Positions 1 to 45,326 of a stretch of DNA of 45,326 nucleotides are shown piece after piece; positions within the stretch are counted from its first letter, which is position 1; each line of letters starts with the position of its first letter. The notes beneath the pieces are model-generated. The model searched no databases. It was not told the DNA's origin and saw only the letters and a program-made list of their open reading frames with translations. The position numbers and the translations under genes were made by a program. This DNA is from Bacteroidia bacterium (GTDB lineage Bacteria > Bacteroidota > Bacteroidia > JAIBAJ01). Location of the stretch: positions 1 through 45,326 of the forward strand of contig JAIBAJ010000018.1 of assembly GCA_019695265.1 (NCBI GenBank), in the 5' to 3' direction.

Positions 1-1
1 A

Positions 2-115
2 GAAATGCACTACCCGTTAGAGAGAATCGTTCTTTTGAAAGAAGGGTCAAAAATAGACATTCTAGAAGCAAACATAAAACCTTTACTAACTATAAACCAA
101 CTTATTAAACCTTAA
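2..115 (+). CDS. C-terminal end of an unidentified protein (partial)
   Basis: An open frame enters from the left edge and stops with TAA at 113-115. It gives 37 residues, ending LLTINQLIKP, with a normal mix of hydrophobic and charged residues. The other forward frame that is open here (frame 1, stop at 94-96) has a much more basic, less protein-like composition. No family can be named from so short a tail. The stop lies 14 nt before the outer hairpin of repeat element 1, a placement seen at other gene ends in this window, which mildly supports this as a true gene end. Confidence 0.45.
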   Translation, partial: EMHYPLERIVLLKEGSKIDILEANIKPLLTINQLIKP

Positions 116-128
116 CTTAATGACATTT

Positions 129-578
129 GGCGGGCCCCCTTCCGCCTAACCAATTTAATCGCGTGACTCCAATCGCAACGCAAAGGCGTTCGGGTCACGC
201 TTTCGGCTGTAGTCCTCGTCCCGCTAGGCTAGCGCCATAGCGGGCCTGTGGGCTACTTGCCTCTATCGTTGCCCGAGGTGCAAGCCCAACCTACCTGGCC
301 TTTACCAACTTTTCTGTTGCCTAATGGTCAGGTTTATAAGGAAACTAATCCACCTCACTATAAGGAGTTAAATAAATCTATTCACAAAAATGCTCCTAAT
401 ATGAAAATACTCGGTAAATGTACCATAGTGGGGGTTTCTTCGGGTAGGGATAGAGGCAAGTAACCCACAGGCGACCGCAGCCTTTGGCGGAGGGTGCCGA
501 GGATTACAGCCGATAGCCCGACCTGAGCCAAACAAAAATGTGGGAAATTGCAGGAAATTGGTGGCGAAGGGACCCGCC
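129..578. repeat. Family 1 structured repeat, inverted pair, element 1
   Basis: Left arm 129-287 (+ sense) and right arm 441-578 (- sense) face each other around a unique centre of about 150 bp. Each outer end is a GC-rich hairpin: GGCGGGCCCCCTTCCGCC at 129-146 and its degenerate complement at 563-578. Each arm then has a variable spacer of 33-38 bp and a core of about 100 bp that folds on itself. In the left arm, CGGGTCACG pairs imperfectly with CGTTGCCCG, GGC with GCC, GTAGTCC with GGGCTAC, and an apical CCCGCTA pairs perfectly with TAGCGGG around GGCTAGCGCC. The right arm keeps these stems with different bases (GTAATCC/GGGTTAC; GGTCGGG/CCCTACC). The element fills the space between two convergent genes, 14-15 nt from each stop codon. 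Short ORFs inside it are judged incidental. Confidence 0.85.
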
Positions 579-592
579 AAACCAGAAAAAAA

Positions 593-1165
593 TTACTTAT
601 CGGAATAAAAACAGGAGCGGCACAACGGCTCATATGAATCAGTTTCGCCCAGTAGCACCAGGGAGTTGCTGGCCATAGTTCGGTGACTGTGATTGGCTAA
701 ATTGCCACATTTCACGCAAACTGCATGAACTTTGGTGACATATTCTGCCATAGCCATCAATCCGGGCATTGGACCAAAGGGATTTCCCAGGTAATCCATA
801 TCCAAACCGGCAGCTATCACACGAATTCCGTTGTTGGCAAGCTTAGTGCATACATCGGGCAAACCTGCATCAAAAAATTGGGCTTCATCAATACCAACCA
901 CATCCACATCGCCAACCAGTAGTAAAATTTGCTCTGCAGAAGGAACCGGCGTGGACTGAATGCTGTTTGAATCGTGACTAACTACTTTACTTTCATCATA
1001 GCGGATATCCACCTCAGGCTTGAAAATTTCCACCTTTTGTTTGGCGATTTTAGCTCTTTTCAGGCGGCGAATCAACTCCTCGGTCTTACCGGAAAACATG
1101 GAACCACAGATCACTTCGATCCAACCTTGACGTTTGTCGTAATGCCTGGTGTTCTCTAAAAACAT
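593..1165 (-). CDS. tdk: Thymidine kinase
   Basis: ATP-dependent cytosolic kinase that phosphorylates thymidine to dTMP (pyrimidine salvage). The protein is 190 aa, normal for the type II (TK1-like) family. The P-loop [10 protein letters not shown] is at residues 21-30, the DEAQFF motif with the catalytic Glu is near 93-98, and zinc-binding CVKC and CRSC pairs lie in the C-terminal third. The start is placed at the ATG whose product begins MFLENTRH, as in Bacteroidota homologues. An in-frame ATG at 1240 would add 25 residues, but it lies upstream of the TAGTTTTG promoter box at 1216-1223 and would not be on that transcript. The stop lies 15 nt from repeat element 1. Confidence 0.95.
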
Positions 1166-1215
1166 GAAATCGTACTTGTTTAAAAGTTTTAAATAGTCTC
1201 CAATCTTGAACAGGG

Positions 1216-1223
1216 CAAAACTA
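1216..1223 (-). promoter_or_regulatory. Predicted -7 box of the tdk promoter
   Basis: Read on the minus strand this is TAGTTTTG, a full match to the Bacteroidota -7 consensus TAnnTTTG. It predicts a leader of roughly 45 nt before the ATG at 1165 and argues against the longer tdk start at 1240. Confidence 0.55.
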
Positions 1224-1264
1224 TAAAATAGCATTCTCAATTAATCATAGATTTCTAACAAAAC

Positions 1265-2137
1265 ATGAACATTTCCCATACCATCCTCCAAATCAAGCAG
1301 AAACTAAACAATGCCACCCGAATTGCCGACCGAATAGAAAAGTCAGGGACGGTTCATCCGATAGACGTTGATAGCTTATTAGAAGAACTAAGAACAGCAT
1401 ACAACAAGGTGTATCAATTGGGTTGGGAAGAAGAAGAAACTTTGGTAGCCGAACAGCCCCAAATGGCTGTTGTTCCGCACGAAGAAACGAGTACCAGACC
1501 AACTATTGAACCGGAAATTCCGGTAATTCCAGTGGAAATTCCTAAAACCGAACCGGAACCAGAACCTGCCATGTTTGTTGAACCACAGGTTGAATTGTCC
1601 ATGGAACCTGAGCCCGAGTTGGAAGAAAACTTGGAAGAGGAGGGTCCATTGGTGGAGGTAGAAAAAGGAGTAAGCACTACCATTGAATTGGATTTCGAAC
1701 CTGTATCGGTATCAGCACAGGAACCTGAACCCGAACCAGAAGTTGAACCCGAACCAGAAATTACCCAAGTAAGCAACTTAAGCCAAACTGAAGTAGAAAC
1801 TGAACCGGTTAATTTAACACCGGTTGTGGAAGATAGCAAACCTGCACCTGCACCGATTGCTATCGAAAGTGCCTTACCTAAAAATCTAAACCTTTTACCC
1901 ATTTCCGATTTGCGAACTGCATTAAGCATTAATGACAAATTTTCGCTATCGAATAAACTTTTTAAAGGCAATGGAACAGAATTCAACTTGTTCTTAAATG
2001 TGTTAAATGGATTTGACAACCTAACGGAGGCCAAAAATTATTTACTGAATACCCTAAATCAAAACAACTGGGATTCAGAAAGTTCAGAATTTACCTTAAT
2101 TCAGGAATTGGTAGAGCGCAGGTATTTTAGAAGTTAG
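1265..2137 (+). CDS. Pro/Glu-rich protein of unknown function
   Basis: A 290-aa protein with no signal peptide or membrane segment. It has three parts. Residues 1-60 are a charged, probably helical domain. Residues 60-185 are a low-complexity acidic linker full of PEPE-type repeats. The C-terminal 90 residues are a compact region (near LRTALSINDKFSLSNKLF) ending in a helical segment rich in Asn and Glu. The C-terminal part resembles a conserved segment seen in uncharacterised Bacteroidota proteins, but I cannot give it a function. It is divergent from tdk and its stop is 13 nt before the MbnP-like gene. The linker suggests a reach or tether between two folded ends. Confidence 0.8.
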   Translation: MNISHTILQIKQKLNNATRIADRIEKSGTVHPIDVDSLLEELRTAYNKVYQLGWEEEETLVAEQPQMAVVPHEETSTRPTIEPEIPVIPVEIPKTEPEPEPAMFVEPQVELSMEPEPELEENLEEEGPLVEVEKGVSTTIELDFEPVSVSAQEPEPEPEVEPEPEITQVSNLSQTEVETEPVNLTPVVEDSKPAPAPIAIESALPKNLNLLPISDLRTALSINDKFSLSNKLFKGNGTEFNLFLNVLNGFDNLTEAKNYLLNTLNQNNWDSESSEFTLIQELVERRYFRS

Positions 2138-2138
2138 T

Positions 2139-2146
2139 TATATTTG
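2139..2146 (+). promoter_or_regulatory. -7 box abutting the MbnP-like gene
   Basis: TATATTTG, a full TAnnTTTG match, begins 1 nt after the previous stop codon and ends 4 nt before the ATG at 2151. Transcription would start at or next to the start codon. Confidence 0.5.
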
Positions 2147-2150
2147 TAAG

Positions 2151-2927
2151 ATGAAAACTTCCTTAAAAGCCGTGCTTCGGTTGATGTTATTGGCTTCCAT
2201 CAGTTTGGTATCTTGCAAAAAATCAGGACAACTAACTATTCAATTCAAACCCAAGGTTAACGGACAGGATTTGGTTTTGAATCAAACCTATACCAATGTG
2301 GATGGAAATGACTTTGAGATTGAACGGTTGAAGTTTTACCTATCCGATCTAAGTATAACGGTTGAAGGAAAATCATTCTTATTATCTGAAATAGCCTTGG
2401 CTGATGCCTCGAAACCAGAATCCATGTTATTGCAATTTGAGGAATTTGACGATGTAACGATAACCAAGCTAAGCTTTGGAGTTGGAGTAAAACCCAGTTT
2501 AAACAATCCCAGCAAAAGCATGACCTATGATTTAGGCCAATTTCCTTCTTCCCACCCTTTAAGTGGGAGTCAAAATATGTATTGGGGAATGACCAACGAC
2601 TACCGCTTTTTTTTACTGGAGGGAAAGAGTGATACCTCTGCAGCCCAAAACGCCCAAGAGGACCCAAGCAAATACCGGGTTTTTCAATACCATGTTGGTA
2701 AAGACAAATTTTACACCTGGTTTGATTTGACTAATAAATCCTTTACTTTAGAAAAAGGCAAGAATAATACCTTGGTTGTTGCAATGGACTTGGACAAACT
2801 ATTCAGCAATGGAACGGATACCATTCACATGGGAGTTGAAAACTACACTGAAGCTATGTCGCCTGCACAGGAAGCACTTGCCGCACGCATGATGACTAAT
2901 ATGAAAAATGCCTTTTACCTTGAATAA
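2151..2927 (+). CDS. MbnP-like lipoprotein
   Basis: A 258-aa exported lipoprotein. The signal peptide ends in a lipobox with the lipidated Cys at residue 22 (SLVSC). The body follows the MbnP family pattern: an early strand (LTIQFKPKVNG), the ERLKFYLSDL segment, then DASKPES, a YWGM stretch and a C-terminal HMGVENYTEAM region. MbnP proteins are periplasmic partners of MbnH or copper-uptake systems in methanotrophs. In Bacteroidota the family is broad, and its metal role is inferred rather than shown. No MbnH-like diheme gene or TonB receptor lies next to it. It overlaps the next gene by 20 nt. Confidence 0.8.
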   Translation: MKTSLKAVLRLMLLASISLVSCKKSGQLTIQFKPKVNGQDLVLNQTYTNVDGNDFEIERLKFYLSDLSITVEGKSFLLSEIALADASKPESMLLQFEEFDDVTITKLSFGVGVKPSLNNPSKSMTYDLGQFPSSHPLSGSQNMYWGMTNDYRFFLLEGKSDTSAAQNAQEDPSKYRVFQYHVGKDKFYTWFDLTNKSFTLEKGKNNTLVVAMDLDKLFSNGTDTIHMGVENYTEAMSPAQEALAARMMTNMKNAFYLE

Positions 2928-3294
2928 AATTCTATTTTTATTATTGTTTACATGTTTGATTGACAGCAATTTGCTAGCCCAGGACATGTCGCAGATGAAA
3001 CAATATTATTTTGTCTTACTTAGCAAAGGACCTAACAGAAACCAAGATTCAGCGACAGCAGCACAAATACAAAAGGCCCATTTAGAAAACATCGGGAAAT
3101 TAGCTAAAGAAGGAAAATTGCAAGTAGCCGGTCCATTTACTGACGATGGTAATTTTCGAGGGATTTTCATTTTTGATGCAGGCTCAAAAGAAGAAGTTGA
3201 ACAATGGGTACAGACCGATGAGGCCATCAAATCAGGTCGATTGAGTTATGAAATACATCCATGGATGACTCAAAAAGGAAACTGTTTTAAATAA
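2908..3294 (+). CDS. Secreted YCII-domain protein
   Basis: A 128-aa protein with an N-terminal signal peptide (hydrophobic core ILFLLLFTCLI, cleavage probably after LLAQ, residue 25). The rest is a YciI-like ferredoxin-fold domain: YYFVLLSKGP, then HLENIGKLAKEGKL, GPFTDDG and the EVEQWVQTDEAIKSG segment. YCII proteins are usually cytoplasmic and mostly of unknown activity, so an exported version is worth noting. The start at 2908 lies inside the MbnP-like gene (20-nt overlap), which suggests co-transcription and translational coupling. Confidence 0.8.
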   Translation: MPFTLNKILFLLLFTCLIDSNLLAQDMSQMKQYYFVLLSKGPNRNQDSATAAQIQKAHLENIGKLAKEGKLQVAGPFTDDGNFRGIFIFDAGSKEEVEQWVQTDEAIKSGRLSYEIHPWMTQKGNCFK

Positions 3295-3327
3295 TCAAAT
3301 ATTTTCTTTCAGGCGCCATAGCTTTTC

Positions 3328-3335
3328 TACCTTTG
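3328..3335 (+). promoter_or_regulatory. -7 box abutting ruvB
   Basis: TACCTTTG, followed by CATT and then the GTG start at 3340. The 4-nt spacing predicts a leaderless ruvB transcript. Confidence 0.55.
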
Positions 3336-3339
3336 CATT

Positions 3340-4374
3340 GTGAATCCGAATCTAATAGCCGACTCTTCGAATCAAAACCCCGGTGATAGGGAAATTGAAA
3401 GGGCTTTACGTCCAATTGATTTTACCGAATTTGCGGGCCAGGAAAAAGTGGTAGAAAATTTAAAAATCTTCACCTCTGCGGCGAAACAACGAGGAGAGGC
3501 GCTGGATCATGTATTATTACACGGTCCTCCCGGATTAGGAAAAACCACTTTAGCTAATATAATAGCTGCAGATTTAGGGGTAAATATTAAAATTACTTCA
3601 GGTCCTGTATTAGACAAGCCCGGGGATTTAGCCGGCCTATTGACCAATTTAGAACCGAACGACGTATTATTTATTGATGAGATCCATCGCTTAAGTCCCA
3701 TTGTTGAGGAATATTTGTATTCGGCCATGGAGGATTACCGAATCGATATTATGATTGAAACAGGGCCGAACGCCAGGTCAGTTCAAATCAAATTAAATCC
3801 ATTTACTTTGGTTGGGGCCACTACCCGATCCGGCTTACTTACTTCACCTCTTCGCGCTAGGTTTGGCATTAATTCCAGGCTTGAATATTACGATGCCAAG
3901 CTTTTGCAAAAGATTGTTGAACGTTCGTCCGGCATCTTAAATATTCCCATTCAAGAATCGGCGGCATTTGAAATTGCACGCCGTAGCAGAGGAACACCGA
4001 GGATAGCCAATGCCTTGTTAAGAAGGGTAAGAGATTTTGCCCAAATTAAAGGCGATGGAACCATATCATTAGAAATTTCTCAATACGCATTGCAGGCATT
4101 AAATGTGGATAAACATGGATTAGATGAAATGGACATCCGGATATTAACCACCATTGTAGATAAGTTTAAGGGAGGTCCAGTCGGAATTACTACCATTTCA
4201 ACAGCGGTTGGCGAAGAAGGTGGAACCATTGAGGAAGTATATGAACCATTTTTAATTCAGGAAGGCTATTTGATACGTACACCCCGTGGCCGCCAGGCTA
4301 CAGAATTAGCTTACAAGCATTTAGGAAAGGTTGTAGGATTTAATGCAGGCAATCTTTTCGGAGGAGAATTATAA
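3340..4374 (+). CDS. ruvB: Holliday junction branch migration helicase RuvB
   Basis: Hexameric AAA+ motor that, with RuvA, drives branch migration of Holliday junctions in recombinational repair. The protein is 344 aa, full length. Walker A GPPGLGKT is at residues 62-69, Walker B LFIDEIHR near 110-117, and the sensor/arginine-finger region [18 protein letters not shown] follows. The C-terminal winged helix ends in [17 protein letters not shown]. The start is GTG, supported by the TACCTTTG box placed 4 nt upstream and by the usual short N-terminal extension before [14 protein letters not shown]. No ruvA or ruvC lies nearby. Confidence 0.97.
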
Positions 4375-4430
4375 CTTATTAATTTTGAATGGATTATATT
4401 CTTGATTGAGAATTACCATTTCTAACTTCA

Positions 4431-4438
4431 TACCTTTG
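4431..4438 (+). promoter_or_regulatory. -7 box abutting the AMP nucleosidase gene
   Basis: TACCTTTG, then CAGA, then the ATG at 4443. This is the same 4-nt arrangement as at ruvB and predicts a leaderless mRNA. Confidence 0.55.
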
Positions 4439-4442
4439 CAGA

Positions 4443-5213
4443 ATGAAAAATAAAGATGATATAGTTCAAAACTGGCTACCCCGTTACACAGGCACACCAA
4501 TTGAAGAGTTTGGTCAATATATTTTATTAACCAACTTTCAAAATTATGTGACGCTATTTGCCCAAATGTACAATGTGGAAGTTTCGGGTCTTGACAAGCC
4601 CATGCCCAATGCAACAGCCAACAACATTACAATTATAAACTTTGGAATGGGTAGTGCGATGGCAGCAACCATCATGGATTTATTATCAGCGATTCATCCA
4701 AAGGCTGTTTTGTTTTTAGGAAAATGTGGAGGATTAAAAAGAAAGAACAACGTTGGAGACTTGATACTACCGATAGCTGCTATTCGCGGAGAAGGAACAA
4801 GTAATGACTATTTCCCTCAGGAAGTACCGGCCTTACCTGCATTTAGTTTACAGCGAGCCGTTTCAACCAGTATTCGTCAAAACAATTGCGATTATTGGAC
4901 CGGAACTGTATACACTACCAATAGAAGGGTTTGGGAACATGACAATGAATTTAAGAAATACTTAAGGAAATTAAGGGCTATGGCCATAGATATGGAAACA
5001 GCCACTCTATTTGTTGTTGGTTTTAGCAATGAAGTTCCAACAGGTGCGTTGTTATTAGTCACCGACCAGCCAATGATTTCATCGGGTGTTAAAACGGATC
5101 GAAGCGATAAGGCGGTTACCAAAAACTACACGGAATTGCATTTAAAAATCGGGATTGACTCGCTTAACGAATTAATCAACAATGGATTAAGTGTTAAGCA
5201 CCTAAGGTTCTAA
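4443..5213 (+). CDS. amn: AMP nucleosidase
   Basis: Cytosolic enzyme that cleaves AMP to adenine and ribose 5-phosphate, in purine salvage and nucleotide-pool control. The 256-aa length matches the short Bacteroidota form, which lacks the N-terminal regulatory domain of E. coli Amn. PNP/UDP-phosphorylase fold signs include INFGMGSAMAATIMDLL, the FLGKCGGLK strand-turn and the late DMETATLF segment, where the Glu contacts ribose. holA follows after 4 nt, so the two are probably one transcript. Confidence 0.9.
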   Translation: MKNKDDIVQNWLPRYTGTPIEEFGQYILLTNFQNYVTLFAQMYNVEVSGLDKPMPNATANNITIINFGMGSAMAATIMDLLSAIHPKAVLFLGKCGGLKRKNNVGDLILPIAAIRGEGTSNDYFPQEVPALPAFSLQRAVSTSIRQNNCDYWTGTVYTTNRRVWEHDNEFKKYLRKLRAMAIDMETATLFVVGFSNEVPTGALLLVTDQPMISSGVKTDRSDKAVTKNYTELHLKIGIDSLNELINNGLSVKHLRF

Positions 5214-5217
5214 TTGT

Positions 5218-6294
5218 ATGTCTGCCCTACCCGAAGCTGCCAAAAAGATTATCAAAGACATTGGGGAGAAGAAATTCAAACCTATTTACTTTTTGATGGG
5301 TGAGGAACCCTATTTTATCGACAAATTGGCATCTTACATGGAAGACCATGTATTAGAGGAAGCGGATCGAAGTTTTAACCAGGCGGTTCATTATGGTAGT
5401 GATTTAGATATTTCTCGCTTGGTAGGCGAAGCCAAGCGTTACCCTATGATGTCCGATTACCAATTGGTAATAGTAAAGGAAGCACAACTAATAAAGAACT
5501 TAGCAGGCAAAGAGAAAAAAGACAAAGAAACCGGGAAAGAAGAAGAAGTAAAAGATGTTTTTTTAACTTACTGTGAATCCCCATTACCTTCCACGATACT
5601 GGTGATTTGTTATAAAGGTAAAACCATTGACAAGCGTAAATCCTTATACAAGGCCATTGAAAAAAATGGAATTGTATTCAATTCAGAAGTGATTAAGGAT
5701 TGGAACCTCAGCAAATGGATCATTGACTTTGTAAAAGAAAAGGGCTATCGAATCAATGACAAGGCAGCAGTAATGCTAGCCGATTTTTTAGGGAACGATT
5801 TGGCAAAAATTGATAATGAGGTATCCAAATTGGCCATTTCACTGCCACCCAATACCGAAATTAATGAATTAATCATTGAACGAAATATTGGAATAAGCAA
5901 GGATTACAACGTCTTTGAGCTATTGAAAGCTTTATCTAAACAGGATACTTTTAAAGCCAATCAAATAATTAATTACTTCAGCAAGAATCAGAAAGAGAAT
6001 CCGGCAGTTGTAACGATAGGGCATTTATATAACTACTACAGTAAATTGCTTGAAATACATTACCATCGGACCAAAGGATTAAACTCCGGCGCCATTGCCG
6101 AAAAGATGGGAATTCATCCTTTTGTTTTCAAGGAATATGAAGAAGCGGCGCAACGATATAGTTATCCGAAAATCGTAAAAAATGTAAGTTCCTTAAGAGA
6201 CTTTGATTTAAGGATTAAGGGAGTTGAATCGGGAGAATTATCTTTGGAGGATTTTTACAAAGAATTTATTTATAAAGTCATTCATACCAGGTAA
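5218..6294 (+). CDS. holA: DNA polymerase III delta subunit
   Basis: Subunit of the clamp loader that opens the beta clamp. The 358-aa length is typical. The N-terminal segment FLMGEEPYFIDKLASYM fits the family's clamp-interacting start, and the middle carries FLGNDLAKIDNEVSKLA and NVFELLKALSK, which are typical of the domain II/III boundary. An acidic-basic insert near residues 95-115 (GKEKKDKETGKEEEVKD) is a surface loop. It starts 4 nt after amn. A 9-bp hairpin lies directly after the stop. Confidence 0.93.
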   Translation: MSALPEAAKKIIKDIGEKKFKPIYFLMGEEPYFIDKLASYMEDHVLEEADRSFNQAVHYGSDLDISRLVGEAKRYPMMSDYQLVIVKEAQLIKNLAGKEKKDKETGKEEEVKDVFLTYCESPLPSTILVICYKGKTIDKRKSLYKAIEKNGIVFNSEVIKDWNLSKWIIDFVKEKGYRINDKAAVMLADFLGNDLAKIDNEVSKLAISLPPNTEINELIIERNIGISKDYNVFELLKALSKQDTFKANQIINYFSKNQKENPAVVTIGHLYNYYSKLLEIHYHRTKGLNSGAIAEKMGIHPFVFKEYEEAAQRYSYPKIVKNVSSLRDFDLRIKGVESGELSLEDFYKEFIYKVIHTR

Positions 6295-6319
6295 AGTATG
6301 ATTATGAAACAATCATGCT
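6295..6319 (+). terminator. Hairpin directly after holA
   Basis: AGTATGATT and AATCATGCT pair over 9 bp (one G-U) around a 7-nt loop, starting at the base after the holA stop. There is no T-run, so it may stabilise the 3' end rather than act as a classical intrinsic terminator. Confidence 0.35.
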
Positions 6320-6355
6320 GAAAGACATACAGCGGATTACAAGCCACAATTTTGT

Positions 6356-6363
6356 TAGCTTTG
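6356..6363 (+). promoter_or_regulatory. -7 box of polysaccharide module A
   Basis: TAGCTTTG, a full TAnnTTTG match, lies 46 nt before the fcl ATG. It is the best promoter candidate for the fcl-gmd-GT2-DUF354-flippase-polymerase run. Confidence 0.5.
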
Positions 6364-6409
6364 CTCAACAATATTATTAATTCCCATTTGAAATCATACC
6401 AATTGAGTC

Positions 6410-7357
6410 ATGGAAGATTCTACCAATCACTTTCACCCAGATTCCAAAATATATGTTGCAGGCCATAAAGGAATGGTAGGTTCAGCCATAGTGAAGAAAT
6501 TAAATGAAAATGGCTATACCAACATAATTACAAGGACATCTAAAGAGCTTGATTTGATGAATCAATCCAAAGTGAAGGATTTTTTTGAAACAGAGCTTCC
6601 TGATTTTGTATTTGTAGCTGCAGCAAAAGTTGGAGGGATCATAGCGAACAACACCTACCGGGCAGAGTTTCTGTACAACAATTTATTAATTGAAGCCAAT
6701 GTAATTCACCACGCTTATTTGTCCGGAGTAAAGAAACTACTTTTTCTAGGCTCATCCTGTGTTTATCCAAAAATGGCGGCCCAACCCATTAAGGAAGAAT
6801 ATTTATTAACCGGGGCTTTAGAACCAACCAATGAACCTTATGCAATTGCAAAGATTGCAGGTATTAAGCTTTGCGAATCCTATCACCAACAATATGGCTG
6901 CGATTTTTTGAGTGTTATGCCCACCAATTTATATGGGCCAAATGATAATTATGATTTGCAAAATTCACATGTTTTACCTGCACTAATACGCAAATTTCAC
7001 GAAGCCAAACAAAACAATTCAAAATCTGTAACTATTTGGGGAACAGGAAGTCCAAAGAGGGAATTTATGTATAGTGAAGACATGGCGGAAGCCTGTATAT
7101 ATGTAATGAGGTCAAAAACCAACGAACGACTAATTAACATAGGAACCGGAACAGATATTTCTATCAAGGAATTGGCTGAGATGATTAAAAAAATTATCGG
7201 TTATGAAGGAGAATTAGAATTTGACAAGACCAAACCGGATGGAACTCCGCGAAAATTATTAGACGTATCAAGATTGACTGATTTAGGTTATACTTATAAA
7301 ACTGATTTAGAAACAGGAATTAGGAAGGCATACTCTGCCTATCTCGAAACATTATAA
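6410..7357 (+). CDS. fcl: GDP-L-fucose synthase
   Basis: NADPH-dependent epimerase/reductase that turns GDP-4-keto-6-deoxymannose into GDP-L-fucose in the cytosol. The protein is 315 aa, a normal length. It is an SDR fold with the dinucleotide motif GHKGMVG at residues 18-24, the SSCVYP segment with the active-site Ser and Cys, and the catalytic YAIAK (YxxxK). The nucleotide-sugar part contains LYGPNDNYD and the C-terminal [13 protein letters not shown]. gmd, the preceding step of the pathway, follows 5 nt downstream. Together they supply activated fucose to this polysaccharide locus. Confidence 0.96.
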
Positions 7358-7362
7358 AAGAC

Positions 7363-8433
7363 ATGAAAACAGCTTTAATTACAGGTGTTACAGGACAAGA
7401 TGGCTCATATTTATCTGAACTACTATTAAAAAAGGGATATACGGTGCATGGTATTAAAAGAAGAGCTTCTTCATTTAATACCCAGAGAATTGATCATTTA
7501 TACCAAGACCCTCATGTTAATAATGCCAACTTTCATTTACACTATGGCGACTTAACGGATAGTACTAATTTAATTAGAATTATTCAGGAGACACAACCGG
7601 ATGAAATATACAATCTAGCGGCGATGAGTCATGTAAAAGTTAGCTTTGAAACACCGGAATATACTGCCAACGCCGATGGAATTGGCACACTTAGAATTTT
7701 AGAAGCTGTTCGTATACTTAATTTAGTAGAAAAAACCAGAATTTACCAAGCTTCAACCTCAGAACTTTATGGTTTAGTGCAAGCAGTGCCTCAAAATGAA
7801 AGAACCCCTTTTTATCCACGATCGCCTTATGCTGTGGCAAAATTATATGCATATTGGATAACAGTTAATTATCGTGAAGCCTATGGAATATTTGCATCAA
7901 ATGGTATATTATTTAATCATGAGTCGCCTTTAAGAGGTGAAACCTTTGTAACCAGAAAAATAACTATGGCCGTGGCAGCAATTGCGGCAAATCTACAATC
8001 TATACTTTACTTAGGCAATCTTGACTCCTTGCGAGATTGGGGCCATGCTAAAGATTATGTAGAAGGTATGTGGAGAATTTTACAACATTCCAAGCCGGAT
8101 GACTTCGTACTAGCAACAGGAAAAACAACCAAGGTTAGAGATTTTGTAAGAATGGCATTTAGTGTTTTAGGAATAGTGGTTGAATTTCAGGGTGAAGGAA
8201 TTAATGAAATAGGAATCATAGCTCAGTTAGAAACAAATGAATTTCCTCATCTTCAAATTGGTCAGAAAATTGTTGCTGTGGATGAAAGGTATTTTCGACC
8301 CACCGAGGTAGATTTATTAATTGGTGACCCTCAGAAAGCGCTGAATGACCTAGGATGGAAGGCTACAATTGAACTTCCTGAATTGATCGCTGAAATGGTT
8401 AATTCCGATTACATAAAGGCAAAAACAAAATAA
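7363..8433 (+). CDS. gmd: GDP-mannose 4,6-dehydratase
   Basis: Converts GDP-D-mannose to GDP-4-keto-6-deoxy-D-mannose, the first committed step to GDP-fucose. The protein is 356 aa. It has the Rossmann motif GVTGQDG at residues 8-14, the catalytic STSELYG segment, YAVAK as the YxxxK motif, and the family stretch [32 protein letters not shown] near the C-terminus is the NADP/dimer-contact region. It follows fcl, the reverse of the more common gmd-fcl order. A gap of about 95 bp follows before the first glycosyltransferase. Confidence 0.96.
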
Positions 8434-8529
8434 TTCAGATGTAGGTTTAAGTATAAAATCTATAATAAAGTATTTCAATGACCATTATTAATCCATAACT
8501 ATTCTGAGTGGATTATTAAATATACAAGT

Positions 8530-9351
8530 ATGAATATCCCAATTGTTATACCTGCAAGGAATGAGTCCAAACGGATTGAAAAAACCATTCAGAGCATAAG
8601 AGCCACCTTTAAATTTGCGAACATGACTCCTTACATCGTTTTGGTAGATGATGGTTCAAAGGATAATACAGCCGATTTTGCCGAAGGATTAGGTTGTCAT
8701 GTGGTTCGATTAAAAGATAGGGGGTATTCAGCGTTAGGTATGCCCGTATTAGCTGACACACACAATGCAGGCTTCGAATACATTGAGAAAAACCTTCAAG
8801 ACCCTTACGAGTTTCTTATGGTAATTGGTGCCGATACCACCTTTGAGGAAAATTATCTTTCCATTTTATTGAAAGAAATGAACGCAGACCCATCCCTTGC
8901 GATGTGTGCCGGGGTGTTGGATGGTTTTCATACCAATCCAAACGCTGTAAGAGGTTCCGGCAGAATTATTAGAAGATCATTTTGGGAAAGGGTTGGATTT
9001 AGATTACCCAACACCTACTATGCCTGGGAAAGCTATCCCGTAGTAGCTGCAAACTCCTTTGGGCTAAAAACCCGCACCATCTACACTGCAAAAATGCAAA
9101 CGGATCGTCCACCTCTTCGTTCGGTTGATTGGATGCGCTATGGAATTGGTATGAGAGAAAATGGAAGCTTATTTGCCTATGTTCTTTTAAGAGCAGCCAA
9201 AGCCTCCTTAACAATTGAGTTAAAATCGGGTTTTCGTCTGATTTATGGCTACCTTAAGCCAAATAATCATGTATTTCCAAAAGAAATGCGTTCCTTTGTT
9301 AGTACCTATCAACGAAATAGAATATTGAAATTCCTTCGATTAAAGAAATGA
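8530..9351 (+). CDS. Family 2 glycosyltransferase
   Basis: A 273-aa GT-A-fold glycosyltransferase, probably at the inner face of the cytoplasmic membrane. The N-terminus VIPARNESKRIEKTIQSI and the VDDGSKDNT motif bind the sugar nucleotide; GADTTFEENYL near residue 100 stands where the metal-binding DxD lies. The C-terminal half (AWESYPVVAANSFG, RYGIGMREN) would define the acceptor side. No strong membrane segment is seen. The donor is unknown; GDP-fucose or GDP-mannose are candidates from the neighbours only. The end overlaps the next gene by 4 nt (ATGA). Confidence 0.88.
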   Translation: MNIPIVIPARNESKRIEKTIQSIRATFKFANMTPYIVLVDDGSKDNTADFAEGLGCHVVRLKDRGYSALGMPVLADTHNAGFEYIEKNLQDPYEFLMVIGADTTFEENYLSILLKEMNADPSLAMCAGVLDGFHTNPNAVRGSGRIIRRSFWERVGFRLPNTYYAWESYPVVAANSFGLKTRTIYTAKMQTDRPPLRSVDWMRYGIGMRENGSLFAYVLLRAAKASLTIELKSGFRLIYGYLKPNNHVFPKEMRSFVSTYQRNRILKFLRLKK

Positions 9352-10376
9352 CATTCATTTTTGACATAGGACATCCGGCACACGTCCATTACTTCAAAAA
9401 CATCATTGTTCGTTTGAAGAAGGAAGGTCATGAGGTTATTGTATTTGCAAGAGACAAAGAATGTACCCATGAGCTATTAGAAGCTTATGGTATTTCATTT
9501 ATTTCTAGAGGAAAAGGTTCCAGCAACCTAATTGGAAAACTCTATTACATTTTCAAAATCGATTTGATGATGTTTTTGGTCTTGTTAGGTAAGAAAAAAG
9601 ACATCTTCATCGGCTTTGCTTCTCCTTATGCGGCACATGTGGCCTGGTTGTACCGGAAATTCAGTATTACAATTGATGATACTGACAAAGCGACTCTTTC
9701 CCATAAATTATATCTTCCTTTCACTACGAAAGTGGTAACACCTTCGGTTTTTGAAAAGGAAATGGGTAAAAAACAAATCAAATTCAAGTCCTTTATGGAG
9801 CTTTCTTATCTGCACCCGGACGTATTTGAACCTAACCCCGATGTTTTAAAAAAGCTTGACCTAAAAGAAGGAGAAAAATTTGCCATCCTTCGATTTGTGT
9901 CTTGGGGCGCAAACCACGATGTTGGCCATGCCGGTATGAAAGAGGAGCAAAAAAGAAAAGTATTGGAATTGATAAAAACCAAATACAGAGTTTTCATTTC
10001 ATCAGAATCTGAACTACCTGCGGATTTATTACCCTATAAACTTCAAATTCCGGTTGAAAGTTTACACGATTGCCTTGCCCAGGCAGAACTTTATATTGGA
10101 GAAGGAGCAACCATGGCAGCAGAAGCTGCTATGTTAGGAGTGCCTGCTATTTACACCAATTCCTTAACGGCAGGAACCTTGCATGCAATGAGTGACTATG
10201 GTTTATTACATATTTGGAACCCTGAACGTGAGAAACTGGAAGAACTTGTTGAGATGTTTTTAAAGCAAACCAATGGAAAACGTTTGCAACAGGAAAGGAG
10301 AAAAAAAATGCTTCAGGAATGCAATAATCCAACTAAGTTCTTTTTGGAATTAATTCAAAACAATAGTTCCAAATAA
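9348..10376 (+). CDS. DUF354 family protein (GT-B-like), copy 1
   Basis: A 342-aa protein starting MTFIFDIGHPAHVHYFKNII, the signature start of DUF354, a family with a GT-B-like two-domain fold and no confirmed reaction. The second half carries PVESLHDCLAQAELYIGEGATMAAEAAMLGVPAI, which resembles the donor-binding half of UDP-GlcNAc 2-epimerase/GT-B enzymes. A paralogue sits in module B at 22287. The 4-nt overlap with the upstream GT2 implies translational coupling. A glycosyltransferase or sugar-modifying role in glycan assembly is inferred. Confidence 0.85.
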   Translation: MTFIFDIGHPAHVHYFKNIIVRLKKEGHEVIVFARDKECTHELLEAYGISFISRGKGSSNLIGKLYYIFKIDLMMFLVLLGKKKDIFIGFASPYAAHVAWLYRKFSITIDDTDKATLSHKLYLPFTTKVVTPSVFEKEMGKKQIKFKSFMELSYLHPDVFEPNPDVLKKLDLKEGEKFAILRFVSWGANHDVGHAGMKEEQKRKVLELIKTKYRVFISSESELPADLLPYKLQIPVESLHDCLAQAELYIGEGATMAAEAAMLGVPAIYTNSLTAGTLHAMSDYGLLHIWNPEREKLEELVEMFLKQTNGKRLQQERRKKMLQECNNPTKFFLELIQNNSSK

Positions 10377-10397
10377 CCAAGTTAGTCAAATCAAAGG

Positions 10398-11828
10398 ATG
10401 CAAGCAAAAAAGTTCCTCAAGAACCTTTCACTTTACACCCTAGAACCGGTAGTTTTCAAACTGGTTAGTTTTCTTCTAATTCCAATATACACTGCCTATT
10501 TATTACCACAGGAATTTGGTGATCTTCAATACATCATTTCAATCGCCACCTTTCTTAAAAGTATTACAACATTTGGACTAAGTACTGCATTTTGGAAGTT
10601 TAGAAGTGATTTGGAAGAAAAGGAATACGCATCCCTTTCCACTAATATAATAGTTTCCCAATTCTTTATTGGCAGTTTAATTTGTAGTATTCTGGTTATT
10701 ATCTACCTAAGCGGATTTAACTCTATGGCTTCGGTTGGACTAATTCTATATTTCACTGCTTTACTAATAAAAACCTTTTCCGAAAATTACCTTCTCATAT
10801 GCAGGGCTTACAATAAGGTAAACCTGTATTTGAGCATTTCCATCCTTCAAACCCTCCTTTTCTTTGGTTTAAATTACTATTTCTTATCTCAAACAAATTT
10901 AAAGACCAATGGTGTAGTTTTAGCCTATTTAATTGCTTTTGTTCTAATAACCATTGCTTTTTTCCCAATTCTTCGATACAAGGTATTTGGCAAAATAAAC
11001 TTGTCTCAAATCAAAAGATTACTTCATTTTGGAGGCCCCTTATTACTTGGAAACCTGTCAATTTTAGTAATGTCTATTTCTGATCGTTGGTTTTTAAAAA
11101 CCCTTTCAACTGAGGCCGAATTAGGATTATACAGTTATGGGTATAAATTCTCCGACCTAATTGCCACCTTTTTCATTTACACTTTTCAATTGGCCTGGAC
11201 TCCAATCGCCTGGAAAGCATTTTCTACTGAGCAAGGAAGATCCTTCTTTTTTAAAGTCGAACGAATCATCATGGTCTTTTTCCCTTCCATTATTTTTCTA
11301 ATAATTCCATTCATTTTGCTTTTGGCCCGCATAATGACTGTCAATCCTGAATTCAACAAGGGTCTGAATATCATTTACATTATAGCCTTTTCACATATTT
11401 TCTATGCTTATTACACCTTCAATTCAGTTAAGAACCTCTATTACAATAAAAAGAAAAATATAATTAAGGCCAACATTGCCTCTGCCAGCTTTAATCTCCT
11501 GTTAAATATTCTCCTTATTGGCAAATTTGGCATGTGGGGGGCTGCAATTGCAACTGTGCTATCCTACATATTAATGTATATTATCATAGAATTTGTCCAA
11601 ATTCCTGAGCTAGACCAATTTAAAGCTAAAAGACATAAACTCTTCATATTCAACGGAATCTCATTCATACTAGTAATAACGAACACAGCTTGTATGTTAT
11701 TCTTTGATTCTTTGATGTACATTACGCCCGTTTCCTTTGTTTCGGCGGGCATCTTAGTTGGGATGATTTATCTTTTAAGGTTAAACGATATCAACCTTAA
11801 AGACCTAATGAATAAAAAGGCCTTTTAG
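10398..11828 (+). CDS. Polysaccharide flippase (Wzx/MATE-like), copy 1
   Basis: A 476-aa inner-membrane protein with about 12-14 hydrophobic segments in the pattern of the oligosaccharide flippase family. The N-terminus has FLKNLSLYTLEPVVFKLVSF, typical of the first helix, then LIPIYTAYLLPQEFGDLQ. It would move lipid-linked repeat units across the membrane. The adjacent polymerase starts 3 nt downstream, a normal Wzx-Wzy pairing. An AAAGG directly before the ATG is one of the few purine-rich ribosome-site candidates in the locus. Confidence 0.9.
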   Translation: MQAKKFLKNLSLYTLEPVVFKLVSFLLIPIYTAYLLPQEFGDLQYIISIATFLKSITTFGLSTAFWKFRSDLEEKEYASLSTNIIVSQFFIGSLICSILVIIYLSGFNSMASVGLILYFTALLIKTFSENYLLICRAYNKVNLYLSISILQTLLFFGLNYYFLSQTNLKTNGVVLAYLIAFVLITIAFFPILRYKVFGKINLSQIKRLLHFGGPLLLGNLSILVMSISDRWFLKTLSTEAELGLYSYGYKFSDLIATFFIYTFQLAWTPIAWKAFSTEQGRSFFFKVERIIMVFFPSIIFLIIPFILLLARIMTVNPEFNKGLNIIYIIAFSHIFYAYYTFNSVKNLYYNKKKNIIKANIASASFNLLLNILLIGKFGMWGAAIATVLSYILMYIIIEFVQIPELDQFKAKRHKLFIFNGISFILVITNTACMLFFDSLMYITPVSFVSAGILVGMIYLLRLNDINLKDLMNKKAF

Positions 11829-11831
11829 TGA

Positions 11832-13094
11832 ATGAATAAACATAAAAGGAATATTGCATTACTCTTGATTTTCATTGGTGCCAAAGGAAATATCATTGCT
11901 ATTTCTGATGGATTATTATTGTTTACTTTCTTTTATACAGTTTTTTACATTCGATTCTTTAAAGTTCCTATTCCCAAAAGTGCACTTTATCTTCTTTATG
12001 GATATATCGTTTTAACCATACTTTACATGGTTAAATTCAATTGGGTTAACTATTATTCCACCATTCGATTTGCCATGAAAATGTATACCGGCTTTTTTGG
12101 TATATTAATTTTAAAAGAACACTTATTTTACCTTTTTGAAAAATGCTTAGTAACACTTTCTAAGGTTAGCTTGTTTTTTTTTCCAATCCAATTAATCGCT
12201 TATCCCTACCTCAAGCAATTTATTGGAATTTTCGAGACCTTAATTCCTCCATTAGATTACCGTGGCAACTGGTATGTGAATAACTTCATTTTTACCATGA
12301 ATGACAATGCTATGTACCGAAACAGCGGATTTGCATGGGAACCAAAAGGATTTGCAAATCTTCTAATTCTGGCTATATTTATTAATTTGCTTAGAACAGG
12401 ATTTACCCGAAATAGAAATCTAACCATTCTCTTCATTACCATATTAACAACTCAATCCACAACGGCAATTGTTACTATTTTCTCTATGATTCCGGCGTTC
12501 TTTCTTTATAATTTGAAATCGCAAACCAAAATGCTCTATTTCATTATATCCATTTTTGTTGGCATAGGGATGTTTAATTTAGATATTGTTGGAAATAAAA
12601 TCATTAATGAATTCAATAACAGTGGTGAGCATCTGAAATATATGGATGTAGATACTGATATGGATAAGGTTACGCTAGGGCGCTTTGGATCCATGCAATT
12701 GGCCTTGATGGATTTCGCTAAAAATCCGATACTAGGAATTGGAATGCAGGATAAATTCAGAACTGATAGCGAATTTACACATTTGGTTTATGTAAATGGA
12801 ATTGCAGATTTTTTATCCCGTTTTGGATTAGTAGGAATGATATTTCTTGCTTATACCTATTACCAATCGACCAAAAAAATAACTCAGTATTACAACAAAA
12901 AAGGCTTTATTTTCCTATTTCTTTCCTTTCTTTTTATATTCTTCGCAAGTGCAATCATTATTAATCCCTTGTATTTTGCATTCGAGTTCTATTTTCTTGC
13001 AAATCTGATACCTGCAAACCGATTATCGAATCCATTGGAATCACTCCCAATGGTAACTGTCATTTCAGACCATCCAACCGAAAATCCTAAGTAG
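11832..13094 (+). CDS. O-antigen/capsule polymerase-like membrane protein, copy 1
   Basis: A 420-aa polytopic membrane protein with around 10-12 hydrophobic stretches and a large loop between residues 130 and 170 (DYRGNWYVNNF, RNSGFAWEPKGFANLL). The EPKGFANL segment and the later GIGMQDKF region resemble Wzy/O-antigen ligase proteins, which join repeat units in the periplasm. Sequence within this family is poorly conserved, so the assignment rests on topology and on its place after a flippase. It is the last gene of module A. Confidence 0.8.
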   Translation: MNKHKRNIALLLIFIGAKGNIIAISDGLLLFTFFYTVFYIRFFKVPIPKSALYLLYGYIVLTILYMVKFNWVNYYSTIRFAMKMYTGFFGILILKEHLFYLFEKCLVTLSKVSLFFFPIQLIAYPYLKQFIGIFETLIPPLDYRGNWYVNNFIFTMNDNAMYRNSGFAWEPKGFANLLILAIFINLLRTGFTRNRNLTILFITILTTQSTTAIVTIFSMIPAFFLYNLKSQTKMLYFIISIFVGIGMFNLDIVGNKIINEFNNSGEHLKYMDVDTDMDKVTLGRFGSMQLALMDFAKNPILGIGMQDKFRTDSEFTHLVYVNGIADFLSRFGLVGMIFLAYTYYQSTKKITQYYNKKGFIFLFLSFLFIFFASAIIINPLYFAFEFYFLANLIPANRLSNPLESLPMVTVISDHPTENPK

Positions 13095-13095
13095 C

Positions 13096-13158
13096 TATAC
13101 CAATTTTAATTTATAAACAGTCCAAAGGCATTTCATAAATTTGCCGTGTTAAATACCT
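13096..13158 (-). repeat. Hairpin-repeat relative of 43771-43821, opposite orientation
   Basis: The + strand here (ATACCAATTTTAATTTATAA, then A-AGTCC-AAGGC and a TTTcATAAATTT stretch, then GTTAAATACC) matches the reverse complement of about 43758-43825 over some 60 bp. The first 30 bp are nearly identical. In this copy the second arm has decayed, so the hairpin is no longer complete. It begins directly after the stop codon of the polymerase gene. Confidence 0.65.
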
Positions 13159-13209
13159 ATAAAACAATAACTTAGGTCATTTATCCTTTGAAAAAATCAT
13201 ACATTACAT

Positions 13210-13229
13210 TGGACTATACGTAAAGTCCA
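13210..13229. repeat. 20-bp near-perfect palindrome
   Basis: TGGACTATAC is followed by GTAAAGTCCA; nine of ten positions are complementary, with TACGTA at the centre. It lies between the end of module A and repeat element 2. It could be a protein-binding site or part of a decayed hairpin repeat; it has no clear promoter next to it. Confidence 0.4.
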
Positions 13230-13298
13230 TTCGGTATTGCACTAGGATATTCTAAAAAGTCAACTTGGGGCTTACTATACATTTTTTATACTTTTTAT

Positions 13299-13842
13299 GC
13301 GGGCTCCCTCCGCCCAACAAAAATTAAATTAAGCCCCAAACAACCAGCACGGGCGTTCGGGTCACGCTATCGGCTGTAGTCCTCGTCCCCCTAGGCTAAC
13401 GCCGTCGGGGTCCTGTGGGCTACTTGCCTCTATCGTTGCCCGAGGGTGCAAGCTCAATCTTTTACCGTTGTTAGCTTGATTATTTTCTATCCATTTTATT
13501 AATAGAACAACGGATTTTACTAAGTTTATATTTACAAAAACTTTGTAAATCAGTATAGTAGATCCATTTTTATAAGAAAAATGCATACATTAAGTTTGAC
13601 TAAACATTAGGCCCATTTGGTATACTATGTTTCCCCTTGCATAAAACAGTTAGAATACCATGTTAAGTTGGGTTAGAAATGGCAAGTTTAGGTTACGCAT
13701 CGGGCAACGATAGAGGCAAGTAGCTCCAAGTCAACGCAGCGTTTAGCGGAGTTGGCTTGGACTACAGCCGATAGCGTGACCCGAACGCCGGTGCAAGTCG
13801 GTTAGGGTTAAGAAAAAAGCCAGATAGGCGTAGGGGGCCCGC
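13299..13842. repeat. Family 1 structured repeat, inverted pair, element 2
   Basis: Left arm 13299-13454 (+ sense) starts with a hairpin GCGGGCTCCCTCCGCC. Right arm 13700-13842 (- sense) ends with GGCGTAGGGGGCCCGC. The left core has the CCCC/GGGG apical stem around GGCTAACGCC. The right core belongs to a different stem type, with TCCAAG/CTTGGA and CAAC/GTTG pairing around an apical loop with CGCTAAACGC. The centre of about 245 bp is AT-rich and holds small inverted repeats (TTACAAA/TTTGTAA near 13529-13545 and CATTTTT/AAAAATG near 13567-13583) but no credible gene. The element separates the two polysaccharide modules. Confidence 0.85.
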
Positions 13843-14049
13843 ATACAAGGCATTTAAAACTATCTTCAATTCCTTCCTATTGACTTATAAAAAAGAGTCT
13901 ACCAGAATGTGAAAAGCTAACTGCAAAAAAATAAGTTAAGGAAGGCTAAAAGATTTTGAAGAAAAATTTCAATCAGGTGCAACCTTTTGGATGAATCATG
14001 CATCCTGCTATATAAGTCACATTATTTGACAGATTGAATCATTTTGTTT

Positions 14050-14057
14050 TACCTTTG
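14050..14057 (+). promoter_or_regulatory. -7 box of polysaccharide module B
   Basis: TACCTTTG lies 19 nt before the GTG of the exporter gene. It probably drives the long run 14077-26101, in which most gaps are short or overlapping. Confidence 0.55.
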
Positions 14058-14076
14058 CGCCCCCATTTTAATATAA

Positions 14077-14904
14077 GTGATAAGGATTTCTAAAGAGTCT
14101 ACTTGGTTGATTATGGCCTTTACGGCCATCCTGTTTTTTGGTTCGTGTGTCACCAGAAAGCATATTACCTACTTCCAAAGTTTAGATAAATCAAAAATTG
14201 ACACAGTAAACATTGACAGGAAGACGGATGAGAGTTTAAGCCGATTAAGAACCGGATTCTCAGAGCCTAAAATTCAGCCCGGTGATATCTTAAATATTGC
14301 TGTAAGTTCTATTAATCCTGAGGCTACGGCAATGTTTTCCTTTTTTGGAACTACACGAGCCACGACCAACAATGATCCAAATTTTTCTCAACAAACCAGT
14401 GGATTTTTAGTTGATGCGCAAGGGAATATCCAATTTCCTATAATTGGCAGTATAAATGTAAAAGGAAAAACGTCTATTGAAATTCGCACTTTGTTGCAAG
14501 ATGCGCTTTCACAGTATTTGGAAAAACCGGTGGTAACGGTTCGTTATCTTAATTTCAAAATCATGTTGATGGGCGATGTTCTAAAACCTGGTGTTTATAC
14601 ATTTCCAAGCGAACGAGTTACCCTTTTTGAAGCAATATCTTCAGCAGGAGATTTAACCATATTTGGGGAAAGAAAACACATTCAATTAATCAGGGAAGTA
14701 GATGGGAAAAATCAAATAATTCGTTTGGATTTAACTGACAAAAATGTATTATCTACCAAATACATGTACCTTCAGCCCAACGACATCATTTATGTAGAGC
14801 CAGGCAAGGGTAAAATAGCATCTTCTGACAATGTATACAGAATACTTCCGATGGTGATAACCGGTTTAAATATTGTTGCCTTATTGATATACAGATTTAG
14901 GTAG
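14077..14904 (+). CDS. Polysaccharide export lipoprotein (Wza-like)
   Basis: A 275-aa outer-membrane/periplasmic exporter. The signal peptide ends LFFGSC with the lipid-bearing Cys at residue 24. A poly_export domain follows (IQPGDILNIAVSSINPEA, DAQGNIQFPIIGSINVKGKT), then a SLBB-type repeat (LMGDVLKPGVYTFPSERVTLFEAISSAGDL). A C-terminal hydrophobic segment (ILPMVITGLNIVALLIY) ends the protein, as in many Bacteroidota Wza proteins. The GTG start is preferred to the ATG at 14113, which would leave only 11 residues before the Cys and no positive n-region. It is followed by its usual partner, the Wzc-type kinase. Confidence 0.92.
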   Translation: MIRISKESTWLIMAFTAILFFGSCVTRKHITYFQSLDKSKIDTVNIDRKTDESLSRLRTGFSEPKIQPGDILNIAVSSINPEATAMFSFFGTTRATTNNDPNFSQQTSGFLVDAQGNIQFPIIGSINVKGKTSIEIRTLLQDALSQYLEKPVVTVRYLNFKIMLMGDVLKPGVYTFPSERVTLFEAISSAGDLTIFGERKHIQLIREVDGKNQIIRLDLTDKNVLSTKYMYLQPNDIIYVEPGKGKIASSDNVYRILPMVITGLNIVALLIYRFR

Positions 14905-14958
14905 TTTTTTCTAATTTCTCAAAATTGGAGTAAGACAGCATTTGAAATTCACATAAAA

Positions 14959-17361
14959 ATGACAGAGCAAATTAAGAATCCCAATAGTAGCAATATTGAG
15001 GTTGATTTTAGAAGTTTAATTTTCAGATACCTATCCATTTGGCCTTGGTATATCATTTTCGGGATTTTATTTACCACCTTATCTTGGGTGTTAATCTTCT
15101 ATTCAACTCCCAAATATTCGATTGAGGGTTATGTATTGGCTCAGGATGATAAGAAGAATTCAAAATTTGCTTCTCAAGATTTATTGAAAGAGTTGGATTT
15201 ATTTTCCGGTTCACAATTGGTCGAGAATGAAATAGAGGTAATTAAATCCAGAACCATTCTAAAAAGGACAATCGAGGATTTAGATTTAAACTATCAATAC
15301 TACAAATCAACCGATTTTAGAACCAGAGAAATGTATACGAATTGTCCAATTTCATTTAAATTGGATACTATTCAGAAAGTGATTGTTGGTGCTGAAATTG
15401 GTGTTACCATAAACGACCCACAGAACTTTGAATTAACCTGTTCTCCCAAGATGGAAGGCATGGCAGGGTTTGAATTGAAAGGACAATTTGGCAAATCGTT
15501 ACCTACGCCTTATGGTTTAGTTACCATTAACAAAACTGCCATGTTCGACAAAATTTTTGTCAATGGGGTAGAAAACAAAGAATACAAAAACATTACAGTT
15601 AAGGTAACCACCATTGACCAGGCGGTTAACCATTACAGGAAAGCCCTAAAAGTTGAACTTACGAGCAAAATGTCTACGGTTTTAAGGCTTCAAATAGAAG
15701 ATAACATTCCGGAAAGGGGGGTTAAATTCATTGACCACCTGATGGACACTTACTTGAAGAACGATGTTACCATCAAAAACGAAATTGGGGAGATGACTCT
15801 TAAGTTTCTGAATGATCGTATCAAACTTCTTTCCAATGATGTAAACTCTATTGAAACCATTTTTGAGGATTTTAGAATTAAGAATGGAATTGTTGAACTT
15901 GGTCAAAACACACATTTGTTACTTAACAATGTAGTTGAATATGACAAACAACTGATGCAATTGGAAAGTCAATTAAAATTAGTTGAAGACATTGAAAGTT
16001 ATACCAAAAACAGGGCCGAATCAGGCATATTAGCTCCGGCGGTGGTTGGATTAACAGATCCGGTTTTATTGGAGCTATGCCAAGAGATCATAAAGCTCGA
16101 AAGTCAAAAAGCCCTTATTAACAGTTCGCTTAAAAAGGACAACCCAATGATTGTTAACTTGAACAATCAAATAAATGGATTACGTACCACCTTGGCAGAA
16201 AGTGTAAGGAACGTAAAATCGGCCATTTTAATGGGAAAAAGACAGGTAGAGAAAAAACTAAGAGGTTTTGATTCGGAGATAAAATCAATCCCTCAAAAAG
16301 AGCACCAGCTTTTTGATATCAAAAGGCAAATGGAGATCAAACAAAATCTATATTTATACTTACTTCAAAAACAAGAAGAAGCAGCGCTATCTCTAGCTTC
16401 CACGGCCTCTGACAATAGAATCTTGGATTATTCAGTTTCTACGGAAGCACCGATTAAACCGGTTAAACCGATTTATTATGGTATTTCGTTACTATTAGCG
16501 TTGTTGGTTCCGATTGGTATTAAGGAGTTTATGGATTCTTATGATAATACTGTAAAAACTAGAAATGATATCGTTTCAGAAACCAATTTCCCCTTGCTTG
16601 GAATTATTCCATTCTCATCAGATCCGGATCCATTGGTTGTTAATCAATCGGCAAAATCTGCTATTTCGGAGGCATTCAGAAATATTCGTTCTAATTTAAA
16701 ATACCTGGCTAAGGGAGCCGATCGATTGGTAATTGGTGTTACTTCCAATATTTCCGGGGAAGGAAAAACCTTTTTCTCCTTGAATTTTGCAGCATCCATT
16801 GCTATTACCAATAAAAAAGTGGTAATGATTGAGTTAGACTTGCGAAAACCCAAATTGGCAAAAAACATTAACATCAGTTCCAATATTGGAGTTTCAAACT
16901 ATTTGATTGACCAGGCTACTATCGACCAAATCATAATGCCGTCGGGAGTAATTGACACTTTGGATATAATACCTTCAGGACCAATTCCACCTAATCCGGC
17001 GGAATTATTGATTTCTGAAAACATGGAAAGAATGATTAAGGAATTACAAGAAAGGTATGACTATATTATCATTGATGCTCCTCCGGTTGGATTAGTTTCG
17101 GATGGTTTTACTATTTCTGAACATTGCCACCAAATGTTTTACCTGTTAAGGTATGACTACACTGCAAAAGATTACATCAAGTTTATCAGAGACCTTGAAA
17201 CCAGCAAGAAACTTTCCAATGTAAACTTGATTCTAAACGGAGTAAAAATGAGCAGTTTAGGCGGTTATGGTTATAGTCAAGGTTATAGTTATGGCTATGG
17301 TTACTACAACCAAGAAAGTAAAAAAAGATTTAGTTTGAAGGATTTTCTTAAGTTCAATTAA
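14959..17361 (+). CDS. Wzc-like bacterial tyrosine kinase / chain-length regulator
   Basis: An 800-aa inner-membrane protein. It has a Wzz domain with the first membrane helix near residues 30-50, a long periplasmic coiled-coil region (about 250-480), a proline-rich PIKPVKPIYYG second helix near 500, and a cytosolic BY-kinase domain. Walker A SGEGKT is at about 599-604, the Walker A' segment VVMIELDLRKPK follows, and Walker B YIIIDAPPVG lies near 700. The tail has seven tyrosines within 15 residues (GYGYSQGYSYGYGYY), the expected autophosphorylation cluster. With the Wza-like protein it would form the export machine and set chain length. Confidence 0.95.
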   Translation: MTEQIKNPNSSNIEVDFRSLIFRYLSIWPWYIIFGILFTTLSWVLIFYSTPKYSIEGYVLAQDDKKNSKFASQDLLKELDLFSGSQLVENEIEVIKSRTILKRTIEDLDLNYQYYKSTDFRTREMYTNCPISFKLDTIQKVIVGAEIGVTINDPQNFELTCSPKMEGMAGFELKGQFGKSLPTPYGLVTINKTAMFDKIFVNGVENKEYKNITVKVTTIDQAVNHYRKALKVELTSKMSTVLRLQIEDNIPERGVKFIDHLMDTYLKNDVTIKNEIGEMTLKFLNDRIKLLSNDVNSIETIFEDFRIKNGIVELGQNTHLLLNNVVEYDKQLMQLESQLKLVEDIESYTKNRAESGILAPAVVGLTDPVLLELCQEIIKLESQKALINSSLKKDNPMIVNLNNQINGLRTTLAESVRNVKSAILMGKRQVEKKLRGFDSEIKSIPQKEHQLFDIKRQMEIKQNLYLYLLQKQEEAALSLASTASDNRILDYSVSTEAPIKPVKPIYYGISLLLALLVPIGIKEFMDSYDNTVKTRNDIVSETNFPLLGIIPFSSDPDPLVVNQSAKSAISEAFRNIRSNLKYLAKGADRLVIGVTSNISGEGKTFFSLNFAASIAITNKKVVMIELDLRKPKLAKNINISSNIGVSNYLIDQATIDQIIMPSGVIDTLDIIPSGPIPPNPAELLISENMERMIKELQERYDYIIIDAPPVGLVSDGFTISEHCHQMFYLLRYDYTAKDYIKFIRDLETSKKLSNVNLILNGVKMSSLGGYGYSQGYSYGYGYYNQESKKRFSLKDFLKFN

Positions 17362-17421
17362 GTCAGTTCCCTTTCTGAGTGTTGAACCATTGTTGTTGAT
17401 AGCTATGTACCTTCTTTGCAA

Positions 17422-18765
17422 ATGAAGTTGATTTCTAAATTTCTGCAAACCAAAGGAAAGAATGAACTTCTAACTGGATCCATAATTACCTTTTTCCTGC
17501 GAATTGCAGGCATGGGTGCCGGGTATATTTTTAGTCTTCAAATAACAAGGAACTACGGTGCAGATGCTTGGGGAATGTTTTCCTTAACATTCACTGTTTT
17601 TTCTTTTGGGGCCATCTTAAGTACGTTTGGTTTAGATGGAGCCATACTTCGATTGGTTCCCGAGCTGGTAGTTAAAAAACAATTGATATTTCTAAGTCCA
17701 ATTTACAGAAAACTAGCCCTTCTAGGTTCCATCATTTCATTGGCAACCATGATGGCAATCTACCTGCTTTCAAAACAAATTGCCATTACTCTTTTTGATA
17801 ATAAATCATTAATCGATTGGATAAAATACAGCGCCCTCCTGGTGCTTCCAATAACTTTATGCAATATCAATTCGCAATTACTTCGAGGATTAAAAAAGAT
17901 AAAAGAATATGTGTTTCTAGATATGGTTGCCAGGTTCTTATTTCCGGCCATACTCGTTTTTGTATTTCAGCAACTAGGCATGGAAATTAATTTAATTTTC
18001 ACCTATTTTCTTGGGATGCTGCTTGTTACTTTTTTAAGTTTTTTCTTATTGATCTATGAGTTTAGAAAATTAGATATACGCCCAACCCGAGATGAAACTT
18101 ACTGGAACAATTATTTGAAATTAACGAATTTAGCCTACCCTTTACTATTTAGCTCGACATTGATATTCTTAAAAGGATGGATTGATACCATTATGTTAGG
18201 TCATTACCGGACCGAAGCTGAAGTTGGGATTTACAATATCTTTTTAAAGGTTACAATCATTGCTACCATACCAATAACCTCACTAAATTCTATAGGAATG
18301 CCAAAATTTGGTGAATTGTTTGCAAAAAATGACTTAGTAGGATTGCAAAAAACGCTAAGGTTTTCAGCAAGTATCATTTTTTTATCGACCTTTACTTTAG
18401 CCTTAGGATTGCTTTTGTTTCATTCCATCCTACTAGGATTTTTTGGAAAGGATTTTTCAGGCGATAAAACTGCATTTTATATTTTACTTATTACCCAGGT
18501 TGTAAGCGCATTTGGTGGTTCTTCCGGATATATTCTTCAAATGACCGGCCATCAAAATTCCTACAAAAATGCAGTGATTGGCACCTTAGTAATAACCATT
18601 CTAAGCAATTACTATTTTATCCCTTTGTATGGAATTGTTGGTGCAGCTATTTCAACCTTATTAACTACGATTTTTTACAATTTCTTCCTTGTTCAATCCA
18701 TTCGGAAACACCTAAAGGTTGATTCAACTTTTTTTAGTTTTATTCAATCTCAGTTCAAACGATGA
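17422..18765 (+). CDS. Polysaccharide flippase (Wzx/MATE-like), copy 2
   Basis: A 447-aa polytopic membrane protein of the oligosaccharide flippase family. It has about 12-14 helices, opens LLTGSIITFFLRIAGMGAGY and has conserved features such as NYGADAWGMFSL and TEAEVGIYNI. It is distinct from the flippase at 10398, so the locus has two lipid-linked sugar exporters. The start is set at ATG 17422: an in-frame TTG at 17416 is part of a CTTCTTTG sequence that looks like a promoter -7 box ending 3 nt before the ATG. The stop overlaps the next start by 4 nt. Confidence 0.9.
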   Translation: MKLISKFLQTKGKNELLTGSIITFFLRIAGMGAGYIFSLQITRNYGADAWGMFSLTFTVFSFGAILSTFGLDGAILRLVPELVVKKQLIFLSPIYRKLALLGSIISLATMMAIYLLSKQIAITLFDNKSLIDWIKYSALLVLPITLCNINSQLLRGLKKIKEYVFLDMVARFLFPAILVFVFQQLGMEINLIFTYFLGMLLVTFLSFFLLIYEFRKLDIRPTRDETYWNNYLKLTNLAYPLLFSSTLIFLKGWIDTIMLGHYRTEAEVGIYNIFLKVTIIATIPITSLNSIGMPKFGELFAKNDLVGLQKTLRFSASIIFLSTFTLALGLLLFHSILLGFFGKDFSGDKTAFYILLITQVVSAFGGSSGYILQMTGHQNSYKNAVIGTLVITILSNYYFIPLYGIVGAAISTLLTTIFYNFFLVQSIRKHLKVDSTFFSFIQSQFKR

Positions 18766-19985
18766 GAACCTTTAAAAACATATTAAGATTCCTATTCTTT
18801 ATGTTTCCGGTAATCAACGTACTGGCAGATGTTACTATTGGATATTTTGGAGAACATGCTTCATTCCACTCCGGACATATCAGGGCCATCATAATTTTAA
18901 CAGTGATGGGGTTTGTAGTTCCGGGTTTAAACTTCAAAATTCGTCCCTCACTAGTCATATCCTTATTTCTTACCTATTGCTTTATTTTACTCTTTGGATC
19001 CTCTAATTTTTCTTATTCTTTCCAGGAATTCCTTAAGTTTTTCATTGCTTTGATGATGTATCCTTTGGCCTTTAAATATGTGAAAACCAAGGAAGATTTG
19101 GGCTTGCTTCACCGAAGTTATTTGGTAGCCTGTGTTTTGGTTGTACTTCAGTTTGTATTTGCACAAGTATTTAAAGTTGGGGATAGAGCGTATGATGTAG
19201 GTATCTACTTAGGTGGTAGCGAAGTTCAAATCACTTATATTTTGGCATATATAGGCATTATTTTTCCATCGATATTGTTATTCAATCCAAAACTCAAAAC
19301 TTGGATATTGAACTCCATTATATTATCCAATTTGGCTTTTGTTGTTATAACATTTAGACGTTCTTCGATTGTAGCTGCTGTTGTGGGATTCCTTGTTTTG
19401 TTCTTCTTGGGTTCAAGTAGAAGGATTTTAGGAAGATTCTTTTTTTTGGTTAGTCTGGGTTTGGTTATTGTAGGATTTACCTATAAAGAAGAAATTTCCC
19501 TTTTATTAGAATCCAGATTGAGGATTGAGGATGAAATGCAAAGAGACCACAATCGTTTTGGAGAATTTGACCATGTAAAAAAACCATTTGTTGATGGTAA
19601 TTTGAAAGAGATACTTTTTGGAAAGGAGGTTTTCAATTCGATCAATTTAGAGATCTTTCGGAATACAGAAACAAAGATTAGGCCGCTTCACGTTGACTAC
19701 AATAACATGCTATTTGGTATGGGTGTTGTGGGTTTATCCTTTTATTTCCTGATGTTTTATCAAATGGTTAAAACCTTTCTTATTGTTCTTACCGGAGTTA
19801 AGGATGAAAAAATGCGGAATGAGTTAAAAGCTGTTTTCTTTGCCGTTTTGATGAGCAATTTTGTTTTTTCTACATCCGGTCAAATCTGGGAATTAACATC
19901 CCTTTCATTCGTTTTTGTATATCTCGGATCCCTTACGTCTATCAGTTATCATTTTCCGGAAACCTTAGTAATTGAAGAAAAATGA
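18762..19985 (+). CDS. O-antigen/capsule polymerase-like membrane protein, copy 2
   Basis: A 407-aa polytopic membrane protein of about 10-11 hydrophobic segments. It has FRRSSIVAAVVGFLVLF in the middle and a large hydrophilic loop at about 245-310 (ESRLRIEDEMQRDHNRFGEFDHVKKPF). This layout is that of Wzy polymerases and O-antigen ligases. The short ATGA overlaps at both ends with the flippase and the GT4 place it inside one operon. The sequence is too divergent from copy 1 for the two to look like a recent duplication. Confidence 0.78.
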   Translation: MRTFKNILRFLFFMFPVINVLADVTIGYFGEHASFHSGHIRAIIILTVMGFVVPGLNFKIRPSLVISLFLTYCFILLFGSSNFSYSFQEFLKFFIALMMYPLAFKYVKTKEDLGLLHRSYLVACVLVVLQFVFAQVFKVGDRAYDVGIYLGGSEVQITYILAYIGIIFPSILLFNPKLKTWILNSIILSNLAFVVITFRRSSIVAAVVGFLVLFFLGSSRRILGRFFFLVSLGLVIVGFTYKEEISLLLESRLRIEDEMQRDHNRFGEFDHVKKPFVDGNLKEILFGKEVFNSINLEIFRNTETKIRPLHVDYNNMLFGMGVVGLSFYFLMFYQMVKTFLIVLTGVKDEKMRNELKAVFFAVLMSNFVFSTSGQIWELTSLSFVFVYLGSLTSISYHFPETLVIEEK

Positions 19986-21055
19986 AAATGTTAATTCTTT
20001 CCCCAAGACTTGATGTAACCGGAGGAGTGAGCAACTTTACCAAGGTTTTAACTTCCTATTTGAGTTTTGAACATCAATTAGTCTTTAGGGGAAGTCCAAA
20101 AAGGAAATTTTTAGGACCACTTGGAGAAGGGGCTAGGTTTATTTGGGATTACTTCAACTTCTTTTGGCAATTGTTGTTTTGGAATCCGCAAGTTGTATTT
20201 CTAAACATTTCATTTTCAAAACAATCTATTCAAAGGGATTTCATTTATTTGTTTTTATCCAAACTGTTTGGAAAGAAGGTGGTGATTTTTTGGCATGGAT
20301 GGAATGAATCATTCGAGAACCATGTAAACAATAATCCTAACCACTTTTTCAGGAAATGGTACCGAAAAGCGGATTTGGCATTTTGTCTTTCTGAACGTTT
20401 TAGAAAGATAATGCAAGAATGGGGTTTTACCTATCCCATTCACCGAACGTTTACAATGATTTCGGATGAAGAATTAAAAAATGCAGCACTGGTACAAGTG
20501 GATGGTATTTCTTCCGCTACTGCATTTCGATTGCTTTGGATTGGAAGAATGGAGAAAAACAAAGGATTATTCGAAGCGATTGCAATTACGGATCAGTTAA
20601 GAGAATGGGGTATTGATGCTTCCCTTACTATTTGTGGAGATGGGCAACTTAGACCTGAATTAGAGAAGTTCTTAAACGAAAAAAAATCAGACTATATCCA
20701 AGACCGGGGATTAGTATTTGGAATAGAAAAAGTTAAGGCATTTAAAGAATCGGACGCATTGCTATTTTCCAGTTTCTCGCCGGAAGGTATGCCCACTGTA
20801 ATTATAGAAGCTATGTCACATGGCCTTATCATTTTTTCAGGACCTGTTGGAGGAGTACCGGATTTCTTTAAAAACGAAATGGGTAGGTTGTTTACCGAAA
20901 ATTCTACCTTTTCCATGGCCAATACCGTTAAGGAGTTTCTTGAAAAGGAAGAAATAGAAAAAACAAAACAGTATAACAGAATCTTTTCTATGAACAACCT
21001 ATATGCTTCGAAGCGGGTTGAATTTATAGAGAAGGAAATTAGCAAGCTATGTTAA
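19982..21055 (+). CDS. Family 4 glycosyltransferase
   Basis: A 357-aa GT-B retaining glycosyltransferase, cytoplasmic and membrane-associated. The acceptor domain starts PRLDVTGGVSNFTKVLTSYL. The donor domain starts near FRLLWIGRMEKNKGLFEAI and contains the EGMPTVIIEAMSHGL motif with the spaced glutamates typical of the group, followed by GPVGGVPDFF. Starts with ATGAAAATG overlapping the upstream stop, and its own end overlaps the next gene by 7 nt. The sugar transferred is unknown. Confidence 0.92.
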   Translation: MKMLILSPRLDVTGGVSNFTKVLTSYLSFEHQLVFRGSPKRKFLGPLGEGARFIWDYFNFFWQLLFWNPQVVFLNISFSKQSIQRDFIYLFLSKLFGKKVVIFWHGWNESFENHVNNNPNHFFRKWYRKADLAFCLSERFRKIMQEWGFTYPIHRTFTMISDEELKNAALVQVDGISSATAFRLLWIGRMEKNKGLFEAIAITDQLREWGIDASLTICGDGQLRPELEKFLNEKKSDYIQDRGLVFGIEKVKAFKESDALLFSSFSPEGMPTVIIEAMSHGLIIFSGPVGGVPDFFKNEMGRLFTENSTFSMANTVKEFLEKEEIEKTKQYNRIFSMNNLYASKRVEFIEKEISKLC

Positions 21056-22197
21056 AAGGGAGAATTGAATTGTTGGAAAAATACATGGTTAGAAACCAGT
21101 TCAAAGGACATGACCCTTATGATGGCTTAATGTCTCCATTATTTAAGCTGCCTTTCTTGCGTTCCAACCACACCCTTCGGTTTTTGTCCCAACAATTAAT
21201 AAAGCGATCACCATTCAACCTGAGGCCATTTTTATTAATTCCGCCCGGAGAGAATCCGGTTACGCTAGGCTTAAGTATTCAGGCCTATACCATGCTGATT
21301 GATGCAGATGCTGCCAGGAAGAACTATTATGAGACCCAAGTTGAATATTTACTTGGTAGGCTTGAATTTCATTCGGATAAAACCTATCATGGGGATTGTT
21401 GGGGATATGATTTTGATTGGGCTGCCAGACACACCTCCATTCCTGCATACAAACCAACAGTTGTAGCAACCGGAATCATAGTAAATGCGCTTTTTTTATA
21501 TTATCAACATAACCCTAACCCAAGGGTAAAAAAGTTAATACTTTCATCGGCCGATTTCGTTTTAAAAGACCTTTATAGAACAATTGACTCAGAAAATGAC
21601 ATTTGCCTTTCTTACTCTCCTTTTGATAAACAGATTGTTTTCAATGCAAGTTTAAAAGGTAGTCGATTGTTGGCCCAATGTTATTATTTAACTAAAGATT
21701 TGAAATACCTCGAAATCGCCAAAAGAACCATGTCTTTTGTTATGAAAAATCAAAGGGAGGATGGTGCTTGGGTTTATTCCAAATCGAAAGAAGGCGGCTG
21801 GGTTGACAATTATCACACCGGATATGTTTTAGATTGTGCTAAGGAATATAGCCAATTAACCGGTGATATAGGTTTCAACCAACAAATCCAAACCGGATTT
21901 GAATATTATCTGCGTCATTTCTTTTTAGATTCCGGAATGCCCAAATTTTACGACAAAGAGACCTATCCCATAGATTGCACCTCAGCAGCACAAAGCATCC
22001 TTACCTTAGTTAAGTTTAACAAAATTGAACTAGCAGACAAAGTAGCCAACTGGATGATGAAAGAAATGCAAGATCAGGAAGGTTACTTTTATTTTAGAAA
22101 ATTCAAACATCACACTGAACGTCAATCATTTATGCGATGGAGCAATGCTTGGATGTTTGCAGCCTTATCAACCCTTTTGAAAACTCATGAAAACTAG
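21049..22197 (+). CDS. Alpha-toroid protein of a polysaccharide locus
   Basis: A 382-aa soluble protein with no signal peptide. It is built of repeated helix pairs with aromatic-glycine turns, such as DGAWVYSKSKEGGWVDNYHTGYVLDCAKEY and a C-terminal RWSNAWMFAALSTLL. The pattern is that of an (alpha/alpha)6 toroid, as in six-hairpin glycosidases and polysaccharide lyases. Relatives in glycan loci are sometimes mislabelled delta-aminolevulinic acid dehydratase, from which it differs. A carbohydrate-active role (trimming, lyase or lipid-linked sugar processing) is inferred from fold and context only; the catalytic residues are not evident. Confidence 0.7.
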   Translation: MLKGRIELLEKYMVRNQFKGHDPYDGLMSPLFKLPFLRSNHTLRFLSQQLIKRSPFNLRPFLLIPPGENPVTLGLSIQAYTMLIDADAARKNYYETQVEYLLGRLEFHSDKTYHGDCWGYDFDWAARHTSIPAYKPTVVATGIIVNALFLYYQHNPNPRVKKLILSSADFVLKDLYRTIDSENDICLSYSPFDKQIVFNASLKGSRLLAQCYYLTKDLKYLEIAKRTMSFVMKNQREDGAWVYSKSKEGGWVDNYHTGYVLDCAKEYSQLTGDIGFNQQIQTGFEYYLRHFFLDSGMPKFYDKETYPIDCTSAAQSILTLVKFNKIELADKVANWMMKEMQDQEGYFYFRKFKHHTERQSFMRWSNAWMFAALSTLLKTHEN

Positions 22198-22233
22198 TAA
22201 GACAAAGAAGCACGATACCATCTTGTTTTCAAT

Positions 22234-22241
22234 TATTTTTG
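22234..22241 (+). promoter_or_regulatory. Internal -7 box before the second DUF354 gene
   Basis: TATTTTTG fits TAnnTTTG. Its TTG at 22239 is in frame with the gene downstream, which makes a false long start. It may give an internal promoter in module B. Confidence 0.35.
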
Positions 22242-22286
22242 AAGCCTACAAGTCCGATAGAACCTAATGAAGAAATGAATTCCAGC

Positions 22287-23333
22287 ATGAACTTTTTAAT
22301 TTATTTAGGACATCCGGCACATTATCATCTTTTCAAGAATTCCCTTAAAGGATTAATTAACGAAGGTCATCAAGTTAAAATCTTAATTAAAAAAAAGGAT
22401 GTATTAGAAACCTTATTGAAGGCAGATAATTGGGAATATGTGAACATTATGAAAGGAGAGCGAGGAGATAAAAAATGGCAAATTGCTCTTAGTCTGCTCA
22501 AAAGAGATTGGGAAATGTGGAGGATTGTTCGCTCATTTAAACCGGATGTAATGGCTGGCACATCTGCAGAAATTACGCATATAGGTAAGCTTCTTGGAAT
22601 TCCTTCCATAGTGGTGAATGAAGATGATGCAGAAGTAGTTCCTTTATTTGCCCAATTAGCCTACCCCTTCGCAACTAAAATATTGGCGCCTAATTGCTGT
22701 AAAGTTGGGAAATGGGAATACAAAAAAATCGGATATGAAAGCTACCACGAACTAGCCTACTTGCATCCGAATAATTTCACTCCCGATCCATCCTATAAAG
22801 AAAAATACAATTTAGGCGATAGCTATTTCATAATTAGACTTGCCAAATTAAATGCACACCATGATGCAGGAAGAAAGGGGATAACTACTCAAATTGCACG
22901 AGACATTATTGACCGATTAACTCCTCATGGCAAGGTTTGGATTACTTCAGAAAGGGCATTAGAACCGGAGTTTGAACCTTACCGCATTGCTGTTCCACCT
23001 TCTGAAATTCACCATGTGATGGCTTTTGCCAATATTTACATAGGTGATAGCCAAACCATGGCAGCAGAAGCTGCTGTAATGGGAGTTCCTGCAATTAGAT
23101 TTAACGATTTTGTTGGTGAAATTGGATATTTAAACGAATTAGAAAACAAATACCAACTTGGTTTTGGAATTAGAGCTAATGATTCTCAGAAAATGCTGCA
23201 AACATTAGAAAAGCTTTTGCAATCGGATTATAAGTCTGAATGGAAGAATAAGAGGCAGCGGATGCTAAATGAAAAAATTGACCTCTCTCAATTTCTAACG
23301 AATGTCCTAGTTGAAACCGCTCACAAGAAATAA
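22287..23333 (+). CDS. DUF354 family protein (GT-B-like), copy 2
   Basis: A 348-aa paralogue of the protein at 9348. Shared marks are the start MNFLIYLGHPAHYHLFKNSL, a middle SYHELAYLHPNNFTPDPS (compare MELSYLHPDVFEPNP in copy 1), NAHHDAGRKG versus NHDVGHAG, and TMAAEAAVMGVPAI. The start at 22287 gives the same N-terminus as copy 1; ATG 22275 is possible, and the TTG at 22239 belongs to a promoter-like box. The family is of unknown reaction. wecB follows after 6 nt, so a step using or making an N-acetylhexosamine donor is plausible but unproved. Confidence 0.82.
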   Translation: MNFLIYLGHPAHYHLFKNSLKGLINEGHQVKILIKKKDVLETLLKADNWEYVNIMKGERGDKKWQIALSLLKRDWEMWRIVRSFKPDVMAGTSAEITHIGKLLGIPSIVVNEDDAEVVPLFAQLAYPFATKILAPNCCKVGKWEYKKIGYESYHELAYLHPNNFTPDPSYKEKYNLGDSYFIIRLAKLNAHHDAGRKGITTQIARDIIDRLTPHGKVWITSERALEPEFEPYRIAVPPSEIHHVMAFANIYIGDSQTMAAEAAVMGVPAIRFNDFVGEIGYLNELENKYQLGFGIRANDSQKMLQTLEKLLQSDYKSEWKNKRQRMLNEKIDLSQFLTNVLVETAHKK

Positions 23334-23339
23334 TTAAAC

Positions 23340-24437
23340 ATGAAAAAAATAATTTCAGTAGTAGGTGCTAGACCTAATTTTATGAAGGTTGCACCGATAC
23401 ACAAAGCCTTTCAAGCATATACCGATAAAGTCCAACATCTGATTTGTCATACAGGTCAACACTTTGATGCTAAAATGTCTGAGGTGTTTTTCGAACAACT
23501 CGAAATGCCAAAACCTCATTTTTTCCTTGGCATTGGAGGGGGATCACATGCAGAGCAAACTGCCAAAATCATGATTGAATTTGAAAAAATAGTTCTTTCA
23601 GAGAAACCGGATTTGGTCATTGTAGTTGGAGATGTAAATTCTACCATGGCATGTACGGTGGTAACTTCTAAATTAGGAGTAAAAACAGCCCATGTGGAAG
23701 CTGGATTGAGAAGTTTTGATCGTGAAATGCCGGAGGAAATCAATAGGTTGGTTACCGATGTTTTAGCCGATTACCTCTTCACTACCGAAGAAAAAGCTCA
23801 CCAAAACTTACTTAGAGAAGGAATTTCAGAAGATAAAATTTTCTTTTGTGGCAATGTAATGATTGATAGTTTGGTTCATTTCTTACCCAAAATTGAGAAA
23901 TCAAGCATTTTGACTCAATTGGGTTTGGAACCGGGTAAATTTATCCTTTGCACCTTCCATCGCCCCAGCAATGTTGACAGTCAAGAAAGTCTAACCCAAT
24001 TAGTTGGTTTGTTAAACTCCCTTGGGTCTGAAAGAAAGGTTGTATTTCCTATTCACCCTAGAACTAGCAACAATTTAAAGAAATTTGGTTTAGATTCTAA
24101 TTTAAGTGCTAACCTGATCTTAACCGAACCGATTGGCTACCTTGATTTTCTGCATCTTACCAAACATGCGGAATTAATTGTAACCGATAGCGGTGGAGTT
24201 CAGGAAGAAAGCACCTGGTTAGGTGTTCAATGCATAACAGTAAGAGATAATACAGAAAGGCCGATAACGGTGGATGTTGGCACCAACCAACTCATTGGTA
24301 CTGACCTTACTAAAGTATTAGATGCTTCGTTGAAAATTCTTCAAGGTTATAAAAAGCAAGGAGGGATTCCATATCTTTGGGATGGAAAAGCCGCAGAACG
24401 AATTACGGAAATCGTGGTTAACCAACTTCTTCGATGA
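23340..24437 (+). CDS. wecB: UDP-N-acetylglucosamine 2-epimerase
   Basis: Cytosolic non-hydrolysing epimerase that interconverts UDP-GlcNAc and UDP-ManNAc. The protein is 365 aa, a normal length. The family start VVGARPNFMKVAPIHKAF, the HTGQHFDAKMSEVFF segment, HVEAGLRSFDREMPEEINR (active-site region) and DSGGVQEESTWLGV (UDP binding) are all present. No UDP-ManNAc dehydrogenase (wecC) lies in the window, so ManNAc itself may be the unit used, or wecC may be elsewhere. The last 4 nt overlap the barrel gene that follows. Confidence 0.95.
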   Translation: MKKIISVVGARPNFMKVAPIHKAFQAYTDKVQHLICHTGQHFDAKMSEVFFEQLEMPKPHFFLGIGGGSHAEQTAKIMIEFEKIVLSEKPDLVIVVGDVNSTMACTVVTSKLGVKTAHVEAGLRSFDREMPEEINRLVTDVLADYLFTTEEKAHQNLLREGISEDKIFFCGNVMIDSLVHFLPKIEKSSILTQLGLEPGKFILCTFHRPSNVDSQESLTQLVGLLNSLGSERKVVFPIHPRTSNNLKKFGLDSNLSANLILTEPIGYLDFLHLTKHAELIVTDSGGVQEESTWLGVQCITVRDNTERPITVDVGTNQLIGTDLTKVLDASLKILQGYKKQGGIPYLWDGKAAERITEIVVNQLLR

Positions 24438-26101
24438 AAAAACTTTATACCCTACTATTTTGTTTCTTGTTTTTAGGAGCAAATTCTCAAATCACCTTTG
24501 AGCATGTTTCTAAATCATCTATTTATGATTTTATAGATGAAATGGCAGGAATTAAACTCATTGAAGTCAATTCCGCAGTAAAACCATACAGCAGAAAATT
24601 TATTGCTGAAAAACTTCAGGAAATACAAACGAAACAGGACAAACTCAATAAAAGGCAAAAAAAGGAGTTATCGTTTTTTTTACGTGATTACAGAAAAGAA
24701 CTTGGACTGAATAATCAAATTGATTGGTTGGGCAAAAAAGTATTTGGAAAGAATAGGATACCATTTAAATCCAGAGAGAAAAGGGTGGATCTGTTTTATT
24801 ACAAAGACTCCCTATTTAATTTTACCCTAAATCCAATAGTAGGTATGAAAGTTTGGTATAACCAAAATGGACTAACTTACCACCGGTGGAATGGAGGAGA
24901 ATTATTTGGTTACCTAGGTAAAAGTTTAGGAATCTATGTGAATTTACGTGATAACTATACCACTTCCGACATTTATGGATCGAATTATCTAGTTCAGGAA
25001 ATGGGAGGAAGATTTAAAGGTGCTACTGCAGGATTTACCAATACCAAGGCTAAAGAGTTTAGCGAATTAAGAGGAGGATTGGTTTATTCCTGGAAATGGG
25101 GTTACCTTGGAATATTAAAAGAACACAATGTGTGGGGAAATGGATACAATGGCTCGAATATCCTGAGCTCCAGGAGCCCTTCCTATGCGCAAATCAAGCT
25201 CAATCTTAAACCTACAAAATGGTTAGAAATGCAGTATTTTCATGGTTGGCTTTCTTCCATGGTGGTAGATAGCAATAGAACCCAAAACTATGGTACAGGT
25301 CCAAGCGAAGTTTATGTGCCTAAATTTTTGGCCATGAATATGTTTACCATTAAACCAATAAAGAACTTGTATCTTAATATTGGTAATTCCATTGTATATT
25401 CCAACAACATCAATGCAGGGTATATGATCCCATTCATTTTTTTCAAATCCTTGGATCATACTTACTCGTCACTAGGGAATTCGGCTATGTTTTTTGACTT
25501 AAGTATCAGAAATCTCAAAAAATGCCATTTTTATTTTTCAGCTTTTATTGATGAGTTATCGATTGGCAGGATGTTTAATAAGCAGTTACAATCTAACTTT
25601 TGGAGTTTGAAGGGTGGTGTTCAAGTAATTAATTTAATTCCCAATACCACATTAACGGCCGAATACACCAGGACAAATCCTATCACTTACAAACATTACA
25701 ACCCTGAAACCACCTTTGAATCTACCAACTATAATTTAGGATATTACTTACGAGACAATTCACAAAACCTCTATTTGAAGGTCGCCTATAAGCCTTTACC
25801 GAGGCTTCAAATTGCAGCATTTTACGACTATGCTTCCAAAGGCCCTGACTATGCAGACGATCGCACTCAAATTAACCCAACTACGGGAAGAACTTACGTA
25901 TTGGGATTGCCATTTCAGGAATCGCTTATATGGGAAAGCACTACTATTGGAGGTAGCATAAATTATGAGGTATTGAATGATATTCATATCCGCTTAGGAG
26001 CCAACTATTCCAATGTTTGGGATCCAACAGGGAAGTACACTCCAAAAGTCTTTTCAGGTAAACAAATAACGACTACCGCAACAGTTTCTTGGGGATTTTA
26101 A
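24434..26101 (+). CDS. Wzi/RemB-like outer-membrane beta-barrel protein
   Basis: A 555-aa protein with a signal peptide (YTLLFCFLFLGANSQ). An N-terminal segment with the SSIYDFIDEMAGIKLIEVNSAVKPYSRK pattern is typical of Bacteroidota Wzi/RemB proteins. About 400 residues of alternating amphipathic strands rich in Tyr, Asn and Gly follow, ending in TTTATVSWGF, a C-terminal aromatic residue as in outer-membrane barrels. Wzi anchors capsule at the cell surface; RemB in Flavobacterium is linked to gliding. As the last gene of module B, an attachment or surface-assembly role for this polysaccharide is the better guess. Confidence 0.82.
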   Translation: MKKLYTLLFCFLFLGANSQITFEHVSKSSIYDFIDEMAGIKLIEVNSAVKPYSRKFIAEKLQEIQTKQDKLNKRQKKELSFFLRDYRKELGLNNQIDWLGKKVFGKNRIPFKSREKRVDLFYYKDSLFNFTLNPIVGMKVWYNQNGLTYHRWNGGELFGYLGKSLGIYVNLRDNYTTSDIYGSNYLVQEMGGRFKGATAGFTNTKAKEFSELRGGLVYSWKWGYLGILKEHNVWGNGYNGSNILSSRSPSYAQIKLNLKPTKWLEMQYFHGWLSSMVVDSNRTQNYGTGPSEVYVPKFLAMNMFTIKPIKNLYLNIGNSIVYSNNINAGYMIPFIFFKSLDHTYSSLGNSAMFFDLSIRNLKKCHFYFSAFIDELSIGRMFNKQLQSNFWSLKGGVQVINLIPNTTLTAEYTRTNPITYKHYNPETTFESTNYNLGYYLRDNSQNLYLKVAYKPLPRLQIAAFYDYASKGPDYADDRTQINPTTGRTYVLGLPFQESLIWESTTIGGSINYEVLNDIHIRLGANYSNVWDPTGKYTPKVFSGKQITTTATVSWGF

Positions 26102-26108
26102 AAGCGAA

Positions 26109-27326
26109 TTATAACGATTCAGTATAATCCAGGTCTTTACCGAAGGTTTCAGAAATGGTCAGTGTTCCAAGCACGGCCAAACTCATACTGATAACCCCTA
26201 ATACAGCTGCTGCTGCAAGCAAACCCCACCCTGGAACCAATGCATTAAAACCTGAAGTGAGCAATACAGCGGAACCTCTAACAAAATTAGGAACCGTGGT
26301 TGCCACAGTGGCTCGAATATTAGTACCAAATTGTTCTGCTGCAACCGTGGCAAATAAAGCCCAGTATCCGGTTGAAGTTCCAAGTAAAAAACACATAAAA
26401 TAAAATGTGTTGAGGCTCATACCCGGAACAGCCAGGTAATAAGCAATACAAGCTGAACTAAAAAATACAAATCCCAAAATTACATTACGCCTTGATTTAA
26501 GCAGTTGACTAAGGATTCCGCTCAAGAAATCGCCTGCACTCAAACCTAAATAGGCATACATAACAGCTTTGGGGGCTTCGACTATACCATCAACTTGCAT
26601 TGCTTTGGATAGTTCAGGAGAAAAGATAATTAGGATGCCTATTATGTACCAAATTGGAACACCAATTAATACACAAGCTAAGTATTTAATGGTTCGCTTT
26701 GAATCATAAAATATTTTATGAAATGCCCCACGCTCTATACCACTTTGTTTCACCTGTGAAAACATTCCCGACTCAAATGTTCCAACTCTTAATACTAATA
26801 AGGCTAATCCTAAACCTCCTCCGATATAGTAAGAGGTACGCCAATTAAACTTGTCGCCTATGATGGATGCTAATACTGCACCCAAAGCGCCAAACGTAAC
26901 AATTACCATGGTTCCCCAGCCACGTTTATCCTTGTGCATAGATTCAGAAACCAAGGTTATTCCAGCACCCAACTCCCCTGCCAATCCAATACCTGCAATA
27001 AATCGTAAAGCCGCATACTGGTCAATTGTTTGAACAAATCCATTCAAAATATTGGCCGTAGAATATAAAAAAATAGACCCGAACAATACAGAAACCCGCC
27101 CTTTAATATCCCCAAAAACTCCAAAAATGAGCCCACCTAATAACATACCTGCCATTTGCCAATTAAACAATACACTTCCAACAACCCTTAATTCATTTTC
27201 AGCAATTCCTAATTCTAACAGGCTAGGCTTTCTAACAATACCAAATAAGGTAAGGTCATAGATATCTACAAAATATCCAAGGGCTGCAATTACAACCAAT
27301 AAGGTCTGCTTTCGGGTAATACTCAT
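26109..27326 (-). CDS. MFS transporter
   Basis: A 405-aa inner-membrane transporter of the major facilitator superfamily with 12 predicted helices. The first helix holds ALGYFVDIYDLTLFG. The loop between helices 2 and 3 carries GVFGDIKGRVSV, the classic MFS signature, and ERFGTN-like AEQFGTNIRATVATT is in the second half. This pattern is closest to the metabolite/sugar:proton symporter group; the substrate cannot be told. The start is placed at ATG 27326. A GTG at 27371 would add 15 non-conserved residues and would include a TACCTTTC promoter-like box at 27340-27347. It converges on the end of module B with 7 bp between stops. Confidence 0.88.
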   Translation of the reverse strand: MSITRKQTLLVVIAALGYFVDIYDLTLFGIVRKPSLLELGIAENELRVVGSVLFNWQMAGMLLGGLIFGVFGDIKGRVSVLFGSIFLYSTANILNGFVQTIDQYAALRFIAGIGLAGELGAGITLVSESMHKDKRGWGTMVIVTFGALGAVLASIIGDKFNWRTSYYIGGGLGLALLVLRVGTFESGMFSQVKQSGIERGAFHKIFYDSKRTIKYLACVLIGVPIWYIIGILIIFSPELSKAMQVDGIVEAPKAVMYAYLGLSAGDFLSGILSQLLKSRRNVILGFVFFSSACIAYYLAVPGMSLNTFYFMCFLLGTSTGYWALFATVAAEQFGTNIRATVATTVPNFVRGSAVLLTSGFNALVPGWGLLAAAAVLGVISMSLAVLGTLTISETFGKDLDYTESL

Positions 27327-27398
27327 AAAAAAAAGTGGCGAAAGGTAATCAGGAAAATTACGTTTCGCCACAAGAAGATGGGGAGGATTTTTTTAGAT

Positions 27399-28283
27399 TT
27401 ATTTCCTCAGTTTATTTTTCCTATTCCAAAAGTTGGCATTAAGACCAAGTCCAAAAGAAACAGAAAGCTCATTAAGACTATAAGGTTTTAACCCTCCCAA
27501 ATGCCGTCCCATGGCATACCGGCCATTAACAAACAAATGGAAGAATTTAACTGCGTAAACATTAAAACCAAAATCAATACTTGCCATGGGATCAAATGAA
27601 ATACGGGTATCTTTTCTTGGCGGCTCATAAATAAAACCCCAGGTTCTAATTGATTCGTCATAGTAATTATCGTTGGTTTGGCAAATGGCAAAACCGGGTT
27701 GGAATCCTATAAAGGGGTCAAACATCTTGTCTTTAAGTAAATGAAACCGAAATCCGGTAAAATTCTTATGATTCATTTTAAGAATTGTCCCAATACCTCC
27801 AACGCTTAAGATACTATCCTCCGTACTTTTTGACATGTTGGTATTTAAAAAATAATAGGATGTACTGATAATAGAAATCCTTGGAGAAATATAATACTCC
27901 AAATCTCCACTCACATAAAAATTGACAAGATCTTGCTTGAGCATAAAACCCGGAGCAAAACTTAATCCTGCTCGAATAATATGGTGATACTTATATGGTT
28001 TATACCCTTCCTCCTCCTCCACTTTTTTGCCGGGAGAATTGCTGCCTTTTGCTTTGTCTGCTGATTTTCTTTCTTTGGACATTTTTTCAATTTTGTCCAT
28101 AGAAAAAGTAAAAACCTGCCCATCGGTAGTAGTAACCGATACGGACTTTCCAGGTTCTTGGGCAGTGATAGTTCCTCTAATAACACTGCCATTTTTCAAA
28201 TAGATTATATCTTCCCAATTGTCCTGAGCGCTTGCGAAAAGACATGAAAAAGTGGTGATCAATACTAAAAGAATACGTTTCAT
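27399..28283 (-). CDS. Exported protein with beta-barrel-like C-terminal part
   Basis: A 294-aa protein with a signal peptide (LLVLITTFSCLFASAQ). Residues 20-65 form a small domain, WEDIIYLKNGSVIRGTITAQEPG then VTTTDGQVFTFSMDKIEKM, which is a pattern common in Bacteroidota envelope proteins. A charged linker (about 68-92) is followed by alternating strands (RAGLSFAPGFMLKQD, YVSGDLEYYISPR, SVSFGLGLNANFW) consistent with an 8-strand outer-membrane barrel. The function is unknown. It lies 18 nt after the gene at 28302-28952, probably in one transcript with it. Confidence 0.78.
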   Translation of the reverse strand: MKRILLVLITTFSCLFASAQDNWEDIIYLKNGSVIRGTITAQEPGKSVSVTTTDGQVFTFSMDKIEKMSKERKSADKAKGSNSPGKKVEEEEGYKPYKYHHIIRAGLSFAPGFMLKQDLVNFYVSGDLEYYISPRISIISTSYYFLNTNMSKSTEDSILSVGGIGTILKMNHKNFTGFRFHLLKDKMFDPFIGFQPGFAICQTNDNYYDESIRTWGFIYEPPRKDTRISFDPMASIDFGFNVYAVKFFHLFVNGRYAMGRHLGGLKPYSLNELSVSFGLGLNANFWNRKNKLRK

Positions 28284-28301
28284 TTCTTAGTTATTAAATG
28301 G

Positions 28302-28952
28302 TTACTTCCATAAATCAAACAACTTCACATTTAGGCTTAAGGTCACCAATAAGTGTCCTTCAAAATCAATTTTATTCGTTTTCTCAATAACCAAGGTTTT
28401 GCTAAACCTTTCACCTTCAATACGACTATGCATTCTTCCTCCCAAGTGGTTCATATATTGGCATGTGAGTGTTAAATCAAAATTGTTTGACAAATTATAG
28501 GAAGATCCTAATCCCATTTGAACAGCCATACTGTACTTGCGCTGTTCGTTGGATGGATTATTATTCTCATAAACCCTTGCACCATCAAAACAATGGCCGG
28601 CTATGATATAGGGTGTAAATTTGCCTTTGACCTTTTCTGCATTAAATGGATAAATCATGACACTCCATCCGATGTGCATGTCTTTTCTGGTACCAATATC
28701 CCCAACATTAACTGTGAAGAAATCGGCATACCATTCCGTATTAATTCGCTTAACCACTCGTAAACGAAATTGTCCCCCAACACCCATTCCAGCACCACCG
28801 GCATCATTAAAAAAACTACCGGTTGAGCGCATTCCCAACTCAAAATCACCACCTCCGTATAGTGGCTTTTGCTTTTCTTTTTCCTCCTTGGATTGACCAA
28901 AGCTTGAAAAAACGGAAAGTCCCATGAGGAACAAAAGAATAACCTTTTTCAT
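28302..28952 (-). CDS. Small outer-membrane beta-barrel-like protein
   Basis: A 216-aa protein with a signal peptide (ILLFLMGLSVFSSFGQ). It has alternating strands with Gly-rich turns (GGDFELGMRSTGSFFND, GVGGQFRLRVVKRIN, MGLGSSYNLSNNFDLTL) and a C-terminal strand LVTLSLNVKLFDLW. It resembles porin-family or OmpW/OmpA-type barrels of Bacteroidota, but no specific ligand or function can be named. It is followed closely by the other barrel-like protein and preceded by the thioredoxin-like gene on the same strand (54-nt gap). Confidence 0.75.
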   Translation of the reverse strand: MKKVILLFLMGLSVFSSFGQSKEEKEKQKPLYGGGDFELGMRSTGSFFNDAGGAGMGVGGQFRLRVVKRINTEWYADFFTVNVGDIGTRKDMHIGWSVMIYPFNAEKVKGKFTPYIIAGHCFDGARVYENNNPSNEQRKYSMAVQMGLGSSYNLSNNFDLTLTCQYMNHLGGRMHSRIEGERFSKTLVIEKTNKIDFEGHLLVTLSLNVKLFDLWK

Positions 28953-29006
28953 GTTGTTTAATGTTTAACGATAAGGAAGGAAGATTTAGTATTGGTATTA
29001 ATTCAA

Positions 29007-29486
29007 CTATTTGGTTAACAGCAACTTGCTGAGTAAATCGGACTCAAAATTAAGTTTGGGCGTTTCTTCCATTACTGAAATTACTTGTCCATTTTCAAGT
29101 TCCCAAAAAACGGTAGGTAGCAGTTTTGCACCATAGGCCTTCAGCCAATCGGCAGGTTGATTCTTTTCCCGGTTTACACCAATTAATTCGCACTTGTTTT
29201 GTAAACCCAGTTCTGTGAGTACCTTCCAAATTCCGGGCAGTTGCTCCTGACTATCACTACACCAGGTTCCAATGAATAAATATACCTTTTTTACTCCAGT
29301 CAAATAAGGCTTTAATTCGGCTAATTTGTTTGCCTGAACAGAGTATTGGTCATAGTTTCTAGAAAAACCTTCCCAGCCGGCAACTGCACCAAGTTCATTT
29401 ATCGATAATCGACCAATCAGGACAGAATCTTGAGCTTTGCCAACCATTGAACCTAGTACCATTCCAAAGAGTATTAATAATCGCAT
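29007..29486 (-). CDS. Exported thioredoxin-like protein with a single-Cys motif
   Basis: A 159-aa protein with a short signal peptide (LLILFGMVLGSMVGKAQ), predicted in the periplasm. The thioredoxin-fold region has KKVYLFIGTWCSDSQEQLPGIWKV and the cis-Pro strand AKLLPTVFWELENGQ. The active-site motif is WCSDS at residues 75-79, so the second Cys of CxxC is absent. A thiol-disulfide exchange by the usual two-Cys path is therefore unlikely; a monothiol or a binding role is more plausible. A CACCTTTG box at 29497-29504 on the minus strand lies 10 nt upstream. Confidence 0.8.
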   Translation of the reverse strand: MRLLILFGMVLGSMVGKAQDSVLIGRLSINELGAVAGWEGFSRNYDQYSVQANKLAELKPYLTGVKKVYLFIGTWCSDSQEQLPGIWKVLTELGLQNKCELIGVNREKNQPADWLKAYGAKLLPTVFWELENGQVISVMEETPKLNFESDLLSKLLLTK

Positions 29487-29504
29487 TTTAAGAATTCAAA
29501 GGTG

Positions 29505-30124
29505 CATCTTTTTAATTAAGTTGCAGCATAAATTATTAAGGATTTGCACCAAAAAATTAAATCTCAAGGCCTGAAAAATACATGATAAATTGCCTTGGTA
29601 GATTAATTTCAATGGTTCAAACATTAGTCTCTCATTTTACCTTTCTTCTAAAAATTTGCAAATCACCAATTCTGGTTAACTGCCAATCAAACAACACTAC
29701 CTTCGGTAAAAGCCGATATTAAATTTATAGTATGCCTAAACAGCTAATGCAAAGGCACTTCCCACTGTAATTTCCAAAATTGCCTTGATTTATATCCAAA
29801 TAACACTTGGTTTAAAAAAGGATTGAGCCAATGCTTTTTTGAACTTTCTAAAAAAACAGCTTGCAATGAACCAGATTATTTTCAAATGGCACTTCGATTG
29901 AAACACTGGTTCATTAATTTAACCTGTAATTTAATTTCAGCAGATGTTTAAAAAGGTTTAACCAGGAATGGAAAAAAAGAAGGAATTATAAAGGGATTAA
30001 AAATTTGGATTTTAACCCTTTAAACTAAGATCACCCCATCTCATTTTCAGGATTAAACCAACTAAATCCGACCATTCAACTATGGAAGTCACTTTCTGTT
30101 TTATCCTAGAATTGTCATAAGACA
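29505..30124. other. Intergenic stretch with no recognisable gene
   Basis: About 620 bp of AT-rich DNA between two divergent transcription units. No frame has protein-like composition and no tRNA or strong hairpin was seen. Only a 4-bp TACC/GGTA hairpin around 29699 was noticed. It may hold decayed sequence or regulatory sites that I cannot recognise. Confidence 0.5.
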
Positions 30125-30285
30125 TTTTAAACTACGTATCGAGACAAGTGTTAGGATGGTATACAAGTAGTCTTAGTTGGGAAAAAAACCTAACTAACAC
30201 TAGCTCGGGGTTAACCCGAATCTTCCCAAATCCCACCTCACTTGTCAATTGTTCACTTCGTTTCAAATGACAATTTCAGGTTTAA
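30125..30285 (+). repeat. Family 2 hairpin repeat, short copy
   Basis: The left part, 30125-30154 (CGAGACAAGTGTTAG at its end), and the right part, 30196-30285 (starting AACACTAGCTCGGGG), also occur at 43448-43477 and 43824-43913. The two parts pair: CGAG/CTCG and GTGTTAG/CTAACAC. Between them an inner hairpin TTAGTTGGG/CCTAACTAA encloses an A7 loop. The right part has AACCCGAA against TTCAGGTT and a second hairpin TTGTCAATTG/CAAATGACAA around TTCACTTCGTTT. This copy has a centre of only about 40 bp, against about 350 bp in the other copy. Confidence 0.8.
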
Positions 30286-30330
30286 TTGGGGTATGAAATA
30301 ATATTTGGAAAATGATTAGCTAATTCGTAT

Positions 30331-30338
30331 TAAATTTG
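30331..30338 (+). promoter_or_regulatory. -7 box of the FabH-like gene
   Basis: TAAATTTG, a TAnnTTTG match, ends 7 nt before the TTG start at 30346, so the mRNA would have almost no leader. Confidence 0.45.
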
Positions 30339-30345
30339 CGCCCTT

Positions 30346-31518
30346 TTGAAAAAAAAGGACTACCAAACAACAACATTGCAAGGAAAAGCCTATATAACCA
30401 GATTAGCCAAGTTTTTGCCCAACGAACCCATTGAAAATGAAGAGATGGAGCAATACTTAGGCATGGTCGGAAACGAACCATCCAAAGCCCGAAGAATAGT
30501 TCTTCGAAGCAATGGAATAACCAAACGATATTACGTATTGGACCGCAACGGTCAGTTAAGCCACAACAATGCCCAACTCGCTGCAAAAGCCATTGAAAAC
30601 CTTTATGGAAATGGATTTTCAGTTGAAAATTTGGAAATGATTGCTTGTGGAACTTCGCTAACTGATCATATTTTACCTTCTCTGGCCTCTGCTGTACATG
30701 GAGAAATTAAAGGTAGACCCATGGAAATTTTTGCCCAAGCCGGGGCTTGTTGTTCAGGAATGCATGCTTTAAAATTTGGCTACCTTTCTGTTATAAGCGG
30801 CAACACACAAAATGCCGTTTCTACCGGTTCGGAAATGATCTCGCCCATGTTTCTTTCCAAAAATTATGAGCCTGAATACGAGAAATTAAAAGAATTGGAA
30901 GAGCGCCCAATTATAGCTTTTGAAAAGGAATTTTTACGTTGGATGTTAAGCGACGGTGCTGGTGCTGCCTTGATTGAAAACAAACCCAATTCAGAAGGAC
31001 TTTCTTTGGAAATCAATTGGATTGAAACCGTTTCATTTGCTCATGAATTGGAAACTTGTATGTATGCCGCAGCAAGTAAAAGAAATCAAGATGGAAGTTT
31101 GAAAGGTTGGAAAGAGTTTGGCCCTCACGACTTAATTGAACAAGGCGTTATGGCTATAAAGCAGGATGTTCGGTTATTGGAAAAAAACATTGCCCAAACC
31201 GGAGCCAAGGAACTTTCGAAAATAATGGCTAAACGGGGCTTGAAAGCTGAAGAAATTGATTATTTGCTACCCCATATTTCTTCTGAATTTTTTAGAAAAA
31301 AAGTGGCTGATGCCCTAGATGAAAATGGAATTGGTGTCCCTCAGGAAAAATGGTTTACCAATTTAACCAAAGTTGGAAATGTTGGGGCTGCCTCCATTTA
31401 CCTTATGTTGGAAGAATTGTTTTATTCAGGACAATTACAAAAAGGACAGAAAGTTCTTTGCTTAGTTCCTGAAAGTGCCCGTTTTTCCTATGCATTTGCT
31501 TTATTAACTGTTTGTTAA
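30346..31518 (+). CDS. Beta-ketoacyl-ACP synthase III-like enzyme
   Basis: A 390-aa thiolase-fold condensing enzyme. The Cys-His-Asn triad is visible: Cys136 in AQAGACCSGMHAL, His in LLPHISSEFF, Asn in LTKVGNVGAAS. It would condense an acyl starter with a malonyl-type extender. It is longer than housekeeping FabH (about 320 aa) and opens YITRLAKFLPNEPIENEEMEQYLG, a pattern of specialised Bacteroidota FabH-like proteins such as DarB-type enzymes for dialkylresorcinol/flexirubin lipids; that link is not proved here. The start is TTG; the next ATG would remove conserved residues. The hotdog protein gene follows immediately. Confidence 0.85.
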   Translation: MKKKDYQTTTLQGKAYITRLAKFLPNEPIENEEMEQYLGMVGNEPSKARRIVLRSNGITKRYYVLDRNGQLSHNNAQLAAKAIENLYGNGFSVENLEMIACGTSLTDHILPSLASAVHGEIKGRPMEIFAQAGACCSGMHALKFGYLSVISGNTQNAVSTGSEMISPMFLSKNYEPEYEKLKELEERPIIAFEKEFLRWMLSDGAGAALIENKPNSEGLSLEINWIETVSFAHELETCMYAAASKRNQDGSLKGWKEFGPHDLIEQGVMAIKQDVRLLEKNIAQTGAKELSKIMAKRGLKAEEIDYLLPHISSEFFRKKVADALDENGIGVPQEKWFTNLTKVGNVGAASIYLMLEELFYSGQLQKGQKVLCLVPESARFSYAFALLTVC

Positions 31519-31962
31519 ATGAAACCCCTGCTGGAGGGAAAAGCCCTATTCGATCTACTTCCTCAAAAACCACCCATGACCATGGTTCATCGGCTTTTGG
31601 AGGCAAATGATCTATTGGCTGTTTCTGAATTTACAGTTTTAACCGAAAACCCCTTTTTAGAAAACAATAGTTTGGCTTTACCCGGTTTAATCGAAAACAT
31701 TGCCCAAACTGTGGCTGCTCGCTCCGGTTACCTCTTTTCAAAGGAAGTCAGGGATAATCAGGATTTTAGCAACCCTCCAATCGGCTTTATCGGGGCCATT
31801 ACCAAATTATATTTCCACCAGGCTCCACCCCTTGGGTCCACCATTCGAACTACCATCAAAATAGAAGCCGAGTTGTCGGAGGTGAGCCTTATTGCCGGAG
31901 AATCGTATCTGAATGACCAATTGTTGGCATCTTGTTCCATGAAGGTTTTTCTTCGTAAGTAA
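31519..31962 (+). CDS. Hotdog-fold FabZ/ApeP-like protein
   Basis: A 147-aa hotdog-fold protein whose ATG directly follows the stop of the FabH-like gene, so the two are surely co-translated. Motifs are LLPQKPPMTMVHRLLEAND near the start (a position equivalent to the PHRxPFL region of FabZ, with Pro-Pro-Met), ALPGLIENIAQTVAARSGY for the central helix, and IGFIGAITKLYFHQAPPLGS. The usual catalytic His of FabZ (H in PHR) is not in the canonical place, so it may act as a non-canonical dehydratase (ApeP-like) or thioesterase. Specialised acyl-lipid synthesis is the likely context. Confidence 0.78.
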   Translation: MKPLLEGKALFDLLPQKPPMTMVHRLLEANDLLAVSEFTVLTENPFLENNSLALPGLIENIAQTVAARSGYLFSKEVRDNQDFSNPPIGFIGAITKLYFHQAPPLGSTIRTTIKIEAELSEVSLIAGESYLNDQLLASCSMKVFLRK

Positions 31963-31990
31963 TTTCTTTTCTTCTCTTGGTTCAAACCCT

Positions 31991-31998
31991 TATTTTTG
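31991..31998 (+). promoter_or_regulatory. -7 box upstream of the DUF4199 gene
   Basis: TATTTTTG, a TAnnTTTG match, lies 21 nt before the ATG at 32020. Confidence 0.4.
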
Positions 31999-32019
31999 TC
32001 AAACACTTTTAATTAAATC

Positions 32020-32553
32020 ATGGAAAATTCTGAAAACTTTTCGCCATTAAAAAATGCGATGAATTTTGGAGCTATGCTCGGATTATCAAGCATTCTAATT
32101 AGCTTCTTAACCCAAGTTTTGAAGATTCGTGAAAGCATGATTCCTTCTATTTTGACTTATGCTTTGGTTGTACTTTTTATTGTTTTAGGTGCCAATTTCT
32201 TTAAAAAGAATAACAATGGTTTTATGTCCTATGGCGAAGGAATTAAACAAGGGGTATTAACCTCCCTGTTTGCCTCCATTCTAACAGCCTTCTTTATTTA
32301 TACATTCTTTCGATTTATTTCACCCGAAAGTTTGCAAGAATTGAGAGATTTGGCCGAAATTCAAGCCGAAGAACAAACCAAATCTGAAAAGGAATTTGAA
32401 ATGGCCATGAAAATTCAAAATTGGATTATTAGTCCGGGTCCAATTGCGGTTTTAACCATTCTTACCAATACTTTTTTTGGTTTATTTGCCTCGTTAATCA
32501 CCTCCGCCTTTCAAAAAAAGGAGGACAATTCCTTTGAAAGCAATTTTAAATAA
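32020..32553 (+). CDS. DUF4199 membrane protein
   Basis: A 177-aa inner-membrane protein with four hydrophobic helices (about 15-35, 45-62, 80-100, 140-165). The loop with FKKNNNGFMSYGEGIKQGVLTSLFASI is the signature of DUF4199. The EEQTKSEKEFEMAMKIQNW stretch is a soluble helix between helices 3 and 4. The function is unknown. In Bacteroidota this family is often next to a GT2 gene with two C-terminal membrane helices, as it is here, which suggests a shared membrane lipid or glycan role. Confidence 0.85.
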   Translation: MENSENFSPLKNAMNFGAMLGLSSILISFLTQVLKIRESMIPSILTYALVVLFIVLGANFFKKNNNGFMSYGEGIKQGVLTSLFASILTAFFIYTFFRFISPESLQELRDLAEIQAEEQTKSEKEFEMAMKIQNWIISPGPIAVLTILTNTFFGLFASLITSAFQKKEDNSFESNFK

Positions 32554-32587
32554 ATCTTAAAGTTGTATTTGGCTTTCAGATAATAAA

Positions 32588-32595
32588 CACCTTTG
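32588..32595 (+). promoter_or_regulatory. -7-like box abutting the GT2 gene
   Basis: CACCTTTG (one mismatch to TAnnTTTG), then CAAC, then the ATG at 32600: the 4-nt leaderless arrangement. Confidence 0.42.
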
Positions 32596-32599
32596 CAAC

Positions 32600-33535
32600 A
32601 TGGATATTAGTGTCATCGTTCCATTATTAAATGAAGAACAATCCTTGGCTGAACTTGCTTCCTGGATTGAAAGGGTGATGCTTGCCAACCAATTCAGCTA
32701 CGAAATACTTTTCATTGACGATGGAAGCACCGACCAAAGTTGGAAAGTAATTAAAGAATTAAGCGCACAAAAACCGGAAATCAGAGGAATTAAATTCCGC
32801 AGAAATTATGGAAAATCGGCGGCTTTAAACACCGGATTTCATGCCTGCAAGGGCCGTATTGTTATTACCATGGATGCCGATTTGCAAGACAGTCCGGATG
32901 AAATTCCAGAGTTGTACCAAATGGTTACCCAAGGAAAATTTGATTTGGTATCGGGATGGAAGAAGAAACGGTACGACAATGCATTCACCAAAAATCTGCC
33001 TTCTAAACTATACAATGGAGTAAACAGATGGATTTCCGGAATTGAGTTACACGATATGAATTGCGGATTGAAAGCCTACCGCTCCGAAGTGGTTAAATCC
33101 ATTGAAGTTTATGGCGAAATGCATCGCTACATTCCGGTAATTGCCAAATGGGCCGGGTTTAAAAAAATTGGCGAGAAACCGGTTCAACACCAGGAACGAA
33201 AATATGGCAATTCCAAGTTTGGCCTCGAACGGTTTGTCAATGGTTTCCTTGATTTACTTACCATAACTTTTGTCTCCCGTTTCGGCAAAAAACCCATGCA
33301 TTTCTTCGGAACCTTGGGACTGTTATTCTTCTTTATTGGACTTAGCATTGCCAGTTACCTCACCTTTGCCAAATTCGTTTTTCATTCCTATAAAATGACG
33401 GAAAGACCATTGTTTTATTTTGGAATTTTGGCCATGATTATTGGAACACAGCTATTTACCACCGGATTTTTAGCAGAATTGGTTTCCAGAAACGCCCCGG
33501 ATAAAAACCATTACCTCATCGAAGAGGAATTTTAA
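32600..33535 (+). CDS. DPM1/GtrB-type family 2 glycosyltransferase
   Basis: A 311-aa GT-A enzyme with two C-terminal membrane helices (about 233-260 and 272-295). The nucleotide-sugar site is FIDDGSTDQSW, the metal site MDADLQDSPDEI, and the acceptor-side motifs are HDMNCGLKAYRSEV and MHRYIPVIAKWAGFK, followed by HQERKYGNSKFGLERF. It matches enzymes that load a sugar onto undecaprenyl phosphate or another polyprenyl phosphate at the inner membrane. The sugar is unknown. The pairing with DUF4199 is a recurrent one in Bacteroidota. Confidence 0.93.
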   Translation: MDISVIVPLLNEEQSLAELASWIERVMLANQFSYEILFIDDGSTDQSWKVIKELSAQKPEIRGIKFRRNYGKSAALNTGFHACKGRIVITMDADLQDSPDEIPELYQMVTQGKFDLVSGWKKKRYDNAFTKNLPSKLYNGVNRWISGIELHDMNCGLKAYRSEVVKSIEVYGEMHRYIPVIAKWAGFKKIGEKPVQHQERKYGNSKFGLERFVNGFLDLLTITFVSRFGKKPMHFFGTLGLLFFFIGLSIASYLTFAKFVFHSYKMTERPLFYFGILAMIIGTQLFTTGFLAELVSRNAPDKNHYLIEEEF

Positions 33536-33751
33536 TTATTCGACCCGAATCCCATTACGGTTAGCCTCACAGGTATTGCAATACGTTTTACCGTCGCAAC
33601 CAATTACACCCGGGCAATCCTGCGTGCAAGCCGCATTTTGATATTGGTTGTAAAGAGCCTGATCGAAACAATCATTCTTTTTGCACGAAGCCAAGGAAAA
33701 CAGAAGCAGAGCGCCTATTGCCCAAACCGTTGATTTTGATAGCTTTTTCAT
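33536..33751 (-). CDS. Small Kazal-type lipoprotein
   Basis: A 71-aa lipoprotein. The signal peptide ends in LFSLASC with the lipid-bearing Cys at residue 23. After the CKKND start come six Cys residues at 28, 42, 46, 52, 58 and 61 in a Kazal-like spacing. The core CPGVIGCDGKTYCNTCEA matches the Kazal signature (CDGKTY, then C-N-x-C-E). Kazal domains inhibit serine proteases by a tight loop, usually near the second Cys. The gene abuts the GT2 stop (0-nt gap, convergent). A role against own or foreign extracytoplasmic proteases is inferred. Confidence 0.85.
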   Translation of the reverse strand: MKKLSKSTVWAIGALLLFSLASCKKNDCFDQALYNQYQNAACTQDCPGVIGCDGKTYCNTCEANRNGIRVE

Positions 33752-33803
33752 ACTTCAAATATAGCTATTTTCCATTTTTCCTAATCAATTCTATTAATTA
33801 TTT

Positions 33804-34213
33804 GGCGGGCCCCCTTCGCCCAAGAAGGAAAGTGCAAGAACAGTCGAATGGCAATGGGCGTTCGGGTCACGCTATCGGCTGTAGTCCAAGCCAACTCCGC
33901 TAAACGCTGCGTTGGCTTGGAGCTACTTGCCTCTATCGTTGCCCGACCTAAGCCCAACCTTTCCCATTTGATACCATCTGAAGTGTCGTACTTAGAATTT
34001 TATACCCATTTTATATAACTTCAGAACAGCAGATATTTCCCGAACAAAGAACAAATTTCGGGGTTTGCACCTCGGGCAACGATAGAGGCAAGTAACCCAC
34101 AGGCCCACGCGGCGCTAGCCAAGTGGGCCGAGGATTACAGCCGATAGCGTGACCTGAGCCCATGGCTAAATTAATTTCAGTTGCCAACAGGTTGGAGGGC
34201 GAAGGGGCCCGCC
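33804..34213. repeat. Family 1 structured repeat, inverted pair, element 3
   Basis: Left arm 33804-33955 (+ sense) begins GGCGGGCCCCCTTCGCC. Right arm 34061-34213 (- sense) ends GGCGAAGGGGCCCGCC. The left core has the long perfect apical stem TCCAAGCCAAC/GTTGGCTTGGA. The right core has GTAATCC/GGGTTAC, and the apical GGCCCAC/GTGGGCC around GGCTAGCGCC. The centre is about 105 bp. The right outer end lies 42 nt after the holB stop (holB is on the minus strand and reads into this arm); the left end is about 50 bp upstream of the Kazal gene. Confidence 0.85.
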
Positions 34214-34254
34214 AAAACCTACTAAAAAAACACCATCAGAAAAAAACAAAAACC

Positions 34255-35391
34255 TTACCGAACCGGCATTTTAAGCTGTTCAGAAATTTTTAGGCTAGTA
34301 TCGAGAAAAATCACTTTTGGATTTCCATTTCGTTCGATGTGGTACATGGCATCGGACAAAAGCTCGATAAGACGTTGAACATTGCCACCGTGAATTCTAT
34401 CCGGGAAACGCTGCATAAAGGTGTTCTGGCGTTCTGTTTCAGACAAGGCCACGAGTGAATTGATGCGAAAATTAAGCAAGAGGCATTTTCGAACCGCCTC
34501 GATTGAATATTGGAGAAAGTTCTTTTGGTTTTCACGACCCGATTTAGCTGTTCCATCAATCCAATCGAGTAATTCCGGAATATTAGGAACATAACTTAGA
34601 CGCATCCAGTTGATAAAATTATCGAAATGAGGATCGACTTCCTTATCCTTAACTGCATGAATAGCTTTTGCCATGTTACCTTCTGACAAAATGGAGGCAT
34701 CTGCGGCTGATTGAGGATTGATGCCAAAATTTTCGATTAGGAAAGTTTCTATTTCGGCGGTAGAAGGGGCCATAATTTTCACCAACTGCACACGGGAAAG
34801 GATGGTTGGCAAAATGGAATCGAGTGCTTCTGAAACCAGGATAAAAACAACTCCGGGAGGTGGTTCTTCCAGAATTTTAAGCAAACGGTTGGAGCTGGAA
34901 GCATTCATTTTTTCAGGCAGCCAGATAATTACCACCCTGTTTCCGCCTTCATAGGCTTTTAGTGAAAGTTTGCGGATTATTTCAGAACTTTCTTCTGCCC
35001 TGATTTCCAATTGTCTATTTTCCAATTCCAAGGTTTCCATCCAGTCGTAAAGTCGAATGTAGGGATTGGATTGGAGCAATGTTCTCCAGTGGAGGAGGTA
35101 GTCGTTGCTGGTTGCCTTTTTGATATCTTCCGAATTGACCACCGGGAAAGCCCAATGCAAATCCGGGTGTCCGAGTTTACTCACCTTTATGCAGGCCGGA
35201 CATTCTCCGCAGCTATCCGTATCGGATCGGTTTGAGCAAAACAGGTATTGAGCGAAAGCCCAGGCCATAGCCAAATTTCCGGAACCTTCGGCGCCTGCAA
35301 ACATGAGGGCATGACTTATTCGGCCTTGTTGGGCATTGTGAATAAGCTTGGCTTTGGTTTCATCCCTTCCGGGTATTTGGGAAAATTGCAC
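34255..35391 (-). CDS. holB: DNA polymerase III delta' subunit
   Basis: A 378-aa clamp-loader subunit related to DnaX. The start FSQIPGRDETKAKLIHNAQQGRISHALMFAG is the classic delta' N-terminus; SHALMFAGAEGSGNLAMA stands at the P-loop place, and four Cys bind zinc (CGECPAC region plus CSN upstream). The SRVQ-containing PTILSRVQ segment and LEEPPPGVVF follow. The start is set at GTG 35391, supported by TACCTTTG at 35396-35403. An in-frame start at 35514 would add 41 residues containing a false hydrophobic segment, unlike the family, and would lie upstream of the promoter box. Confidence 0.93.
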   Translation of the reverse strand: MQFSQIPGRDETKAKLIHNAQQGRISHALMFAGAEGSGNLAMAWAFAQYLFCSNRSDTDSCGECPACIKVSKLGHPDLHWAFPVVNSEDIKKATSNDYLLHWRTLLQSNPYIRLYDWMETLELENRQLEIRAEESSEIIRKLSLKAYEGGNRVVIIWLPEKMNASSSNRLLKILEEPPPGVVFILVSEALDSILPTILSRVQLVKIMAPSTAEIETFLIENFGINPQSAADASILSEGNMAKAIHAVKDKEVDPHFDNFINWMRLSYVPNIPELLDWIDGTAKSGRENQKNFLQYSIEAVRKCLLLNFRINSLVALSETERQNTFMQRFPDRIHGGNVQRLIELLSDAMYHIERNGNPKVIFLDTSLKISEQLKMPVR

Positions 35392-35395
35392 GATG

Positions 35396-35403
35396 CAAAG
35401 GTA
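35396..35403 (-). promoter_or_regulatory. -7 box abutting holB
   Basis: TACCTTTG on the minus strand, then CATC, then the GTG start at 35391. Same 4-nt leaderless arrangement as at ruvB. Confidence 0.55.
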
Positions 35404-35685
35404 GGCAAGGATTAAAATTCCGACCAACAAACCTAAAAATTTGATGAACAACCTTTGCAATGAAACAAAAACTGAGTAACAAAAAACAATACAACTAATT
35501 AATTTACAATGCATTAAACTATATATTTGGCTTAATATGATTTATTTGCTTTGTTATATTTATTTTGAATGTGTTTTTCATAATTATTTGATATTCATCT
35601 ATACTATTTTAAATTTTGTCTAATTTTTTAATCATTATTTTATATAACATGGTAAAAATAGTCAAACAATCAAATCTTAGAAATC

Positions 35686-36051
35686 ATGAAAACGCTAAAC
35701 ACCCAATTCGAAGGAACAGTAGCCAACTTTGGTGATTCATTAATGTTCAGAGCTAATTACCAATCGGTGGTAGTGCCAACAGAAGACATTTTGTATATTC
35801 AGGCATTGGCGGATTATGTTATCATCAAAACAGCTCAGGCAAAGCACATTACTCTAGCCACCATGAAAGACATGGCGAATTTGCTTCAAGGACGCGGATT
35901 TATAAGAACTCACCGGAGTTACATTGTGAACATCGATCACATTCAAAAATTCAAAGGCTCAACAGTAGTGTTGGACAATGAGAGTTCGAAAATTGCCATT
36001 CCGGTTGGCAGAGCTTTCAAAAAAGAATTCCGTCAAAGCATGGCAGCCTAG
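35686..36051 (+). CDS. Stand-alone LytTR DNA-binding protein
   Basis: A 121-aa protein made almost only of a LytTR domain: VVPTEDILYIQALADYVIIKTAQAKHITLATMKDMANLL, then FIRTHRSYIVNIDHIQKFKGSTVVL and IPVGRAFKKEFRQ. There is no receiver domain, so it does not look like a classical phosphorelay output. It would bind DNA as a small transcriptional regulator. A long AT-rich upstream region (35404-35685) holds TATATTTG at 35522-35529 as a possible promoter box. The target is unknown; the esterase gene downstream is the nearest candidate. Confidence 0.9.
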   Translation: MKTLNTQFEGTVANFGDSLMFRANYQSVVVPTEDILYIQALADYVIIKTAQAKHITLATMKDMANLLQGRGFIRTHRSYIVNIDHIQKFKGSTVVLDNESSKIAIPVGRAFKKEFRQSMAA

Positions 36052-36097
36052 TTGTAAAACTTTCTTAATATTTTTTGTTGGTTGAAGTATGTTTAAA

Positions 36098-36105
36098 TAT
36101 CTTTG
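36098..36105 (+). promoter_or_regulatory. -7 box of the T9SS esterase gene
   Basis: TATCTTTG, with TTTG at 36074-36077 placed 20 bp upstream as a -33 element. This is one of the most complete Bacteroidota promoters in the window and gives a leader of about 25-30 nt to the ATG at 36136. Confidence 0.55.
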
Positions 36106-36135
36106 TGGATACTTAAATTATCCAATTCAACCAAA

Positions 36136-37650
36136 ATGAAGAAAAAACTACTTGTCTTAGGCACCATGATGATTGCTACATTTAGCAGTCTTCTTGCCCA
36201 AACACGCTACTGTGACGAAGTTTTCTCCGGAGTTTCCGTTACTGACAGTGTTGTGTATGCCACCAACAAAATTTATTTTCCATTTCCAACCGGTATTCCA
36301 CCTCAAGGCGACTTGTATATGGAGTTATACCAACCGGTAGGTGATACGGCTACTGCCAGACCATTGGCCATCGTTTTACACACCGGAAGCTTTTTACCTC
36401 AACCTTACAACCAAGGTGTTACCGGAAGCCGCAAAGACAGTAACATTGTTGAAACCTGTAAACGTTTTGCACGCCGTGGTTTCGTTGCAGCCGCTGTTTC
36501 TTATCGTTTGGGCTGGAACCCGCTTACTTCTGACCAGGACGTTCGTACCTCTACCTTATTAAAGGCAGTTTACAGAGCGGTTCAGGATGTTCGTTCCAGT
36601 GTTCGATATTTCAGAAAAGATGCTGCCACCAGCAATAACTACAAAATTGACCCAAACAAAATTATCATCATGGGTTACGGATCGGGAGGTTATATTGCTC
36701 TTGCTTCTGCTACTCTTGATAAATGGGAAGAAGTTACACTTCCAAAATTCCTGGATGCCAATACCGCTACTCCATACGTAGATACTACCATTATGGGTAA
36801 TTTCTGGGGATTAGGCGGAAATCCGGATTATAACATGGACAACCATGCAGGTTATAGCAGCGATGTAAACCTTATTATCAATGCCGGCGGAGCACTGGGT
36901 GATTCTACCTGGCTTGAAGCCGGAGATGTTCCGATGGTTGGTTTCCACGTAGTTGGTGACCCATTTGCACCTTACACAGAAGGAATGGTAATTGTTCCAA
37001 CTACCGGCGGTAATGTGGTTTATGTAAGTGGTACTTACGATGTTATTTTACGTTGTAACAACCCAACTTATGGTAATAACAATGCCATTTTCTCCAACCC
37101 TCCTTTCATCGATCCGTATACAGTAAAAGCTAACACCATGAACAATGGTTTGGAAGGATTGTTTCCATTTAACCTAAACAACCCTGCATCACAAGCTGGT
37201 CCATGGGAATGGTGGGATCCTAACAATGCAGTTGCCAAATGGGGACAAACCGTAGTTGACAATGCTTTGGCTACTAACCCTGATATGTCTAAAAACAAAG
37301 CAACTGCCTACATCGATACCATTTTTGGCTATTCAATTCCTCGTGTAGTTCGTGTATTTGGCCTTGAAAATTGTCCTGGTACAGTTGGTATTGCTGAAAC
37401 CAATGCAAAAACTACTACCAAAATTTTCCCAAATCCAACTGCAGAAACAGTTCAAACCAGCACTGCTGCAGGACAAGGTAACATTACTGAAGTATTTATT
37501 TACGACAATACCGGTCGCTTAGTTAAACAAGTAAACAACCTTCGCAACCAAGAATACTCTTTAAATGTGAAAGACCTGCCAAAAGGCGTTTACCAAATGA
37601 AAGTAAATACCACTATGGGCGAATCAAACCATAAACTGGTTATTGAATAA
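36136..37650 (+). CDS. Esterase-like alpha/beta hydrolase exported by the type IX system
   Basis: A 504-aa secreted protein. It has a signal peptide (LLVLGTMMIATFSSLLAQ), an alpha/beta-hydrolase domain with HTGSFLPQ as oxyanion-hole region, RRGFVAAAVSYRLGW, IIIMGYGSGGYIAL with the nucleophile Ser near residue 183, and a C-terminal T9SS type A sorting domain of about 75 residues (KIFPNPTAETVQ to YQMKVNTTMGESNHKLVIE). It is most like carboxylesterase/feruloyl-esterase enzymes, but the substrate is unknown. The start is ATG 36136; the TTG at 36103 is part of the promoter box. A strong terminator follows. Confidence 0.88.
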   Translation: MKKKLLVLGTMMIATFSSLLAQTRYCDEVFSGVSVTDSVVYATNKIYFPFPTGIPPQGDLYMELYQPVGDTATARPLAIVLHTGSFLPQPYNQGVTGSRKDSNIVETCKRFARRGFVAAAVSYRLGWNPLTSDQDVRTSTLLKAVYRAVQDVRSSVRYFRKDAATSNNYKIDPNKIIIMGYGSGGYIALASATLDKWEEVTLPKFLDANTATPYVDTTIMGNFWGLGGNPDYNMDNHAGYSSDVNLIINAGGALGDSTWLEAGDVPMVGFHVVGDPFAPYTEGMVIVPTTGGNVVYVSGTYDVILRCNNPTYGNNNAIFSNPPFIDPYTVKANTMNNGLEGLFPFNLNNPASQAGPWEWWDPNNAVAKWGQTVVDNALATNPDMSKNKATAYIDTIFGYSIPRVVRVFGLENCPGTVGIAETNAKTTTKIFPNPTAETVQTSTAAGQGNITEVFIYDNTGRLVKQVNNLRNQEYSLNVKDLPKGVYQMKVNTTMGESNHKLVIE

Positions 37651-37671
37651 TTAAAGTACTTTTTCATTCCC

Positions 37672-37707
37672 AATCCCGACTAGGTTATCTTAGTCGGGAT
37701 TTTTTTT
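37672..37707 (+). terminator. Rho-independent terminator
   Basis: A perfect 11-bp stem AATCCCGACTA/TAGTCGGGATT encloses an 8-nt loop and is followed by a T-run up to 37707. It ends the esterase transcript and would work as a classical intrinsic terminator. It is the clearest one in the window. Confidence 0.88.
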
Positions 37708-37711
37708 ACCA

Positions 37712-38059
37712 ATGGATGCTCGTTTAAAAACCATACTACTCCTATTCCTTTCCAATATCTTTATGACCCTGGCCTGGTATGGCCATTTGCACCGATTGAA
37801 AGATAAATCCCTTTGGATAGTTATTCTTATTAGCTGGGGAATTGCTTTTTTTGAATACTGCTTACAAGTGCCGGCCAACCGAATAGGTGCCGGGAAATTC
37901 AGTTTGGTAGAACTTAAAACCATTCAGGAAGTACTTTCCCTCATCGTTTTTGCCATCTATACCATTTTAATTGTGCGCGAGGATTTTAAATGGAATTACT
38001 TAGTTGGGTTTGTTTTTCTCGTTTTAGCCGTGTTTTTTATCTTCAAAAAATGGGATTAA
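37712..38059 (+). CDS. DUF486 small membrane protein (DMT family)
   Basis: A 115-aa inner-membrane protein with four hydrophobic helices. The start ILLLFLSNIFMTLAWYGHL and the loop EYCLQVPANRIG with FSLVELKTIQEVLSL are the conserved parts of DUF486, assigned to the drug/metabolite transporter superfamily. The function is unknown. It starts 5 nt after the T-run of the terminator, so it has its own promoter or relies on read-through. Confidence 0.88.
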   Translation: MDARLKTILLLFLSNIFMTLAWYGHLHRLKDKSLWIVILISWGIAFFEYCLQVPANRIGAGKFSLVELKTIQEVLSLIVFAIYTILIVREDFKWNYLVGFVFLVLAVFFIFKKWD

Positions 38060-38150
38060 CCCAGATAAAATAAAAATTCTTTATCTAGTAAGAATTTGCA
38101 AATCCTAGTGATTCATTGGGATTCAGGCGGATTCCATCCCATCTACCTTC

Positions 38151-39140
38151 CTACTTAAATCGGGAAAGAAAGTTGAGTAATCCTTTAAAATAACTTTCCT
38201 GATCGTCCCACATACTTAAATGACTTCCATTTTCAGTGAGGTAAAAACTGGAGTTAGGAATCAGGGATGCCATTTTACGAATATCATCCTCACGCATAGT
38301 ATCAAACTTACCAACCGTGAGGTAAGTTGGGACCTTTATTTTACTTAAGTCATTCCAACGGTCCCAGTTACCGAAATTGCCGGTAACTACAAACTCATTA
38401 TTTCCTTGAATGGTATTGTAAACCGGGGTTGCCATGTGACGAAACATACGATCTACCGGCTCGGGCCAGGGAACCACCCGACAGATATGCGCATTGTATA
38501 GTTTTTCGATGAGGATTTTTTGATACTCGGGATTGTTGTAGTCATCGGCCTTTTCATATTTCTGCAGCAAGGCTTCGGTTTCAGGGCCAAATTTGGATCG
38601 CAACTCGTTAATATACTTGAGATAAGAAGGGATACTGGCGGTCATATTAGAAATAATCAGGCCTTGCAGGTGTTGTTGGTATTTTAAGGCATACTCGATA
38701 CCCAACATACCGCCCCAGCTTTGTCCATATAGTACAAATTGATCCAAGTTCAAGGCTTTTCGCACTTGTTCAACCTCTTCAGTAAACCGGTCGATGTGCC
38801 AAAGTTTGGTATCGGTAGGTTTATCGGAATATTCGGAGCCTAATTGGTCATAGTAATAAAACTCAATTCCTTGCTGAGGCAGAAAGTCTTCAAAACATTC
38901 AAAATATTCGTGTGTACAACCGGGTCCTCCGTGCAGGGTAAGCATTTTCAACTTTCCTTTTCCTATCTTCTTGGTCCAGACACGGTATCCGTTGTCGAGG
39001 GTAATCATGCGGACTCCACCGGTTTTAATATCGGCAGAAGGTGATGAAGAAGGCTTTGCAAAGCCAGACAAATAAGGCAAAGTGGAAAATGCAGCTGTAC
39101 CCAAGGCTGCTTGTTGAAGAAATTGGCGTCGATTGCTCAT
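38151..39140 (-). CDS. Exported proline iminopeptidase-like hydrolase
   Basis: A 329-aa alpha/beta hydrolase of the prolyl aminopeptidase group. The N-terminus NRRQFLQQAALG resembles a Tat signal, so it may be exported folded. The oxyanion motif HGGPG is at residues 70-74 and the nucleophile Ser141 in GQSWGG; the acid (GKFDTM) and the His (NGSHLSMW) are in the C-terminal part. It would remove N-terminal proline from peptides, or act as another alpha/beta hydrolase of the group. recX lies 4 nt upstream on the same strand. Confidence 0.88.
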   Translation of the reverse strand: MSNRRQFLQQAALGTAAFSTLPYLSGFAKPSSSPSADIKTGGVRMITLDNGYRVWTKKIGKGKLKMLTLHGGPGCTHEYFECFEDFLPQQGIEFYYYDQLGSEYSDKPTDTKLWHIDRFTEEVEQVRKALNLDQFVLYGQSWGGMLGIEYALKYQQHLQGLIISNMTASIPSYLKYINELRSKFGPETEALLQKYEKADDYNNPEYQKILIEKLYNAHICRVVPWPEPVDRMFRHMATPVYNTIQGNNEFVVTGNFGNWDRWNDLSKIKVPTYLTVGKFDTMREDDIRKMASLIPNSSFYLTENGSHLSMWDDQESYFKGLLNFLSRFK

Positions 39141-39144
39141 AGGA

Positions 39145-39597
39145 TTAGTCGAGGTTTAGGATATTTTTTATTAATTCGGGTTCAAAACCTTTGGAAAGCA
39201 GGTGGCGAAAAAGCTTAACACGCGCATTAAAATCGTCGGAGTCCAGGGAAGCCAGGTTTTTCTTCTCTGCCGCTTTTTGCAACATGGCCCTGTATTCTTT
39301 ATCGGGGATTTCCTGCAGGCCGGCACCAATTAGGGTTGAAGGAATACCCAATTGTTTGAGTGCTGCTCTGATTTTTATTTTCCCCCAGCCCAATTGTCTG
39401 AACTTTCCAATACAATAGGCAGAAACAAAGCGTTTTTCGTCGATGAACTTTTGCTTTTCCAATTCGGCAATTACCTGAATGCTTTCTTCTTTGGTAGCTT
39501 TCCAAAAAGCCAGTTTCTTTTGTACTTCCGACTTACAGCGTTCTTGTTCGGCACAGTATTTAGCCGCTTTTGCCAGCAAGGTTTGGTAAGATTCCAT
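39145..39597 (-). CDS. recX: RecX-family regulator of RecA
   Basis: A 150-aa protein built of three-helix repeats typical of RecX, which binds RecA filaments and limits RecA activity in recombination and SOS. Marks are RCKSEVQKKLAFWKATKEE, FIDEKRFVSAYCIGKFRQLGWGKIKIRAALKQLGI and the last repeat with LFRHLLSKGFEPELI. recA is not adjacent. A CATCTTTG box at 39603-39610 on the minus strand ends 5 nt from the ATG. It is probably co-transcribed with the hydrolase at 38151-39140. Confidence 0.9.
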   Translation of the reverse strand: MESYQTLLAKAAKYCAEQERCKSEVQKKLAFWKATKEESIQVIAELEKQKFIDEKRFVSAYCIGKFRQLGWGKIKIRAALKQLGIPSTLIGAGLQEIPDKEYRAMLQKAAEKKNLASLDSDDFNARVKLFRHLLSKGFEPELIKNILNLD

Positions 39598-39724
39598 AAA
39601 AGCAAAGATGAGAAAGGTTTACGAACTTGCAAACCAAAATTCATACCCGGGAATCCTTCATGAAATTTCACTATAGCCCATTTGGCAGATGGTTAGCAAA
39701 ACCATTTTCGAAGTGCGCATGTGT

Positions 39725-39879
39725 GGGGTTGCACCTCGGGCAACGATAGAGGCAAGTAGCCCACAGGACACCGAAGGCGTTAGCCTAGGTGGACGAGGAC
39801 TACAGCCGATAGCGTGACCTGAACGCCCTTGAAAAAAGGATAAATTTGCACTAGATTTTATGGGCGGAAGGGGCCCGCC
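39725..39879 (-). repeat. Family 1 structured repeat, solo right arm
   Basis: A single arm in minus sense, with no partner within reach on its inner side. The outer hairpin GGCGGAAGGGGCCCGCC is at 39863-39879. The core (read on the minus strand) has GTAGTCC/GGGCTAC and an apical stem CACC/GGTG around GGCTAACGCC. The outer end lies 23 nt after the stop of the FGGY kinase, which reads into the arm in the sense direction. Its inner end faces recX. Confidence 0.85.
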
Positions 39880-39901
39880 AAATCAAAAAACAAGTCCTAA
39901 A

Positions 39902-41473
39902 TCAATGATTCAAAAGCTTAAAAATCCCTTTGTTTTTATCGTAAATTTTGAGGAAAATCTTAAACCGTTCATCATACATTCTGGTAAATTCCTTGCGTGG
40001 ATGGTAGGTGTTTTTCACCTTCACGTTGTTGCCAAACTCGTCGAATTTCATCTTTCCAATCGCTTGTAATGCCAACAAAGCGGCTCCACGGCTGTTGCTC
40101 ATAATGGGATCATCCATTTGACGGATGGGGCGGTTATACACATCGGCCAAAATTTGACTCCAAACATCGCTTCTGGCTCCACCTCCGATAAAATTTATGG
40201 CATCGAACTGCTTACCCACCATTTTTTCAACGTACATCAGCAACCAGCGAGTATTAAGCGCAATGCCTTCATACACCGCACGAACCATTTGCGGACGGCG
40301 GTGATTCAGACCTAAATTGTAAAATCCACCCCTCACGTGGTGATCCTCCACAGGAGATCGTTCGCCGTACATCCAGGGTAAAAAGAGAAGTTGGTCGCTT
40401 CCCGGTGCCGTACTTGCAACCATTTCGTCGAGGCGCTTGTAAAAATCGGCAGGAGCCGGTTCTTGGCTTAATTCGTCCTGGTTATAAAACAGGTTATTTT
40501 TCAAAAAATTCAGGCAGGCACCGCTGGTTTCTTGTTCATTGGCCACCATATAACGGCCTGGAATAGCCGAAGGAATGGTAGTCATGTTGTGAAAGATATC
40601 GGTTTTCTTGTGAGGTAGGTGACAAACCAACCAACTGGAAGTTCCAATGTAAATATGTGGTTCATAATCTTTTACGGCACCGGAACCAACTGCTGCCGAG
40701 TGCACATCGGGTGTACCGCTAATAATTTTGGTTTCGGGAGATAAGCCCCATTTTGAAGCCAATTCAACAGAAATTGTTCCCAAAATACTATTTGCCGGCA
40801 CCAAATCGGGCAACTTTTCGCGGTCGAGGTCCAGCATTTTAAGCAAACCTTTGTGATAACTAACCTGGTTGATGTTTCGGTTATCGGTGCACCAATGCAA
40901 GGTTATACAATCGAAAGAAGAAGCATAAATGCCTGAAAGCCAGAGGTTTAGATAATCTTTAGGTTCAAGAAATTTATAGGTTTTGGCATATAGTTCAGGA
41001 AAAACCCGTTTCATATACAAAATGTGACCAACCGGATCCTTACCGCTTTTGGCCGGTGCACCTCCGGTCAGGTTTACTAATTTCAGAATCTTATCGGCAC
41101 CGTAACCTTCAATATTGATGGGACCGCTCACCCTTTTCATCACATCATCAGCGCCCCGGCTATCCATCCAGATTATGCTATTCATAAGCGGTTTGCCATC
41201 TTTCCCCACAGCTACGGTACCGCTCCACTGACTGGTGCAGTTGATGGCCTGAATGGAAGCAGGAGAAATTCCGGTTTTTTGAATCAGTGCAAAATAGCAC
41301 TTCTCGATGGCTTCGGTCCAGTCCGACGGACGTTGTTCCGCTCCTCCCCCATCGCTCAACAGCAAAGGAACCTCCTGAAAAACATGGTCGATGCAGTTGG
41401 CTTTCTCGTCGAAAAGGGCCACTTTGGGTCCGGAAGTACCTAGGTCGATGGTAAGGATATGAAGTGATGACAT
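39902..41473 (-). CDS. FGGY-family sugar kinase (xylulokinase-like)
   Basis: A 523-aa carbohydrate kinase of the FGGY family. The ATP-binding start LTIDLGTSGPKVALFDE, the SQWSGTVAVGKDG segment with IIWMDSRG, ISGTPDVHSAAVGSG and the later FIGGGARSDVWSQILADVYNRPI motif are all present. It would phosphorylate a pentulose, with D-xylulose the most likely from the family pattern; no isomerase or pentose transporter is adjacent, so the substrate stays open. The start is ATG 41473; the TTG at 41518 would add 15 residues not seen in the family. It is divergent from the sigma-54 regulator. Confidence 0.85.
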   Translation of the reverse strand: MSSLHILTIDLGTSGPKVALFDEKANCIDHVFQEVPLLLSDGGGAEQRPSDWTEAIEKCYFALIQKTGISPASIQAINCTSQWSGTVAVGKDGKPLMNSIIWMDSRGADDVMKRVSGPINIEGYGADKILKLVNLTGGAPAKSGKDPVGHILYMKRVFPELYAKTYKFLEPKDYLNLWLSGIYASSFDCITLHWCTDNRNINQVSYHKGLLKMLDLDREKLPDLVPANSILGTISVELASKWGLSPETKIISGTPDVHSAAVGSGAVKDYEPHIYIGTSSWLVCHLPHKKTDIFHNMTTIPSAIPGRYMVANEQETSGACLNFLKNNLFYNQDELSQEPAPADFYKRLDEMVASTAPGSDQLLFLPWMYGERSPVEDHHVRGGFYNLGLNHRRPQMVRAVYEGIALNTRWLLMYVEKMVGKQFDAINFIGGGARSDVWSQILADVYNRPIRQMDDPIMSNSRGAALLALQAIGKMKFDEFGNNVKVKNTYHPRKEFTRMYDERFKIFLKIYDKNKGIFKLLNH

Positions 41474-41608
41474 GGTTGAAATAAAATCGGCTCGAATTTG
41501 GGAAAAATTGCCAAACAAACCCTCAATAATTTAGCAGGAAATCAGAACCGAAAATCCAACCAAAATCCGACAAGAGTGTTCGATATCGGACACAAGCAAC
41601 AAAACCCC

Positions 41609-41616
41609 TATCTTTG
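41609..41616 (+). promoter_or_regulatory. -7 box of the sigma-54 response regulator gene
   Basis: TATCTTTG, a TAnnTTTG match, gives a leader of about 50 nt before the ATG at 41673. Confidence 0.5.
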
Positions 41617-41672
41617 CCAAGTGAGGCAGAACAAGGCTTTTAGAATTTGGCAAAATCATTGAAACCAATAAC

Positions 41673-43061
41673 ATGAACGAACCAAAGAATTCCATTCAAG
41701 TGGCAAAAATTTTAATGATCGACGATGACGAGGATGTGTTATTGGCAGCCCGTATCTTGTTAAAAAACTATTTTACCAATGTAGTTACCGAGAAGAATCC
41801 GGAGAAACTGATGAATTTATTGAGTCAGGACAAGTTTGATGTGATTTTGCTCGACATGAATTACCGAAGCCGGATTAATTCAGGCAACGAAGGATTGTAT
41901 TGGTTAAGAAGCATTTTGGAAAAAGACAAAGATGCCATTGTGATATTAATAACAGCCTTTGGCGACATTGAATTGGCAGTTCGGGCAATTAAAGATGGTG
42001 CTACCGATTTTGTGCTTAAGCCTTGGCACAATGAAAAACTGGTTGCAACTATTCATTCGGCAATGGAACTTAGTAAAAGCCGAAAGGAAGTCATTGATTT
42101 AAAGAAAAAGAACCAAAATTTGGCTGAGCTAAGCGGAAATATTCCGGAATTCATTGGTGTTTCACCGGCAATGAAAAAAATCTTTGCCACCATAGAAAAA
42201 GTAGCCCCTACCGATGCCAACGTATTAATTTTGGGCGAAAATGGAACCGGTAAAGAGCTTGTTGCCAAAGCATTACACAGACAAAGCAAGCGAGGGAAAG
42301 AGGCCTTTGTTTCGGTTGATTTAGGCTCTTTGAGTGAAACCCTGTTCGAAAGCGAACTGTTTGGTCACGTAAAAGGCTCGTTCACCGATGCCAGAGAAGA
42401 TAGGGCAGGTCGGTTTGAAGTTGCCAACAAAGGCAGCTTATTTTTGGATGAAATTGGGAATTTAAGCCTTCCCATGCAAGCCAAACTTCTAACGGCTCTT
42501 CAAACCAGGCAGGTAACCCGAATCGGCTCCAACAAAAGTGCAGGGATAGATATTCGCCTGATATGTGCTACCAACATGAAATTATACGACATGGTGGACG
42601 ACAGCCAGTTTCGCCAAGATTTATTGTACCGAATCAATACCGTTGAAATTACCATTCCCCCTTTGCGCGAGCGACCCGAAGACATTGAACCATTGGCCAG
42701 GCATTACTTTGGTTTATATACGCGCAAATACTTAAAAACGGAGATGCAGCTAAGCAAAGAAGCTATTCAGAAGCTCAAATTTTATTCCTGGCCGGGTAAT
42801 GTACGCGAGTTGCAGCATAGTATGGAAAGGGCTGTTATTCTAGCCGAGGGCCAAGTACTTCGGGATGAAGATTTTATGTTGGCTACTCAATCCAAAAAAG
42901 CCTTGGAAATGATGCCCATGACCCTAAATTTGGAGGATACTGAAAGGAGACTTATCAAGCAAGCTATCGACAAACATCATGGAAATATCAGTCGTGCGGC
43001 CGGAGAACTAGGTTTGACCCGTGCGGCCTTGTATCGTCGAATGGAAAAATTCGGTTTATAG
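41673..43061 (+). CDS. NtrC-family sigma-54-dependent response regulator
   Basis: A 462-aa transcription regulator. The receiver has the acidic pocket D17-D19, phospho-acceptor D61 in VILLDMNY, T94 and K116 in VLKPW. The AAA+ domain has Walker A GENGTGKE (188-195), Walker B SLFLDEIG (255-262) and, in the place of the sigma-54 contact loop GAFTGA, the variant GSFTDA (235-240). A Fis-type helix-turn-helix (ISRAAGELGLTRAALYRRMEKFGL) ends the protein. Genes of this kind are often followed by their sensor kinase; here a solo family 1 repeat arm begins 13 nt after the stop and no kinase is seen. Confidence 0.95.
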   Translation: MNEPKNSIQVAKILMIDDDEDVLLAARILLKNYFTNVVTEKNPEKLMNLLSQDKFDVILLDMNYRSRINSGNEGLYWLRSILEKDKDAIVILITAFGDIELAVRAIKDGATDFVLKPWHNEKLVATIHSAMELSKSRKEVIDLKKKNQNLAELSGNIPEFIGVSPAMKKIFATIEKVAPTDANVLILGENGTGKELVAKALHRQSKRGKEAFVSVDLGSLSETLFESELFGHVKGSFTDAREDRAGRFEVANKGSLFLDEIGNLSLPMQAKLLTALQTRQVTRIGSNKSAGIDIRLICATNMKLYDMVDDSQFRQDLLYRINTVEITIPPLRERPEDIEPLARHYFGLYTRKYLKTEMQLSKEAIQKLKFYSWPGNVRELQHSMERAVILAEGQVLRDEDFMLATQSKKALEMMPMTLNLEDTERRLIKQAIDKHHGNISRAAGELGLTRAALYRRMEKFGL

Positions 43062-43073
43062 TTTTTTAAGTAT

Positions 43074-43230
43074 GCGGGCCCCCTTCCGCCTACCAGTTGT
43101 TTGCCGGAATTGAAGATTTTGCAAGTGGCGTTCGGGTCACGCTTTCGGCTGTAGTCCTCGTCCCCCTAGGCTAGCGCCGTAGGTGTCCTGTGGGCTACTT
43201 GCCTCTATCGTTGCCCGAGGATGCAAGCCC
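43074..43230 (+). repeat. Family 1 structured repeat, solo left arm
   Basis: A single arm in plus sense. The outer hairpin GCGGGCCCCCTTCCGCC is at 43074-43090, 13 nt after the regulator stop. The core has GTAGTCC/GGGCTAC, and an apical CNCCTA/TAGGTG-type stem around GGCTAGCGCC, then the CCCGAGGATGCAAGCCC inner end. No matching right arm follows; at about 43448 a different repeat (family 2) begins. With the arm at 39725 it brackets the kinase-regulator gene pair, outer ends facing the genes. Confidence 0.87.
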
Positions 43231-43499
43231 AATCTACCTTTCCTTTCCAATCAGTTGTGGTACAAGAAAAGGCTCAAAAAAAACAGGTGAATGTTTTTCA
43301 ACGAACTTACGGTCCAAATTCAACCCAAAAACTGCCATAGAATTCTACTAGGGCTTCCAACTACACCAAATTCAAGGATTTCTAATGCAGGATTTGGATC
43401 TATTCCAATAATCAATTCCGCAATAAACCCAAAATTGTCAATAGAAATTTTAAACTACGTTTCGAGACAAGTGTTAGTAAGGCTTTCAAGTAATTTTTA

Positions 43500-43576
43500 C
43501 CGAGAGAACATTATGTAATATCAATTTATATATTAGTTTTCTTATGTAAAATTGTTATAACATAATGTATCCTCGG
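43500..43576. repeat. Tandem hairpin 1
   Basis: Stem order: CCGAG/CTCGG, a 3-nt internal loop, ACATTATGT/ACATAATGT, a 5-nt internal loop, CAATTT/AAATTG, and a terminal AT-rich loop. This layout recurs in the next two hairpins with other bases. Confidence 0.75.
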
Positions 43577-43600
43577 CATATTCCTAAGTTTGAAAGAATA

Positions 43601-43675
43601 CCGAGAGTACAAAATGAAAGTCCTATTAAGTGTTAATATTTCTTGTAAAATAGGACTAACATTTTGTTTCCTCGG
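43601..43675. repeat. Tandem hairpin 2
   Basis: Stem order: CCGAG/CTCGG, a 3-nt internal loop, ACAAAATG/CATTTTGT, a 3-nt internal loop, GTCCTATT/AATAGGAC. The lower stem CCGAG and the 3-nt loop are as in hairpin 1; the middle stem has changed on both sides. Confidence 0.78.
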
Positions 43676-43687
43676 CACTAACTAATA

Positions 43688-43765
43688 CCGAATGTACATT
43701 ATGTTTAGGCCAATTTTAGGTATTAATTCCTATTGAAAAATAGGCCTAACATACTGTATACTCGG
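43688..43765. repeat. Tandem hairpin 3
   Basis: Stem order: CCGA/TCGG, an internal loop of 4 nt, ACATTATG/CATACTGT (one mismatch), then TTAGGCC/GGCCTAA. It is the most eroded of the three but keeps the plan of hairpins 1 and 2. Confidence 0.7.
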
Positions 43766-43770
43766 TATTT

Positions 43771-43821
43771 ACCAATCTAAATTTATAAAAGCCTTCGGAC
43801 TATTTATAAATTAAAATTGGT
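43771..43821. repeat. Hairpin 4, a different family
   Basis: ACCAATCTAAATTTATAAA pairs with TTTATAAATTAAAATTGGT with few mismatches around a loop containing GCCTTCGG. A relative in opposite orientation lies at 13096-13158 after the polymerase gene of module A. Confidence 0.72.
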
Positions 43822-44151
43822 ATAACACTAGCTCGGGATTAACCCAAATCATCCCACATCCCATCGCGCTTGTCATTTGTTCACTTCGTTACAAATGACA
43901 ATTTTGGGTTTATAACTATCAGGCTACTGCAAGATGGGAGCATTTTAAACCATCCATGTACTTATTTTGGAATTGTAAACTAGTCGGTCATAATGGGCTG
44001 CAAAAAAGATAGAAATGAGCAGATGCAAGAAATTTATAGCTCTTTATGTAAATCCCTTGCAGGTAGATTTAATCCATTTGGAGAAAAACTATGAAATAAA
44101 AACAGGTAGAGTTTATTTCAAATATCCAACCTACCAACCTAGGCAATTGAC

Positions 44152-44487
44152 CTAATCGACTTTTTCTACTACTACAGCGGTGCCATAGGCAAGTACCTCG
44201 GTCATTCCGGCCATTACTTCATTGGCATCATACCTCATATTTATGATAGCATTTGCCCCAGCCTGATGGGCGTGAAAGATCATCAACTGGTAAGCTTCTT
44301 CCCTGGCCTTTTCACACAATTCCGTATAAATTGAATTTTTACCTCCGAAAATGGCCAATATCCCTCCGGCGAAATTCCCAATCACACTGCGTGAACGAAC
44401 CGTAATGCCACGTACTAAACCTAATTGGCGTGTAACTTTATACCCTTCCAATCCGGTACTGGTTGTGATTAATAAACTGGTATTCAT
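44152..44487 (-). CDS. YbjQ/UPF0145-family protein
   Basis: A 111-aa cytosolic protein of the YbjQ (UPF0145, heavy-metal-binding domain) family. Marks are LLITTSTGLEGYKVTRQLGLVRGITVRSRSVIGNFAGGI near the start, ARQEAY-like AREEAYQLMIFHAHQAGANAIINMRYD in the middle, and a final strand LAYGTAVVVEK. The family forms a pentameric ring in known structures; its role is unresolved. It is divergent from the sugar transferase gene downstream. Confidence 0.9.
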   Translation of the reverse strand: MNTSLLITTSTGLEGYKVTRQLGLVRGITVRSRSVIGNFAGGILAIFGGKNSIYTELCEKAREEAYQLMIFHAHQAGANAIINMRYDANEVMAGMTEVLAYGTAVVVEKVD

Positions 44488-44543
44488 TTCCTAAATTTTA
44501 GGGTAAAAATAGCTAAATTCAAACACTATTGAGTCCTTTGCAT

Positions 44544-44551
44544 TTACTTTG
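44544..44551 (+). promoter_or_regulatory. -7-like box of the sugar transferase gene
   Basis: TTACTTTG (one mismatch to TAnnTTTG) ends 6 nt before the ATG at 44558. A second TCCTTTG lies at 44534-44540. The TTG inside the box is in frame with the gene and makes a false start. Confidence 0.4.
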
Positions 44552-44557
44552 CATCTC

Positions 44558-45148
44558 ATGCTGAAACGTTTTCTTGACATTTTCCTCTCTTTGGCGATTT
44601 TACTTGCAATTACTCCCATCCTGGTATTCATTGCCATGGCTATAAAATGGGGTTCAAAAGGTCCGGTTTTTTATAGGCAAGTAAGAATTGGCAAAGACGG
44701 CAAACCCTTTCAAATTTTCAAATTCCGAACCATGCGTCCCGATTCCGATAAATTGGGTCTACTTACAGTGGGTGGTCGAGATCCAAGGATAACCGCTATC
44801 GGCTATTATTTGCGCAAGTATAAACTTGATGAACTTCCACAATTTTTGAATGTTTTGGCTGGCGAAATGAGCATTGTAGGTCCTCGCCCCGAGGTAAAAA
44901 AATACGTTGATTTATATTCAACCGAACAAAAAAGAGTCTTAGAAGTTAGGCCCGGAATAACCGATTATGCCTCCTTGCTTTATAAGGATGAAAACGATGT
45001 TTTAGCGAAGTACCCCGACCCGGAACAAGCATACATTGATATCGTAATGCCCCATAAATTGAAAATAAACCTGGAATACATTAATAATCGAAGCTTTTGG
45101 ATGGACTTAAAAATCATTGTACTTACTGCAAAGGGTGTAATTTCCTAA
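44558..45148 (+). CDS. Initiating sugar transferase (WcaJ/WbaP-like)
   Basis: A 196-aa polyprenyl-phosphate sugar-1-phosphate transferase of the short (PglC-like) type. It has one N-terminal membrane helix ([21 protein letters not shown]), then [56 protein letters not shown] and [12 protein letters not shown], which are family hallmarks. It adds the first sugar-phosphate to undecaprenyl phosphate at the inner membrane. The start is ATG 44558. The next gene's promoter box overlaps its stop. It probably opens a further glycan cluster that continues past the window. Confidence 0.95.
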
Positions 45149-45153
45149 CTTTG
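45146..45153 (+). promoter_or_regulatory. -7 box overlapping the sugar transferase stop
   Basis: TAACTTTG: its first three bases are the TAA stop of the gene before. AACC and then GTG at 45158 follow: the 4-nt leaderless arrangement. Confidence 0.5.
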
Positions 45154-45157
45154 AACC

Positions 45158-45326
45158 GTGATTTATCGAAGCCGTTCCTTCTTACCTAGATGGGTTATAT
45201 TCCTAACCGATGTAACCATTGTGCTGTTGGCTTTCCTGCTGGCTTACCAATTACGCTTTAATTTCCATGTTCCTAGTCACGAATCGTTTCGAGTAAAATC
45301 AGGATTAATTGCCTTGCTTCTGATTC
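45158..45326 (+). CDS. PglF/CapD-like polysaccharide protein, N-terminal part (partial)
   Basis: An open frame from GTG 45158 to the window edge gives 56 residues: a short basic start (IYRSRSFLPRWVI), a first membrane helix with LTDVTIVLLAFLLAYQLRF, and the beginning of a second helix (GLIALLLI). This is the layout of the N-terminus of membrane-bound nucleoside-diphosphate-sugar 4,6-dehydratases (PglF/WbpM/CapD), which often follow an initiating sugar transferase. The catalytic SDR domain would lie beyond the window, so the call rests on the N-terminus and the neighbour. Confidence 0.7.
   Translation, partial: MIYRSRSFLPRWVIFLTDVTIVLLAFLLAYQLRFNFHVPSHESFRVKSGLIALLLI

Follow-up and report, generated by a model that had tools for sequence, protein, structure and literature searches.

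Three tandem hairpins in a Bacteroidia genome are probably modules of two nested MITE-like repeats

Results

Three hairpins between two convergent genes

The window, i.e. the whole stretch of 45,326 nucleotides that was analysed (contig JAIBAJ010000018.1 of assembly GCA_019695265.1), comes from a bacterium of the class Bacteroidia. The hairpins lie between the 3' ends of a gene for a sigma-54-dependent response regulator (41673-43061, plus strand) and a YbjQ-family gene (44152-44487, minus strand). There is no open reading frame of 80 amino acids or more between 43062 and 44151, and no intrinsic terminator (a GC-rich stem followed by a T run) in 43000-44200. Another interspersed repeat, GC-rich and about 105 bp long (..CTATCGGCTGTAGTCCTCGTCCCCCTCGGCTAGCGCC..GTGGGCTACTTGCCTCTATCGTTGCCCGAGG), is present at 43127-43231. 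It has eight copies in the window, the others being at 185-288, 13352-13456 and 33857-33946 and, on the minus strand, at 437-526, 13700-13789, 34061-34157 and 39724-39827; it also occurs near roughly half of the loci fetched.

A sequence-only reading had placed tandem hairpins at 43500-43576, 43601-43675 and 43688-43765, and all three are confirmed. The folding energies of hairpins 1, 2 and 3, folded as RNA, are -27.2, -26.2 and -34.5 kcal/mol, corresponding to z-scores of -6.6, -5.7 and -7.1, and none of 200 dinucleotide shuffles folds as well. The plus and minus strands fold with similar stability, as near-palindromic DNA should. The common plan ascribed to the three hairpins is borne out by the repeats I2, I4 and D1, although two details need correction. 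The CCGAG-type base does not extend to hairpin 3, whose base is CCGA/TCGG rather than CCGAG/CTCGG and whose middle stem is ACATTATG/CATACTGT with one T.C mismatch. Moreover, the middle stem is changed on both sides in hairpin 2 relative to hairpins 1 and 3, but not between hairpins 1 and 3, in which its 5' side is identical. The earlier coordinates also understate the feature, as the hairpins are the inner parts of larger nested repeats.

Element I carries hairpins 1 and 2

Hairpins 1 and 2 belong to a copy of element I (43423..43913, plus strand), which is composed of a left end (LI), hairpin A, a spacer, hairpin B, an inserted element II, and a right end (RI). The copy is delimited by terminal inverted repeats, dispersed copies, and target duplications. 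The module map places LI at 43423..43497 and RI at 43827..43913, both on the plus strand. Between them, on the same strand, hairpin module A (hairpin 1) spans 43498..43578 and hairpin module B (hairpin 2) spans 43599..43677, each defined by its fold and by other copies. The spacer (43579..43598, plus strand) is defined by the alignment of copies, in which it also lies 3' of A in other copies with two hairpins and in those without B. A second copy of element I in the window (30105..30284, plus strand) has no hairpin between LI and RI.

The terminal inverted repeats of element I are about 25 nt long (43423-43447 and 43889-43913), are 88% complementary, and recur across copies; they read CCCAAAATTGTCA.. 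and ..TGACAATTTTGGG. Exact 5-bp identity of the two flanks (e.g. TTAAT, TTTAT, or ATAAT) is found in 10 of 26 copies, compared with a mean of 2.6 and a maximum of 8 in shuffled flanks, and none of the 26 copies has a flank match of 3, 4, 6, or 7 bp. Hairpins A and B themselves show no clear target duplication at their own insertion, which counts against a mobile-repeat model.

Element II is inserted in element I and carries hairpin 3

Element II (43686..43822, plus strand), of which hairpin 3 forms the first module, is a repeat with TACCGA..TTGGTA ends that is delimited by its full-length copies elsewhere. In particular, hairpin module E (hairpin 3; 43686..43767), supported by its fold and by the module map, is followed on the same strand by the T module (43769..43822), the palindromic right end on that map. 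Element II as a whole folds with a z-score of -8.3. It begins with TACCGAATG and finishes with ATTGGTA, and the short consensus of its ends is TACCRA..TYGGTA. Of the 43 copies listed, 26 have a 3-bp TWA duplication (TTA or TAA) in their flanks, whereas 14.7 three-base matches are obtained on average after shuffling (P about 1e-4); there is no 4- or 5-bp match, and 2-bp matches are rare or absent. The window also contains a diverged copy (T plus an F-like hairpin; 13098..13236, minus strand) of about 76% identity, and the module map adds a partial, diverged element II hairpin (13551..13622, minus strand).

With its true start at 43686, the copy inside element I has TAA on each side (43683..43685 and 43823..43825, plus strand). 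All other aligned copies of element I have a single, uninterrupted CTAACTAACACTAG at this position; they read CTAACTAACACTAGC, whereas the window copy reads CTAAC-TAA-(element II)-TAA-CACTAGC. The uninterrupted site elsewhere, together with the TAA duplication, indicates that hairpin 3 arrived by insertion of element II. The proposal that the three hairpins arose by tandem amplification is therefore contradicted for hairpin 3, which belongs to a separate mobile element.

Both elements have the characters of MITEs, namely terminal inverted repeats, target duplications of fixed length, short length (about 137-525 bp), no transposase gene, and dispersed copies. We consider it highly probable that two non-autonomous, MITE-like mobile repeats are nested in this region and that the modular hairpins are part of their DNA architecture. 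Hairpins that have internal loops and are regularly spaced in tandem also recall integron-like attC sites arrayed without cassettes. However, there are no cassette genes between the hairpins and no match to Rfam, and the copies are dispersed with target duplications, so that attC sites are an extremely improbable explanation.

Modular architecture and hairpin number

A pattern search of the window's own draft genome (3.83 Mb, 213 contigs) found many more hairpins that have the base in common and are related in their stems, and DNA searches extended the set. A covariance model built from 17 hairpins gives 141 matches at E <= 0.001, which reduce to 105 places when matches on both strands are merged. 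The further copies for which the sequence-only reading had suggested a search thus exist, at about 105 places that form 81 arrays, of which 61 contain one hairpin, 17 two, 2 three, and 1 four. The spacing within arrays is regular, with hairpin starts 86-87 or 99-101 bp apart.

The architecture is strict in the module map, which covers about 55 fetched loci. Hairpin types A, B, and C always lie between LI and RI, giving the forms LI-{0, A, B, C, A-B, A-C}-RI for element I. Hairpins E, G, H, F, and K lie upstream of T, giving the forms {E, G, H, F}(-K)n-T for element II. One chimera (L052, 1493-1751) has the element II hairpins K-H joined to the RI of element I. In addition, a 67-nt hairpin (CCGAGAGGAAAAATAATATGATTCCAG..CTGGAATCATTTATTTTTATCCTCGG) is found within element II arrays, mostly in the opposite orientation to the other hairpins (L029, L030-L037, and L064).

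Element I thus has zero, one, or two hairpins. The copies with none are the one at 30105-30284 of the window and those on contigs C58, C105, and C92. Some copies retain A and the spacer without B, and in others a single hairpin is joined directly to the sequence 3' of B; at L017, a B hairpin carries the left flank of A. The directly joined class, including L017, is the product expected of recombination between A and B. In the copy on C164, only a mini-hairpin built of the outer parts is left. The histories are read from the forms themselves: two-hairpin copies appear to have collapsed to one hairpin, and the C164 copy appears to have shrunk. A hairpin-mediated change in copy number, suggested earlier in the form of duplication, is thus partly upheld.

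Hairpins of one element have a common outer base (A and B compared with E and K), and the second-position hairpins B and K have a common ACAAAATGT middle stem. This mosaic of bases and middle stems among A, B, E, and K suggests exchange or homogenisation between modules.

Pairing is kept between subfamilies and decays within them

When the hairpins are set in register, standard pairs occupy 901 of 1029 cells, compared with a mean of 838 after partners are shuffled among sequences and with 29-39% for slid registers. These counts use a register set by hand, as the MAFFT alignment misplaces one upper-stem nucleotide between element I and element II hairpins. Two-sided changes that keep pairing occur at five pair positions between hairpin types. 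They separate subfamilies and thus stand for few events.

The pattern within subfamilies is different. In a first sample, made of copies chosen by motif, pairing is lost at 23 of 25 stem substitutions. Among 82 copies chosen by BLAST, a larger and less biased set, 30 of 33 stem substitutions disrupt a pair and none has a compensating change in its partner, a pattern that speaks against selection for folding of the individual copies. Per site, stems in the 82 copies vary less than unpaired positions (1.1% versus 2.4%), which could reflect some constraint; the distinct substitution events counted in the first sample (26 versus 35) give a small difference between stems and unpaired positions. The compensatory change noted from the sequence alone is therefore real between hairpin types and does not continue within subfamilies. 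A functional fold selected at each locus is not supported, and variation that breaks the pairing, the pattern named in advance as speaking against the proposal, is found in part, among copies within this genome. We read this as pairing that mattered in the source elements, or arose with them, followed by largely unconstrained decay.

The same data bear on the explanation in which a structured RNA with a function, or a site of RNA processing, multiplied in tandem at this locus and was maintained through compensatory change. The strong folds, the double-sided changes at five pairs between subfamilies, and the lower per-site variability of stems are consistent with this explanation, and the copies are mostly downstream of genes, so that many could be transcribed. 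However, the stem changes within subfamilies are nearly all pair-breaking, hairpin 3 is part of a separately inserted element, both strands fold about equally as a DNA palindrome would, and no Rfam family scores at or above its gathering score anywhere in the window. We regard such an RNA as very unlikely.

Placement relative to genes

None of 59 clusters lies inside an open reading frame, according to frames called mechanically. Where the orientation of both neighbours is known, 26 clusters are between convergent genes, 15 between co-directional genes, and 5 between divergent genes. The excess of convergent over divergent placements and the stable stems on both strands would suit bidirectional 3'-end elements, such as terminators, mRNA-stabilising stem-loops, or RNase III sites between convergent genes. 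However, 43000-44200 contains no site that resembles an intrinsic terminator, and loss of promoter-damaging insertions would produce the same bias. REP palindromes, which lie mostly between convergent or co-directional genes, have a similar bias (PMC3733652). A role as 3'-end elements is therefore unlikely, though less so than a structured RNA kept by compensatory change.

Distribution and candidate mobilisers

The repeat family seems to be limited to this species or to close relatives of it. A DNA search of 39 relatives of the same class, all outside the host's genus, family, and order, gave no match, nor did the covariance model in 148 other genomes of the class, and no copy was found among IMG/VR viral contigs, plasmids, and phages. 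In genome_contigs, the pattern matched exactly only once outside this genome, in a Bacteroidales MAG; the site lacks an inverted repeat and a hairpin and is taken as chance.

No transposase with matching ends is present among the matches to PF01797, PF01609, PF13701, and PF00665 in the draft of 213 contigs. The only match to DDE_Tnp_1 (PF01609) is a pseudogene with no module or matching ends nearby, the IS1380-type DDE_Tnp_1_4 (PF13701) has no match in the genome, and rve (PF00665) has one partial match at a contig end with no module nearby. An autonomous element I, sought as pairs of ends at the spacing of an IS, is absent among the matches listed. An autonomous copy could be absent from the draft assembly only, i.e. 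missed in its 213 contigs.

The genome holds two Y1 transposase genes. One (L071, G000:C29:11539-11883) lies between tandem GATATGTGACCCCGATGGGGTCG palindromes, with which it apparently forms a REP/RAYT system; the other (L072, G000:C16:3815-4132) lies beside TATGACGGTTTAAACCGTCATAA palindromes. As partners of the repeats described here, both were rejected, each being flanked by unrelated palindromes of its own (GTGACCCCGATGGGGTC; TGACGGTTTAAACCGTCA) with no copy of the modules. Two such genes in a genome with palindromic, intergenic repeats of high copy number would be compatible with REP-type palindromes that depend on a Y1 tyrosine transposase (RAYT) for their mobility. Nevertheless, the genes adjoin other palindromes, the hairpins are about 80 nt long, neither a GTAG nor a CGTC tag occurs in the aligned copies, and the parent elements I and II make target duplications. 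Mobilisation of this type is thus highly improbable.

Discussion

We propose that the region was built in two steps. Element I, consisting of LI, a variable number of hairpins, and RI, would first have entered the intergenic region and duplicated 5 bp of the target. Element II, consisting of at least one hairpin and T, would later have inserted in element I with a 3-bp TWA duplication, adding the third hairpin. Transposases that act on the terminal inverted repeats probably mobilise both elements in trans, or once did. The middle of both elements would be made up of exchangeable hairpin modules that have TACCGA..TCGG ends, and hairpin number may change through recombination or, presumably, slippage between similar hairpins. 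The hairpins would be palindromic modules kept in source copies, rather than RNA held by selection at each locus.

A variant would assign the hairpins a more active part. The TACCGA..TCGG hairpin would be the recognition unit of a putative recombinase or transposase, single hairpins would be gained or lost by elements I and II as exchangeable cassettes, and the compensatory change would reflect selection on the hairpin as the DNA on which such an enzyme acts in source copies that are active. We consider this variant doubtful and favour the nest of MITE-like repeats. The region is a further case of a known kind of genomic parasite; a specific functional RNA is improbable. The appearance of a selected RNA fold can come from nested mobile repeats, whose subfamilies differ in both arms and whose copies decay. 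The analysis adds a modular, BOX-like repeat family of a Bacteroidia-type genome. Its ends and target duplications are unusually clear, as are its intermediate forms, so that module gain and loss can be tested.

Classical bacterial MITEs, such as Correia, RUP, and Nezha, are short, non-coding, and highly paired, and have terminal inverted repeats and target duplications (in part PMC3049150). In contrast to these, elements I and II carry modular hairpin cargo, and no parent IS was found in the draft genome for the four transposase families searched. The likeness to REP/BIME elements lies in high-copy intergenic palindromes that are often clustered and are placed downstream of genes or between convergent genes; the hairpins here are longer, and have target duplications but no GTAG/CGTC tag or adjacent Y1 gene.

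As a modular MITE-like system, the repeats appear to work like the BOX elements of pneumococcus and BrickBuilt of Porphyromonas, common ancestry being neither shown nor claimed. BOX of Streptococcus pneumoniae has the structure boxA-boxB(n)-boxC, in which the ends are fixed and the largely self-folding boxB modules vary in number (PMC3049150). The elements here are likewise composite intergenic repeats with fixed ends and a varying number of internal modules. They occur in a different phylum and are likened to BOX by their way of working, with no Rfam match in the window. Unlike in BOX, the modules are about 80 nt long and fall into several subfamilies that have diverged, related hairpins are shared by two sets of ends (those of elements I and II), and the target duplications (5 bp and 3 bp) are clear.

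BrickBuilt, a MITE of Porphyromonas gingivalis (Bacteroidota), has a leader and a tail with terminal inverted repeats, variable internal repeats, and predicted stem-loops, and one of its copies has been invaded by another MITE (PMC4596501). Inverted-repeat ends, a variable internal array, stem-loops, and a nested MITE are thus common to both systems. However, the internal unit of BrickBuilt is a 23-nt direct repeat, its ends are IS5-like (GAGACC..) rather than CCCAAAATTG or TACCGA, and its target duplications are irregular, unlike those of elements I and II.
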